This document shows, one piece after another, positions 1 to 64,000 of a stretch of DNA of 64,000 bases. Location of the stretch: contig JAGWNK010000010.1 of NCBI GenBank assembly GCA_028871345.1, forward strand, positions 1 to 64,000, given 5' to 3'. The translations under genes and the position numbers were made by a program. Position 1 is the first letter of the stretch. The number at the start of each line of letters is the position of its first letter. The notes under the pieces were generated by a model that saw only the letters and a program-made list of their open reading frames with translations, was not told the DNA's origin and made no database searches. Origin of the DNA: Alphaproteobacteria bacterium. Lineage in GTDB: Bacteria; Pseudomonadota; Alphaproteobacteria; Micropepsales; Micropepsaceae.

Positions 1-100
1 CATGCGTGTGCTCGCGCGCGCCGCCATGATCGTGCGCGTGATCGTGATGCAAATCCTCGACCCGATGCTCGTCCTGGCCGCAGCCGCAGGTACCGCACAT
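1..100 (-). CDS. hypB: Hydrogenase nickel incorporation GTPase HypB, N-terminal part (runs off the left edge)
   Basis: Minus strand from 100 reads MCGTCGCGQDEHRVEDLHHDHAHDHGGAREHTH: the HypB N-terminal CxxCGC motif followed by a His-rich stretch; overlaps the hypA stop codon. Confidence 0.85.
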   Translation of the reverse strand, partial: MCGTCGCGQDEHRVEDLHHDHAHDHGGAREHTH

Positions 101-441
101 CAGACGACCTCCATTTCTTTGAGCCGCATCTCGTCGCCGCCCTGGACCAGCAGCTTGGCGCCGCCGCAAGATGGGCACAGCTCTGCGCGCGCCGCAATCG
201 TCACGGAAGCCTCGCAATCCAGGCAATAGGCTTTCCCTGGCGGCTCGAGGACTTCGAGCGCGGCGCCCTCGGCAGGCCCGCCGCGGGCCGCCGCATCGAC
301 GGCGAAACGCAAGGCGTGGACGTCGACATGCGACAGCGCGCCGATTTCCAGCACCAGGCGGGTCGCGCGCCGGGCACGCGCCGCGGCGACCTCCTGGTTC
401 ACGAGGTCGATCAGCGCCGTGGCGAGTGCGACCTCATGCAT
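100..441 (-). CDS. hypA: Hydrogenase maturation nickel metallochaperone HypA
   Basis: 113 aa MHEVALATALIDLVNQEV...; N-terminal MHE Ni site and two CxxC zinc pairs (CLDC, CPSC). Confidence 0.92.
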   Translation of the reverse strand: MHEVALATALIDLVNQEVAAARARRATRLVLEIGALSHVDVHALRFAVDAAARGGPAEGAALEVLEPPGKAYCLDCEASVTIAARAELCPSCGGAKLLVQGGDEMRLKEMEVV

Positions 442-1618
442 GCGGCAGAGCCTCGGCTTCGACGGCGATCTCGAAGGGCACGCAAGGGTCGAAGCCCGCG
501 ACCAGCAGACGCGCCGCCGCCACCGGATCCGCGAGGCTGGGCGCCGCTTCCAGCGCCGCAAGGAACGGCCCGTGCGAATGGAAATTCCATTCGGTCGGCG
601 CGACGCTGCGCAGCGCGCCGAGGCGGCCGCCCTCCACCTGCGCATAATAGGCCAGCGGCCCCCGCGCCGTCTCCGCCATGCCGGCGCCGCAACCCGCGCG
701 CGTGATATCCGGATCGCGCGGATCGTCATCCGCCAATCGGTCGATGATGCGGCGCAGCCGTTCGGCGACCACGACGACGTCGAGCGCCGCCGCCAGGAGG
801 CGGGCCGCCAACGACGCGTCCCAGCGCGCCAGCGCCTCGCCGACCAAGGGATGGCGCCGGGACGAAAGCGGGCCGACTTCGGCCGGTCTGCCGTCGAGCG
901 TGGGAGCATCGGAAAAACCGGAATCGGCGGCCAGCCGCGCCCCGAACCAGCCGGCATCCCTGGTCCCGAGCAAGGCCTGGTCATGACGGCCGTAGCCTTC
1001 GGGTAAGCGGGACCGCACGGCGCGGATCATGCGGGCCGGCACGCTGTCGCCGGTTTGCAGGGACTGCTCCAAGGCGTCGAACGACAGCGCCGGATCGGCA
1101 GCCTCGGGGAAAAGCGCGATCAGGTGCTGCGCGAGCCCGCCCACCTCGCGCGCCAGTGCGTTACGATCGAGCCGTAGCCTGGCGCCGCCGATCTTCAGCC
1201 ACCCGCACTGCTTTGCCACGCCGTTGAGCGTGGCGGCTGTCCAACGGATGTCGGCGCAGGCTTGCAGTCCGGGGTCATCTCCGAGGGCCGGCAGCCAGTC
1301 CATCAGGATGCGCCACCCCAGCGCAGCACCGTGTTCGGCGAGCACCACCAGGTCGCGGAATGCCGTCTGTGCCGGTGAAATTTCGACGCCCAGGGCCTGT
1401 TCGATCGCGCTCAACCCGGCGACGGCGTGCGCCATGCCGCACAACGGAAACACGTGTGCCAGCAGAGCCGGCACCTCCTCGAGCGGGCGCGCCGCCAAGG
1501 CGCCGGCAATGCTGCCGTTGCGCGTCGTGAGCAATCTCGGCGCCACCAGCCGGCCTTCGGCCATGCCGGCATCGAGGCGAATGCGCTGTTCAACTGCTGG
1601 CCAGACCGGCTTCGCCAC
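434..1618 (-). CDS. hupK: HupK-like hydrogenase expression/assembly protein (degenerate large-subunit homologue)
   Basis: 394 aa, GTG start; FPLCGMAH and DPCVPF resemble decayed large-subunit L1/L2 motifs; sits between hybE and hypA. Confidence 0.75.
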   Translation of the reverse strand: MAKPVWPAVEQRIRLDAGMAEGRLVAPRLLTTRNGSIAGALAARPLEEVPALLAHVFPLCGMAHAVAGLSAIEQALGVEISPAQTAFRDLVVLAEHGAALGWRILMDWLPALGDDPGLQACADIRWTAATLNGVAKQCGWLKIGGARLRLDRNALAREVGGLAQHLIALFPEAADPALSFDALEQSLQTGDSVPARMIRAVRSRLPEGYGRHDQALLGTRDAGWFGARLAADSGFSDAPTLDGRPAEVGPLSSRRHPLVGEALARWDASLAARLLAAALDVVVVAERLRRIIDRLADDDPRDPDITRAGCGAGMAETARGPLAYYAQVEGGRLGALRSVAPTEWNFHSHGPFLAALEAAPSLADPVAAARLLVAGFDPCVPFEIAVEAEALPHA

Positions 1619-1831
1619 GGGCTTTCCTTCCCGGCCAGCCGGTCGATTCCGTCAGCCAGCGCCGTCGTTCGAATGCTATGCGCCCCGCGTTTTTCTGACA
1701 ATGGCGGAGCCGCTGCGCGTCAACGGCCGAAGGCGCCGGTATTGCAGTAAATTCCTTACTTCTTTTCGCAGACGAAGTTCGGGCGGATCGAAATGCCGCA
1801 CCCGGACGGATGACGGGATCAAACGGCAACG

Positions 1832-2320
1832 TCACGCCCGTGGTCCGGCGGCCACCTGTCCGAACAGCAGTCTGCGGCGATCGACGCCGGAAGTGCTGCC
1901 CGCCTCCCCGGGCCGCGGCGTCATCAGCGAGGCGAGCAAACGCTTCGCCTCGGCACGGGCCTGCCCCGGCAGCTTGAATTGCAGCAGCGGCGAATGGAGC
2001 GAACAAGCCTGGTAAAGGCCGATCTCCTGATCGCCGCCGACCACGAAGTTGCGCATGCCCGCAGGCAGAGCGACCGGCACCGACTTGCCGAGGGCAGCCA
2101 TCTCCATCGGCTGCGGCACGACGGGCAGCAGCAGCAGGTTCATGAACCAGGGTGTGAGCAGGATTCCCAACAGCGCTTCGCCGAAGGGGCGGAAGCCGAT
2201 CGCCTCGATGCCGATCTTGCCGTTATAGAGCGGCAGATCGCGCATCCCCGCATCGATCACCTGAAACCGCGCGACCAGAGCCAACACGCGCGGATGATTG
2301 CTCTCGTCGGGAACGGTCAC
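1832..2320 (-). CDS. hybE: [NiFe]-hydrogenase assembly chaperone HybE/HupJ family
   Basis: 162 aa with WFMNLLLLP and GIGxxxxCSLHSPL-type segments typical of HybE/HupJ; GTG start overlaps the hypC stop. Confidence 0.8.
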   Translation of the reverse strand: MTVPDESNHPRVLALVARFQVIDAGMRDLPLYNGKIGIEAIGFRPFGEALLGILLTPWFMNLLLLPVVPQPMEMAALGKSVPVALPAGMRNFVVGGDQEIGLYQACSLHSPLLQFKLPGQARAEAKRLLASLMTPRPGEAGSTSGVDRRRLLFGQVAAGPRA

Positions 2321-2568
2321 GGCCCGGGCTCCGCAGCGCGCGCAGCGAGCTCGGGGAATATCCCTTCGAAGAACGCCTTGGCCGCCTGCGCCTCGTCGCG
2401 AGCGATCTTACCGACGGCGAAGCGGCGGGCCTGCACCGCAAGATATTCACCCGGCGCCACCGCTTCGGACATCATCCTCAGGTCAACGCGAAAACGGTCG
2501 CCATAGACATCGACCAGCGCCGTTGCTCCTTCGATCGACACGACTTCGGCGGGGACAGCAATGCACAT
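2317..2568 (-). CDS. hypC: HypC/HybG/HupF family hydrogenase maturation chaperone
   Basis: 83 aa MCIAVPAEVVSIEG..., the conserved MC(I/L)xxP N-terminus of HypC. Confidence 0.9.
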   Translation of the reverse strand: MCIAVPAEVVSIEGATALVDVYGDRFRVDLRMMSEAVAPGEYLAVQARRFAVGKIARDEAQAAKAFFEGIFPELAARAAEPGP

Positions 2569-2579
2569 GCCGACCGCTC

Positions 2580-3068
2580 CTAGTTCAGTCGCCGCGTCGG
2601 CGGCGTGCCGAGCTTGGTGAGTTCATCGACGATCATGATCACCGCCGCGTCGCGCCCCTCGATCACCGCCGGAGTGAGGTCGAGGCCGACGCCGAGATTC
2701 TTCGGCACGACGCCCACGATGATGACGCGCCGCGGCGCCTTGCCCATCAGCCGCAGCGTCGCCAAAAGATCGCAAAGCCCCAATTGATGCGGCGAGAAAC
2801 GCGTCTCGAAGAGCGCCCGCACGTCGTCGTTCTCCAGCCGCACCACGCGCCCGGCCGGCCCCTCGGCATTCACCGCGTCGGCCACGATCAGGCAGTCGCG
2901 ATCGGCGACCACGTCGAGCAGGTCCATGCCCGAGGTGCCGCCGTCGAGCACCTCGACCGTGTCGGGCAGCTCATGCGCGGCGCCGAGGGCTTCCACGATG
3001 CGCACGCCGACGCCCTCGTCCGAGAGCAGGATGTTGCCGAGTCCGAGGATCAGTACACTCACGCTCAC
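2580..3068 (-). CDS. hybD: Hydrogenase maturation endopeptidase (HybD/HupD family)
   Basis: VLILGLGNILLSDEGVGVRIVEAL...DGGTSGMDLLD: the GxGNxLxxDEGxG motif; GTG start overlaps the hybC stop. Confidence 0.9.
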   Translation of the reverse strand: MSVSVLILGLGNILLSDEGVGVRIVEALGAAHELPDTVEVLDGGTSGMDLLDVVADRDCLIVADAVNAEGPAGRVVRLENDDVRALFETRFSPHQLGLCDLLATLRLMGKAPRRVIIVGVVPKNLGVGLDLTPAVIEGRDAAVIMIVDELTKLGTPPTRRLN

Positions 3069-4771
3069 ATCGCCTTGACTTGCACGATCGGCCGCTGCTC
3101 GCCGTCGACCAGATGCACCGCGCAGGCGATGCAGGGATCGAACGAGTGCAGCGTGCGCAGCACCTCGAGCGGCCGCTTGGCATCGGCGACCGGCGTGTCG
3201 ACCAGCGACGCCTCGTAGGGACCCGGCGCATCGTTGTTGTCGCGCGGGCCGGCGTTCCAGGTCGAGGGCACCACGCACTGGTAGTTGTCGATCTTGCCGT
3301 CCTTGATGACGACCCAGTGCGAAAGCACGCCGCGCGGCGCTTCGTGGTATCCGAAGCCCCGCACTTCGCCCTTGGGGAACACCGGCCGATTAAACGTGTG
3401 GAAATCGCCCTTGGCGATGTTGTCCATCAACAGCTGCCACTGGTTCTGCAGCGCCTCGTGCAGCACCGCGCAGCGGACGGCGCGCGCCGCGATGCGCCCG
3501 ATCGTCGAGTGCAGCGCGCCGAGCGGGATCCGCGTGCCGGCGACCTTGCTGGCGACCTCGATCAGCCTAGTCAGATGCCGCTTGGTCGGTTCGTGGCCGG
3601 CGGCATACATGCCGAGCACGTTGGCGAGGGGACCGACCTGCGCCCGCTTGTCGAGGAAGGTCGGCGCCTTGATCCAGGAATACTTGCCGTTGTCGTTGAA
3701 GTCGTCGTATTTCGGCGTGGTCTGCCCTTCGAACGGGTGCAGCGCGCTCTTCGAGCCTTCATATTCGTACCAGGAGTGCGTGACCGCTTCCTTGACCCCA
3801 TCGCGGAAGAACGCGTCCTGATAACTGGTGATAGCCTTGAAGCCAGAAAGATTGCCCGCCGGGACGTATCCGCCCGGCAGCTCGAATTTGGTGCCCTTGG
3901 TATCGAGCGGCAGGTCGGGCACCGAAAGATAGTTGGTGACGCCGGCGCCGTATTTCGTCCAGTTTGCATAGAGTGCGCCGACGGCGGCGACGTCGTTGAT
4001 CATCGCATTGTGCACGAAGTCGCCGAGTTCGTCGATGAAGCCCTTGATGGCATAGAGCCGTTCCAGCGTCAGCGTCGACTGGCTGTCGGGATTGATGGGA
4101 TTGGCCACGCCCCCGACGGCGAGGTTCTGGATGTGCGGCGTCTTCGAGCCGAGAATCGTGACGATCTTGTTGGCGATGCGCTGCACGTCGAGCGCCTGGA
4201 TATAGTGCGTCGCCGCCAGGAGATTGACGTCGGGCGGCAGCTTCATGGCCGGATGGCCCCAGTAACCCGAGGCGAACACGCCGAGATCGCCACTGGCGAC
4301 GAAGGTCTGAAGCTTGTCGCGCACCGCGCGGATGTTGGGGATGCTGTTGGCCTTGTAGTCGGACAGGCTGGCTCCGAGCTGGGCGGCTCCGGCCGGATCG
4401 CCCTTCAGTGCCGAGACGATGTCCACCCAGTCGAGCGCGGCGAGCTGGTAGAAATGCACGATGTGGTCGTGAACGCCGTGCGCCGCAATGATCATGTTGC
4501 GGATGTATTGGGCGTTGAGCGGCACCTCCAGATCAAGCGCGTTTTCCACGGCGCGCACGGAGGTGATGGCGTGCACTGTCGTGCACACGCCGCAGATGCG
4601 CTGTGTGAACATCCAGGCGTCGCGCGGGTCGCGATCCTTGAGGATGAGCTCGATGCCGCGCCACATCTGGCCCGACGACCATGCCTTGGTGACCCTGCCG
4701 CCGTCGACTTCGCAGTCAACGCGCAGGTGACCCTCGATGCGGGTGATGGGGTCGATTGTGATGCGGGTCAA
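3065..4771 (-). CDS. hybC: [NiFe]-hydrogenase large subunit (Hyb-type)
   Basis: 568 aa; L1 RICGVCTTVHA and L2 DPCIACAVH Ni-binding motifs, with a short C-terminal extension cleaved by HybD-type proteases. Confidence 0.96.
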   Translation of the reverse strand: MTRITIDPITRIEGHLRVDCEVDGGRVTKAWSSGQMWRGIELILKDRDPRDAWMFTQRICGVCTTVHAITSVRAVENALDLEVPLNAQYIRNMIIAAHGVHDHIVHFYQLAALDWVDIVSALKGDPAGAAQLGASLSDYKANSIPNIRAVRDKLQTFVASGDLGVFASGYWGHPAMKLPPDVNLLAATHYIQALDVQRIANKIVTILGSKTPHIQNLAVGGVANPINPDSQSTLTLERLYAIKGFIDELGDFVHNAMINDVAAVGALYANWTKYGAGVTNYLSVPDLPLDTKGTKFELPGGYVPAGNLSGFKAITSYQDAFFRDGVKEAVTHSWYEYEGSKSALHPFEGQTTPKYDDFNDNGKYSWIKAPTFLDKRAQVGPLANVLGMYAAGHEPTKRHLTRLIEVASKVAGTRIPLGALHSTIGRIAARAVRCAVLHEALQNQWQLLMDNIAKGDFHTFNRPVFPKGEVRGFGYHEAPRGVLSHWVVIKDGKIDNYQCVVPSTWNAGPRDNNDAPGPYEASLVDTPVADAKRPLEVLRTLHSFDPCIACAVHLVDGEQRPIVQVKAM

Positions 4772-4783
4772 GGCAGCCTCCTG

Positions 4784-5923
4784 TTAGCGCCGCGCGGGTC
4801 TGCCGTGCAGCACCGGCAAGGTCTTGATGAAGACGAGATAAAGCAACACCTCGAGTGCGATCATGCCGATCGTCACCATCAGCTCGGGCACCGAGGGGAA
4901 ATAGGACCAGTGGGTGACCGGCGTGTAGCCGATCAGGTAGGCGTCGAGGCGGTAGAGCGAGCCGCCGGCCAAGAGCGCCACCGCGCCGAGGAACGAAGCC
5001 CGCCGGCCTGCGCGCCAGGCCGGAACGATGAAGATCAGGGCGGCGGCGAGGAACAGCGCGTTCTCGATCCAGAACATCACGACGCGGACGCTGACGACGC
5101 AGGCGAAGGCCAGGACATGGCGGGCGTAGAGATCGCCCCAGCGCAACGCCAGCCAGGCGACGGTGATCAGTCCGACGACGACGGACAGCTTCGAGATCAG
5201 GGCCCGATGGGACGGCAGCCCGAAGCTGCGGGAAACCACGGTCGCCTCGAACATCACGATGCCATAACCCATCATCAGCGCGCTGATGACGAACAAGGCT
5301 GGCAGCCACAGCGTGAACCACAAGGGCGATAGCTTGTAGCCCATCACCAGCAGCATCGATCCGAGCGACGACTGATGCATGGTGGGAAGCAGGACGCCCA
5401 GCGCCACGATCGCCCACATCCAGCGGTCGACGAAGCGCCTGAAGCCGCCGGCGGCGCGCCCTTCCAGGAAGGCCGGCGAGAACTCCATCCACAGCACGAC
5501 CACATAGGCCATGACGCACAGCGCCACCTCGTACATCACCGAATTCGGCTGCGCGTGCCAGGGCAGCAGCAGGTTGTAGACGTGCCAGTAGCGGCCGAGA
5601 TCGAACATCACCGCGACGGCGCCCAGCGTGTAGCCGAACAGACCGCTGAGCAGCGCCGGGCGCATCAGCGGGTGGTAGTCGCCTCGATTGAAGACATAGA
5701 CCAGGAGCGCCATGGCGAAGCCGCCGCAGCCGATGGCGGTGCCGATGATGACGTCGAAGACCACCCAGATACCCCAGGGATAGCCCTGGTTGATGTTGGC
5801 GACCGCGCCGAGCCCATAGAGAAACCGCTCCAGCAGGAAATAGAAGCCGACGGCGGCCAGGGCGAGGAGCACCAGCGTGGTCGGCGTGATCAGCTTGCTG
5901 CGCAACGGTGCGGCGATGCTCAT
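4784..5923 (-). CDS. hybB: Hydrogenase integral membrane subunit, HybB/NrfD family
   Basis: MSIAAPLRSKLITPTTLVLLALAAVGFYF...YPWGIWVVFDVIIGTAIGCGGFAMALLVYVFN; about 10 TM segments, between hybA and hybC. Confidence 0.9.
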   Translation of the reverse strand: MSIAAPLRSKLITPTTLVLLALAAVGFYFLLERFLYGLGAVANINQGYPWGIWVVFDVIIGTAIGCGGFAMALLVYVFNRGDYHPLMRPALLSGLFGYTLGAVAVMFDLGRYWHVYNLLLPWHAQPNSVMYEVALCVMAYVVVLWMEFSPAFLEGRAAGGFRRFVDRWMWAIVALGVLLPTMHQSSLGSMLLVMGYKLSPLWFTLWLPALFVISALMMGYGIVMFEATVVSRSFGLPSHRALISKLSVVVGLITVAWLALRWGDLYARHVLAFACVVSVRVVMFWIENALFLAAALIFIVPAWRAGRRASFLGAVALLAGGSLYRLDAYLIGYTPVTHWSYFPSVPELMVTIGMIALEVLLYLVFIKTLPVLHGRPARR

Positions 5924-5934
5924 GGTTGTGCCCC

Positions 5935-6933
5935 CTAGGACTTCGGTTCGTCGTCGGGGCGCCCGTGCGCCATATTGCGGCGCGCCAGAAACGCCAACCC
6001 TGCGAAAGCGACGATCGGCGCGATCAGCCAGTGGTACAGCGTGTGCTGCATGCCTTCCGCGATCGAAGCCGGCGATTGCGACCCGACTTTCGGCAGGCCG
6101 AGGTCGGGAAAGGGAACGCCGGCGAGATAGCGCACCTGCGTGCCTCCCGCCTCGTGCTCGCCGTATACGGCCTTGGTGTAGTGCGGAATGGTCGACTCGT
6201 TGGGCGGGCGATCTCCGCCGATTTTTCCCCTGGCAAACGCATAGGGCGTGCCGGGCGCCGCGGCGAGGCGCCGTCCGATCTCCTGCTCGAGTTCTTTGAC
6301 CGGACCGAACAGCGATGCGCCCGTCGGGCAGACGTCGCAGCAGGCCGGGATTTTGCCCTGCTTCTGCAGGTGAACGCAGAACTGGCACTTGGCGATCTTG
6401 CCGAACGGGTCGGTATAGTCGAATTGCGGCACGCCGAACGGACAGCCATAGGCGCAGTAGCGGCAGCCGATGCAGACGTCGGGATCGTAGCTGACGATGC
6501 CGCTGGCCGGATCCTTGCTCATGGCGCCCACCGGGCAGACCGAGACGCAGGATGGGTCGACGCAGTGCAGGCAATGGCGTTTGACGAAGGCATAGCCGTC
6601 GATCTCGCGGTCCTTCACCTCCGCGGCGCCGTTGCGATAGAGCCTGATGACATTGAGCGTGCGGCCGGACAAATCCTCGGGCGAATCCCAGGTGCCCTTG
6701 TTCCAGCCCGACAGAGATTCCGGAACGGCGTCCGCCGGCATGTTGTTGGCCATCTTGCAGGCCGACATGCACGCCTTGCAGCCATTGCAGAGAGTCGAAT
6801 CATAGAGCATGCCGACCGCTTCCGGCGAGATCTGCTTCGGCGATCGCGGAATGGCCGCCTCGACGGGCGCGGCCGTCGCCGCCGTGGCGAAGCCGGCGGT
6901 CTTCAGGAAATCCCTGCGGTCGACCTCGCTCAT
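5935..6933 (-). CDS. hybA: Hydrogenase 4Fe-4S electron-transfer subunit HybA
   Basis: TAT-like signal (RRDFLKTAG); multiple ferredoxin Cys clusters (CNGCKACMSAC, CLHCVDPSCVSVCP, CIGCRYCAYGCP); C-terminal TM helix. Confidence 0.93.
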   Translation of the reverse strand: MSEVDRRDFLKTAGFATAATAAPVEAAIPRSPKQISPEAVGMLYDSTLCNGCKACMSACKMANNMPADAVPESLSGWNKGTWDSPEDLSGRTLNVIRLYRNGAAEVKDREIDGYAFVKRHCLHCVDPSCVSVCPVGAMSKDPASGIVSYDPDVCIGCRYCAYGCPFGVPQFDYTDPFGKIAKCQFCVHLQKQGKIPACCDVCPTGASLFGPVKELEQEIGRRLAAAPGTPYAFARGKIGGDRPPNESTIPHYTKAVYGEHEAGGTQVRYLAGVPFPDLGLPKVGSQSPASIAEGMQHTLYHWLIAPIVAFAGLAFLARRNMAHGRPDDEPKS

Positions 6934-6935
6934 GG

Positions 6936-8102
6936 CTAGGGCTCCTTGTTCGAGGCGTCCGCCTTGTCGGGTTCGCTGCCCATCTGCTTGAGCCACATCG
7001 CACCGGCGCCCACCGCGAGGCCCCCGACCAGGCCCGCCACTGCGGCGCCTGCGCCGATGGCGGGGCCGTTCTCGGCGCTGACGTCCGGATAGGCGGTCGG
7101 CGGCGTCAGGTTCTGCAAGGTGGCCAGCGCATGGATCGGCTTGCGGAACGCGTCCGCCTTCTCGGTACAGCCATAGCAGGGATGCCCCGTGCCCACCGGC
7201 CAGGAGCCGAAGCCCACGTCGCCAAAACCGATCGCCGAGCAGTTGGCGTGGGTTTCCGGACCTTTGCAGCCGATCTTGTAGAGGCAATAGCCCAGCCGAT
7301 GGCCTTCATCGCCGAATTCGAGCGCAAAGCGCCCGGCATCGAAATGCGGCCGCCGCTCGCAGTTCTCGTGGATCAATCGGCCATAGGCGAACTTCGGCCG
7401 ATTGTGCGCGTCGAGCGCGGGCGGCCGCTTGAAGGTCAGCAGGTAGATGACAGTCGACAGGAAATTGTAGGGGTTTGGCGGACAGCCCGGGATGTTGATC
7501 ACGGTTGTACCGGGCACGACGCTGTGCGTGCCGACGGCGCCGGTCGGATTGGGATCGGCGGATTGGACGCCGCCCCACGACGCGCACGAACCGATCGCGA
7601 TGACCGCAGCTGCGCCCGCGGCGGCTTCTCGTACGTGCTCGACATGAGTCTTGCCGCCGACCTTGCAGTAGATGCCACCATCCTTCATGGGCGTCCCGCC
7701 CTCGGTCACGAGAACGTACTTGCCCTTGTGCTTCTCCATCATGGCCCGCTTGTAGGCGAGCGCCTGCTCGCCGGCGCCCACGCACAAGGTTTCGTGGTAG
7801 TCGAGCGAGATGACGTCGAGCAGCAGCGACTCCAATGTCGGGTGGTAGGCGCGCAGCAGCGATTCCGTGCAGCCCGTGCACTCCTGGCCGTGAAGCCAGA
7901 TCACCGGCGGTCGGCTGGGCGAGGTCACCGCCTTGGCCATGCTTGCACCGGCGGCCGACGACAGCCCCATCGTGGCGGCCACGCCGGCACAGAACTGGAA
8001 AATCTGGCGGCGGCTGATGCCCCAGCGCGTCAATCCATCGGGGTCGAGCCCCAGGCAGGCCTCCAGATCGCTGTTGGGATCGGAATTGCGAATGACATCC
8101 AT
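6936..8102 (-). CDS. hybO: [NiFe]-hydrogenase small subunit (HybO-type, TAT signal)
   Basis: SRRQIFQF TAT motif; WLHGQECTGCTESLLR; GSCASWGG; Cys-rich C-terminal cluster; C-terminal TM anchor. The ORF stays open to an alternative GTG at 8153. Confidence 0.94.
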   Translation of the reverse strand: MDVIRNSDPNSDLEACLGLDPDGLTRWGISRRQIFQFCAGVAATMGLSSAAGASMAKAVTSPSRPPVIWLHGQECTGCTESLLRAYHPTLESLLLDVISLDYHETLCVGAGEQALAYKRAMMEKHKGKYVLVTEGGTPMKDGGIYCKVGGKTHVEHVREAAAGAAAVIAIGSCASWGGVQSADPNPTGAVGTHSVVPGTTVINIPGCPPNPYNFLSTVIYLLTFKRPPALDAHNRPKFAYGRLIHENCERRPHFDAGRFALEFGDEGHRLGYCLYKIGCKGPETHANCSAIGFGDVGFGSWPVGTGHPCYGCTEKADAFRKPIHALATLQNLTPPTAYPDVSAENGPAIGAGAAVAGLVGGLAVGAGAMWLKQMGSEPDKADASNKEP

Positions 8103-8212
8103 AGGCCGGTCCCCCCGGTTATAGAATTGTGTTTGAGAGTCGTTAGCGGACACGCCGGCTACGGGCGATGACGATTGTCAATTTTTCGCCAATCGGCCGA
8201 TGGTGCGCTGCA

Positions 8213-8944
8213 TCAAACCGCGTCGGGGCGATCGATTTCCGCGGCAAGGGCTTCAACGTTTGGAATCGTGACCTGGCGCCCCGAAAAATGAGCGATTCCG
8301 TCGGTGTCGAGCCGGCTGATGATGCGCGAGATGGTCTCGTGGCGTGCCCCGATCATCGATGCCAGGTCACGCCGGGAAACCGGCAGATCTATAGACTGCG
8401 AGCCGTTCTCATGTATTCGACCGTGCCGGCGGACCAGGATGAGCAGGAGATGGGCCAGCTTGCCGCGGTTGGACAGCGTCGCCTGCCGGAACATCGCATC
8501 GTGGGCGTGTTCCAGCTCTCCGATCAACCTCTCGAGGAACCGCCGGCTGAGCGCTGGCGTGGAGGCCAGCAGTCCGGTGATGGTGGGCCGGTCGATATGG
8601 CAGATGACGGTCGGCCCCAACGCCTCGGCGCTGGTCTTGTGCTCGGTGCCGGTGAGGAACGAGCGATACCCGATCGTGTCGCCCGGATAAGCGAGCGCCA
8701 GCAGCACCGAATTGCCGGCGTCGTCGAAACGGCGGATTCCGACGGTGCCGCCCGAGACGCAATAGACGCCACTGTTCGAATCGCCTTGCGCGAAGACGAC
8801 CGTACCCGAACCGTATTCACGCCGACGCCGTCCCCGCTCCAGCATGGCGCCGGCGGTGTCGTCGAGATCACACCAATCGCTTCGCCGGCCGACATGGCAG
8901 ACGGCGCATCTATGCTTATCGGGCTTCGCGCAGACGTAATCCAT
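8213..8944 (-). CDS. Crp/Fnr-family transcriptional regulator with N-terminal Cys motif
   Basis: 243 aa; cNMP-type beta barrel and C-terminal HTH with HETISR (ExxSR, FNR/FixK-like recognition helix); N-terminal C-x7-C-x2-C-x8-C. Confidence 0.85.
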   Translation of the reverse strand: MDYVCAKPDKHRCAVCHVGRRSDWCDLDDTAGAMLERGRRRREYGSGTVVFAQGDSNSGVYCVSGGTVGIRRFDDAGNSVLLALAYPGDTIGYRSFLTGTEHKTSAEALGPTVICHIDRPTITGLLASTPALSRRFLERLIGELEHAHDAMFRQATLSNRGKLAHLLLILVRRHGRIHENGSQSIDLPVSRRDLASMIGARHETISRIISRLDTDGIAHFSGRQVTIPNVEALAAEIDRPDAV

Positions 8945-9478
8945 ATCGCCCCTTCCGCGATCGAAGCGGCGGTACGGTTTCCTTGCGCCTCACTGTCAAA
9001 AACGCCGGACTCAAGACCACCCACCAGCCGCGCCGTCGCGCCCCAACCTGCAGGAATGCCCACGGATGCGTTGAACGGAACCGTGATCGCGAAGCGGGTC
9101 CCGATGCTTGGCTTCCCATCACCGCAGAGGATGCACCACAACCAGGAAAATGCCGAAGTACCAGTGGCGCAGAGTCGGATGATACCAGCCCCGATTTTTG
9201 GGTGCACAACCGCGTGAGCGCGGTGTTGCTGCGGCGCACATGTCCGCGCACCGGCGCCGGCAGGGTCTGATGTTAAGCACGATCGGCCGCAGGCGCTCCA
9301 AGACCGCGGAGGCCACCGAGCCGTCGTCGCCGCGTCGCGACAAGCACCGATGCAACGCAGCGGGGGTCGATATTGTCGGGCTCTGCGCGCCGCGAATTCC
9401 ACTTCGCGCGCGTGGGAGGCTGGCGCAGCCAGGAATTATTCGCGTATAGAAGAAGCCGTTTGCAGCCTCGCCACGATC

Positions 9479-10528
9479 ATGCCGCGCGCGCTTGACAGCA
9501 TTTTCTGCGACCGAACGGGCCGGTTCTCGCGCCGGACAGCCGCTCTTCTCGCCGCCGTGGTCCTCTTCAACCTCCTGACATTGGCCTGGGCCCTGGCGGC
9601 GTTCGGCGGCAGCGGCGTGCTCCTGGGCACGGCCCTGCTGGCCTACGGTCTCGGACTGCGCCATGCCGTCGATGCCGATCACATCGCCGCCATCGACAAT
9701 GTCACCCGCAAGCTCATGCAGGACGGCAAACGTCCCGCCGCCGTGGGGCTGTTTTTCTCGCTGGGGCACTCCGCGGTCGTGGCGCTTGCCTCGCTGGCCA
9801 TCGCGGTGGCCACCATCGCGTTCCGCCGTCATTTCGTCGAGCTGCGCACGATCGGCGGCATCGTCGGCACACTCGTCTCGGCGGTCTTCCTCCTGGCGAT
9901 CGGCGTCGCCAACCTGATCCCGCTGCGTTCGCTCCTGCGCCTCCACAAGCGGGTGAGGAACGGCGAGACCTACCTCGAAGGCGATCTGGACAGCCTGCTG
10001 GCGGGCCGCGGACTGCTCGCCGGGGTCTTTCGTCCGTTGTTCGGCCTGATACGCCACAGCTGGCAGATGTGCGTCGTCGGTTTTCTGTTCGGATTGGGCT
10101 TCGATACCGCAACCGAGATCGGCGTGCTCGGCATATCGGCGTCGCAGAGTTCCAGCGGCATGGTGTTGGGGACGATCATGGCATTCCCGGCGCTGTTTGC
10201 CGCCGGCATGTCGCTCATCGACACGACGGACGGCCTTGTGGTGATGGGGGTCTATGGCTGGGCTTTTGTCGATCCGTTGCGCAGGCTCGGCTACAACATC
10301 GCGGTGACATCCGCGTCCGCCGCGGTGGCTCTGCTGGTCGGCGGCGTCGAGGCGGCGGGCCTGCTGACCGCCAAGTTCGGTCTGAACGGCTGGATCTCGA
10401 CGGAAATTGAGGCGCTGAACGCCCGCTCGACGACCATCGGTCTCGTGATCGTCGCCGCTTTGGCCACCATGTGGCTCGCATCGATCGGAATCAGTTACCA
10501 GCGCAGGCGAAACGCAATCCGCCGCTAG
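9479..10528 (+). CDS. Nickel/cobalt permease, NiCoT (HoxN/HupN/NixA) family
   Basis: RHAVDADHIAAIDN signature (HX4DH) and GLGFDTATEIG motif; multi-TM protein. Confidence 0.92.
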   Translation: MPRALDSIFCDRTGRFSRRTAALLAAVVLFNLLTLAWALAAFGGSGVLLGTALLAYGLGLRHAVDADHIAAIDNVTRKLMQDGKRPAAVGLFFSLGHSAVVALASLAIAVATIAFRRHFVELRTIGGIVGTLVSAVFLLAIGVANLIPLRSLLRLHKRVRNGETYLEGDLDSLLAGRGLLAGVFRPLFGLIRHSWQMCVVGFLFGLGFDTATEIGVLGISASQSSSGMVLGTIMAFPALFAAGMSLIDTTDGLVVMGVYGWAFVDPLRRLGYNIAVTSASAAVALLVGGVEAAGLLTAKFGLNGWISTEIEALNARSTTIGLVIVAALATMWLASIGISYQRRRNAIRR

Positions 10529-10551
10529 CCCGCCTCCGGCCCAGTTCGATT

Positions 10552-11919
10552 TCAGCTGGTCGACGGGAAATCGCGCTGAGCGGGAAATATCACCGTCATC
10601 CTGAGGCCCGGGTCGTTGTCGGCGACCTCGATGCGACCGCGATGGATCGCCGCAATAGCGCCGACAAGCGAAAGGCCCAAGCCGCTGCCCGGCGACGAAC
10701 GGCTATGTTCGAGGCGGTAGAAGCGGCGAAAGATGTTCTGGCGTTCGCCGGCGGGCACGCCCGGACCGTTGTCCGAAACGGTGAAGGCGATCGCCTGCCT
10801 TTCCGCCTCGAGCGCCACGTCGATGCGGGTGCCGGGGGGCGTATGCAGGATCGCGTTTTCGATCAGGTTCACGATCATCTGCGACAGCAGCTCCTTGTCG
10901 CCCAACATCTCGGCGTCCGCGACGGTGGACGCGCACAGAAGATGGTTGCGATCCTCTGCCGCCGGCCGGTAAATCTCCACCAGGTTGCGCACGACAGCCC
11001 CCATATCCACGCGCTGGAACGACTTCTGTCCCGCCCCCGCCTCGATCTGGCCGATGCGCAGCAGCGCAGAGAAGGTCGACAGGATGTTCTCAGTATCCGC
11101 GATGGCGCCGTCGATCGTGGCGGCGTAATCGTCCGTCGTCGCGGCTTCGGCGCGCGCCAGTTCCAGGCGATGGCGCAGGCGGGTCAGCGGCGTGCGCAGA
11201 TCGTGCGCGATGTCGTTCGTGATCTGACGGTTGCTCTCCATGAGGTCGTTGATGCGGTCGAGCATGGAATTGATGACGGTTGCCAAGCGGGCCAGTTCAT
11301 CGCCTTCGCCGGCCTTCGGTATGCGCCAGGACAGATGCCCGTCCATGATGGCGCGACAGGTCCGCGTGATGGCGTCCGTCCGGCGCAGGAAGCTGCGGCT
11401 CAACAGAAGGCCGCCGCCGATCGCCATGGCAAGGGTGATCGCCAGGATCCAGCCGATGACGTGGATGGCCTGCTCTTCCGTTTCGTGCAGGACGTAGAGG
11501 TCCTGCCCGGCAAAGGCGTAAAGGCCCGGCCCGATCATTTCCCCCGCGCCGAACGCCTCGTGGGGACGCCGTTGGCCTGCGGCGAGATGGACATGCTTAG
11601 CTCCCGTCGTCACTGCGACGGCCGGCACATTGCCCGCGATCTTGCGTCCCGACGTGGTTTCGAGGACGACGACGTCCGAAGGCGTCGGCTTGGCCAGCCG
11701 CTGGTTGACCACCTCGACGGCCTCGCTCAGGCCCTCGGCCTGGTAGCCTTTGCGGATCGCCGCCAGATCCTCGCGGGCGTTGAGCAGGATTTCGTTGCGA
11801 AACGCCTGGTCGACGATGAGATACAAACCACCTCCCAGCACCGCGATGGCGCCGATCAGCATCGCGGCGAAGATCGCCGTCAGCCGGAAGCTTTCGCTGC
11901 GGACGAGCCTAATTTCCAC
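10552..11919 (-). CDS. Sensor histidine kinase (HAMP, HisKA, HATPase)
   Basis: DIAHDLRTPLTRLR H-box, NLIENAILHTP N-box, DNGPGVP G1 box, GSGLGLSL; GTG start overlaps the response regulator stop. Confidence 0.9.
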   Translation of the reverse strand: MEIRLVRSESFRLTAIFAAMLIGAIAVLGGGLYLIVDQAFRNEILLNAREDLAAIRKGYQAEGLSEAVEVVNQRLAKPTPSDVVVLETTSGRKIAGNVPAVAVTTGAKHVHLAAGQRRPHEAFGAGEMIGPGLYAFAGQDLYVLHETEEQAIHVIGWILAITLAMAIGGGLLLSRSFLRRTDAITRTCRAIMDGHLSWRIPKAGEGDELARLATVINSMLDRINDLMESNRQITNDIAHDLRTPLTRLRHRLELARAEAATTDDYAATIDGAIADTENILSTFSALLRIGQIEAGAGQKSFQRVDMGAVVRNLVEIYRPAAEDRNHLLCASTVADAEMLGDKELLSQMIVNLIENAILHTPPGTRIDVALEAERQAIAFTVSDNGPGVPAGERQNIFRRFYRLEHSRSSPGSGLGLSLVGAIAAIHRGRIEVADNDPGLRMTVIFPAQRDFPSTS

Positions 11920-12589
11920 GAAGGATGTATCCCGTGCCGCGGATGGTCTGGATGAGCTGGCTTGAAAAGCCCTTGTCCACCTTTGCACGTAGGCGGCTCA
12001 TGTGGGACTCCACGATATTGGTGCGGGGATCGATGTGCAGCTCCCAGACATTCTCGATCAGCATGGTACGCGTCACCACGCGCCCTTCATGCCGGGCGAG
12101 GTATTCCAAGAGCTTGAATTCCTGAGGCTGCAGGTCGATGCGCTGTCCGGCGCGCGAGACGGTCCGCGCGATCAGGTCGATCTCGAGATCGTTCACCTGT
12201 AGCACCGCCTGCAGCTCCGCGCCCGTGCGCTGGCTGCGCCGCGTCAGCGAATTGACGCGCGCCAGAAGCTCGGCGAGCGCGAACGGCTTCACCAGATAGT
12301 CGTCGCCGCCCGCCTCCAAACCCTCGACCCGGTCCCCGATGCCGCCCATCGTCGTCAGGAACAGGATCGGTGTCTGTGAACCCGATTCGCGCAGCCGCTT
12401 CGCCACGGTGAGGCCGTCGAGTTCCGGCAGCATCCGGTCGAGGATGATCACGTCGTGCGGGCCGTCCTTGGCGAGCGCCAGCCCTTCGAGGCCGTCCCGC
12501 GCCCGTTCGACGCTGTGGCCGCTCTGGCGCGCGCCGCGCGCGACGTATTGGGCGGTTTCCTCGTCGTCTTCGACAAGAAGTATTCTCAA
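11909..12589 (-). CDS. OmpR/PhoB-type response regulator
   Basis: MRILLVEDDEETAQYVARG...IILDRMLPELDG receiver; winged-helix C-terminus (PQEFKLLEYLARHEGRVVTR...RGTGYILRG). Confidence 0.93.
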   Translation of the reverse strand: MRILLVEDDEETAQYVARGARQSGHSVERARDGLEGLALAKDGPHDVIILDRMLPELDGLTVAKRLRESGSQTPILFLTTMGGIGDRVEGLEAGGDDYLVKPFALAELLARVNSLTRRSQRTGAELQAVLQVNDLEIDLIARTVSRAGQRIDLQPQEFKLLEYLARHEGRVVTRTMLIENVWELHIDPRTNIVESHMSRLRAKVDKGFSSQLIQTIRGTGYILRGN

Positions 12590-12768
12590 TGCGTTCCGGC
12601 CCCTGATCCGCCCGCGACATCATATCATCGTCACCGCCCTCCGACTTGGAACCTTGGCAAAATATAAGCTGTGCGGACCCGGTCCCGCCGGTCCGGCGAT
12701 GGTAGTGTCCGCGACCGTGGCCCGCCATTGCCGCATCAGGGATGGCGCGTGTCTTGCCGGAGTGAGGG

Positions 12769-14070
12769 ATGCGACACGCAGTTCCCGTGCTGGTCCTGTC
12801 GATCGCCCTTGCCGGTTGCGCCTTCTACAGGCCCGCCCCGCTTCCCGCGGCACCCGACACTGCGGCAACGATGCCCGGCCCCGCGGCGAGCCTCGACATG
12901 GCCGCCGTCGCAAGAGAGGCGGTTGCGCGCAGCCCCGAACTCGCGGCCCTGCGCGCCAAGTCGGAGGTGGCGGAAGCCCAGGCCGCCGCCAGCGGTCTGC
13001 TTCCGGAACCCCAGCTGTCGCTCAGCGGCGACCATCCCACGGTCCACATGCCGGACCTGACGAACGGCTATGCCATGGGGCTGTCGGAGGATCTCCAACA
13101 GCTGCTGACCTTCCCGTCGCGGCTGTCGGCGGCGCGAGCCTCCGAGGCGCAGTCCAAGCTCGACCTTTTGTGGAACGAGTGGCAGGTCGTCGAACGCGCC
13201 GGCACGCTGTACGCGCAGAAGCTGTTCCTCGACGAGAAGGCCGCGCGCTTGCGCCGCACCGCGTCGCTGATGCTGCGCCAGGCAGACCATTCGCAAGCCG
13301 CGCTGGCGGCCGGCAACACCACGCTCGATCTGGCGGGTGCCGACCTGTCCACCGCGCTCGATCTGTCCGGCCAGGCCGACAGCGCGGCGCGCGACGCCCT
13401 TGCCGCCGACGCGGGGTTGCGAATGCTGCTCGTTTTGAAGCCCGACGCGCCCCTGCAACTGGCGCCGCTCGGCGATCCGGAGCCGTACACGAGAGAGCAG
13501 GTCAGCGAGGCGCTCGCCACCGTCGACAAGAAACGACCCGACCTTCTTGCGTTGCAGGCGGGATATCACGCCCAGGAGGAGAACGTCCGCACCGCCATCC
13601 TGCAGCAGTTCCCCGCCATCACGCTGGGCTTCAACCGCGCCTCGGACACCACCGGCGTGCAGACGAACGGGCTGGCGCTGACCGTCAATCTTCCGATCTT
13701 CGGCGGCGTGCAGAACACGATCCGCCTCCAGCGCGCGACGCGCACCCAACTGAAGGCCGAATACCAGACGCGGCTCAACCAGACGGAATCGGATGCTTGG
13801 CGGCTTTATGCGGAGATGTCGCTGCTGCGCGACCAGGTGACGCTGCTGGAGGCGAAACTGCCGGAGTTCGAGCGCATGGGCGAGGTCGGCCAGCGGGCAT
13901 ACATCGCCGGCGACTTGCCGGCCGCGACCTACGTCATCCTCGAAACCTCGCTCAGCGCCCGCCTGTCGGAACTTTACGATCTCAAGTCCCAGCTATGGAG
14001 CGACACCCTGGCGCTCCACTCGATCCTGGCGATGCCCCTCATCGCCCCCGCAGAAGTCCCACCGAAATGA
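12769..14070 (+). CDS. TolC-family outer-membrane efflux lipoprotein
   Basis: Lipobox LAGCAFY; long coiled-coil efflux-protein composition; first gene of an OMF-MFP-RND operon. Confidence 0.85.
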   Translation: MRHAVPVLVLSIALAGCAFYRPAPLPAAPDTAATMPGPAASLDMAAVAREAVARSPELAALRAKSEVAEAQAAASGLLPEPQLSLSGDHPTVHMPDLTNGYAMGLSEDLQQLLTFPSRLSAARASEAQSKLDLLWNEWQVVERAGTLYAQKLFLDEKAARLRRTASLMLRQADHSQAALAAGNTTLDLAGADLSTALDLSGQADSAARDALAADAGLRMLLVLKPDAPLQLAPLGDPEPYTREQVSEALATVDKKRPDLLALQAGYHAQEENVRTAILQQFPAITLGFNRASDTTGVQTNGLALTVNLPIFGGVQNTIRLQRATRTQLKAEYQTRLNQTESDAWRLYAEMSLLRDQVTLLEAKLPEFERMGEVGQRAYIAGDLPAATYVILETSLSARLSELYDLKSQLWSDTLALHSILAMPLIAPAEVPPK

Positions 14071-15092
14071 AATCTCCCGCTCTTGCATGCGTTTTGCCGC
14101 TGGCAGTCTTCGCCCTTTGCGGGCGCGCCGTCGCCGATCCTGCCGCGCTGGTCACACTGGCGATCGTGAAATCGGGAAGCCTGCAGCAACAGGTGACGAC
14201 GTTCGGCACGATCGCCGCCGATCCGGGCGGCGTGACCACGGTGGCCATTCCGCGGGACGGGATCGTTGCCGCGGTATCGGTGCGTCCCGGGCAGATGGTC
14301 AAGCGCGGCGATGCCATCGCTACGGTCGATACGGCGCCCGCCGCGGCGGCCCAGTTCTCGCAGGCCAGGTCGTCGCTCGACTTCGCGCGGAAGGACCTCG
14401 AACACACGAAGGCGCTGTTCGGCGAGCAGCTCGCCACCAAGAGTCAGCTTGCCGCCGCCGAGAAAGCCTATTCGGATGCGCTCGCGCTCTACCGCCAGCA
14501 GCAGAACATCGGAGCCGATCAGGCGCAGCAGGTGCTGCGCGCCCCCGCGCCTGGCGCCGTCACGGCGGTCTCCGTTTCCCCGGGTGACCGCGTTGCCGCC
14601 AACACCGTCCTGGCGACCATCTCCAACCGCGACCATCTCGTCGTCAATCTCGGCCTCGAACCAGAGGTCGCCGCCGCCGTGCCCGTCGGGGCGCCCGTTC
14701 GCCTGACGTCGGCGCAGGACAGCGCCATCGGTTTCTGGTCGAAAGTGCTGTCTGTGGCGGCCATGCTCGATCCCCAGAGCAGGCTCGTGAATGCGGTGGC
14801 CGAGGTGCCGGCCAACATGTCGCCTCACCTCTTCCTGGGAATGTCCCTTGAAGCGCGGATCGACCTGCCGGCGCGCCGGGGGCTGACGATCCCCAAGAGT
14901 GCGCTCATGGCCGACGAGAAGGGAACCTATGTCTTCGTCGTCAGCAGCGGCAAGGCCCACCGACGCGATGTCACGGTCGTGTTCGAAACGCCGCGGGACG
15001 CCCTCGTCGCCGGCGGCCTGAAGGCCAACGAGCAGGTGGTCTCGGCCGGAAATTCCGGCGTGGAAGACGGCGTGGCGGTCCGGACCAAGTGA
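14067..15092 (+). CDS. HlyD/RND-type periplasmic adaptor subunit
   Basis: MKSPALACVLPLAVFALCGRAVA signal peptide; biotinyl-lipoyl-like halves (VRPGQMVKRGDAIATVD, VSPGDRVAANTVLATI); ATGA overlap with the upstream gene. Confidence 0.88.
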   Translation: MKSPALACVLPLAVFALCGRAVADPAALVTLAIVKSGSLQQQVTTFGTIAADPGGVTTVAIPRDGIVAAVSVRPGQMVKRGDAIATVDTAPAAAAQFSQARSSLDFARKDLEHTKALFGEQLATKSQLAAAEKAYSDALALYRQQQNIGADQAQQVLRAPAPGAVTAVSVSPGDRVAANTVLATISNRDHLVVNLGLEPEVAAAVPVGAPVRLTSAQDSAIGFWSKVLSVAAMLDPQSRLVNAVAEVPANMSPHLFLGMSLEARIDLPARRGLTIPKSALMADEKGTYVFVVSSGKAHRRDVTVVFETPRDALVAGGLKANEQVVSAGNSGVEDGVAVRTK

Positions 15093-15107
15093 TGCGGGTG
15101 ATCTGAC

Positions 15108-18100
15108 ATGTCGCTCGCGCACTGGGTATCGCTGCATCGGCGTTCGATCATCTTTCTGCTGTTCGTTGCCGCGGTCGGCGGCATCGTCGGCGGCCTCAAT
15201 CTTCCCGTCGCGCTCTTCCCGAATGTCAGCTTCCCGCGCGTGCGCGTCACCGTCGACGCCGGCGACAGGCCGGCGGACGCGATGGTCGCCCAGGTCACCC
15301 TCCCCGTCGAACAGGCGGTGCGTTCCGTGCCGGGCCTGCTCGACGTGCGCTCCACCACGAGCCGCGGCAGCGCCGAACTGTCGCTGACGTTCCGTTGGGG
15401 GCTCGACATGAACGTCGTCGAGCTTCAGGTGGAGTCCGCGATCGGCCGCATCCTGCCGTCGCTTCCCCGCGGCACGAGCTTCGAAGCCAGCCGCATGAAT
15501 CCGACCGTGTTTCCGGTCGGCGCCTACAGCCTGACCTCCGACGCGTTGAGCCAGGCCCAGCTTCGCGACATCGGACAGTACCAGCTCATTCCCCTGCTCT
15601 CCGCCATCCCCGGCGTCGCCTCGGTGGATGTGCAGGGCGGCGATATCCGCGAATTCCGCGTGCAGGCCGATCCGGCGCTGCTGGCGAGCTACGGGCTGAC
15701 CATGGCCGATTTGAGCGCCGCCCTCGGCGCCTCCAACGTGCTCCAGGTCGTGGGCAAAGTGCAGGACCGCCACAAGCTGCTGCTGGCGGTCGCCGACAAC
15801 AGCCTCAAGTCGGTCCAGGACATCGCCGGCACCGTCTTGCGAACGACGGCGAGCGGCTCCGTCAGATTGTCCGATGTGGCGAAAATCTACGAGGGAGCGG
15901 CGCCGAATTACTCTATCGTCACGGCGGACGGGCACAAGGCGGTGCTGCTTCAGGTATTCCAGCAGCCAGACGGCAACACCGTCCAGATCGTCCACGACGT
16001 GGCCAAGGCCCTTCAGCGCTATCAGCCGAAGCTGCCGGCGGGATTGACGATCCACAACTGGTACGACCAGAGCCAGTTGATCCTGGCGTCGGCGGGCAGC
16101 GTGCGCGACGCCATCCTGATCGGCATCGTATTGTCCGGTCTCGTGCTCTTCGTCTTCCTGCGCAACCTCAAGATCACCGCCATCGTGCTCGTCTTCGTGC
16201 CCGCCGTGCTCGCGGCCACGGTCCTGGTTCTCTACCTCCTGGGGATGAGCTTCAACATCATGACCCTGGGGGGCATGGCCGCCGCCATCGGCCTGGTCAT
16301 CGACGACGCCATCGTGATGATCGAGCAGATCACGCGCCGCTTGGCGAACAACACCGAGCACATCCACGACACGATCCGCCGGGCCGTGGGGGAGTTCCTG
16401 TCGCCGCTGGCGGGGTCCTCGCTGGCGACCACCATCATCTTCTTCCCGCTGGCGTTTCTCAGTGGGGTGACCGGCGCCTTCTTCAAGGCCTTGTCGCTGA
16501 CCATGGCAAGCGCGCTCGTCATCTCGTTCTTCGCCGCGTGGTTCGTCGTGCCGCTGCTTGCCGACTACCTGATCACCGCCGAAGATGCCGAGATCGAGAA
16601 GCGGAGTCCGATCTACGATCGGGTGGTGCACGCCTACGAACGCGCCTATCGCCGCGCCCGGGCCAATCCACTCCTCCTCGTCGGCGTGCTGGCCGCCGGA
16701 CTCGCCATGGGAGCTTTTGCCTTCACGCAGGTGGGATCCGGTTTCATGCCGTCGATGGACGAAGGCGGCTTCATCCTTGATTACATCGCCCCGCCAGGCA
16801 CCTCCCTCGAGGGCACCAACCGGATGCTCGACGAGGTCGAGGAGATCATCCGGGCGACGCCCGAAGTCGAGACCTATTCCCGCCGCACGGGCGCCCAGCT
16901 CGGCGGCGGGCTGACCGAGGCCAACACGGGTGACTTCTTCATCCGCCTCAAACCGCTGCCACGCCGCCCCATTGACGATGTAATGGCCGATGTCGCCCAC
17001 CAGGTGGAAGAAAAGGTGCCGGGCCTCGAAATCGAGACCGCCCAGCTCATGGAAGATCTGATCGGCGATCTCACCGCTGTGCCGCAGCCCATCGAGATCA
17101 AGATCTTCGGCAACGATCCCGCCGCCCTGCGCGCCGTGGCTCCCAAGGTGGCGGCGCTGATCGGCACCGTCAGAGGCGTGACCGAGATCAAGGACGGCGT
17201 GGTGCCCGCCGGCGACGGGCTGGCGATCGACATCGATCCCGTGCGCGCCGGCATCGAGGGCCTGACGCCGCAAGCCGTCGCCCAACAGATGGAAGGCTAC
17301 ATATCGGGCATCGTGGCGACCGAGGTGCCGGAACAGGATCGCGTCATCGGCGTCCGCGTCTGGGTGCCGCCGGCGGTGCGCGCCTCCATCGCCGATCTCA
17401 GCCGCGCGCTGATTGCCGCGCCAGACGGGCACAAGGTGGCGCTGTCGCGCCTGGCAACCCTGCACATCCTGACAGGACAGCCCGAGATCACGCGCGACAA
17501 CCTGAAAACCATGGTGCCGGTGACGGCGCGCATCGAAGGCCGCGACATGGGCAGCACGGTGCAGGAAGTCAGGAACGCGCTGGACAAGAGCCATCTGATT
17601 TCGGGCGACATGTACTACGAGCTCGGCGGCCTTTACGAGCAGCAGCAGATCGCCTTCCGTGGCCTCATGGCCGTGATCGCCGCGGCCTTCTTCCTTGTCT
17701 TCCTCCTCCTCCTGTTCCTCTACGAGCGGTTCGATTTCGCGGTGTCGATCATCCTGATGCCGCTGCTCGCCATGCCTTTCGTCTTCGTCGGCCTCTGGCT
17801 CACCGGCATCGAACTCAACATCTCGGCGATGATGGGCATGACGATGGTGGTGGGCATCGTCACCGAGGTCGCGATCTTCTACTTCTCGGAATACGAGGAC
17901 CTCCTGGCGCGCGGCGAAACCCCCGCCGAGGCGCGCCTCAATGCCGGGCGCAACCGTTTCCGCCCCATCGCCATGACGACTCTGGCGGCGGTTCTGGCGC
18001 TCTTGCCGCTGGCGCTGGCGCTCGGCCAGGGCGCCGCCATGCAGCAGCCGCTGGCCATCGCCATCATCTCTGGCCTGATTGTGCAGATGCCGCTGGTCCT

Positions 18101-18164
18101 CGTCGTGATGCCCAGAGTGGCGGCCCTGTTCGAGCGTCTCCGCGAGCGGGGCCTGCGTATCTGA
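15108..18164 (+). CDS. RND efflux transporter permease
   Basis: 1018 aa; AcrB/CusA-like architecture (NLPVALFPNVSFPRVRVT, GLVIDDAIVMIEQITRRL). Confidence 0.92.
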   Translation: MSLAHWVSLHRRSIIFLLFVAAVGGIVGGLNLPVALFPNVSFPRVRVTVDAGDRPADAMVAQVTLPVEQAVRSVPGLLDVRSTTSRGSAELSLTFRWGLDMNVVELQVESAIGRILPSLPRGTSFEASRMNPTVFPVGAYSLTSDALSQAQLRDIGQYQLIPLLSAIPGVASVDVQGGDIREFRVQADPALLASYGLTMADLSAALGASNVLQVVGKVQDRHKLLLAVADNSLKSVQDIAGTVLRTTASGSVRLSDVAKIYEGAAPNYSIVTADGHKAVLLQVFQQPDGNTVQIVHDVAKALQRYQPKLPAGLTIHNWYDQSQLILASAGSVRDAILIGIVLSGLVLFVFLRNLKITAIVLVFVPAVLAATVLVLYLLGMSFNIMTLGGMAAAIGLVIDDAIVMIEQITRRLANNTEHIHDTIRRAVGEFLSPLAGSSLATTIIFFPLAFLSGVTGAFFKALSLTMASALVISFFAAWFVVPLLADYLITAEDAEIEKRSPIYDRVVHAYERAYRRARANPLLLVGVLAAGLAMGAFAFTQVGSGFMPSMDEGGFILDYIAPPGTSLEGTNRMLDEVEEIIRATPEVETYSRRTGAQLGGGLTEANTGDFFIRLKPLPRRPIDDVMADVAHQVEEKVPGLEIETAQLMEDLIGDLTAVPQPIEIKIFGNDPAALRAVAPKVAALIGTVRGVTEIKDGVVPAGDGLAIDIDPVRAGIEGLTPQAVAQQMEGYISGIVATEVPEQDRVIGVRVWVPPAVRASIADLSRALIAAPDGHKVALSRLATLHILTGQPEITRDNLKTMVPVTARIEGRDMGSTVQEVRNALDKSHLISGDMYYELGGLYEQQQIAFRGLMAVIAAAFFLVFLLLLFLYERFDFAVSIILMPLLAMPFVFVGLWLTGIELNISAMMGMTMVVGIVTEVAIFYFSEYEDLLARGETPAEARLNAGRNRFRPIAMTTLAAVLALLPLALALGQGAAMQQPLAIAIISGLIVQMPLVLVVMPRVAALFERLRERGLRI

Positions 18165-18230
18165 GCCGGCACGCGACGCGGAAGGGCAGCGCGCCGGTTC
18201 GCGGCCGGCCGGCGCATGGTATAAGCGGCC

Positions 18231-18446
18231 ATGGCCGCAGCCAGCTTGACGTCCGAACTCGCCTGTCCGCAATGCGGCCACCGCCACATCGAGACGATGC
18301 CCGAAGACGCCTGCATCTACTATTTCGAATGCAAAGGCTGCGGCGCGCTCCTCAAACCCAAACCCGGCGACTGCTGCGTGTTCTGTTCGTACGGCTCGAT
18401 GCCGTGCCCGCCCAAGCAGGCCGCCAAGGACTGTTGCCGGCACTGA
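18231..18446 (+). CDS. GDCCVxC domain-containing small Cys-rich protein
   Basis: 71 aa MAAASLTSELACPQCGHRHIETMPEDACIYYFECKGCGALLKPKPGDCCVFCSYGSMPCPP...; exact GDCCVFC motif. Confidence 0.85.
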   Translation: MAAASLTSELACPQCGHRHIETMPEDACIYYFECKGCGALLKPKPGDCCVFCSYGSMPCPPKQAAKDCCRH

Positions 18447-18814
18447 CGGCGATGGCGGGCGGGCCCCAGTTGGCTGCAAGTTCATTCACGATTTTCGGCA
18501 ACATAATTGTGCGCGAAGTTTGGTCACGTCCTCCCCCGTCCCGCGTACGCGATGTCTCGCGCGGCCCCCCAAGAAATTGAATTCAATTCGGCCATGCTGC
18601 GGTCAAGCAGCTGATACAGCTTGGTAATCTCCTTGCTTCGCGGCAGCGCACAAGGCGCCCCAAGCCGCCGTTTGGCGGAATATTCGGGTGTTATTGGCGA
18701 GTGGTGTCTTTGCCGTGCCATGCTCGAAATATTAGGACGAAATTCCCGCTTTCAAGGCCCCTGCGACAATCCATCCCAAGCGATCAGGGCGCGGACGGAG
18801 CAGCCGGCGGCTTC

Positions 18815-20386
18815 CTAATTCGCCACTTTCTCCAACCGGACCAGCAGGACGTCGTTCGTCCGTATGGGGATGGTGCGCCGGAAGACGCCGTCGCGTCCGA
18901 CCTTCACCGAGACCTGCGTCTCGGGCCTGTCGGCCGCCAGATTCTGCAGCGCGGCGATCTGCGCCGGCGTCGTGTCCTTGGGAAGGCCCCATCGGATGTA
19001 CTGCGAATAGGCGTCGTTCGCCTGGTAGCCCGTGCGATGCAGCGTGAGTCTGTAGGCGCCCGGCGCGAGCGAGGATACGACCAAGCGCACCGGCGGCAGC
19101 GCCGTCGCCGGATGCAGCTTGCGGAAATAAGGCCGGTTGCTCTCGTTCATGACCGGCGTCGTGTAGTTCCAGATGAGCCCGACGAAGTTCTTGCCGTCCC
19201 GCGTCAGCCAGGATTCGGCGTCGGCGTTCTTGAGGACCGTCGGCCCCAGCTCGTTGAGGTACTTGTAGGCGAAATAGGATGCCTTGCGGATGCCCTCGCG
19301 CGTGAGCAGCCCGAAGCCGCCGTGGAACGTGGTGGGCGGCGGGCCGGCCTCTTCGAACAGGTCGGTATAGGTCCAGTAGCTCATCGACTGCACGGCGCCG
19401 TCCACCTTGCGCAGCTTCTCAAGGATGAAGGGAGCGCTGAGATAGGCGTCGTGGATGGGATCGCGCGGATTGTAGCTCGTGCTCCATTCGGTGAAATACA
19501 GCGGCAGGCCGCGTTCGGGCGAGGCGGTGATCTCGCGGCGCACCTTCATCACGTCGTTCACGATCGAGCCGGGATCGGCCACCAACTTGTTGTCGCCTTC
19601 CCCGTTCTCGTCGAGCAACCCGCCCTGCACGCCATAACTGTGGGTGGTGACGAAATCGACGGGAACGCCGTTGCTGCGCGCGTACGCCAGGAAGTCGGGC
19701 ACCCAGGCGGCGCCTGCGGTCGACGGACCGCCCACCTTGAGCGCCGGGTCGACGCCTTTGATCGCCCTTGCCGTCGTGTCGTAAAGCTTGAAATAGGACG
19801 GCTGGTCGCCGCCAGTCCAGAAGCCGTCGAGGTTGGGCTCGTTCCAGACCTCGAAGCGCCAGCTCTCGACCTCATCCTTGCCGAAGCGGTTTTCCAGGTC
19901 GCGCGTGAAGGCGGTGATGAAATCGGACCACTTGCCCCAATCCTTGGGCGGAGAGCCGATGGCTTTCCAGTAGAAGATGGTCTTGTCGCTCGACGCCAGG
20001 TCGCGGGGCATGAAGCTGACCTCGATCATCGGCTTCATTCCGGCCTTGAGCACCGCGTCATAGACCGCTTCCACCTTCGAGAAATCGTAGACCGGCTTGC
20101 CGTCCACCTCGCGATAGGGCGCCGTGTCGTCGGCGAAGATGCCGTGGAAGCGGATGTACTTGAAACCGATCTCGTCATGGACCAGGCGGAGCTGCTGCCG
20201 GTTCGGCTCCCGAAACAGGAGCCCGCCATGGTCGGCGCCGACGCAGTCCTGCCAGGCCATGTCGCGCGGACCGAGCACGTCCGCCATGTTTGCGGTGATG
20301 GCGCGCGGCGGTTGCGCCCAGGCGGACGCAACCAGAACTCCGCAGGCGAGCAGGGCCGAAGCCAACCGAGCCGAACGCAATCTCAT
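18815..20386 (-). CDS. Secreted glycoside hydrolase family 39-like (beta-xylosidase-type)
   Basis: Signal peptide MRLRSARLASALLACGVLVASAWA; FKYIRFHGIFADD, FEVWNEPNLDGFW (acid/base NEP), VTTHSYG, YFTEWSTSYN (nucleophile E). Confidence 0.85.
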   Translation of the reverse strand: MRLRSARLASALLACGVLVASAWAQPPRAITANMADVLGPRDMAWQDCVGADHGGLLFREPNRQQLRLVHDEIGFKYIRFHGIFADDTAPYREVDGKPVYDFSKVEAVYDAVLKAGMKPMIEVSFMPRDLASSDKTIFYWKAIGSPPKDWGKWSDFITAFTRDLENRFGKDEVESWRFEVWNEPNLDGFWTGGDQPSYFKLYDTTARAIKGVDPALKVGGPSTAGAAWVPDFLAYARSNGVPVDFVTTHSYGVQGGLLDENGEGDNKLVADPGSIVNDVMKVRREITASPERGLPLYFTEWSTSYNPRDPIHDAYLSAPFILEKLRKVDGAVQSMSYWTYTDLFEEAGPPPTTFHGGFGLLTREGIRKASYFAYKYLNELGPTVLKNADAESWLTRDGKNFVGLIWNYTTPVMNESNRPYFRKLHPATALPPVRLVVSSLAPGAYRLTLHRTGYQANDAYSQYIRWGLPKDTTPAQIAALQNLAADRPETQVSVKVGRDGVFRRTIPIRTNDVLLVRLEKVAN

Positions 20387-20654
20387 CGCAGCACCCCTGA
20401 TCAAACCGCGGCCCGACGGGCGAAGACCCTTGCCCGGATGGCCCTCCGCGGCAAAAAGTGCGGTAACACAGCAGACAGGCCAGGCCAAGAAATGTTTCAA
20501 AATGGAATCTGGCTTCGCGACGCGGTGGACGAACAGGCTGAAACGCACCGTTGTGCAGGGGCCATGTCCCGGCCGGGTGATTCGGCATGACACGGCATCG
20601 GCGAAGTGACGGGCCATGCTTACAGTTCTCGGCGCCGGCGCGACGATCCATTCC

Positions 20655-21449
20655 CTACAACGATTGCCCCAGCCTCGCCTCGACATTGGCCCGATAGTGC
20701 CGGCTGAGGGCCAGCCGCGCTCCGTCTCTCAAGAGAACTTCAAATTCGCCGTGGGAGAGCGGCTCCAAATGCACGACCGCCCTGATATTGACGACGCTGG
20801 ATCGATGGATGCGAACGAACCGGAAGGGATCAAGACGTTTGGCGATAGCACCCAGGGATATTCGATAGACGAACTCTTTGCCTCCGACATGCAGGTTCAC
20901 ATACACTCCGGCGGCCTCGATCCAGTCGATTTCGGAGGCAGACACGAACCGCGTGATGCCGCCGGCCTTGACGACGAGATAGTCCCAGATCTCACCCGGC
21001 GACGCCCTTTTCGCGGCCAGTTCAAGGACGTTCTGTCCCCACGCGTTCGCATTCGCGTTTGCCTTCGCATTCTGCAATCGCAACTTCGCCCGCGCCATGG
21101 CCTGCTCAAAGCGCCTGCTTCCGAACGGCTTCAGCAGGTAATCGACGGCATCCTCGTCAAAAGCCCTGAGGGCAAAGCGATCGTAGGCCGTCACGAAAAT
21201 CGTCAGCGGCATCTGCTCCACGCCGACCGCCTCGATGACGCCAAAACCGTCCACTTCGGGCATTTGGACATCAAGAAGGACCAGGTCCGGTTTTTTCTCC
21301 TCAATGATGGCGACGGCGGCAACCCCGTTTGCGGCCTCCAGAACGGTCGCAATATCGGCGTCTTTGCCAAGCAGCTCTACCAGGCGCTTGCGTGCCGGCA
21401 CCTCATCATCCACCACGAGCACGGATATCTTACTTCGCGGCTGGTTCAT
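20655..21449 (-). CDS. LytTR-family response regulator (copy A)
   Basis: VLVVDDEVPARKRL, LLDVQMPEVDG receiver; C-terminal LytTR domain (FVRIHRSSVVNIRAVVHLEP). Confidence 0.9.
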   Translation of the reverse strand: MNQPRSKISVLVVDDEVPARKRLVELLGKDADIATVLEAANGVAAVAIIEEKKPDLVLLDVQMPEVDGFGVIEAVGVEQMPLTIFVTAYDRFALRAFDEDAVDYLLKPFGSRRFEQAMARAKLRLQNAKANANANAWGQNVLELAAKRASPGEIWDYLVVKAGGITRFVSASEIDWIEAAGVYVNLHVGGKEFVYRISLGAIAKRLDPFRFVRIHRSSVVNIRAVVHLEPLSHGEFEVLLRDGARLALSRHYRANVEARLGQSL

Positions 21450-22692
21450 CGGCCCGGCCTCCGGTGGTCCGCAACGGCATCCGCATGATAACTTCCGTAC
21501 CGCCTCCCCGCCTTCGCTGAATTTTGAAGGCACCATCTGCATCCGAATAGAGCCCCGCCATGCGCTCGCGCGTGACTTTCACGCCCAAGCCGCTGCTCGC
21601 ATCCATGCGCCACCCCGGCGGCAGCCCGACCCCATCGTCCTCGACACGAATCTCCAGCGTGTCCGCGTCGCGCAGCGCCGAAACAATGATGGTGCCGCCG
21701 GATATGCGATCACCAACGCCGTGCCGGACGGCGTTCTCCACGATCGGCTGCAGCAACATGCAGGGAACACGGGCCTCGCCCACCTCGGGTGGCACATCGA
21801 TGCGAAATACGATGCGGTTTCCAAATCGAACACGCTGTATAGCCAGGTAGTGCTCGAGAAGGACAATCTCCTGCGAAAGCGCAATCTCCGCGCTGTCCTT
21901 GAAATCGAGCGTGAGCCTGAGAAGCGTGCCCAGATTTTCGATCATGTCGCGCGCCAGTTCCGGATCGCTGACGACCTCCGAGGATATGGCATTCAACGTG
22001 TTGAACAGGAAATGCGGTTCAAGCTGCAGGCGCAGCGTGTCCAAATGAGACTGGAGAAGCCGCTTTTCCAATCGCTCCAGATTGAGTTGCCCTTCGAGAT
22101 AGCGTCCGTAGTAGCCGAAGTATCTCAGCGTCTGCAGCATGCCGATGATCGCGCAATAGGTCAGCCAGCCGCCCAGGAAGTAATATGGCGCGAAATCCGG
22201 CGACCGAAGCGGGTTCCACCAAACAGCGGGTATCGGAAAAAGCAGAAGGCCGGTCAGGTAGACGTGCGTGAGGCTGAACGGAACACTGAGAAGCAACAGT
22301 ATAACGGACCGCGTAAGCGGCTTGGCATCGAATTTCGACAGCTTTCGGTCCGCGTAGAGTACGGCGGGCGTCAGCAAAGCCCACGCCCACGCTTCAACAA
22401 GCTTGGCCACGAGTTTCGGCCACTGAAAGCCGTACAACATGTCCGGCAGCGTAAGAAACACGCCGATCGCCGTCCAAATGACGGCAATGATCAGTACTTT
22501 CTGCAGCGGTGAAGGCGCGATCCACGTCGAAGGCCGATTGGGGAACGGATGACGACGACCATGCCGCGCTGCGGGTTGATACATGTCCCCCGGTTCGCTG
22601 CCGGCCGCCACCTTGCGAAAGTCTACCAGCGAGGTGCCTTGATCCTGCGCAGCAAATCCCTTGAGCATGGCTAGAAGCTGTGTTGTCTGCAT
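21430..22692 (-). CDS. LytS/YehU-like sensor histidine kinase (copy A)
   Basis: Four or more TM segments, then LQLEPHFLFNTLNAISSEV (His_kinase PF06580-type) and DDGVGLPPGW ATPase motif; overlaps the RR start. Confidence 0.9.
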   Translation of the reverse strand: MQTTQLLAMLKGFAAQDQGTSLVDFRKVAAGSEPGDMYQPAARHGRRHPFPNRPSTWIAPSPLQKVLIIAVIWTAIGVFLTLPDMLYGFQWPKLVAKLVEAWAWALLTPAVLYADRKLSKFDAKPLTRSVILLLLSVPFSLTHVYLTGLLLFPIPAVWWNPLRSPDFAPYYFLGGWLTYCAIIGMLQTLRYFGYYGRYLEGQLNLERLEKRLLQSHLDTLRLQLEPHFLFNTLNAISSEVVSDPELARDMIENLGTLLRLTLDFKDSAEIALSQEIVLLEHYLAIQRVRFGNRIVFRIDVPPEVGEARVPCMLLQPIVENAVRHGVGDRISGGTIIVSALRDADTLEIRVEDDGVGLPPGWRMDASSGLGVKVTRERMAGLYSDADGAFKIQRRRGGGTEVIMRMPLRTTGGRADEPAAK

Positions 22693-23151
22693 CGACACTC
22701 TCAATGATGCCAATTTCCAGGGACACGCTCCCGCAGTCGGCCGATGCAATATACACGATCCCCGGCCATACCCGCAGAGTGCGGCCAGGGGACCGGCGTC
22801 CGGTGCCAAAGAGGATACCGCTGCGCGCCAGCCGTTCCGATCAGAAGCCCGCCCCGTGCACCCCGGCGCCCTGTTGCAGCCGATTACTTAAATCACGTGT
22901 TGGGAGCGAGGATTTGTTTCAGGACGGACCTCCGGCCGCACCGGGTGGACTGGCAGCCAATGAAATGGCTCAAGCAGCGACGACGCCGCTCCGGGCAGTC
23001 GCATCGCGCGGCCGCACGCGGAGGTGATCCTTCACAATCGATGAAAGTTGCGGCAGCGTGTCGTTGCATTTTGCCGCGGCATCTCGGCAGCTATCGTCCA
23101 ATGCATGCAGTGCCAATTATGCTGAACCGAAAACAGTGGAATGACGTCGCC

Positions 23152-25230
23152 ATGAGAACTGGGCCATTTCAGCGCGCGCTCCTCAAAGTGTTCCTGGCGT
23201 CCGCCGCCTGCTTTCTGCTGCTCGCCGCATCGCCCCGAGCATCGGCTCAGAGCGCGTCCGGGCATCCCGATTGGCCCGGAAAGGGGCAGCTCTTCGTCGG
23301 GACGTGCTACGACCCCGTCGGCCGCTCGCCGGAGCAGATTCACCGCGACATCGCCATCATGAAGGGCGCGGGGTTCAACCTGGTGCGCATGGGCGATCTG
23401 TCCTGGTACAGTTTCGAGCCATCGGAGGGGACCTTCGAGTTCGCCTGGTTCGATAAGATCATGGACGAGATGGCGGCCAACGGAATCAAGGTGATCCTCG
23501 ACATTCCGGGGCTTCCCGCACCGATGTGGCTGCACCACAAATACCCCGGAGCGAATGTCGTGACGCAGAACGGCGTCATGCTTCACGCCGCAGAACGGTA
23601 CATGGAAGACATCAGCGACCCCGATTATCGGCGCCTCGCCACCGGCCTTGCCGATGCATTGACGAAACACTACGCGCACCATCCCGCGCTGATGGCCGTG
23701 GGATATGACAACGAGATCGGCAACGGGTTCATGTCCTATTCCGCCGCCGACCGCACTCGGTTCATCGACTGGTTGAAGGCAAAGTACGGAAGCGTCGAGG
23801 CGCTCAACAAGGCCTGGGCCACGCAATTCTGGTCGCGCGAACTCAACGATTGGGACGAGATCGAGCTGCCATATGGCGACGGGCCGGGACCGGTCGAACC
23901 GTATCTGGATCTTCGCCGGTTCTGGTCGGATCAGACTGTCGATGCGTTGAAGGAACTCGACGCCGTCAGGCAGCGAAACCTGCCGGACACCCCGGCCGTG
24001 TCCAACCTGTGGCCGACGGCCGGGCGCAAAGGCTTCGATTACCTCAGTTCGTACAGGGATTACGTAAGCTACGGCGCGGAGGGCTTCTATCCGGGCGATG
24101 CCGTGAGCGCGAGTCTCGGGGCGTTGATGAACAGAGGCGCTCTCGACACTCCCATCTGGTTCAACGAATTCACGGCCGGCGGCGGCGGCTATTACGGCAC
24201 GAAGGGCCGCAGCCGCATGTGGGCCAATCTCGGCTTGATCGATTACGCACAAACGATACTCGCCTGGACCTTTCTTTCCCAACAGGGCGGCGAAGAGCAA
24301 GCGCTGTTTGGTCTCGTCGACCACGATAACACGCCATCATGGAAGGTCGCCGAGTTCGCGCAGATCGCCGCGGAGTTTCGCAAGCTCGCAGCTCTTGGCT
24401 TCCCCCGCGAGGCGAAGCCACAGGTCGCGATCGCCTATTCCTTCGACAGCGCCGTGGCGACGAATCCGCCCGGCCAGAGCAACACGGTTCGCCAGTACTT
24501 CCTTACGCCCTATGACACCCAGGTCCAGAACGCGTTCGAACCCTTCTTTACGGACAATATCGACGCGGCGATCATCAATGTCGGCCACGACTCATTGGAT
24601 CGCTACAAGCTCGTCGTCGTCGCGGGCGACTACATCATGGACGAGAAGAGCGCGGACGCCATCCGTCGCTATGTGGAAAGCGGCGGCACGGTCATCATGA
24701 CGGGCTATTCCGCCAAGGCGGACGAACATGCTCAGTGGTTCGATACGCCGTTGCCGGGGCGGCTCTCCGATGTCTTCGGCCTTCACACCAACGCCTTTTA
24801 CCGCTCCGACAAGCCCCTCGAGGTCATGGTGCACGGCAAAGTACGCAAGGCAACCGACCCCTATTACGAAATCCTCGAACTCGACAACGCAAAGCCGTAT
24901 GCCCGCTTCCTCAACACGCCCGAGAAATCCGCGGCGGTGGCGATAAACCGCTACGGGAAGGGACAGGCCATCTATCTGGCGACTGCCGCGCAGCCGTCCC
25001 TGCTCGGCCCACTGCTGCGGTCGCTCTATGCCCGCCTTGCGATCGAAAGAGGCCCGCAAACCCCGCCGGGCGTCTATGCGCGCGTCGTCGACGGACGGAC
25101 GCTCTACGTCAACACGACGACGGAACCGAAATCCGTCCGCATCCGCGGAACACATTTGGGAATCCTGAGCGGGCGCCGCTATTCCGGCTCGCTCGGCCTG
25201 GAAGGCTACGGGGTTGAGCTTCTGCAGTAG
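23152..25230 (+). CDS. Secreted glycoside hydrolase family 42-like beta-galactosidase (copy 1)
   Basis: Signal peptide then GTCYDPVGRSPEQIHRDIAIMKGAGFNLVRMGDLSWYSFEPSEG; VGYDNEIGNG (NE acid/base). Confidence 0.85.
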   Translation: MRTGPFQRALLKVFLASAACFLLLAASPRASAQSASGHPDWPGKGQLFVGTCYDPVGRSPEQIHRDIAIMKGAGFNLVRMGDLSWYSFEPSEGTFEFAWFDKIMDEMAANGIKVILDIPGLPAPMWLHHKYPGANVVTQNGVMLHAAERYMEDISDPDYRRLATGLADALTKHYAHHPALMAVGYDNEIGNGFMSYSAADRTRFIDWLKAKYGSVEALNKAWATQFWSRELNDWDEIELPYGDGPGPVEPYLDLRRFWSDQTVDALKELDAVRQRNLPDTPAVSNLWPTAGRKGFDYLSSYRDYVSYGAEGFYPGDAVSASLGALMNRGALDTPIWFNEFTAGGGGYYGTKGRSRMWANLGLIDYAQTILAWTFLSQQGGEEQALFGLVDHDNTPSWKVAEFAQIAAEFRKLAALGFPREAKPQVAIAYSFDSAVATNPPGQSNTVRQYFLTPYDTQVQNAFEPFFTDNIDAAIINVGHDSLDRYKLVVVAGDYIMDEKSADAIRRYVESGGTVIMTGYSAKADEHAQWFDTPLPGRLSDVFGLHTNAFYRSDKPLEVMVHGKVRKATDPYYEILELDNAKPYARFLNTPEKSAAVAINRYGKGQAIYLATAAQPSLLGPLLRSLYARLAIERGPQTPPGVYARVVDGRTLYVNTTTEPKSVRIRGTHLGILSGRRYSGSLGLEGYGVELLQ

Positions 25231-25318
25231 ATTGGCGATCTCCGCGGACGGAAACCGGTGCCCGCCCTTCGACGGTCGGTACGGACGGATGTGAACGTCA
25301 ACCGGACCGGAGCCGCAG

Positions 25319-26317
25319 TCACAACTCCGCGGTTCCAGAATCGGGCCAGATGACCGGGAATCCCGTCAAAGGTCGCCCGGCACGGAGGCTGTTGCGTTCG
25401 AAGATCTGCGTCGAAGCGGCATCCCTGGCATCACGGCCGGCAGACTTGTCGGCCGCGGCAGCAACGCAGAGGACCAGCTCGTTCCTCATCAGCTGCTTCA
25501 TGCCGGCTTCCGCAGCCTGGGCATCCGATTTCCGGATCGCATCGAAGACAGCCGCCGGCAATCCCGTGTTTGCCCACGTCATCGCTCTGCACACGCGGAA
25601 GCTGAGACGCAGCGATGTGTCGATCAACGCCCTCAGTTGTTTGCAGAACGGATTGCCCGACGCCTCGACCACGCAGGCATGAAAGGCGATCGTCGCCGCC
25701 AAGATGTCATCTGCCCCCTTTTCGGCAGCGGCGACGCGTTCCGTGGCGCCTTTCAAGGCGCTCCACTCCGGTCCGCGGGTTCGCCCGGCCGCCAGTCCCG
25801 CCATGGCAGGCTCGGCGGATAGGCGAAATTCGATCAGGTCGCGAACCAAGCCGCGGGACGGCTTCCTGTCGGCCAACCAGCGAAGCACATCCGGATCGAG
25901 AAGGTTCCAATCGCTTTGGGGCCGCACCGTCAGACCCCTTCGCGGGGCGAGGCCAAGAAGCCCTTTGGCGCCGAGCGCCTTCAAGGCCTCGCGAACGCAG
26001 CTCCGACCCACGCCAAATTCGGCGGATAGGTCCGTCTCGGTGATCCTTTCGGCGGCGCCGCTGTAGCTCCCGGAAACGATCCCTCTTCCCATGTACTCCA
26101 CGATCGTGGTGACGAGCTTGTCACCGGGCATGACCGAAAACGCCGATCGACGTCCAAGGCCGTCCGTTGCGGAACGCATTTCATTCGCCGGCATGAACTC
26201 CCCGCCTCTTGCCAGCATCGGTAGCATGCGCGCGAACCCGGCCGCCCATTTGTTGCGATCGGGACCACATTTCTGCTGAATGGTCCAATGGAACGCTGAG
26301 ACGGCGGCACCGCTCAT
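25319..26317 (-). CDS. FadR-subfamily GntR transcriptional regulator (copy A)
   Basis: wHTH segment (ITETDLSAEFGVGRSCVREALKALGAKGLL) plus FCD domain. True start may be downstream (e.g. MRSATDG... or MPGDKLV...). Confidence 0.85.
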   Translation of the reverse strand: MSGAAVSAFHWTIQQKCGPDRNKWAAGFARMLPMLARGGEFMPANEMRSATDGLGRRSAFSVMPGDKLVTTIVEYMGRGIVSGSYSGAAERITETDLSAEFGVGRSCVREALKALGAKGLLGLAPRRGLTVRPQSDWNLLDPDVLRWLADRKPSRGLVRDLIEFRLSAEPAMAGLAAGRTRGPEWSALKGATERVAAAEKGADDILAATIAFHACVVEASGNPFCKQLRALIDTSLRLSFRVCRAMTWANTGLPAAVFDAIRKSDAQAAEAGMKQLMRNELVLCVAAAADKSAGRDARDAASTQIFERNSLRAGRPLTGFPVIWPDSGTAEL

Positions 26318-26356
26318 GGCAGGGGTCGAGGCAATGCCGGCGCCGCCGTAATTGCC

Positions 26357-28519
26357 TTATTGCGGGATTCCTTCCTCGACGATGGCCAGATTCCACGGCT
26401 CGAGCGTGAGCTTCTCATTCGTGCCAATGCTGCGAGCGCTCAACAGGTCGGTGCCCGCCTTGTGGGCATAGACAAGGCTCACCGCCGTGCCGGAATAGTT
26501 GAAATAGAAGTGCACGGGCCTGTTCTCGCCATTGATGGCGGTCCGGACGTGCACGCCCGTCGGTAATTGCTGATCTGGTCCGATCAGACCGAGTTGCGCC
26601 AGATATGTGCGCAACACGTCGGTCTGCAGCGTATCGGACAGGTAGGTGCCCTCGTAAATCACATCGCCGGAGCCGAAGTTGTTTTCAGTGATCGCGGGCC
26701 ATCTGCCGAAGAACGGATGGTCGTACCAGGCAAGGGCCTTGGCGGTGTCGAGCTGCAGGAATTCGGCCCAGTACCGGACCTTGTTCTCGCTTCCCGCGTG
26801 ATAGGGATCATCCTTCAGCGCCAGCGGCTGGGGCAGGTTCGAGAATTCCTGATAATGGGCGCCGATGGCCTCGCGCAACGGCCCCGGCGCCATTACCCAG
26901 CGCACGGCGGTGTATTCATTGGTGAAGCCGCTCTTGAAGGTCATCAGCACATGGCCGCCGGCCTTGATGTAATCCGAGATGCGGTGAAGCAGGGCGTCGT
27001 CGGCGACGTACAGCGCAGGCACGATCAGCAGCTTGTAGGCTGAGAAATCCGCGGTGTCCGGGAAGACGAAATCAACCCCGACGTTCAGTTCATAAAGCGA
27101 ATGGTGCAGCTGGCGCACCAGGCTCGCGTAATCGGCCTTGGTGGCGTTGTTCCATTGCGCGCCCTTGGCAAATGGCATGTCGCTGATGGCATTCAGCGAA
27201 TCCCGGCTCCACAGGATGGCGACATCGTTGTGGATCTTCAGGTTGACGAGCTTAGGTCCGATCTTCGCCAACTCGTGCGCCGTGCGGCTGACTTCCCCAT
27301 AGGCGCGGTTTGGTTGCAGGTCGTGCGACAGGACGCCTTTCCAATAGGTCTCCTGGTTGGCGTGAATCGAGGCCCAGTGCCAATACTCCACCATGTTCGC
27401 GCCATTGGAGATGTGGGTGTAGACGTCCTCGCGCAGCTGGCCGTCATAGGGCGGATACTGGGAGGAGGAGTCCCAACCGGTGGTCTGGGCGTTGGTCTCG
27501 GTCACCAGGAAGTTGCCGTGATTGAGCGAGCGGATGAAATCCTCCTGCAGCGTCTGATCCGCGCCGTCATACTGATCCTGCGGCGCCCAGTGATAGACAT
27601 TGACCGCCGGGATATCGAGCGCCTCGGCGACCGCTTTCTCGTTGACGTCGGCATGCAGTGCGCCGGCGAAATCATGGGTTACGAACTGGCGCGGCGAGGC
27701 GTTCTGCCGGACAAGAGCCGCTTGCCAGTGCAGGAAATTGGTGACGCGCATGGCGCTCCAGCGCGCCCACTCCAGTTTGTAGCCCGTGCTTTGCGCCCCA
27801 TCGGGGCGGGGCAGGTCGTCCCAGCTGTGAATGTTCTGGCCCCAATAGTTGAGGAACCAGGCCTTGCTGAGGGCTTCGGGCGTGACGAATTTCTTCTGCA
27901 GGTAGCGCTTGAAACCCTCAAAAACGTCATCATTGGCGGCGCCATAGGAGCTCGTCTCGTTATCGATCTGCCAGCCGATCACCGCGGGATTGTTCCTGTA
28001 ATGGGCCGCGAGATTGCGGATCAGACGTCCGGCATAGAAGCGGTAAGCCTTGGCGTCGATGTCCATGTTCTGGCGCAAGCCGTAGGCGGCCGTTGCCCCC
28101 GACGTGGTGCCGTTCATGCGGCGCGCCAGGATTTCAGGGTGCTTCTTGGCCATCCAAGCCGGGATGGAATAGGTCGGCGTACCCATGATGACCTTGATGC
28201 CGGCCTTGCCCATCGCCGCCACCACGCGATCCATCCAGGCATATTCGAATTTGCCGTCTGACGGCTCCCAGAGGCTCCAGGTGGACTCGCCCATGCGCAC
28301 CACCGTGATGCCCGCGGCCTTCATGAGCGCGACATCCTTGTCGAGCCGCTCGTAGGGCATGTATTCGTGATAATAGGCGGCGCCGTAGAGGACGGTGGTG
28401 AAGGGAGGTATCTTCGCGCCGTCCGCCTTGGCGGCGGGCGGAAGCAAGGCCGCCAGCGTCAGAACGCCAAGCGCGCCATACAAGATGGAAGTGACCGAGT
28501 TTCGGAAACGCCTGGCCAT
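26357..28519 (-). CDS. Secreted glycoside hydrolase family 42 beta-galactosidase (copy 2)
   Basis: 720 aa; GAAYYHEYMPYERLDKDVALMKAAGITVVRMGESTWSLWEPSDG; IGWQIDNETSSYG (NE); VTETNAQTTGW nucleophile region. Confidence 0.92.
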   Translation of the reverse strand: MARRFRNSVTSILYGALGVLTLAALLPPAAKADGAKIPPFTTVLYGAAYYHEYMPYERLDKDVALMKAAGITVVRMGESTWSLWEPSDGKFEYAWMDRVVAAMGKAGIKVIMGTPTYSIPAWMAKKHPEILARRMNGTTSGATAAYGLRQNMDIDAKAYRFYAGRLIRNLAAHYRNNPAVIGWQIDNETSSYGAANDDVFEGFKRYLQKKFVTPEALSKAWFLNYWGQNIHSWDDLPRPDGAQSTGYKLEWARWSAMRVTNFLHWQAALVRQNASPRQFVTHDFAGALHADVNEKAVAEALDIPAVNVYHWAPQDQYDGADQTLQEDFIRSLNHGNFLVTETNAQTTGWDSSSQYPPYDGQLREDVYTHISNGANMVEYWHWASIHANQETYWKGVLSHDLQPNRAYGEVSRTAHELAKIGPKLVNLKIHNDVAILWSRDSLNAISDMPFAKGAQWNNATKADYASLVRQLHHSLYELNVGVDFVFPDTADFSAYKLLIVPALYVADDALLHRISDYIKAGGHVLMTFKSGFTNEYTAVRWVMAPGPLREAIGAHYQEFSNLPQPLALKDDPYHAGSENKVRYWAEFLQLDTAKALAWYDHPFFGRWPAITENNFGSGDVIYEGTYLSDTLQTDVLRTYLAQLGLIGPDQQLPTGVHVRTAINGENRPVHFYFNYSGTAVSLVYAHKAGTDLLSARSIGTNEKLTLEPWNLAIVEEGIPQ

Positions 28520-28550
28520 GCGTGCCTCCGCGGAGTTCGTTCAAGTGTTG

Positions 28551-30323
28551 TCAGCTTTGCAGCGATTGTCCCGGACCCAGCAGACCGCTCAATGGTTCAA
28601 GCCAGCGCGCATAGTTTCGCGAGCGGGCAATCGATGAATGAAACAGCCTCTGGCGAACCTGATGCTGGCTTGCGGTGCGAACCGCGTTCCCGGCTTCGTA
28701 GAAACGCAGGCAACGCTCGTCCCAAGGCAGATCGCAGAATGCCAGCAGGCGGCCGACCTGCGCCTCAAAATCCGTCACGAGTTCTTCGTATGAAAGCTCG
28801 AGCATAGCGTCCTCAGGCAGCACGCTGCGCCAGTGCGCCATCAGGTCTTCGTAGGCGTTATAGATCCGGCCCAGGTCCGTGAGGTCGTATGTAAAGTTGA
28901 GCGTGCTCTCGAATAGCGTCGCATAGCATGAAAAGCAGGTGTCCAGAGCATCGCGCTTGACATGGATGATGCGAGCATTCGGCAGTGCGAGGTGTATCAG
29001 GCCAAGATAGCGAAAATTTCCGGGCATCTTGTCTGTGATGCGGCTCGCGTCGGGCGCCAGAGAGCGAAGCTGCGCGACATAGCGGGCGCCAATGTCCACG
29101 AGCTGCCGCGGCGAAGGTTCCCCCCACGACGCTCGCCGCGTTCCGATCACTGCCAGAATCTCATCTTCGAACAGCGGAAGCTCCCCTCCGCCGAAAACCT
29201 GCGGGTGGCTGGCCAAGACCTGTTCGACAAGGCTCGTCCCGGACCGGGGCATCCCGACAACAAATATGGGCAGCTCCGAACCTGTCCCGTGCGGCTTCTC
29301 ACCGGGGAAAATTCGCGCCGGAACGAGATCGCGGATACTTCGTATCTCTGCGGCTTCTGCGGCCGAGTCGTAATCGAGCGTGCTGCGCATCGCCTCATTT
29401 GCCGTCGTCAAATGCGCGAAGGCCTCGGGATAGCGCCCCAGGTCCTCCTCGGCCTTAGCGAGGGCGAAATGCAGCGTGGCGCGGTCCCGCGGCGGCATCT
29501 GTGCGGACCGTCGTTCCAGTGATCGCAACCCTGGCAGCCTCGCGTCATCGGCCGTGAAGCGTGCGCTCTTGGCGAGGGCGTAGTGCAATTTGGGCTCATG
29601 AGGGGCGAGCACGATGGCCTGTTCCAGAGCACGGCGCCCTTCGGCCAGTCTGCCGAGCTGGTGATAGGCATTGGCCAGTCCAAAATGGGCTCCGGCACTG
29701 TCGGGCCGCAGGGCAACGAGCCGTTGGAATGTCGCGATGGCGTCGGTCGCCCGTCCCTGCGCAATCAGTGCATTTCCGAGGCCTTCCAGGGCGGCAGCAT
29801 GGTCCGGCCTGGCCGCAAGTGCCTGCGCGAAGCCTTTACGGGAATCCTCGAATCGTCCTTTCACCAGGTTGATGCCGCCCATCACGATGTGCGGCTCGAC
29901 AAGCTTTGCATTCAGTTCAAGTGCACGGGCGCAACTCTCCAGCGACCGGTCGAGCTGTCCCAACATCTTGAGCGCATTGCCGAGATTTGCATGGGCGGCG
30001 GCATTCGCCGGCTCCAGCTCGATCATGCGTTCGAAACACCTTCGGGCGTCGTCGAATCGGCCCTTAAGATATAGAGCGCGTCCCATGTCGCCTTGCACGC
30101 CGGCATCATTCGGCGCAACTGCCGCGGCTCTGCCGAACAAGGCGAGCGCCTCGTCCAACCGATCGGTCTGAGAGAAGATCAGCGCCAAACCATGCAGACA
30201 GCCGACATGCTCGGGCGAGTTCTGCAGCAGGGCCTGATAGATCGCTTCGGCCTCGGCGAGCTTACCATCGCGATGAGCACTCACCGCACGGGCAAAGGCC
30301 TGTCCCGTGTTCGCAGCGTGCAT
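28551..30323 (-). CDS. TPR-repeat sulfotransferase family protein
   Basis: N-terminal tandem TPRs (AAAHANLGNALKMLGQLDRSLE...), then FVVGMPRSGTSLVEQVLASHPQV (PAPS 5'-PSB loop) and HVKRDALDTCFSCY (3'-PB). Confidence 0.9.
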   Translation of the reverse strand: MHAANTGQAFARAVSAHRDGKLAEAEAIYQALLQNSPEHVGCLHGLALIFSQTDRLDEALALFGRAAAVAPNDAGVQGDMGRALYLKGRFDDARRCFERMIELEPANAAAHANLGNALKMLGQLDRSLESCARALELNAKLVEPHIVMGGINLVKGRFEDSRKGFAQALAARPDHAAALEGLGNALIAQGRATDAIATFQRLVALRPDSAGAHFGLANAYHQLGRLAEGRRALEQAIVLAPHEPKLHYALAKSARFTADDARLPGLRSLERRSAQMPPRDRATLHFALAKAEEDLGRYPEAFAHLTTANEAMRSTLDYDSAAEAAEIRSIRDLVPARIFPGEKPHGTGSELPIFVVGMPRSGTSLVEQVLASHPQVFGGGELPLFEDEILAVIGTRRASWGEPSPRQLVDIGARYVAQLRSLAPDASRITDKMPGNFRYLGLIHLALPNARIIHVKRDALDTCFSCYATLFESTLNFTYDLTDLGRIYNAYEDLMAHWRSVLPEDAMLELSYEELVTDFEAQVGRLLAFCDLPWDERCLRFYEAGNAVRTASQHQVRQRLFHSSIARSRNYARWLEPLSGLLGPGQSLQS

Positions 30324-30425
30324 GAACCTGCCACTCACTTTGCGCCACTTGGCTGCATACGACCGGAAACCGCAACTCAACCGAACTGACCGACCAGGTC
30401 CATGATATTTCAATCGCCCACGAGG

Positions 30426-31448
30426 TTAATTCACTTTCGTGAGCGTACACGTCGCACCGCGCTTGCCGGCGGTCCGGCAGTCCACGGTTTCGAACGGCTC
30501 CGGTGTGCCTGCGGCCGGTACGTAAGCCACAACCCCCTCGGGCCGGTCGGCGCATTTCAGCTCGACAATGTGACGTCCCTTGACGGCCTCCTTCCCAACC
30601 AATCGCGAGCCGGTAATCCGGCAAGCCACATGATGCTGGGCGATGACGTCGAGGAGCGACTGCATCGTTACAACTTGCGGGCCATTGTCCGACAGTTTGC
30701 ACGGGATTCCCTGCAAATAGGAATCGTGGCAGCCCACGACGACCGGTTTCATGCTCGACCCTGGCAGAGGCGACGCAATGACATAGCCGGTGTCCGCACA
30801 CGCCGCTTCCGTATAGTCCGTGTTGGTTTTCGCGCTTTGTCCGATCCAGCGCATATCGCGCAGCTTACAAGCCTTCCCGGTCCCGGTCACGACAGCTTGG
30901 GCCATGGCCTTGACATCCTGGTTGGCCGGAAGTCCGCAAAGCGGCCCGGGCTTTCTGCCGGCGGCAGTGTCGGCGGCATAGGCCGCGGACGCGCCGAAAC
31001 AGGTGAATCCATAGGGCGTGCCCGGCTGTGGCGCGATGATGAAATAGCCGAGCCCGCCTTCGCACGCCACCTCGTAGGTCTTGGTGTCGACCGTTTCGCC
31101 CTTCTCGTTCTTCATAGGTCCCGCGCTGGCCAGAACCGCGCTGGTCACCTTGCAGTAGAAATGGATGGGCTCCAGGATCGCAGTGACATCGGACCTGTCC
31201 TGGGCCATCAGATCTGCAATAGTCTTGCCCTTGGCTTTGTCGCTCTTGCTCAGGCGATCGGCCTGATCCTGGTAATTCCCGAAGATCGAAACCTGGTTTG
31301 CCGAGGTGTTGGTCTGCGCCTCCATCGACGGCGGGATCGCTTCGGGCGTTGTCGTCGTCGTTGAGGGTCCCCCGGTCTGCGCCAGGGCCTGAAATGCAAA
31401 AAGGCCGCCGGCCAGGATTGCCGCGGCTAGCACGATGGAGTTTCTCAT
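30426..31448 (-). CDS. Secreted Cys-rich protein with three tandem 4-Cys repeats
   Basis: Signal peptide MRNSIVLAAAILAGGLFAFQALA; exactly 12 Cys after the signal, in three alignable blocks (see findings). Confidence 0.8.
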   Translation of the reverse strand: MRNSIVLAAAILAGGLFAFQALAQTGGPSTTTTTPEAIPPSMEAQTNTSANQVSIFGNYQDQADRLSKSDKAKGKTIADLMAQDRSDVTAILEPIHFYCKVTSAVLASAGPMKNEKGETVDTKTYEVACEGGLGYFIIAPQPGTPYGFTCFGASAAYAADTAAGRKPGPLCGLPANQDVKAMAQAVVTGTGKACKLRDMRWIGQSAKTNTDYTEAACADTGYVIASPLPGSSMKPVVVGCHDSYLQGIPCKLSDNGPQVVTMQSLLDVIAQHHVACRITGSRLVGKEAVKGRHIVELKCADRPEGVVAYVPAAGTPEPFETVDCRTAGKRGATCTLTKVN

Positions 31449-31550
31449 GACACTGCGACCTTTCACTCCGATCCGGCGAGATCGAGGCAGATCAACGGCC
31501 GGGCGGAGTGCCTCAGAGTTTGTTGACCCCTTTTCCGCGTTCTTGGTCAC

Positions 31551-31599
31551 GGAAAAGAAAAAGGAGAAGGGGGCGCGTGGGAGGCCGGCCCCCTTCTCC
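31551..31599 (-). terminator. Rho-independent terminator downstream of the TonB-dependent receptor
   Basis: Minus strand: GGAGAAGGGGGC-N13-GCCCCCTTCTCC (12-bp perfect stem) followed by TTTTTCTTTTCC. Confidence 0.85.
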
Positions 31600-31610
31600 G
31601 TCTTCAAGCG

Positions 31611-34600
31611 CTAATAGTTGAACTTCAGAGTCGCGACATAGCGCGAGTCCGAAGCGAACCAGTTACGAGGCGCCTGCAGATTGCCGTAGGTCGGGCTGCG
31701 GAAACCCATCAGGGTGTAGGCGGTTGCCTGCAGCAGGTTCTGACCGTCAACACCGAGCGTAAACATGTCGTTGATCTTGTACTGCACGCCGCCGTCGAGC
31801 TGGCCATATGGCGCGCTGAACACCGGCAAGGTCTGGGTGCCGTTGGCGCCGCTGGCGACCAGCAGGTATTTGCTGCGCCAGTTGTAGGCCAGACGCACGG
31901 ACCAAGAGCCCTTCTCGTACATGCCCGTGAGGTTGTAGTTGTACTTGGAGAGTTGCTCGACCGGCAGGCCTCTGATCGCCTCCTTGCCGCCGCACAGCGT
32001 GCTCGTGTCTGCGGCGTTGTTGAACAGCTGGCAGGACTGGCTGCCCGGGCTGCGGCTGTCGATGTAGGTGAAGTTGGCATCGATGCCGAGGCCGTCGAAC
32101 GGATCGGGCAGGAAGTCGAAAAACTTCGTGCCTCCGAATTCGACACCGCGGATGGTTGCCACGCCCGCCTGATTGTACCAGCCGCTCGTCTGCAACGGCA
32201 GCGGCTGGCTCATCAAGCCGCTGTTGCCCAAAGGCACCTGGGTCATGCTGTTGAAGGTGCCATAGGCCATGAAGTTGTGAATGGACTTGAGGAAGAGTCC
32301 GACATGAACCGCGGACTGGTTTTCGCCGTACCATTCCGCTGAGATGTCCATGTTGTCCGACACCTGCGGCTTGAGGAACGGATCGCCGTTAAGATGACCG
32401 GTTAACGGCAAAGTGGTCGTGCCGACATAGCAGGCGCCGGTCGGATCTATCGTGGTATAGCCGGGAGAGCTCGGCGGGGCGCCCGGGCAACCATTGAAGC
32501 CGATGGCACTGCCCGAGGCTGCAAGCTGACCGAAGCTGGGATTGGACAAGCTCTGCGACAATGCGAAACGAATGTGCGTCTTCTCGTTCGGCATGATCTG
32601 GACGTTGAACGAGGGCAGCGCCTTCGTGTAGTGCGTGCCGCCGGTGAACAGCGTGTCGCCTGCGGGGACTTCGTATTTCACGGTAGAATTGATGACCTGC
32701 CAGAACGAGTGATTCTGAACAACGTAGCCGTAGCTACGGTTCCAGTTGTTGACCACCCGTACGCCGATATTGCCGTCCAGCGGCATACCCCACACGTCGT
32801 CCAGACCGAACTCGGCCATCAGATATGCGGTTTTTGTGGTCGTTCCGGAAATCGTGGTGTCGCGAAGGGCCAAGTTCGGGCCGGTGGCAGGCGTGTACGC
32901 AGCACCCTGGTCAGTCGACGGATCATAGGCGTCGTTCTGTGAGTTGTACGTAAACCACCAGTAAGGAACCCAGACGTTGAGACCGTATTTGGCCGCCACG
33001 GCCGCGGCATCATAGCCACCGACATACTTGTACGACGGCAGGATGACCGTCGCCGGCGGCGGAACATCGCCCCGGAAGAAATTATCGAACTTCACCAGCA
33101 TGGTGTGTTCCGGATGATCGCTCAGCCGGGTGTACTGCGAGACGCTGACTCCACCATAGGTCAACCAGGAAGGCGAAAGGCTGTGCCAGCTGTATCTGGT
33201 GCCCCTGTCTCGTTCCAGAAGGTTGGCATAACGGATGCCGCCCTTGATGGCACGAATGAAGTGGTCGTGCGCAAACTCGTACTTCGCATCAAGGTTTGCG
33301 GCCGTCTGCTGCCCGCTGTTACGCCCGGCATGATCCATCTCGGCATCCCAGGTGGCGCGGGTCGGATCCGCCGACAGGCTCGGATCGGTGAAAACGACGG
33401 TCGGCAGGTTGTTGCCGTTCATCTTCATGCTGATGTTCGACACGCTGGCCTGGGTGAAGAGGTCGAGGCCTTCATTGTTGCCGGTCGAATGGACGTACTG
33501 ATAGCTGCCGGAGACGAACAGATTATCCGTCGCGTCCCATTGGAATCCGCCGCTGATATCCGTCGTGCGATTGTTGCCCCGGGACATGCCGGTGTTGTTG
33601 AAGGTGAACGCACAGTTGGCAACCGGGCAGTGCTCGACGGGATCCGCCAGAAACGGATCGCTTTGGTTGTCGTAATTGAGCGCCGTCGTCGACGTCAGCA
33701 TGCCGCTCTGCGTGGTGGTATAGGAAGCGCCTACGGGAATGACTTCATGCGTGCCATTCGCGTAATACATCGCGTAGGTGCCGCCGTCGCTGTGGTAGGC
33801 CGACTGGAAGAATGTCTGGAAGACCTGCAGCCGCGACGTCGGCCTCCACTGGAACGCCTCGTAGAAACCCATGCGCTTGCGATCGGACACGCTGGTGCGC
33901 CAGTCGAAGCCGCCGGGGACGAACACGTTCTTGGCGGTTGCCCCCGCAGTGCCGGAAGCGACGACCGTGTTGTTGAGCGTATTCAGCGTCTGCAGGAAAT
34001 ACGGCTCCATCTGATAGGTGTCCATCCGGTAGGACAGATCGGAATACGCCACATCGACCAGCAGGCCGATTTCACCCAGCTTGGTGTCCCAGCGGTTGGT
34101 CATGAGGAGCGACGCGCCTGGGCGAACCTGGCCTATGAAATCGCCGTAGTTGGCGTCCACCGACGCGTTGATACGCAAGCCGTCGAAATCGAACGGCATA
34201 TGGGTGCGCAAGTCGACCGAACCGCCGATGCCGCCCTCGATCTGGTCCGCCGTCGAGCTCTTGTAGACGCTGACCGCCGCCATGAGTTCCGGCGGCACGT
34301 CTTCCCACAACAGGCCGCGACTGCCGTTTGCGCTGAAATCGCTGCGGCCGTTCAGCGTGTTGGCAACCTGCGTGAGGCCGCGCACCGCGACGCCGCTGCC
34401 TTCGATCGAATAATGGTCGGGGTCGCTCACGGCTGCGAAACGACCGATCGTGACGCCCGGGATGCGCGCCAGGACCTCGGTGATGCTGTTGTCGGGCAGC
34501 TTTCCCGCCTGATCCGCCACCACGGCATCGACGATCTGGTCTGAATTCTCCTTGATCTGCTGGGCGGATTGCAGTGCCGCCCGCCGTGCCGTCACGGTCA

Positions 34601-34760
34601 CCGTCTCAATGGTCTGGGTGTCCTGTGAAACAGCCGTGTTCACCGCAGAATCCGACTGTGCATAAACGGGCCCTGCCAGCGCCATCGCCAGCGCCGATAC
34701 GCTACCCAACAAGACCAACTCCAACGACGTCGCTGACGCCGCTTTTCCCCTGGCTTTCAT
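31611..34760 (-). CDS. TonB-dependent receptor (carbohydrate/CAZyme-associated type)
   Basis: 1049 aa; signal peptide, plug domain (VDAVVADQAGKLPDNSITEVLARIPGVTI), C-terminal beta strand ending ...RYVATLKFNY. Confidence 0.93.
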   Translation of the reverse strand: MKARGKAASATSLELVLLGSVSALAMALAGPVYAQSDSAVNTAVSQDTQTIETVTVTARRAALQSAQQIKENSDQIVDAVVADQAGKLPDNSITEVLARIPGVTIGRFAAVSDPDHYSIEGSGVAVRGLTQVANTLNGRSDFSANGSRGLLWEDVPPELMAAVSVYKSSTADQIEGGIGGSVDLRTHMPFDFDGLRINASVDANYGDFIGQVRPGASLLMTNRWDTKLGEIGLLVDVAYSDLSYRMDTYQMEPYFLQTLNTLNNTVVASGTAGATAKNVFVPGGFDWRTSVSDRKRMGFYEAFQWRPTSRLQVFQTFFQSAYHSDGGTYAMYYANGTHEVIPVGASYTTTQSGMLTSTTALNYDNQSDPFLADPVEHCPVANCAFTFNNTGMSRGNNRTTDISGGFQWDATDNLFVSGSYQYVHSTGNNEGLDLFTQASVSNISMKMNGNNLPTVVFTDPSLSADPTRATWDAEMDHAGRNSGQQTAANLDAKYEFAHDHFIRAIKGGIRYANLLERDRGTRYSWHSLSPSWLTYGGVSVSQYTRLSDHPEHTMLVKFDNFFRGDVPPPATVILPSYKYVGGYDAAAVAAKYGLNVWVPYWWFTYNSQNDAYDPSTDQGAAYTPATGPNLALRDTTISGTTTKTAYLMAEFGLDDVWGMPLDGNIGVRVVNNWNRSYGYVVQNHSFWQVINSTVKYEVPAGDTLFTGGTHYTKALPSFNVQIMPNEKTHIRFALSQSLSNPSFGQLAASGSAIGFNGCPGAPPSSPGYTTIDPTGACYVGTTTLPLTGHLNGDPFLKPQVSDNMDISAEWYGENQSAVHVGLFLKSIHNFMAYGTFNSMTQVPLGNSGLMSQPLPLQTSGWYNQAGVATIRGVEFGGTKFFDFLPDPFDGLGIDANFTYIDSRSPGSQSCQLFNNAADTSTLCGGKEAIRGLPVEQLSKYNYNLTGMYEKGSWSVRLAYNWRSKYLLVASGANGTQTLPVFSAPYGQLDGGVQYKINDMFTLGVDGQNLLQATAYTLMGFRSPTYGNLQAPRNWFASDSRYVATLKFNY

Positions 34761-35111
34761 AAATCCTCTCCTGGCAACTTGTTACCCCCCAGCGCCGATC
34801 AGGCTGTTGCGTGCCCGCGCGGCTCTGCTCGCATTTCGCATGTGGCTTTGCAGGAAGCAGCGGAATCGTCTGCGTTGACCGCAGCTTCACAAATTCCCCA
34901 GGGCCTCCCCTTAGGCCAATGCGCCAGCCAGCCCGTTGCGGGCCATTTGTATGAGAAATGCTAGCAGCGCAGGGGAACGGCGGCGGAAGAATGTCGCATC
35001 CGGGATACTGTTGTTGCGAAGTGGACTGGGAACTCTGCGAAATAGCGAGGCGCAGCGCCGCCTGCGTCACGAATCTGGCGCATTGTCTGCCGATGTCATT
35101 GCGCCAGGCCT

Positions 35112-35897
35112 CTAGAGACGCTGTCCGAGCCGTTGTTCGAACTCGCCCCGATACCGCCGGCTGAGGTGCAGGCGGCTTCCATCCTTCAACACGACGTCGA
35201 ACTCGCCGTGCGATTGCGGCTCCAGGTGCACGATGCGTTCGATGTTGACGATCGTCGAACGGTGGATCCGCACGAAGCGCTTGGGATTGAGCCTTTGCCC
35301 GAGCTGGTGCAGCGCCGCCCGGTAAAGCACTTCCTTGCCCTGGATGTGCAGGTTTACGTAAACGTCAGAGGCTTCCACCCAGTCGATGTCGGAAACGTTG
35401 ACGAAACGCGTGAGGCCGCCGGTCTTTACGACCAGCCGGTCCCAGAGTCCCTCCGGCGGCGCCTTCTTGGCTACAACTTCCAGAACGTGCGATCCGAACC
35501 GGAAAGCCTGTCGATCCCTGCTACGAGCCTTGACCCGGGCCATCGAGCGCAGAAAGCGTTCGTCGCTGAACGGTTTGACGACATAGTCGGACGCATCGGC
35601 TTCGAAGGCCCGGACGGCGTATCCGTCATACGCCGTGACGAACACCGTCGGCGGCATCCTGTCGGGCCCAACCATCTGGATCACGGCGAATCCGTCCAGC
35701 TTGGGCATTTGCACGTCCAGGAAGACGACTTCGGGCTGCACGGTCTCGATCATGTCGACCGCGACGGTGCCGTCGTCCGCTTCCATGATCTCGCCGATGT
35801 CGCCATCTTCGCGCAGCAGAGCGATCATCCGCTTGCGCGCGGGTGCCTCGTCATCGACGACCAACACACGGATGCCACGCGATGCATGTTCGCTCAT
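35112..35897 (-). CDS. LytTR-family response regulator (copy B)
   Basis: VLVVDDEAPARKRM, FLDVQMPKLDG; LytTR domain FVRIHRSTIVNIERIVHLEPQSHGEF, closely similar to copy A. Confidence 0.9.
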   Translation of the reverse strand: MSEHASRGIRVLVVDDEAPARKRMIALLREDGDIGEIMEADDGTVAVDMIETVQPEVVFLDVQMPKLDGFAVIQMVGPDRMPPTVFVTAYDGYAVRAFEADASDYVVKPFSDERFLRSMARVKARSRDRQAFRFGSHVLEVVAKKAPPEGLWDRLVVKTGGLTRFVNVSDIDWVEASDVYVNLHIQGKEVLYRAALHQLGQRLNPKRFVRIHRSTIVNIERIVHLEPQSHGEFDVVLKDGSRLHLSRRYRGEFEQRLGQRL

Positions 35898-37072
35898 CTG
35901 ACGGACTCGATCGGTTGCAGCGGAAGCCTGATCACCACCTCGGTGCCCTGCCCTTTCCGGTTCGCGATGCTGAAGCGGCTGTCGCCTGCCGGATAGAGTG
36001 CCGCCAGGCGTTCACGTGTCAGACGCAGTCCCTGCCCTTGCTGCTTGTCCAACTGCCATTCCGGCGGGAGTCCCACGCCGTCATCCCTGACGCGGATTTC
36101 CAGGTCGCCTTCAACGCATTTTGCCAAAATTTCAACGGTGCCGCGGGAACGGGCCCCGGACAGTCCGTGGCGAATCGAGTTTTCGACAAGCGGCTGGATC
36201 AGGAGGCATGGAACCGCGGCGCGCTGCACGGCCGGATCGATATGGATATCAAGCTTCAGCCGGTCGCCAAAGCGTAAGCGCTGGATGGCAAGGTAACGTT
36301 CCAACAGAGCGATTTCCTCGGTGAGCGGGATCAGCTGCCGGTCCCTGTACTCGTGCGAGAACCGCAGCAGAACGCCGAGGTCCTCTATCGTCTTGCGCGC
36401 AAGGCTCGGGTTGCCTTCCAGTTCCGAGGAGATCGCGTTCAAGGCGTTGGAGATGAAGTGCGGCTCCAGTTGCATATGAAGATTATGCAGATGGCTCTGG
36501 AGAAGCCGCTTTTCCAACTGCGTCGCCCGCAGTTGGCTCGACGCGTATCTTTGGTAATACCTTATGGCGTAAAGGGTGCCGATGATCGCGCAATATGTGG
36601 TCCAAGCGTCGATCCAGTAAAAATATCCATACTCCGGACTACGAAAGGGATTCCAGGCATCCCCGAGCGGATACTCCAGTGTCGAGTCGATCAAGACATG
36701 GGCGATGGAAAAGGGAATGCTCAGCAGAAGCAGGGCAACGACGCGCAGCCGCAGATGATCCTCGGAAATCTTCATACGGCGATCCGCCGCGAAGACCGCC
36801 GGCATCAACAGGCCCCAGCTCCAGGCGCCGATCAGTTTTGAAACGAAGACCGGCAGGCTGATGCCGTGAATCATCTCCGACGCGCCGCGAAACAGGCCAA
36901 ATGCCGTGGCGAGAACGGCGATCAGAAGGAAATTCCACAACCATTTCGGCATTCCGAGAGGCAGGTCTTTCGAACCCGATTTGCCGCGGCCGTCCATTTC
37001 CGGGACCGTTCGGCCGCGGCGCGCATCACCGCGCAGCTCTGCCTCAGCCCGCGGTTCATCAATCGTCGACAT
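35894..37072 (-). CDS. LytS/YehU-like sensor histidine kinase (copy B)
   Basis: TM segments, then MQLEPHFISNALNAISSEL and DDGVGLPPEW; 4-nt overlap with the RR. Confidence 0.88.
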   Translation of the reverse strand: MSTIDEPRAEAELRGDARRGRTVPEMDGRGKSGSKDLPLGMPKWLWNFLLIAVLATAFGLFRGASEMIHGISLPVFVSKLIGAWSWGLLMPAVFAADRRMKISEDHLRLRVVALLLLSIPFSIAHVLIDSTLEYPLGDAWNPFRSPEYGYFYWIDAWTTYCAIIGTLYAIRYYQRYASSQLRATQLEKRLLQSHLHNLHMQLEPHFISNALNAISSELEGNPSLARKTIEDLGVLLRFSHEYRDRQLIPLTEEIALLERYLAIQRLRFGDRLKLDIHIDPAVQRAAVPCLLIQPLVENSIRHGLSGARSRGTVEILAKCVEGDLEIRVRDDGVGLPPEWQLDKQQGQGLRLTRERLAALYPAGDSRFSIANRKGQGTEVVIRLPLQPIESVR

Positions 37073-37470
37073 GATCCCTCACTTGCCTGGCCGGCAAGCC
37101 CCAAGCCCGGGGGCGTCGCTTTTGTAGTACAGCCGCAGGGCGCGGGCTATCGTCCGTCCGCGGCCTAACCCCCGCCGAAACCTGCCCCACATAGCCGGCC
37201 CATCGGTGACAAGAACTGCCTCCCCATCGATCACGCTATCCAACGCGTCATCACGCACGCCTCCGAAGAATCCGCCGTTTGGCCACGCTGATGGACCGTG
37301 TCGCATCATGCCGGTCCACGCCGCAACATTCTGCCGGCGCTTTCGGTGTTCCCGATACGGTTTTGGTCAGACAAAAAGCAGAGCAAGCCCGGACCGAGCA
37401 CACCTCTGCGAGGTCGGCGTGCAACAAGGCCCGAACGATCTTGGCGGGAAGATTGGGGCTTCCGATCCAA

Positions 37471-38205
37471 ATGGTTTCAGTGACGGCCGTCGAGCGCCCC
37501 GATCTGCGGCGAAAGAAGGTTCGCTTGCATGGCAAGATCGCGCGTCAACTTGCCATCGCAATCATTTCCGGCCGATACCGAGCGGGCGAGCTGCTGATAT
37601 GCGAGGAAGAGGCTTGCGCCGAGCTCCAGGTATCGCGTTCCTCCTACCGCGAAGCAATTCGGACGCTCGCGGCCAAGGGCTTGCTCAGCCCCAAGCCGAA
37701 AATCGGAACCAGGGTAAACCCCAAATTCCATTGGCAGCTTCTGGATCCGGATGTTCTCGCCTGGACATTTGAGGCGCCACCGGATCGCGAACAAATCAGC
37801 AGGTTGTTCGAACTGCGCAATATCATTGAGCCTTCCGCGGCGGGGCTTGCCGCGACCCGCCGCACCGATGCGGATCTGGACATCATGAAACTCGCACTTC
37901 GCAACATGAAGCGCTTCCCGCTCTCGACGCCCCAGGGCCGGAGCGCCGATCAGGAGTTTCATGTCACTCTGCTGCGGGCATCCGGAAATCCCTATCTGAG
38001 CTGCCTCGCCGCCGGAATCCGGGCGGCCGTCGACAGGACCGAGGTCAAACAACGAACGGGACGGCTCGTTCGCGACCCTATACGCGATCATATCGACGTG
38101 TTCGATGCCGTGGCCGCCGGGGACCCGGCAGGCTCGCTGGATGCCATGCGCGGGCTCGTCAATCGCGCGCTATCCGACTTCATCAAGGCATTTTCGGCGG
38201 GGTGA
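37471..38205 (+). CDS. FadR-subfamily GntR transcriptional regulator (copy B)
   Basis: HGKIARQLAIAIISGRYRAGELLICEEEACAELQVSRSSYREAIRTLAAKGLL wHTH plus FCD domain. The ORF is open upstream to 37279; start chosen at ATG 37471. Confidence 0.82.
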   Translation: MVSVTAVERPDLRRKKVRLHGKIARQLAIAIISGRYRAGELLICEEEACAELQVSRSSYREAIRTLAAKGLLSPKPKIGTRVNPKFHWQLLDPDVLAWTFEAPPDREQISRLFELRNIIEPSAAGLAATRRTDADLDIMKLALRNMKRFPLSTPQGRSADQEFHVTLLRASGNPYLSCLAAGIRAAVDRTEVKQRTGRLVRDPIRDHIDVFDAVAAGDPAGSLDAMRGLVNRALSDFIKAFSAG

Positions 38206-38221
38206 TGCGCCCCGCGCCGCC

Positions 38222-38366
38222 CCCGGGGGCAACAGCGGTTCGATCCGGTGCCATTCCGCATCACTCAAAAGGTAGATCGGCTTCGCCATCAAAGCCTCCA
38301 AATCACTTTGGGAGACTTTGAATTACAAACCGGTCTCAACCGGAATCCTTATTGAGTACAGACCCT
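38222..38366 (-). mobile_element. Truncated IS5-family-like element: left end plus transposase N-terminus
   Basis: Minus strand from 38366 reads TAGGGTCTGTACTCAATAAGGATTCCGG..., then ATG at 38289 encodes MAKPIYLLSDAEWHRIEPLLPPG, an IS5-type transposase N-terminus; it loses similarity next to the gntR stop codon. Confidence 0.7.
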
Positions 38367-38403
38367 AGAAGGGAATGATTTGGACCCAGCCGTTCGATGT
38401 CAT
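38364..38403 (-). pseudogene. kdpA: kdpA remnant: first 12 codons only, truncated at the IS end
   Basis: RBS-like GGAGG then ATGACATCGAACGGCTGGGTCCAAATCATTCCCTTCTAG = MTSNGWVQIIPF*; KdpA proteins characteristically start M-T-x-N-G-W-x-Q-I; coding stops exactly where the IS sequence begins. Confidence 0.7.
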
Positions 38404-38418
38404 GGATGTGCCTCCGGA

Positions 38419-38508
38419 TCAAAACTCTTCCGGACGTATCAGCGCGAATACGAGATAGGCGAGGATGCCGAGCGTCACGAGCGCGCCCAGCGCATAGTCC
38501 AGCGTCAT
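38419..38508 (-). CDS. kdpF: K(+)-transporting ATPase subunit KdpF (orphan)
   Basis: 29 aa MTLDYALGALVTLGILAYLVFALIRPEEF; single TM with YLVFALIRPExF C-terminus typical of KdpF; directly upstream of the kdpA remnant. Confidence 0.8.
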   Translation of the reverse strand: MTLDYALGALVTLGILAYLVFALIRPEEF

Positions 38509-38736
38509 CAGAGCCTCAGCCCAACCGCCCTCTCAAGGCCGAAGCTGCGTTCGCAACGAAATCGACTTGATCGCCCGCTCGTGGATCACTTCTGCAGCGA
38601 CCTACTATTGCGACGGGCCAGGATTTGCGCGCGATTGGTGTTGCGAACGTCGCCCGGCCCTGTGGTCGGCTGGTTGGCATTTTGAAGTATCGCGCAGGTT
38701 CCGGCGGCTATATAAGACAAGCTGCACGACGAGTGG

Positions 38737-39129
38737 TTGGACGGAATGCGGGTTGCCGCCACGGCAGGTAGTCATCTCCGGCGCAGAAATGCGGCGTGGC
38801 GCGTTGTGGCTTGGGTGTTGTTGCTGTCGTTCACGCTGCAGTCCTTCATCACGCAGACGCACTTCCACTTGGCGGCCTTTCCGGCTGGATCGGCGCCTGT
38901 GGTCCAAGCCATTGAAGGCACGCCGGCGCAGGCCCCCATCGATCGCGAGCCGGCGCATTGCCCCTTCTGCCAGGCGATCGCCAGCTCGGGAATCTTCTTC
39001 ACGCCCGCTGTACCAATCCTGCTTCTACCCGCGCTTTGGACAGAAATAGAGGCGCCTGTCCCGACTTACGGCGCAATCGGTCACAACGTCCCACGCAGCT
39101 GGTACAGCCGCGCACCTCCGCAGCACTGA
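38737..39129 (+). CDS. DUF2946-like small membrane/periplasmic protein
   Basis: 130 aa, N-terminal hydrophobic helix, HFHLAAF and HCPFCQ motifs; precedes a metal-type RND operon. Confidence 0.6.
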   Translation: MDGMRVAATAGSHLRRRNAAWRVVAWVLLLSFTLQSFITQTHFHLAAFPAGSAPVVQAIEGTPAQAPIDREPAHCPFCQAIASSGIFFTPAVPILLLPALWTEIEAPVPTYGAIGHNVPRSWYSRAPPQH

Positions 39130-39226
39130 CCTCACGATCGAGCCTGCGCAGCGCTGCGCGCTGCGCTTCGGTGTGTGCCCGTATGAGCGGGTGCAACCGC
39201 CGTTGACACCTTTCCGGAGGTCTCGG

Positions 39227-40735
39227 ATGGGATACATCAGTGTAAGTGGATATTCGAAGGCACAGTCGCCGCTCGCGTTGGCCGCATTGCTGCTGCTGTG
39301 TGGCTGCGCCGTCGGCCCGAACTTCAAGACGCCTGCGCCCCCCGATGTGGGTAGATACTCCGCCAGTCCCCTACCGACAGCTATTTCGACGGAGAACGCC
39401 GACCGCCAGCGCTTCGTTCCCGGCGGCGATATCGCTGGCGATTGGTGGACTCTGTTTCATTCAAATGCGCTCAATGCGCTGATCGATCGGGCGCTGGCGG
39501 GCAATCCCGATCTCAAAGCGGCGCAGGCGGCCCTGGCGGCGGCGCACGAAAACGTCCTGGCCCAGCGCGGCGCCTTTTTCCCCAGCTTGTCAGCCAGCTT
39601 GTCGGCCAGCCGCCAATCGCAATCGCAGATGTTGGCGCCCGCGCCCAACTTCCCGGCCGTGCCCAACGAGTTCCAATACAACCTTTTCACACCGCAGGTC
39701 ACCGTTTCCTATGCACCGGATGTCTTCGGCTTGAATCGGCGAACGGCGGAGGCGCTGGAAGCGCAGGAGGACAGCGTCCGTTTCCAGATGGTGGCGGCCT
39801 ACACGACCCTGACCTCGAATGTGGTCGTCACGGCGATCCAGAAGGCCTCGATCGATGAGCAGATCGCAGCGATCCGCGATCTCGTCGCCTCCAACACGCG
39901 CCTTTTGAAGATCCTGCAGTACCAATTCGACAAAGGCTATGCGAGCGGCGTTGATCTGGCCGCCCAGAAATCGCAGCTCGCCCAGACGGAAGCCATGCTG
40001 CCGCCGCTGCTGAAGCAGGCCATGCAGCTGCATGACCTTCTGGCGGTGCTGACGGGCCGTTTCCCCAGCCAGATGCCCGAGGAAAAAATTGAGCTGTCGA
40101 GTCTGACGCTGCCGGACCAGTTGCCGGTGAGCATTCCCTCGGCGCTGGTCGAGCAGCGCCCCGACATCCGCCAGGCCGAAGCCAACCTGCATGCCGCCAG
40201 CGCGCAGATCGGTGTCGCCGTGGCCAACCGGTTGCCCAACATCCAATTGACCGCCAACGCCGGCAGTTCGGCGCTTGCCTTCGATCGGCTGTTCACACCG
40301 GGCACCAATTTCTGGAGCATTGCGGGGGCGATCGCCGAGCCGATCTTCGATGGCGGCACGCTGCTGCACCAGGAGAGAGCGGCCCGCGCCAGCTATCGGC
40401 AGGCTGCTCAGCAATACCGCAGCACGGTGCTGGCGGCGTTCCAGAACGTCGCCGACACGCTTGCGGCCTTGGAACAGGATGCTCAGGCCTTGCAGGCCAG
40501 CAAGATCGCCGCCGACGCCGCCCAACAAACACTGGACGCGGTGCAGCGCCAGCTTGCGGACGGTTACGCCAGCTATCCCGCATTGCTGAGCGCCGAACAA
40601 GCCTATCAGCAAGCCCGCATCGCTCTCGTGCAGGCCCAAGCCAGTCGATATGCCGACACCGCGGCGCTGTTCCAGGCGCTGGGCGGCGGCTGGTGGCATC
40701 GCACGGATCTCGTCGAGGACAATCATGAGAAATGA
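39227..40735 (+). CDS. NodT/CusC-type outer-membrane efflux lipoprotein
   Basis: LLLLCGCAVGPNFKTPAPP lipobox start; OMF repeats; good RBS (GGAGG). Confidence 0.9.
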   Translation: MGYISVSGYSKAQSPLALAALLLLCGCAVGPNFKTPAPPDVGRYSASPLPTAISTENADRQRFVPGGDIAGDWWTLFHSNALNALIDRALAGNPDLKAAQAALAAAHENVLAQRGAFFPSLSASLSASRQSQSQMLAPAPNFPAVPNEFQYNLFTPQVTVSYAPDVFGLNRRTAEALEAQEDSVRFQMVAAYTTLTSNVVVTAIQKASIDEQIAAIRDLVASNTRLLKILQYQFDKGYASGVDLAAQKSQLAQTEAMLPPLLKQAMQLHDLLAVLTGRFPSQMPEEKIELSSLTLPDQLPVSIPSALVEQRPDIRQAEANLHAASAQIGVAVANRLPNIQLTANAGSSALAFDRLFTPGTNFWSIAGAIAEPIFDGGTLLHQERAARASYRQAAQQYRSTVLAAFQNVADTLAALEQDAQALQASKIAADAAQQTLDAVQRQLADGYASYPALLSAEQAYQQARIALVQAQASRYADTAALFQALGGGWWHRTDLVEDNHEK

Positions 40736-41873
40736 TCGCCAACGGCCCTATGGCCGAGCGCTAATGACGTTGCTGGTGGCGGCCGCGCTGATCGCCGGCT
40801 GCTCGCCCAAATCCGATAAGCAGGAAGGTGGCGCGGCATCCGGGGAGGTGGCCCTGACTGCCGCACAGCGGGCCCACATTCAGGTCTATACCGTCGCGCC
40901 GACCAGCTTCCACAAGACCATTGTGGCCAACGGCATCGTCGATTTCGACAACGATCAGGCCACCAGCGTCATTGCGCCGTTCTCAGGGCCGGTGGCGCGC
41001 CTGCTGGTGCCGCTGGGCGAGCAGGTCAAAAAAGGACAGGCACTGGCGATCGTGGATTCGTCGGACTTCGCCTCGGCCGTGGGCACCTATCGCAAGACGT
41101 TTGCCGCGGCGCGGACCGCGCGCCGTCTCGCCGACCTCGACAAGGATCTGGTGCAGCATCAAGGCGTCTCCCGCCGCGAAGCAGACCAGGCCGAAAGCGA
41201 TGCGGTGGGGGCCGAGGCCGACCGCGATGCCGCCTTGCAGGCGCTGGTGGCGCTCAGCATCGATCCCAAAACCATCAAGGACATCCAAGCGGGCCGGCCG
41301 GTGTCGCGCATCGACGGCGCCATCCGCGCCCCGATCGGCGGCACAGTCGTGGAGAAGCTCATCACGCCGGGCGAACTTCTGGCCGGCGGGACCACGCCCT
41401 GTTTCACCATCGCCAACTTGTCGCGCGTCTGGGTGATGGCACAGGTGTTCGGGGCCGACGTCGCCTCCGTCGCCCGCGGCGACACCGCCGAGATTGACAC
41501 CGGCATCTCCAAGACCATCACCGGCAGCGTCGATAATGTCGCCGCCGTGGTCGATCCCGATACGCGCTCGGTGGCCGTACGCATCGTGGCCGACAATCCC
41601 GACGTCCTGCTCAAGAAACAGATGTATGTCCGCGTGCAGATCCGCTCGGAGCGGCCAAGCACGGGCCTGCTGGTGCCGGCCTCGGCCATCCTGCGCGATG
41701 ACGAGAACCTGCCGTTCGTCTTTGTCGTGAAACGTGACGGCGGCTTTGCCCGGCAACACGTCACGCCGGGATACCGCGATGGCGATCGCTACGACATCAC
41801 CTCGGGCCTCAAATCCGGTGATCGGGTCGTTTCCAACGGCGCCCTCTTCCTCCAGTTCATGCAGAACCAATGA
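40725..41873 (+). CDS. RND periplasmic adaptor (CusB/CzcB-like)
   Basis: Lipobox LIAGCSPKSD; LVPLGEQVKKGQALAIVDSSDFASA lipoyl-like motif; overlaps neighbours by 11 and 4 nt. Confidence 0.9.
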   Translation: MRNDRQRPYGRALMTLLVAAALIAGCSPKSDKQEGGAASGEVALTAAQRAHIQVYTVAPTSFHKTIVANGIVDFDNDQATSVIAPFSGPVARLLVPLGEQVKKGQALAIVDSSDFASAVGTYRKTFAAARTARRLADLDKDLVQHQGVSRREADQAESDAVGAEADRDAALQALVALSIDPKTIKDIQAGRPVSRIDGAIRAPIGGTVVEKLITPGELLAGGTTPCFTIANLSRVWVMAQVFGADVASVARGDTAEIDTGISKTITGSVDNVAAVVDPDTRSVAVRIVADNPDVLLKKQMYVRVQIRSERPSTGLLVPASAILRDDENLPFVFVVKRDGGFARQHVTPGYRDGDRYDITSGLKSGDRVVSNGALFLQFMQNQ

Positions 41874-44800
41874 GCGAGCACCAGCCCCCTGCCGAGCCGA
41901 AATCCGCTTCGATCATGAACCGGATCGTCGGCGCATCCCTGTCGCAGCGCCTGCTCGTGGTCATCGCAGCCCTCGTTCTGATCGGCGCCGGCGTCTATTC
42001 CCTCATGCGTCTTCCCGTGGACGCCTATCCCGATCTGTCGCCGCCAATGGTCGAGATCATCACCCAATGGCCGGGTCATGCGGCCGAAGAGGTGGAGCGC
42101 TTGATCACCGTGCCGACCGAGCGCGGCATGAACGGCATTCCCAAGCTGGAGACGATGCGGTCCATCTCGCTTTACGGGCTGTCCGATGTTGTTCTCACCT
42201 TCCGGGATGGGACGGACAATTACTTCGCCCGTCAACAGGTGACCAACCAGCTGGCGGGGCTTGGGCTGCCCGATGGGGTCTCGCCGTCGCTGTCGCCAAT
42301 GTCCTCGCCGTCGGGATTGATCTATCGCTACGTGCTGCAAAGCCCAGACCGTTCGCCCACGGAACTGAAGACCTTCGAGGATTGGATCGTCGAGCCGCAG
42401 TACAAATCGGTTTCCGGCGTGGCGGACGATTCCGGTTTCGGCGGCGGCACCATGCAGTATCAGGTGCTGCTTGATCCCGCCAAGATCGCAGGCGTGGGCC
42501 TCTCGGTGGCCCAGGTGGAAAGCTCGCTAGCCGCCAACAATGCCAATGCCGGCGGCGGCTTCTATTCGCAAGGCGGCCAGTTCTACTATGTGCGCGGCAA
42601 AGGGCGCCTCAAGACGCCGGAGGATATCGGCAACGTCGTGCTGGCGGTGCACAAGGGCACGCCGGTGACCGTGAAGGATGTCGGTCGGGTCAGCATCGGC
42701 ATTGCGCCGCGCCTGGGCGAATTCGGCTACGAGAAACAGAACGATGCCGTGGAAGGCGTCATCCTGATGCGCACCGGCGAAAAGACCCAGCAAGTGCTCA
42801 ACCGAGTGGAAGCCAAAACCAAGGAGTTGAACGAGACCATCCTGCCCAAGGACGTCCAGGTTCACCCCTTCTACGACCGCAGCGATCTGATCGCCCTGAC
42901 CACCGACGTCGTGACCGGCAATCTGCTGCGCGGCATGTTCCTGGTCGTCGCCATCCTCATCTTCTTTCTCTATGACGTGCGGGCGGGTTTGATCGCGGCG
43001 GTGACGATTCCGCTGGCCCTGCTGTTCGCCTTCATCTGTCTCGATGTGCAGAACGCTTCCGCCAACCTCCTGTCGATCGGCGCCGTCGACTTCGGCATCC
43101 TGGTGGACGGGGCGGTGTTCATGGTGGAGAACATCTTCCGCCAGCTCGCGCTTCATCAGGAACGTCCGCTCGATGTCATCGCGGTGATCAAGGAAGCGGC
43201 CGCCGAGGTGGACCGGCCATTGTTCTATGCGGTGGCGGTGATTGTGGTGGGCTTCCTGCCGATCTACGCACTGTCCGGTCCGTCGGGCACGTTGTTCAAG
43301 CCGATGGCCGACACCATGGTGTTCGCGCTGGTGGGCTCGCTGATCATCACGCTGATGCTGCTGCCGGTGCTGTGCTCGTGGTTCATGCGCAACGGCGTCG
43401 TGGAGCGGCACAACCGGGCGCTGGATGCCATTCGCGCGGCCTATGAGCGAGGGCTCGATTATTGCCTGGCGCGCCCCTGGCAGACCGTCGCCGCGTCGGC
43501 CGGCGCCCTGGTGGTGTCGCTACTGCTCGTTCCCGGCATCGGCGCCGAATTCATGCCGCATCTCGATGAAGGCGCTTTGTGGGTGCGCGCGACGATGCCC
43601 TACACGATCTCCTTCGACGAAGCGGCAAAGATCGCGCCTCAAGTGCGCAGCATCCTCAACTCTTTCCCGCAGGTGACGACCGTCACCTCCGAGCTGGGAC
43701 GGCCGGACGACGGCACGGATTCGACCGGCTTCTTCAATGTCGAATTCTATGTCGGCCTCAAGCCCTACGGAGACTGGCGTGGCTCCATCCGCAGCAAGCC
43801 GGAGCTGATCGAGGCGATTGACGCGAAGCTGCGGCAATTCCCCGGCATCGATTTCAATTACACGCAGCCGGCCGAAGATGCGGTGGATGAAGCCGAAACC
43901 GGCCTGAAAAGTGCGCTCGCCGTCAAAGTCTTCGGTCCCGATCTGCAGACCCTTCAGCAAAGGGCGAAAGCCATCAAGCAGGTGCTGGGGCAGGTGCGGG
44001 GCATCCGCGACGTTACCGTGGTGCAGGAATTGGGGCAGCCCAGCCTGACCATCGACATCGACCGCGCCAAAATCGCGCGCTACGGCCTCAACGTCTCCGA
44101 CATCAACAGCCTGATCCAGACGGCGATCGGCGGCGACACGGCCACCCAAGTGGTGCAAGGCGAGAAGGAATTCGACCTCGTGGTCCGCCTCGATCGCAAA
44201 TTCCGCGACAATGCGGAGGAGATCGGCAATATCCCGGTGCTGACGCCGGGCGGCCAGGAGATTCCGCTCAAGGAGCTCGCCGACATTCAGGTGACGAACG
44301 GTGCCTCCTTCATCTATCGCGAAAACAACTCGCGCTATATCGGCGTCCAGTTCTCGGTGGAAGGCCGCGACCTGGCCTCGGCGGTAGGAGATGCAATCCG
44401 GCAGGTCAAACAAAAGGTCTCGCTGCCGCAAGGCTACCGGCTGGATTGGGGCGGCGAATACACCGATTACACGGCCTCGAGCCGCCAACTCATGTTCATT
44501 CTGCCGCTCACCCTGGCGCTGATCTTCGCGTTGTTGTTCGTGCTCTACGACAACTTCAAATTCCCCTTCATCACCATAGCGGGTGTGATCTTGACGGCGC
44601 CCGTTGGTGGCATTCTGGCGTTGTGGATCACCGGTACGCCGTTCTCGGTCTCTTCGGGTGTCGGCTTTCTCGCCCTGTTCGGAGTCTCGGTGTTGACGGC
44701 AGTCGTTTACATCTCCTATGTCAACGAATTACGGCGCAGCGGCACACCGATGAACGAGGCGATCCGCCAGGGTGCCATCCTGCGTCTGCGTCCGATCATG

Positions 44801-44989
44801 ATCACCGCCTTGGTCGCATCCCTCGGTTTGTTGCCGGCTGCGCTGGCGACGGGTGTGGGGACCGACTCCCAAAAGCCGTTCGCCCTGGTGATCGTGGGCG
44901 GCTTGCTGACGCGACTGGTGATCAGCGTCTTCCTCATGCCGGTGCTCTATGCCCTGGTGGCGCGCACCGGTGATCGGTTGGAAGTCTGA
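41870..44989 (+). CDS. CusA/CzcA-family heavy-metal RND transporter
   Basis: 1039 aa; RLPVDAYPDLSPPMVEIITQWPGHAAEEVERLITVPTERGMNG, IGAVDFGILVDGAVFMVENI. Confidence 0.93.
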   Translation: MSEHQPPAEPKSASIMNRIVGASLSQRLLVVIAALVLIGAGVYSLMRLPVDAYPDLSPPMVEIITQWPGHAAEEVERLITVPTERGMNGIPKLETMRSISLYGLSDVVLTFRDGTDNYFARQQVTNQLAGLGLPDGVSPSLSPMSSPSGLIYRYVLQSPDRSPTELKTFEDWIVEPQYKSVSGVADDSGFGGGTMQYQVLLDPAKIAGVGLSVAQVESSLAANNANAGGGFYSQGGQFYYVRGKGRLKTPEDIGNVVLAVHKGTPVTVKDVGRVSIGIAPRLGEFGYEKQNDAVEGVILMRTGEKTQQVLNRVEAKTKELNETILPKDVQVHPFYDRSDLIALTTDVVTGNLLRGMFLVVAILIFFLYDVRAGLIAAVTIPLALLFAFICLDVQNASANLLSIGAVDFGILVDGAVFMVENIFRQLALHQERPLDVIAVIKEAAAEVDRPLFYAVAVIVVGFLPIYALSGPSGTLFKPMADTMVFALVGSLIITLMLLPVLCSWFMRNGVVERHNRALDAIRAAYERGLDYCLARPWQTVAASAGALVVSLLLVPGIGAEFMPHLDEGALWVRATMPYTISFDEAAKIAPQVRSILNSFPQVTTVTSELGRPDDGTDSTGFFNVEFYVGLKPYGDWRGSIRSKPELIEAIDAKLRQFPGIDFNYTQPAEDAVDEAETGLKSALAVKVFGPDLQTLQQRAKAIKQVLGQVRGIRDVTVVQELGQPSLTIDIDRAKIARYGLNVSDINSLIQTAIGGDTATQVVQGEKEFDLVVRLDRKFRDNAEEIGNIPVLTPGGQEIPLKELADIQVTNGASFIYRENNSRYIGVQFSVEGRDLASAVGDAIRQVKQKVSLPQGYRLDWGGEYTDYTASSRQLMFILPLTLALIFALLFVLYDNFKFPFITIAGVILTAPVGGILALWITGTPFSVSSGVGFLALFGVSVLTAVVYISYVNELRRSGTPMNEAIRQGAILRLRPIMITALVASLGLLPAALATGVGTDSQKPFALVIVGGLLTRLVISVFLMPVLYALVARTGDRLEV

Positions 44990-45356
44990 TCCGTGCTCTG
45001 CGGGCATGGCCCGAATTGAAATCTGGGGTTGCCCGGGCGCCTTCGCTGCAGCCGGACGAGGACGTCCATAGCCAGGGTCGTAAACGCGCCATCATCCCGA
45101 TGTTGGATCCCACGGCCATGGGGAAAGCCGATACCAACATTGTTCTTCCGCAGCTCGAACGAATTCAACGTGGCAGGTCGGCGAGCGGCGCCGCATTGGC
45201 AAACCGCGATTCTGCGAAACGGGCGCGCTGCAACGTTGATCTTTGGCAGCGCATCGGCGCGATTGCTGTCCATTGGTTCCGCTCGGGGTCCGCACCGGCG
45301 ACAGAAAGCATGCGCTATCTCGCTCTTGTCGTAACTTGCTGAAATCGCAGTATAAT

Positions 45357-45432
<76 letters not shown>

Positions 45433-45551
45433 GTGCCGCGGAGGCGCGCCTATAGCAGAGCGACCCCGGCCTGTCCATGCGCCCCAAGCCGCCGCCGCCG
45501 CCGGGGCGAACAGCCTGTGGATAAACGCCTTTTCCCCGGTGATCCCGGTTC

Positions 45552-46706
45552 CTAGATGATCCCGGCCGAGTGGCGCGGAATCTCGACCTGGCGGTGGACA
45601 TGGACGCTGAGCAGCAGCCCGAAACCGAACAGCACGGTCAGCATGGCAGACCCGCCATAGGAGATCAGCGGCATGGGAATGCCCACCACGGGGATCAGTC
45701 CCATCACCATCGCCCCGTTGATCATGATGTAGAAGAAGAAGTTGAGCGTGATGCCCATCGACAGGAGCCGGGCGAACTGGCTGCGGGCGCTCATCGAGAT
45801 CTGGATCCCGTAGCCGATCACCACCGAGAACAGGATGAGAAGGGCGATGCAGCCCACGAAGCCGAACTCCTCGCCATAGTTGGTGAAGATGAAGTCGGTC
45901 TCCTTCTCGGGCAGGAAGTTGAGTCGGCTCTGGGTGCCCTGCAGGAAGCCCTTGCCCGCGGCGCCGCCCGAGCCGATGGCGATCTTGGCCTGGGTGATGT
46001 TCCATCCCGCCCCCAAGGCGTCGGATTCGGGGTTGAGAAAGGTCATGACGCGCGCCTTCTGGTAGTCGTGCAGCACGAACCGCCAGGCCAGCGGCACGGC
46101 GGCAACCACCGCGCCGAGCGTCGGCAGGATCCACCACCAGGACAGCCCGGCCAGGAACAGCAGCGCGGCGCCGTCGAGCACCAGGATGATGGTGGTGCCG
46201 AGGTTGGGCTGGATCGCCACCAGGCCCGCCGGCAGGGCGATCATCACCAGCGGAATGATGAGGCGCAGCGGCTTGGAGACCTCCTCGACGCTCTGGCCGT
46301 GGAGGAAGCGGGCCAGCGCCATGATCAACGCGATCTTCATCAGCTCCGAGGGCTGGATCTCGATGGGACCGAGCGCCAGCCAGCGCTGGGCGCCGAGGCC
46401 CACATGTCCGGCCACCACCACGCCGACCAGAAGCACCAGCGACACGATGTAGGCGGGATAGGCCAGGCTCAGCCAGCGCCGGATGTCGACCATGGCCACC
46501 ACGATCATGAGCACGAAGCCCACCACGAAACGCAGCATCTGCTTGCCGGCCCATGGCGAGAACGAGCCGCCCGCCACCGAATAGAGCATGGCGAAGCCGA
46601 CGCAGGCGATGATCGTGATCAGCAGCACGAGGCCCCAGTTGACCTCGTAGAGCTTGTCGACGATGGAGAGCGTGCGCCGCGCGGCGGCATAGGGTCTGCT
46701 GATCAT
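45552..46706 (-). CDS. rodA: Rod shape-determining SEDS protein RodA (MrdB)
   Basis: 384 aa SEDS polytopic protein (QPNLGTTIILVLDGAALLFLAG; GYGIQISMSARSQFARLLSMGITLNFFFYIMINGAMVMGLIPVVGIPMPLISYGGSAML). Confidence 0.95.
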   Translation of the reverse strand: MISRPYAAARRTLSIVDKLYEVNWGLVLLITIIACVGFAMLYSVAGGSFSPWAGKQMLRFVVGFVLMIVVAMVDIRRWLSLAYPAYIVSLVLLVGVVVAGHVGLGAQRWLALGPIEIQPSELMKIALIMALARFLHGQSVEEVSKPLRLIIPLVMIALPAGLVAIQPNLGTTIILVLDGAALLFLAGLSWWWILPTLGAVVAAVPLAWRFVLHDYQKARVMTFLNPESDALGAGWNITQAKIAIGSGGAAGKGFLQGTQSRLNFLPEKETDFIFTNYGEEFGFVGCIALLILFSVVIGYGIQISMSARSQFARLLSMGITLNFFFYIMINGAMVMGLIPVVGIPMPLISYGGSAMLTVLFGFGLLLSVHVHRQVEIPRHSAGII

Positions 46707-48592
46707 GTCCTTTTCGGTCCGGCGGCCTGGGCGGCGTGAACGGGATAGCCGGTCGGCGTCTGCAAGAGATTGCGCTGTTGCGCGAACAGAAGGATGTCGC
46801 GGGCGGCCTGGACCTGGATATGCGGCGCCGCGTTGTGCTCCACGATGCAGGCGCAGGCATAGCGCGGCTGGCTCACCGGCGCGAAGGCGATGTAAAGCCC
46901 GTTCTCCCGCAGGTCCCAGGGCAGGCTTGCTTCGCTCCTGAGACCGCTCTCGCGCTCGGCCTTGGTGATGACGCGGACCTGGGCGGTGCCGGTCTTGCCC
47001 GCCATCTCGTAACCGGGCTGGGTGATGCGCCAGGCATAGGCGGTGCCGCCGGGCACATTGGCCACCGCATCCATGCCGCTGCGCACCATGTCGAGCGCCT
47101 TCTGCGAGAACGGCAGGGCGGCCGGCGGCACGCGGGGCTGCCGCGCGGCGCCGACGTCGTGGACCACGCGCGGCACCACCGCCTTGCCGCCCGCGATGCG
47201 CGCCGCCTGGACGCAGAGTTGCAGCGGCGTCGCCAGCACATAGCCCTGGCCGATGCCGGCCGACAGGCTGTCGCCCACCTGCCAGGGCACGCCGTAGCGA
47301 GCCAGCTTCCACGCCGAGGTCGGGATGAAGCCCGAAAGTTCTCCCGGAATCTCGATGCCCGTTTCGGCGCCGAGGCCCAGCGCCTTGGCGGCCGCGGCCA
47401 TCTTGTCGATGCCGAGCCGCCGCGCCACTTCATAGAAGAAGATGTCGCAGGATTGCTGGACGGCCTTGTGCAGGTCCACGTGGCCGTGGCCGCCCGTCTT
47501 CCACTTCCAGCAATGGAACACGTGGTTTCCGAGCGTCATCGAGCCCGTGCAGTTCACTTGCAGGTCCTCGAGGCCGTTGTCGACGGCCGCCAGCGCCATG
47601 GCCGTCTTGAACGTGGAGCCCGGCGGATAGACGCCCCCGACCGCCTTGTTGAGCAGCGGCTTGCGGTCGTCGGTCGTCAACGCCTTCCACTGGTCGTTCG
47701 AGATACCGACGTTGAACAGGTTCGGGTCGAAGCCCGGCGTCGAGGCCAGCGCCAGGACGTCGCCGGTTTCGACATCCATCACGATGCAGGCGGCGCTCTC
47801 GGCGGCGAGGCGTTCCTCGGCGAAGCGCTGCAGCTGGCAGTCGATGGTCAGGTAGACGTCCTCTCCCGCCTGGCCGGGCAAAGTGCTGAGCTCGCGGATG
47901 ACGCGGCCATAGGCATTGACCTCGACGCGGCTGGCGCCGGCCTTGCCGCGCATCTGCACGTCGTAGGCTTTCTCGATGCCGCGCTTGCCGATGTGGAACC
48001 CCGGCTGGGCGAGCAAGGGATCGCTGTCCTTCTCCTGATCGGCCTGGGTGGGCGGCGCCACGTATCCCAGGAGATGGCTCATCTCCGCGCCGTAGGGATA
48101 GGCGCGCGTCGTGCCGACATCGGGCTGCACGCCCGGCAGATAGGGCAGGTGCAGGTTGAGGCGCGCGAACTCGTCCCAGCTCAGGTTCTCGGCGATCGGG
48201 ATCTGGGCGAACTTCTTGTTCTGGGCGATGTCGTGCAGCACCTTCTCGCGCTGGCGCGGCGTCAGCTCGATGATCCTTCCCACGGCGTCGATGGCGGACT
48301 GCACGCCGTCGGTCGCCTGTTCGGGCACGATCACGACGCGGTAATTGCGCCGGTTGGTGGCGAGCTCGTTGCCGAAGCGGTCGAGGATGCGTCCGCGCGG
48401 CGGGAAGATCACCCGCTGGCTGACGCGATTGGCCTCGGCCTCGGTGCGGTACTCATCGCCGTTCTCGATCTGCAGCTGATAGAGGCGCCCCGCCAGCACC
48501 AGGAAGACGCCCGCCACACCGCCGCCCATCATCAGGGTCCGGCGCGTGAAGGTCGCATAGCGACTCTTGTCCTTGCCGTCGAACAGCGGCAT
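46703..48592 (-). CDS. mrdA: Penicillin-binding protein 2 (MrdA)
   Basis: 629 aa; VIFPPRGRILDRFGNELA, transpeptidase PPGSTFK (SxxK), AGKTGTAQV (KTG). Confidence 0.95.
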   Translation of the reverse strand: MPLFDGKDKSRYATFTRRTLMMGGGVAGVFLVLAGRLYQLQIENGDEYRTEAEANRVSQRVIFPPRGRILDRFGNELATNRRNYRVVIVPEQATDGVQSAIDAVGRIIELTPRQREKVLHDIAQNKKFAQIPIAENLSWDEFARLNLHLPYLPGVQPDVGTTRAYPYGAEMSHLLGYVAPPTQADQEKDSDPLLAQPGFHIGKRGIEKAYDVQMRGKAGASRVEVNAYGRVIRELSTLPGQAGEDVYLTIDCQLQRFAEERLAAESAACIVMDVETGDVLALASTPGFDPNLFNVGISNDQWKALTTDDRKPLLNKAVGGVYPPGSTFKTAMALAAVDNGLEDLQVNCTGSMTLGNHVFHCWKWKTGGHGHVDLHKAVQQSCDIFFYEVARRLGIDKMAAAAKALGLGAETGIEIPGELSGFIPTSAWKLARYGVPWQVGDSLSAGIGQGYVLATPLQLCVQAARIAGGKAVVPRVVHDVGAARQPRVPPAALPFSQKALDMVRSGMDAVANVPGGTAYAWRITQPGYEMAGKTGTAQVRVITKAERESGLRSEASLPWDLRENGLYIAFAPVSQPRYACACIVEHNAAPHIQVQAARDILLFAQQRNLLQTPTGYPVHAAQAAGPKRT

Positions 48593-49119
48593 CAGAAGTC
48601 ACTCCGCAAGGGGCCGACGAGCTTGCGATGGACGGCGCCCAGCCCCACCGCCACCGGGGCGTACAGCAGCACCGTGGCGGCGAATTCCTTCATGTAGGGC
48701 GAGATCGGCAGCCACTGCCAGCGATAGAAGACGTAGAACAGATAACCGCAGGCGCAGCACATCAGCGAGGCCGTCGCGAAGCCGAGCAGCGCCCCCCATC
48801 CCGACAGGCCGGCGAAGGCGTCCCTCTGCTTGTCGACCAGGGCGTAGGTGGCGACGAACGACGCCGCCCAGATGCCCGGAGGCCCGCCCGACAGCATGTC
48901 GTGCAGCACGCCGATGACGAAGGCCCAGCCCGGCGACATCAGGTCGGGGCGCACCAGGCACCAGAAATAGATCGGCATCAGCGCGTAGAGCGGCGCCGGA
49001 AACCAGCCTCCCAGGAACGAGAAGGGAAGATTGGAGACGAATACGCCGACGATGCCGCACAACACCGGGATGATGCTGGCGATGAGGCGTCCGCCGATGA
49101 TGTTTCCCATGCGCTCCAC
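48592..49119 (-). CDS. mreD: Rod shape-determining protein MreD
   Basis: Small polytopic protein between mreC and mrdA (MPIYFWCLVRPDLMSPGWAFVIGVLHDMLSGGPPGIWA). Confidence 0.88.
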   Translation of the reverse strand: MERMGNIIGGRLIASIIPVLCGIVGVFVSNLPFSFLGGWFPAPLYALMPIYFWCLVRPDLMSPGWAFVIGVLHDMLSGGPPGIWAASFVATYALVDKQRDAFAGLSGWGALLGFATASLMCCACGYLFYVFYRWQWLPISPYMKEFAATVLLYAPVAVGLGAVHRKLVGPLRSDF

Positions 49120-49128
49120 GGGCCGGCC

Positions 49129-50139
49129 TCACTGATCGTCCGCCGGTCCGTCGGTCTGGGCGCCGGCCGGCGGATTGGCGGGAGGAGTGGCGGAAGGCGC
49201 GGGCTTCTTGATCTGCGGCAGAAGCTGCGGCGGCGGAAGCACGTTCATCTGAGGCTCGGCGGCGGCGGGCGGCAGCCCGGCCGCGGTGACCGGCAGGTCG
49301 CTGGGCGAGGCGGCGGGCGGATGCTCGGGCGGCCGCTTGAAATCCAGGATCTGCACGTCCTGCGCCGAGCTGGGATCGGCGAACAGCGCCACGCGCAGCG
49401 CGTCGCCTTCGCGCACCACGACGCCGATGGGCAGCCCGGCCGGCAGGATGTCGCCGTCGCCGGAGCTGACGACCTGGTCGCCCGGCTTGATCTGCGCGTT
49501 GGGCGGCAGCGCCTCGATCAGCGGTTCGGGCGAATTGTCCCCCGTCATGATGGCCTGGGCGGAGTCGGGCGTGATCGAAATCGGGATGCGGCTGTTGAGG
49601 TCGGTCAGCAGGATCACCCACGAGGTGCGCTGGCCGGTGAGGAAGATGCGTCCGATCATGCCGCGCGCGTCCACCACGGCCTGGCCCGGCTTGACGTTGT
49701 TGGACTTGCCGGCATCGAGGATCATGGTCTGCAGGAAGGGCTGGCTGGCGCGCCCGATCACCTTGGCGACCACGGTGGTCAGCGCCGGATCGGGCACGGC
49801 ATGCAGGAGAAGCTGGTAGCGCTTGAGGCGGTCGTCGAGCACCACGGCGGTGTTGCGCCACTGGCGCAGGCGCGCGTTCTCCTCCTTGAGCTTCAGGTTC
49901 TCCTGATAGACGACGAAGATCTCGCCGATCGAGCTGACCCAGTTGTTGAGAGCCTCCATGGGCGCGCGGCTGGCCACCAGCGCCGGGCGCATCCAGTCGA
50001 TGATGCTGGCGCGGGCGCGGTCGAACAACGCCGATTGCGCCTTGCCGACCAGGATCAGAGCGACGGCCAGCGCGGCGACGATGATCAGCGGCAGATGGGC
50101 GTTGCCGCGCCTAGAGATTTTCCAGGTCCCATTCGCCAT
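49129..50139 (-). CDS. mreC: Rod shape-determining protein MreC
   Basis: N-terminal TM, coiled-coil, VDARGMIGRIFLTGQRTSWVILLTDLNSRIPI; Pro-rich C-terminal tail. Confidence 0.92.
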   Translation of the reverse strand: MANGTWKISRRGNAHLPLIIVAALAVALILVGKAQSALFDRARASIIDWMRPALVASRAPMEALNNWVSSIGEIFVVYQENLKLKEENARLRQWRNTAVVLDDRLKRYQLLLHAVPDPALTTVVAKVIGRASQPFLQTMILDAGKSNNVKPGQAVVDARGMIGRIFLTGQRTSWVILLTDLNSRIPISITPDSAQAIMTGDNSPEPLIEALPPNAQIKPGDQVVSSGDGDILPAGLPIGVVVREGDALRVALFADPSSAQDVQILDFKRPPEHPPAASPSDLPVTAAGLPPAAAEPQMNVLPPPQLLPQIKKPAPSATPPANPPAGAQTDGPADDQ

Positions 50140-50171
50140 GCAAGCTCCGACGGGCTTACGCCCCTACGCAC

Positions 50172-52868
<2,697 letters not shown>

Positions 52869-52929
52869 GGCCATTCGTTCCTTCCGTTCGCCGCGCCTCG
52901 CGGCTTCGATCTCTCCTTTCGCTGCCGAT

Positions 52930-53009
52930 CCCCTAAACACCCGGCGCGGAGCATCCGCGCCCGCCGGCGCCTAGGGGCTGCTAAGGAGGAGAAGCCGGTT
53001 CTGCGACAA
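52930..53009 (-). promoter_or_regulatory. Candidate leuA transcription attenuator: leader peptide (M)SQNRLLLLSSP plus hairpins
   Basis: Minus strand 53009..52971: TTG TCG CAG AAC CGG CTT CTC CTC CTT AGC AGC CCC TAG; four consecutive Leu codons, then perfect hairpin GGCGCGGA-TGC-TCCGCGCC (52943-52961) and CCCCTA/TAGGGG pairing around it. Confidence 0.6.
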
Positions 53010-53466
53010 ACCGAGGGAAGGACGGGCCGCGAGCGCAATGCGCGCGCCGACGCCTGCGGAGAACCCGCAGTCCACGTCGTGCCAAATCGCGCCTTGCTTC
53101 ATCGCCGGATCGCCGTTCCGCCCGCCGAGTTTTTCAGCTCGCCAACTTTAACGATATGCCGTTAAGCGCCCCTGAAGACGCGGTTCGACCTCGTGGGAGG
53201 CTTTTACGCCGGAAGGCTCGTGCGGCGCAAGGCCAACTCACTGTTTCCGCGGTGAAAATTACGACAGCCGCCACCCTTGCCGGCGCTCCGGCAAGGGGCT
53301 CCTCCGAGACCTTCCCGTGGCCGCCGGGGCGACAAAAAAGGTCACGGCGGAATCGATTTTCGCTTTGCCTGCCGCGGGTCGCCATGGTTGTGTGCAGCCG
53401 AGCCGCACGGACTCACGTACGGATCAGCCGACGACATCCGACCACCTGCTTCGAGGCACGCTGGAC

Positions 53467-55191
53467 ATGAAGATCCTGCCGCCCGTCTCGATCGTGACAC
53501 GCCGCTTTCTGCCCAGCTCCTGGGACGTGATGGCGGCCATTTTCGTGTTCGGACTGATCATCCTGTTCTCGGACGCCAGCCGCGAGGTCATCCAGCCGCT
53601 CACCTCCCTAGCCCGCAAGCCGATCTCCCTGGACCCCTCCGCCCTGCCGCAATACGCCCTGCGCACGGCCCTTAGGATGTTGGTCGCACTGGCTTTTTCG
53701 CTGACCTTCACCTTCACTTACGCCACCTGGGCGGCCAAGAGCCCGCGGGCCGGCACCCTGCTCGTGCCCCTGCTCGACATCCTGCAGTCGATCCCGATCC
53801 TGGGCTTCCTGTCGGTCACCTTGGTGTTCTTCCTGTCGCTGGCGCCGGGCCGCATCCTGGGGGCGGAGTTCGCCGCCGTCTTCCTGATCTTCACCAGCCA
53901 GGCCTGGAACATGGCCTTCAGCTTCTACCAGTCGCTGCGCACGGTCCCCACCGAGCTGACCGAGGCCGGGCGCGTGTTCGGGCTCAATGCCTGGGCCCGC
54001 TTCTGGCGCATCGAAGTGCCCTTCGGCATGCCCCAGCTCATCTGGAACATGATGATGTCGATGTCCGGGGCCTGGTTCATGCTGGTGGCCTCCGAGGCCT
54101 TCACGGTCGGCAACACCTCGATCACCCTGCCGGGCATCGGCTCCTATATCGCCGCCGCCGTCGAGGCCAAGAGCCTGCCGGCCATCTTCTGGGCCATCGG
54201 CGCCATGCTGGTGGTGATCCTGATCTTCGACCAGCTGCTCTTCCGGCCCCTGGTCGCCTGGGCCGACCGCTTCCGCATCGACGCCGAACCGGGCGACGAG
54301 GAGGTCGAATCCTGGGCCCTGAAGATGTACCGGCGATCCAAGCTGTTCGACGCCATCGGCACGCCGTTCGAGATCCTGATGCGGCGCAGCTACCAGCTCA
54401 CACCCCCGGCGCGGAAGCTGCCGGTGGCCAAGGCGGTGATCCCGGCCTGGCTGGCGGCCGGCATCTGGTACGCGATCCTGGTGGTGCTCGGCGCCTATGT
54501 GGTGTGGCGGGTGGCGAGCTTCGTGGGCGCGTCGCTGGGCTTTTCGGACTTCGTGGGCGTCTTCCTGCGCGGGCTGGCGACCATGGCGCGGGTCATCCTG
54601 CTGATCGCCCTGGCCAGCCTCGTCTGGGTGCCGATCGGCATCCATGTCGGGCTCAGGCCCCACCTGACGCGCATCGTCCAGCCGATCGCCCAGTTCCTGG
54701 CGGCCTTTCCGGTCAACCTGTTGTTCCCCGTCGCCGTCTATCTGATCGTGCGCTGGGAGCTGAATCCCGACATCTGGCTGTCGCCGCTGATGGTGCTCGG
54801 CACCCAGTGGTACATCCTGTTCAACGTCATCGCCGGGGCCTCGGCCCTGCCCAAAGAGCTCCGCGACGTCAGCGACAACCTGCAGATCAAGGGCTGGCTG
54901 TGGTGGAAGAACGTCGCCCTGCCCGCCGTCTTCCCCTATTACGTGACGGGCGCGATTACCGCCTCGGGCGGCTCGTGGAACGCCTCCATCGTCGCCGAAG
55001 TGGTGAGCTGGGGCTCCAGGCAGCTGCACGCCTTCGGGCTGGGCGCCTATATCTTCGACGCCACCACCGCGGGCGATTATCACCGCATCGTGCTCGGCCT
55101 GGCGATGATGAGCTTCCTGGTGGTGACGGTGAACAGGCTGTTCTGGCGGCCGCTCTACTGGTATGCCGAACGCAAGTATCGGATGGGCTAG
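53467..55191 (+). CDS. ABC transporter permease with two fused BPD-type permease domains
   Basis: 574 aa; two homologous permease halves with EAA-like loops (ELTEAGRVFGLNAWARFWRIEVPFGMPQLIWN and ELRDVSDNLQIKGWLWWKNVALPAVFPYYVTG). Confidence 0.88.
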   Translation: MKILPPVSIVTRRFLPSSWDVMAAIFVFGLIILFSDASREVIQPLTSLARKPISLDPSALPQYALRTALRMLVALAFSLTFTFTYATWAAKSPRAGTLLVPLLDILQSIPILGFLSVTLVFFLSLAPGRILGAEFAAVFLIFTSQAWNMAFSFYQSLRTVPTELTEAGRVFGLNAWARFWRIEVPFGMPQLIWNMMMSMSGAWFMLVASEAFTVGNTSITLPGIGSYIAAAVEAKSLPAIFWAIGAMLVVILIFDQLLFRPLVAWADRFRIDAEPGDEEVESWALKMYRRSKLFDAIGTPFEILMRRSYQLTPPARKLPVAKAVIPAWLAAGIWYAILVVLGAYVVWRVASFVGASLGFSDFVGVFLRGLATMARVILLIALASLVWVPIGIHVGLRPHLTRIVQPIAQFLAAFPVNLLFPVAVYLIVRWELNPDIWLSPLMVLGTQWYILFNVIAGASALPKELRDVSDNLQIKGWLWWKNVALPAVFPYYVTGAITASGGSWNASIVAEVVSWGSRQLHAFGLGAYIFDATTAGDYHRIVLGLAMMSFLVVTVNRLFWRPLYWYAERKYRMG

Positions 55192-55195
55192 CGTC

Positions 55196-56491
55196 ATGGA
55201 TGCCTCGGTTCTCCTCGACGTGCACGGCGTGCGCCGGACCTTCCCGCGGCCCGGCGGCGACGAGCTGCTGGTTCTCGACGGCGTCGACCTCAGCCTGAAG
55301 GAAGGCGAGATCGTGGGCCTGCTCGGCCGCTCGGGCTCGGGCAAATCGACGCTGCTGCGGCTGATCGCGGGGCTGGCCAGGCCGCAGGGCGGCTCGCTCA
55401 GCTATCTGGGCCAGCCCATCGACGGACCGGCGTCGGGCATCGCCATGGTGTTCCAGGGCTTCGCCCTCTTTCCCTGGTTGACGGTGCTCGAGAACGTCCA
55501 GCTGGGGCTCGAGGCGCTGGGCCTTCCCGAAAAGGAGATCCGCACGCGCGCCCTGGCGGCGATCGACCTGATCGGACTCGACGGCTACGAAAGCGCCTAT
55601 CCGCGCGAGCTGTCGGGCGGCATGCGCCAGCGCGTCGGTTTCGCGCGCTCCCTCGTCGTGCATCCCAACATCCTCCTGATGGACGAGCCGTTCTCGGCGC
55701 TCGACGTCCTGACCGCCGAGAATCTGCGCACCGACCTGATCGAGCTGTGGATGCAGGCCAAGCTGCCGATCAAGGGCATCATCCTGGTCACCCACAACAT
55801 CGAGGAGGCGGTGCAGATGTGCGACCGCGTCCTGTTGTTCTCCTCCAATCCCGGCCGCGTCACCTCGGAAATCGTCATCGACGCGCCGCGGCCGCGGGAG
55901 CGCACCGATCCGCGCTTCGAGGATTATGTCGACCAGATCTACGTGGCGATGACGGCGCGCCGCGTCGAGCGCCAGCGCCAGGCCCCGCCCACCGGCTCCG
56001 CCCCGGTGCAGCAGCTCACCCATGTCTCGTCCTCCACCATCGCCGGCCTGATCGAGGCGGTGGCGGCGCCGCCCTACAACGGCAAGGCCGACCTGCCCGA
56101 CATCGCCAGCGACCTGCAGCTCGAGATCGACGACCTGTTCCCCGTCACCGAGGCGCTGCAGCTCTTGCGCCTGGGCGACATCGAAGGCGGCGACATCAAG
56201 CTCACCCACATGGGCAAGCGCTTCGCCGACGCCGACACCAACGAGCGCAAGGAGATCTTCTCGCGCTCCCTGCAGAGCTACGTGCCGTTCGCCACCCATA
56301 TCCGCCGGGTGCTCGACGAGCGCGCCAACCATGCCGCGCCGCGCCGGCGCTTCATCGACGAGCTCGAAGACCACATGGCCGAGGACGCCGCCGAGGAGAC
56401 GCTGCGCGCCATCATCAGCTGGGCGCGGTTCGCCGAGCTGTTCTCCTACGACAAGGAGAGCGAGATGTTCAGCCTGGAGAACCCGACCTAG
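55196..56491 (+). CDS. ABC transporter ATP-binding protein with C-terminal AAA-associated domain
   Basis: GLLGRSGSGKSTLLRLIAGL Walker A, LSGGMRQRVGFARSL signature, ILLMDEPFSALD Walker B; ~150-aa C-terminal extension. Confidence 0.92.
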   Translation: MDASVLLDVHGVRRTFPRPGGDELLVLDGVDLSLKEGEIVGLLGRSGSGKSTLLRLIAGLARPQGGSLSYLGQPIDGPASGIAMVFQGFALFPWLTVLENVQLGLEALGLPEKEIRTRALAAIDLIGLDGYESAYPRELSGGMRQRVGFARSLVVHPNILLMDEPFSALDVLTAENLRTDLIELWMQAKLPIKGIILVTHNIEEAVQMCDRVLLFSSNPGRVTSEIVIDAPRPRERTDPRFEDYVDQIYVAMTARRVERQRQAPPTGSAPVQQLTHVSSSTIAGLIEAVAAPPYNGKADLPDIASDLQLEIDDLFPVTEALQLLRLGDIEGGDIKLTHMGKRFADADTNERKEIFSRSLQSYVPFATHIRRVLDERANHAAPRRRFIDELEDHMAEDAAEETLRAIISWARFAELFSYDKESEMFSLENPT

Positions 56492-56536
56492 GCGACCTGG
56501 CAGCCAGGCGGCGGCCGAAGCAAAGGCAGACGCACC

Positions 56537-57145
56537 GTGATCTTCCGCCTACGCGCGCACCAGACCTGGCCTTTGGCGTTCCTGATCGCCGCCGCCGTCG
56601 TGTCGTTCGTGTGGCTCGACCTGCCGCTGGCGCGCTGGACCGCGGGCAATATCGGCCGGATGAACGCCTTGGGCACCGGCCTGGCGAGCCCGATCCTTCT
56701 GTCGATCGAGGCGGCGACGGCCTTGACCTTGATCGTCGTGCGCCTGGCGCGCGGCCACCTCTCCCGCTGGAACGAAGCCGTGGCGCTGGCGAGCCTGACC
56801 TCCATCTGCGCCTATGCGGTCAACGAGAATGTCCTCAAGCTGATTTTCGGCGTTCCCAATCCGCAAAGCGTGCTCATGGGCGCCTCTCATGCGCTCCACC
56901 TGATGGCGGGCGGCCCCACCAGCAGCTTCCCGTCCGGCCACATGGTCCTCGCCAGCGCCTTCGCCGGCGTGCTGATGAACCTGCAGCCCCGCATCGCTTG
57001 GCCTCTGTGGGCCTTGCTCGCTTTCGGCATCCTTCTGCTGGTCTGGGGCGACTGGCATTTCGCCAGCGATGCGTTCGCCGGGACGTTCGCCGGGCTCGCG
57101 GCCGGCTTCCTGGCCGGCGAGGTGTGGCAGGCCCATGCGGATTAG
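56537..57145 (+). CDS. PAP2-family phosphatase (membrane)
   Basis: TSSFPSGHMVLASAFAG and WGDWHFASDAFAGTFAG catalytic motifs; multi-TM. Confidence 0.85.
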   Translation: MIFRLRAHQTWPLAFLIAAAVVSFVWLDLPLARWTAGNIGRMNALGTGLASPILLSIEAATALTLIVVRLARGHLSRWNEAVALASLTSICAYAVNENVLKLIFGVPNPQSVLMGASHALHLMAGGPTSSFPSGHMVLASAFAGVLMNLQPRIAWPLWALLAFGILLLVWGDWHFASDAFAGTFAGLAAGFLAGEVWQAHAD

Positions 57146-57151
57146 TTCCCG

Positions 57152-57916
57152 CTATTGCGGTACGTTGGGCAGCGGCGCCTGAGAGATCAGTTTGAAGTCC
57201 GCGGTCGAGAAGGTCGCCGCAGTGGCAGAGCGCCCGTTCTCGAACACGATCAGAAGTCTGTCGCTGCCGATCTGGTGGAGCGTCAGGATGGTATCCGCCG
57301 TGAGAAGCAGAATGGGCTGACCGCCGGCTCGATAGGCATACAACGAGACACGGTCGTTGCCGTCGAGTTGCCCGTCACCGTTCGTGTCCTTGTCGACGAC
57401 GCTCAGCAAGAGGCCCGTTACCGGCGGCATCTGCGCCCCCGAAAAGATGGGCGCCTGGGGTTCCGTCGCGTAGAGCGCCTCTTCCGTCACGATCAAGTGC
57501 TGATAGCCCCGGAACATCCACCGGCTCGCACCTGTGTCGCCGTCGATGATAAGGAGATTGACCGCGCCCACGCCTTGCTTGTCGCCGGCGATCCTGACCT
57601 GGTCCTGCAAACCATAAACTTTCGGCGGGCCGGCCCAGCGCTTGAGCGGAACGAGGCGCTCATGCCTGCCCGCCCCTTGCAGCGTGACGTCGCCGATACT
57701 GTAGTCGTCCGCCTCGAGCCGGTAGGTGAAGTCCTTTTCCGCCGCTTTCGGAACAGGGGCGAAGTTTCCTTGAGGCCACCACCACGTGCCGTAGTCGCGA
57801 TGAAACTGCGACCACAGCCCATGACCCGCAGCCACGGCGCCCGCGAGCGCCACCACCGCCAGCGCCAACGCGTTGAATCGCCAGATGAAACGAAAGAATC
57901 GGTTGTCGTCGGACAT
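57152..57916 (-). CDS. Membrane-anchored hypothetical protein, paralogue of 58663..59313, with EF-hand-like insert
   Basis: N-terminal TM; NLLIIDGDTGASRWMFRG and SLYAYRAGGQP...DFKLISQAPLPNVPQ align with the paralogue; DKDTNGDGQLDGND loop. Confidence 0.8.
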   Translation of the reverse strand: MSDDNRFFRFIWRFNALALAVVALAGAVAAGHGLWSQFHRDYGTWWWPQGNFAPVPKAAEKDFTYRLEADDYSIGDVTLQGAGRHERLVPLKRWAGPPKVYGLQDQVRIAGDKQGVGAVNLLIIDGDTGASRWMFRGYQHLIVTEEALYATEPQAPIFSGAQMPPVTGLLLSVVDKDTNGDGQLDGNDRVSLYAYRAGGQPILLLTADTILTLHQIGSDRLLIVFENGRSATAATFSTADFKLISQAPLPNVPQ

Positions 57917-58184
57917 GCGCCCCTCCCACCTGAATCTCTGACGCGTCATGGCGCCACGAATTCGTGGCGCTTCCGTGTCGATGCAAATGCCGGGATGTAG
58001 CGGAAATGGCGATGGCAGCGGCAGGCTTCAAGGGGTGGGCGAAAATAATCTTTGAACATTGGAATTGCTCCGCATCGTTCTTCGAAGCCGTGAACGCACA
58101 GGGATTTGCCGCGCGGCGATAGGGGCGATGAGCGCCGCGTGCTATGATTGCGGCCTCTGCAATTCAGTCTCATTGGGGGGACGA

Positions 58185-58655
58185 ATGGGCAAAAATATTT
58201 TCACCACCATCGCGATCCTTGCCGGCATCACCCTGGCGCTCGGCGGCTGCGACGACAAGCACAAGAGCGAGACCAGGACCGAGGACGGCCACGCCACGAT
58301 CACCTTCGGCAACACCAAGGTCCAGGTCGCCGACGACCATGCTTCGGGCGTGACCCTGCCCGCCAACATGCCGGCCTATGCCGCCGTCTATCCCGGCGCC
58401 GACGTGCGCGCTGTGGTGACCACCAACGACGCCTCGATGACCGCGATGATCACCTATGCCACGACGGCCAAGCCGGGCGACGTGCTCGCCTTCCACAAGA
58501 AGAACGCCGCCGCGGCGGGGCTCGACATGAGCCAGGACGTGCAGCTGGGCGGCGTCTGGCACTTTGCGGCCCAGAAGAAGAGCGGCGACGCCAACCTCAC
58601 GGTCACCATCGTGGCGGAGAACGGCCGCTATTCGGTGCAGGAAACCTACAAGTAA
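58185..58655 (+). CDS. Hypothetical lipoprotein
   Basis: MGKNIFTTIAILAGITLALGGCDDKHKSE: signal and lipobox LGGC; 156 aa. Confidence 0.8.
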   Translation: MGKNIFTTIAILAGITLALGGCDDKHKSETRTEDGHATITFGNTKVQVADDHASGVTLPANMPAYAAVYPGADVRAVVTTNDASMTAMITYATTAKPGDVLAFHKKNAAAAGLDMSQDVQLGGVWHFAAQKKSGDANLTVTIVAENGRYSVQETYK

Positions 58656-58662
58656 CGCAACC

Positions 58663-59313
58663 TCACGGCAGGTCGGGCACCGGGCTCTTCGAAATCATCT
58701 TGAAATCGACGAGCGAGAAGGTCTCGGCCGAGGTCTTGCCGTCGTCGCGGAAGACCACGAGATAGCGGTCGAGGCCCACCTGCTGCGCCGCCATGATGCT
58801 TTCGGCGGTGAAGAAGCGCACCGCCGGGCCGCCGCCGACGCGGTAGCAGTAGAGCGATTCCTGGGTGCCGTCGTTCTTGATCCGCTCCGACACCGTCAGC
58901 ACCAGGCCGATGACGGGCGCCATGGGGCCGTCGTCGCGCAGCGGATCGGTGGAGAGGATGGTCTGGTCGTTGCCGCGGAACATCCAGTGGCTGGAGGCGG
59001 TCTGGCCGTCGACCACCAGCAGATTGACGTCGCTGCCCGCCGCGTCGGGCGAGCGCGGATCGCCGGTCCAGCGCTGCAGGACGAAAAGCTTTTCGCGCCT
59101 GTCGCCCAGCACGATGGCGTTGCGCGCCAAGCGATAGCTGACGCCGTGCGCCCCCGACAGCGGCGCGAAGCCGGCAGCGGTGGGTCCCTGCGGGCCGCGC
59201 AGCGCAGAGAAGACGGCCGCCAGCAGCATGCCCAGCATCGCCAGCCCGAGCACGGCGATCACAACGGCGTTGATCCGCCACAGATAGCGGAAATATTTGT
59301 CGACCGGGCGCAC
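58663..59313 (-). CDS. Membrane-anchored hypothetical protein, paralogue of 57152..57916
   Basis: MRPVDKYFRYLWRINAVVIAVLGLAM...; NLLVVDGQTASSHWMFRG; SLYCYRVGGGP...DFKMISKSPVPDLP. Confidence 0.8.
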   Translation of the reverse strand: MRPVDKYFRYLWRINAVVIAVLGLAMLGMLLAAVFSALRGPQGPTAAGFAPLSGAHGVSYRLARNAIVLGDRREKLFVLQRWTGDPRSPDAAGSDVNLLVVDGQTASSHWMFRGNDQTILSTDPLRDDGPMAPVIGLVLTVSERIKNDGTQESLYCYRVGGGPAVRFFTAESIMAAQQVGLDRYLVVFRDDGKTSAETFSLVDFKMISKSPVPDLP

Positions 59314-59423
59314 TGATGCTCCCCACAGCGGCGTGCGGGGGAAGTGTGTCCCTGCGGGGGGAGATTGGCAATCGGCGGACGGACGGCCGTTTCCTCCGCC
59401 GTTTACGCCCGATGATGTTCCTC

Positions 59424-59543
59424 GCCCTGAAAGGGGGAGGTTGGTTTCCGAAGCTTGCGCAGCAAGCGGAGGAAAGCGGGCGGGGGTCAGCGGCCTGACC
59501 CCTCTCCAAAACGCTGCGCGTTTCGTCCCTCCCCTTTCAGGGC
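59424..59543. repeat. Palindromic intergenic element (copy 1)
   Basis: GCCCTGAAAGGGGGAGG ... CCTCCCCTTTCAGGGC long inverted arms with inner hairpins (cttgcgcagcaag; aacgctgcgcgttt). Confidence 0.65.
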
Positions 59544-59551
59544 AGGGAAAG

Positions 59552-60740
<1,189 letters not shown>

Positions 60741-60837
60741 TGGATGGCCTTTGCAGGCGCGCTCATTCGTATCTGCGTAATCCGCTCTTGCTCCTGTCTG
60801 ACTGGCCGGGTCAAGCCCGGCTGTGATGGTAAGAATA

Positions 60838-60964
60838 TTACCTCCCCTTTGTGGGGAGGTCGGAGAGCGAAGCGATCCGGGTGGGGGGCGGTGCCAAACG
60901 GAAATGTCGGCCCCCCACCCCAATTCGCTGCGCGAATTGGACCTCCCCACGAGGGGGAGGTTAA
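60838..60964. repeat. Palindromic intergenic element (copy 2), preceded by GCCGGGTCAAGCCCGGC hairpin
   Basis: TTACCTCCCC ... GGGGGAGGTTAA outer arms, inner GGGTGGGGGGC/GCCCCCCACCC and AATTCGCTGCGCGAATT palindrome. Confidence 0.7.
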
Positions 60965-60970
60965 GGGAAG

Positions 60971-61489
60971 TCACATCGGGTCCGGTCCGCGCGAGATGGC
61001 GACGACGCCGGTGCGCGAGACTTCCACCAGGCCCAAAGGGCGCATCAGGTCGATGAAGCTCTCGATCTTGGCCGGCGCGCCGGTGATCTCGAAAACGAAA
61101 CTCGTGTGCGTCGTGTCGACCGGGCGCGCCCGGAAGGCCTCGGCCATGCGCAGCGCCTCCACCCGCTTCTCGCCGGTGCCCGTGACCTTCACCAGCGCCA
61201 TCTCGCGCTCGATGGAGGGCTTGTCGATGGTCCAGTCCACCACCCGCTGCACCGGCACCAGGCGGCCGAGCTGGGCGCGGATCTGCTCGAGCACTTCGAG
61301 CGTGCCCGAGGTGACGATGGTGATGCGCGAGGTGTGGGCCTCGGCGTCGACCTCGGCCACGGTCAGCGACTCGATATTGTAGCCGCGCCCCGAGAACAGG
61401 CCGACGACGCGGGCGAGAACGCCGGCCTCGTTGTCGACCAGGACGGCGAAGGTGTGGCGTTCGATGCGGTTCATCTGCGTTTCAGCCAT
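60971..61489 (-). CDS. ilvN: Acetolactate synthase small (regulatory) subunit
   Basis: HTFAVLVDNEAGVLARVVGLFSGRGYNIESLTVAEVD: ACT-domain ALS regulatory subunit. Confidence 0.95.
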   Translation of the reverse strand: MAETQMNRIERHTFAVLVDNEAGVLARVVGLFSGRGYNIESLTVAEVDAEAHTSRITIVTSGTLEVLEQIRAQLGRLVPVQRVVDWTIDKPSIEREMALVKVTGTGEKRVEALRMAEAFRARPVDTTHTSFVFEITGAPAKIESFIDLMRPLGLVEVSRTGVVAISRGPDPM

Positions 61490-61749
61490 ATTCTCTGAAA
61501 TTCTTCGACGGGTATTTCCTTCACCTCGTATTCCGGCTGCGCCGCGATCTCCTTGAGGGACGGCACGGGCATGACGCCGAGGCTGGTGCCGCCGGCCTCT
61601 TCGTCACCGTCGGCAAAGCCCTTGCGGCCGTCCTTGTAGATCTCGACCTTGCGCCGCTCGTAGGAATCGTCGCCGATCTCGCTGTAGATCTGGACCGGCG
61701 CGCCCGGATCCTTGTGTTTCCATTTTACGTGGAGGTACCGCATTCTCAT
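61471..61749 (-). CDS. DUF6881-like protein
   Basis: 92 aa MRMRYLHVKWKHKDPGAPVQIYSEIGDDSYERRKVEIYKDGRKGFADGDEEAGGTSLGVMPVPSLKEIAAQPEYEVKEIPVEEFQRIWLKRR; resembles the family consensus as I recall it. Confidence 0.7.
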   Translation of the reverse strand: MRMRYLHVKWKHKDPGAPVQIYSEIGDDSYERRKVEIYKDGRKGFADGDEEAGGTSLGVMPVPSLKEIAAQPEYEVKEIPVEEFQRIWLKRR

Positions 61750-61835
61750 CCTTAACCCCTCACCCGGTTTGCCGAAGCACTTACCGCGCAAGTGCAAGCC
61801 AAACCGCCCTCCCCCGCAAGGGGAGAGGAGATTTT
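61750..61835. repeat. Palindromic intergenic element (short/degenerate copy 3)
   Basis: CTTAACCCCTCACCC...CCCTCCCCCGCAAGGGGAGAGGAG with internal hairpin cactt-accgcgc-aagtg; same style as copies 1 and 2. Confidence 0.5.
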
Positions 61836-63641
<1,806 letters not shown>

Positions 63642-63648
63642 GTGCCAG

Positions 63649-63759
63649 AAAAGCGAAAGGGGCGTCGCCGCCCCTTGTTCGCATCAGGCCGCCTTGCCGG
63701 AGCCGGAGTTATCCCGGTCCAGAGTGCGGCCTGCGAATTACTACGAGTGTCGTTTTCAA
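63649..63759 (-). promoter_or_regulatory. Candidate ilvB transcription attenuator: leader peptide (M)KTTLVVIRRPHSGPG, alternative stem, terminator hairpin
   Basis: Minus strand 63759..63709: TTG AAA ACG ACA CTC GTA GTA ATT CGC AGG CCG CAC TCT GGA CCG GGA TAA; then GCGGCCTGATGCGAA complementary to TTCGCAGGCCGC inside the leader; then AAGGGGCG-GCGA-CGCCCCTT + TTCGCTTTT just upstream of ilvB. Confidence 0.65.
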
Positions 63760-63820
63760 AGCGTCGCCCTTGCTGAGAGGCCGGCAAATTACGGATGCGA
63801 TGCCGGATCGTCAAGAAACT

Positions 63821-64000
63821 TCATGAGAAAACTTGTCGCATAGAAGTAATAAAATTTCCGTTATCGTCCGGCTGGAGCCAGGCCCAGTCGGCCATCCGAT
63901 TGCGGAACCAGGTGGTCTGGCGCTTGGCGAACTGACGCGTGGCGGTGACCGCGGCCGAGACGGCGTCGGCCTCGGTCATGACGCCGGCGTCGAGCGCCCA
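63821..64000 (-). CDS. miaA: tRNA dimethylallyltransferase, C-terminal part (runs off the right edge)
   Basis: Minus strand reads ...TATRQFAKRQTTWFRNRMADWAWLQPDDNGNFITSMRQVFS*, the MiaA C-terminal R-Q-x-A-K-R-Q-x-T-W-F-R-N motif. Confidence 0.85.
   Translation of the reverse strand, partial: WALDAGVMTEADAVSAAVTATRQFAKRQTTWFRNRMADWAWLQPDDNGNFITSMRQVFS

Follow-up and report, generated by a model that had tools for sequence, protein, structure and literature searches.

Upstream of leuA in an alphaproteobacterium of the family Micropepsaceae lies a short reading frame with a run of consecutive Leu codons, which probably serves as a leucine-responsive leader-peptide attenuator acting on the translation of leuA. 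The reading frame is conserved throughout the genus, and its RNA pairs with the spacer in front of leuA to form a covarying rod, which in folds of the ribosome-free RNA covers the leuA Shine-Dalgarno (SD) sequence. We infer that this sequestration is relieved by a ribosome stalled at the Leu codons, and likewise the position of the promoter, the charging of tRNA-Leu as the signal, a switch to the alternative hairpin H4 and the direction of regulation. The window referred to below is the whole stretch of DNA analysed, 64,000 nucleotides of contig JAGWNK010000010.1 (assembly GCA_028871345.1).

Leader reading frame and Leu codons

The preliminary description of this region proposed a Leu-codon leader peptide controlling leuA, and this proposal is strongly supported. 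In 50/50 genus relatives, that is, in those having sequence upstream of leuA, a Leu run is present 5' of leuA, and after it come two residues, then Pro (Ser in one), then a stop codon; no genome within the genus was found to carry leuA without the run. The four Leu codons are mostly CTT, a rare codon, or CTC: CTT makes up 144 of the 204 leader Leu codons, versus 4.8% of Leu codons across a set of genes from the window. From the conservation within the genus and the bias towards a rare codon, the run is not a chance occurrence. On the minus strand, positions 53009-52971 read TTG TCG CAG AAC CGG CTT CTC CTC CTT AGC AGC CCC TAG; this sequence and the distance of 141 nt to the likely leuA start, ATG 52868, were described correctly. 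An alternative leuA start, ATG 52874, is less conserved among the genus relatives.

The leader frame had been given as 12 codons beginning with TTG 53009, possibly by leaderless initiation. An in-frame ATG at 53102, 31 codons 5' of this TTG, occupies the same aligned place in 49/49 genus relatives (the fiftieth sequence begins within the ORF at a contig end and is not counted). The position of the TTG itself holds TTG in 19/49 relatives and a Ser codon (TCT or TCG) in 30/49. Across the 49 sequences the length of the ORF is 40-44 codons, and every indel is a multiple of three. This conservation contradicts the 12-codon frame and a start at TTG 53009, leaderless or not, and the leader is best read as MKQGAIWHDVDCGFSAGVGARIALAARPSLGLSQNRLLLLSSP from ATG 53102. 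A leaderless transcript as such is possible, though not one starting at TTG 53009. It had further been suggested that the leuA leader and a second branched-chain leader, that of ilvB, share the same odd start. For leuA this fails, as the TTG is not the start; for ilvB the TTG lies at the real start position, which in the genus is mostly ATG, with few GTG and two TTG (the window included). The ilvB TTG is a plausible real start because relatives have ATG or GTG at that position.

Just 5' of the leader ATG lies the 15-nt element CGGGCGGAACGGCGA, almost unchanged across the genus alignment while its flanks diverge; the copy at 53124-53110 is the sole exact one in the genome. Candidate roles are a promoter edge, a 5' end or an initiation element.

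Structure of the leader RNA and predicted occlusion of the leuA Shine-Dalgarno sequence

When the window sequence is folded over the span from just 5' of the leader ATG as far as leuA, a single long rod results, with over 50 base pairs and small breaks between them; it is divided here into helices P1 to P4 (Table 1). A near-identical nested rod was obtained for nearly all of the 49 species when each was folded singly. It consists of the leader's latter half together with the leader-leuA spacer, the outermost helix lying over the leuA SD.

Table 1. Positions of the leuA leader features and of the neighbouring ilvB leader in the window.
Feature	Position	Strand	Evidence or remark
Leader ORF, 43 codons + stop, MKQGAIWHDVDCGFSAGVGARIALAARPSLGLSQNRLLLLSSP*	52971..53102	minus	ATG in 49/49, in-frame indels, Leu run in all
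leuA (2-isopropylmalate synthase)	51309..52868	minus	ORF, close LeuA relatives, start conservation in the genus
leuA Shine-Dalgarno, GGAAGGA	52885-52879	minus	inside P1 3' strand
CGGGCGGAACGGCGA, nearly invariant	53110..53124	minus	just 5' of leader ATG; genus alignment
H1, small hairpin in leader ORF (TGCGGG..TCCGCA)	53055..53069	minus	six pairs
P1 5' strand, CGTCCTTCC, anti-Shine-Dalgarno, in leader ORF	53016..53024	minus	MFE fold; pairs with 52885-52876
P1 3' strand, holds leuA SD	52876..52885	minus	SD unpaired probability
P2 5' strand, GTTTGTCGC	53003..53011	minus	pairs with 52894-52886
P2 3' strand, GCGGCGAAC	52886..52894	minus	single-species folds, pair-change counts
P3 5' strand, CTT CTC CTC CTT + one preceding base	52983..52995	minus	pairs with 52918-52903
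P3 3' strand, AAGGAGAGATCGAAGC, Leu-run complement, SD-like	52903..52918	minus	no conserved start codon after it
P4 5' strand, CCCCTAGGCGCC, with leader stop codon	52966..52977	minus	class-wide core helix
P4 3' strand, GGTGTTTAGGGG	52930..52941	minus	RNAalifold, folds, class-wide covariation
Inner 8-bp hairpin, GGCGCGGA-TGC-TCCGCGCC, atop P4	52943..52961	minus	MFE fold
H4, small hairpin GCCGC...GCGGC	52890..52904	minus	competes with P2 for its 3' strand
ilvB leader, upstream of ilvB (start 63620), TTG AAA ACG ACA CTC GTA GTA ATT CGC	63758-63640	minus	

The inner 8-bp hairpin is real, its arms GGCGCGGA (52961-52954) and TCCGCGCC (52950-52943) being perfect complements. A pairing of CCCCTA at the leader stop with TAGGGG, which had been proposed to compete with this hairpin, is possible; the competition is not supported, the two being nested and stacked in one structure. 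In the RNAalifold consensus of the 49 genus sequences, the hairpin closed by CCCCTA/TAGGGG includes the leader stop codon and encloses the 8-bp hairpin. We therefore rejected the competing-hairpin model; P4 and the inner hairpin do not constitute a mutually exclusive antiterminator and terminator.

Placed on the genus alignment, the rod has 89.6% of its cells paired, versus 42-52% when the partner strand is slid, and 72 two-sided changes versus 25 in shuffles. When arms were swapped between species, none of 5000 swaps paired as well as the native arms for P1 and P2 together, for P3 or for P4, and 14/5000 did so for P1 by itself; both the swap and the shuffle statistics are inflated by the relatedness of the sequences. 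Two-sided changes occur at three pairs of P1 and, 7-9 times each, at the three inner pairs of the inner hairpin. P4 is supported class-wide, with 93.5% of cells paired and 44 two-sided changes versus 15.5 in shuffles. As for the small hairpins, each of the six pairs of H1 is formed in 38-46 of the 49 species, the outermost exchanging between G-C, A-T and T-A, and H4 has 92.3% of cells paired, with one pair changed from C-G to T-A in six species. Part of the rod pairing is to be expected, CT-rich Leu codons lying opposite purine-rich SD sequences.

Two further candidates were rejected. The sequence AAGGAG at 52918-52913 was considered as an SD serving leuA or a second small ORF; it has no conserved start codon downstream and is complementary to the Leu run. 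The conserved Pro-stop end of the leader was considered as a peptide arrest signal; in one large family (f22, loci L205-L208) the leader ends CGC CTC TGA, so that Pro is replaced by Leu, and the pairing with AGGGG is kept by means of a G-U pair. This speaks for RNA pairing, and against peptide arrest, as what maintains the Pro codon, and the Pro-stop conservation thus looks like a constraint on the RNA.

Occlusion of the SD was evaluated against synonymous leaders, in which the last 22 leader codons were recoded by drawing from the codon usage of the window genes, twenty times per species. In the ribosome-free RNA of the 49 species the mean unpaired probability of the SD is 0.07 for native versus 0.51 for recoded leaders, so that the SD is, by prediction, paired as in a translational attenuator. 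The native SD is less open than the recoded mean in 48/49 species, and in 40 it is not above any of the twenty controls. The nucleotides of the leader, beyond the peptide, are therefore tuned to cover the SD, and the predicted sequestration of the SD by the leader RNA is well supported computationally.

Beyond the genus, 42 sequences drawn from other families of Alphaproteobacteria gave a weaker effect, with an SD unpaired probability of 0.27 native versus 0.42 recoded; the native value was lower in at least 19/20 controls in 19/42 sequences, and in 12/42 the SD was no more hidden than in the recoded controls. Outside the genus the partner of the SD varies, and in four Hyphomicrobiales loci (L021, L057, L073, L082) the Leu run itself pairs with the SD. 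At three loci (L008, L009, L147), GGGGAGGAG follows right after the stop-codon hairpin and the 3' strand of P4 runs into SD-like sequence, which is possibly another way to cover a ribosome-binding site.

Proposed mechanism and alternative explanations

In the mechanism that we propose, the RNA of the last ~18 leader codons would pair with the spacer to form the rod P1-P4 and mask the leuA SD. With leucine plentiful, a ribosome would complete the leader and depart at the stop codon, upon which the rod would re-form and leuA would be poorly translated. With leucine scarce, the ribosome would wait on the Leu codons, covering the 5' strands of P3 and P2. With the first Leu codon in the A site, positions 53011-53003 would lie 6-14 nt 5' of the P-site codon. 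Covering of the P2 5' strand would free GCGGC, and the spacer could fold H4 instead, exposing the SD.

We scanned ribosome positions along the leader using equilibrium thermodynamics with a masked ribosome footprint. When P1 was allowed to form across the ribosome, mean SD accessibility was 0.12-0.18 at the Leu codons and 0.13 at the stop codon; when upstream sequence was barred from reaching across, the SD was open (about 0.7) at every position. As the model lets P1 form across the ribosome, the scan does not discriminate between Leu codons and the stop codon, and the switch must therefore rest on dwell time or steric blocking.

An attenuator with competing structures had originally been proposed; structures of the terminator type are not supported, as we found no convincing terminator and the helices make up one structure. 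The leader does have, at the sequence level, one feature of a classical attenuator, a predicted ORF with consecutive Leu codons, a conserved ATG (49/49) and a preserved frame. Another, an intrinsic terminator before the structural gene, is absent by the standard rule in the window. Termination could instead depend on Rho, loading on the spacer or early leuA when leuA is untranslated or when the leader ribosome releases; a leuA mRNA left without ribosomes is the kind of transcript on which Rho would normally act. The missing standard terminator agrees with such a reading, and the same idea has been raised for terminator-less actinobacterial cys leaders (PMC1262725). The spacer, however, is strongly structured and G-rich, and SD sequestration already supplies an output, so we regard attenuation by Rho as unlikely, the best placed among the alternatives nonetheless. 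On this reading the leader would set the action of Rho through the position of the ribosome, and such termination may add to translational control.

Classical transcription attenuation comes next and is likewise improbable. Here, once the ribosome on the leader had arrived at the stop codon, the inner hairpin and the weak GTGTTTAG tail behind it would serve as an intrinsic terminator, though a poor one. A relaxed rule (4 T in 8) does give matches in 26/50 genus leuA leaders, including that of the window (GGCGCGGATGCTCCGCGCC followed by GTGTTTAG), but a stricter rule (5 T in 8) leaves 7/50. In the ilvB leaders of the genus, by comparison, a terminator is found in 30/30 at 4 T and in 26/30 at 5 T in 8, the one in the window being AAGGGGCGGCGACGCCCCTTTCGCTTTT. 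Moreover, the leuA tail is itself paired in P4, and many class-wide homologues have a GC-rich tail (e.g. TGGGCACTCAGGGG) with no T tract. The terminator scans being weak for leuA and strong for ilvB, SD occlusion is a likelier output than intrinsic termination.

Very little speaks for the rod being mainly an RNase III processing site or mRNA stability element, with the leader mattering only through unfolding by the ribosome. A rod of the length found in the window is a plausible RNase III substrate, but this would leave unexplained both the Leu codons before a leucine gene class-wide and the rare-codon bias, and in other families P4 alone is clearly conserved. Equally remote is a protein or small molecule binding the RNA, with the leader not a ribosome sensor, as the discoverers of the closest analogue, the LEU element, read theirs (PMC1262725); what is conserved here is a reading frame (49/49), Leu codons and base pairs, with no obvious conserved unpaired pocket in the alignments A1 and A2.

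Distribution and relation to known leaders

A covariance model of the core, extending from the Leu codons through AGGGG and built from part of the class, was used for searching. The core, i.e. Leu codons and the hairpin around the leader stop, was found in 66/289 sampled alphaproteobacterial genomes, which is a lower bound, as the filters were strict and the model drew on some members of the class. Among the named carriers are Methylosinus, Methylocystis, Alsobacter, Phreatobacter, Microvirga and Rhodoblastus, and leuA lies downstream in 30/30 loci inspected. Covariation within the core is strong, for example CCCCTAG..TTAGGGG to CCCCTGA..TCAGGGG (at one pair, AU 36 and GC 21). A sample of the phylum gave 32 genomes with matches, all of them Alphaproteobacteria. 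In this sample family f160 had no model match among the genomes listed, mostly of 6-7 Mb, which suggests that the leader was lost or has strongly diverged there. The leuA loci examined in Pelagibacteraceae have no such leader. The genome of the window holds one clear copy of the core and no convincing second element elsewhere, and one exact core string had no match in a viral collection. Of the Rfam families, only a tRNA reached the gathering threshold in the window, and no relevant match was seen at E<=10; the covariance models of the cis-regulatory families, Leu_leader included, thus do not recognise the element.

The enterobacterial Leu_leader (leuL) encodes a leader peptide with consecutive rare Leu codons and is a classical transcription attenuator. 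The window element likewise has rare Leu codons in a row ahead of a gene of leucine biosynthesis; unlike Leu_leader it has no terminator/antiterminator pair and no Rfam match, and its predicted output is translational. In the ermC-type translational attenuators of antibiotic resistance genes, a leader ribosome stalled by a drug, which is the signal, frees the sequestered SD downstream. The window element would work alike in freeing the SD, with uncharged tRNA-Leu and not a drug as its signal.

Closest is the actinobacterial LEU element, whose Leu-codon run, also 5' of leuA, forms a stem with the SD of that gene; the paper describing it leaves the way in which it regulates undecided (Seliverstov et al. 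2005, PMC1262725). The two have in common a leader ORF with a Leu run before leuA, leader RNA paired with the SD and no evident terminator. They differ in that the genus of the window covers the SD with a separate helix, P1, the Leu run pairing with its own complement in the spacer, and in that the core helix of the genus forms around the leader stop codon. The base stem of Leu run and leuA SD which defines the LEU element is thus absent from the window, where the SD pairs with 53024-53016, and present in some relatives outside the genus. The LEU element also has a conserved internal pseudoknot; the folding of the window element covered nested structures. By analogy the window element appears LEU-like in logic, and by its base stem it is not a member within the genus.

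Among alphaproteobacterial leaders, that of ilvB, lying about 11 kb off in the same genome, is likewise a branched-chain leader peptide, but in 30/30 genus relatives it carries a clear intrinsic terminator, which the leuA leader lacks. The Sinorhizobium meliloti trpL/rnTrpL is leaderless and belongs to a transcription attenuator (PMC10117765). It too is an alphaproteobacterial amino-acid leader peptide; the leuA leader differs from it by a conserved ATG following a conserved 15-nt element and by the lack of a standard terminator. The small-ORF papers on S. meliloti and Caulobacter, in the passages considered, cover trp, trpS and ilv leaders with no leuA leader among them. A 2005 screen for alphaproteobacterial RNA motifs refers to the ilvB leader, not to leuA, as previously described (Vitreschak et al. 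2004; PMC1273637). The literature covered here contained no alphaproteobacterial leuA leader; the key 2004 survey (Vitreschak et al., FEMS Microbiol Lett) falls outside that coverage and could contain one.

We put at even chances that the element represents an undescribed class-wide alphaproteobacterial RNA family, in which leucine starvation would be sensed by the leader ribosome and would unmask the leuA SD, the mask being made of leader codons (P1, P2 and the Leu run). Such a family would be a translational counterpart of the textbook leu attenuator and would have arisen in parallel with the LEU element of Actinobacteria. Attenuator surveys that rely on terminators would miss leuA leaders of this kind, for which Rfam lacks a family. 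This work yields an alignment, a covariance model and, as something to seek in existing ribosome-profiling data, a short leader peptide that is unannotated. The mode of action of terminator-less leuA leaders, including the LEU element, would become testable in genetically tractable alphaproteobacteria. If our reading is true, leuA in many alphaproteobacteria would be controlled by leucine through ribosome stalling, with no terminator involved.
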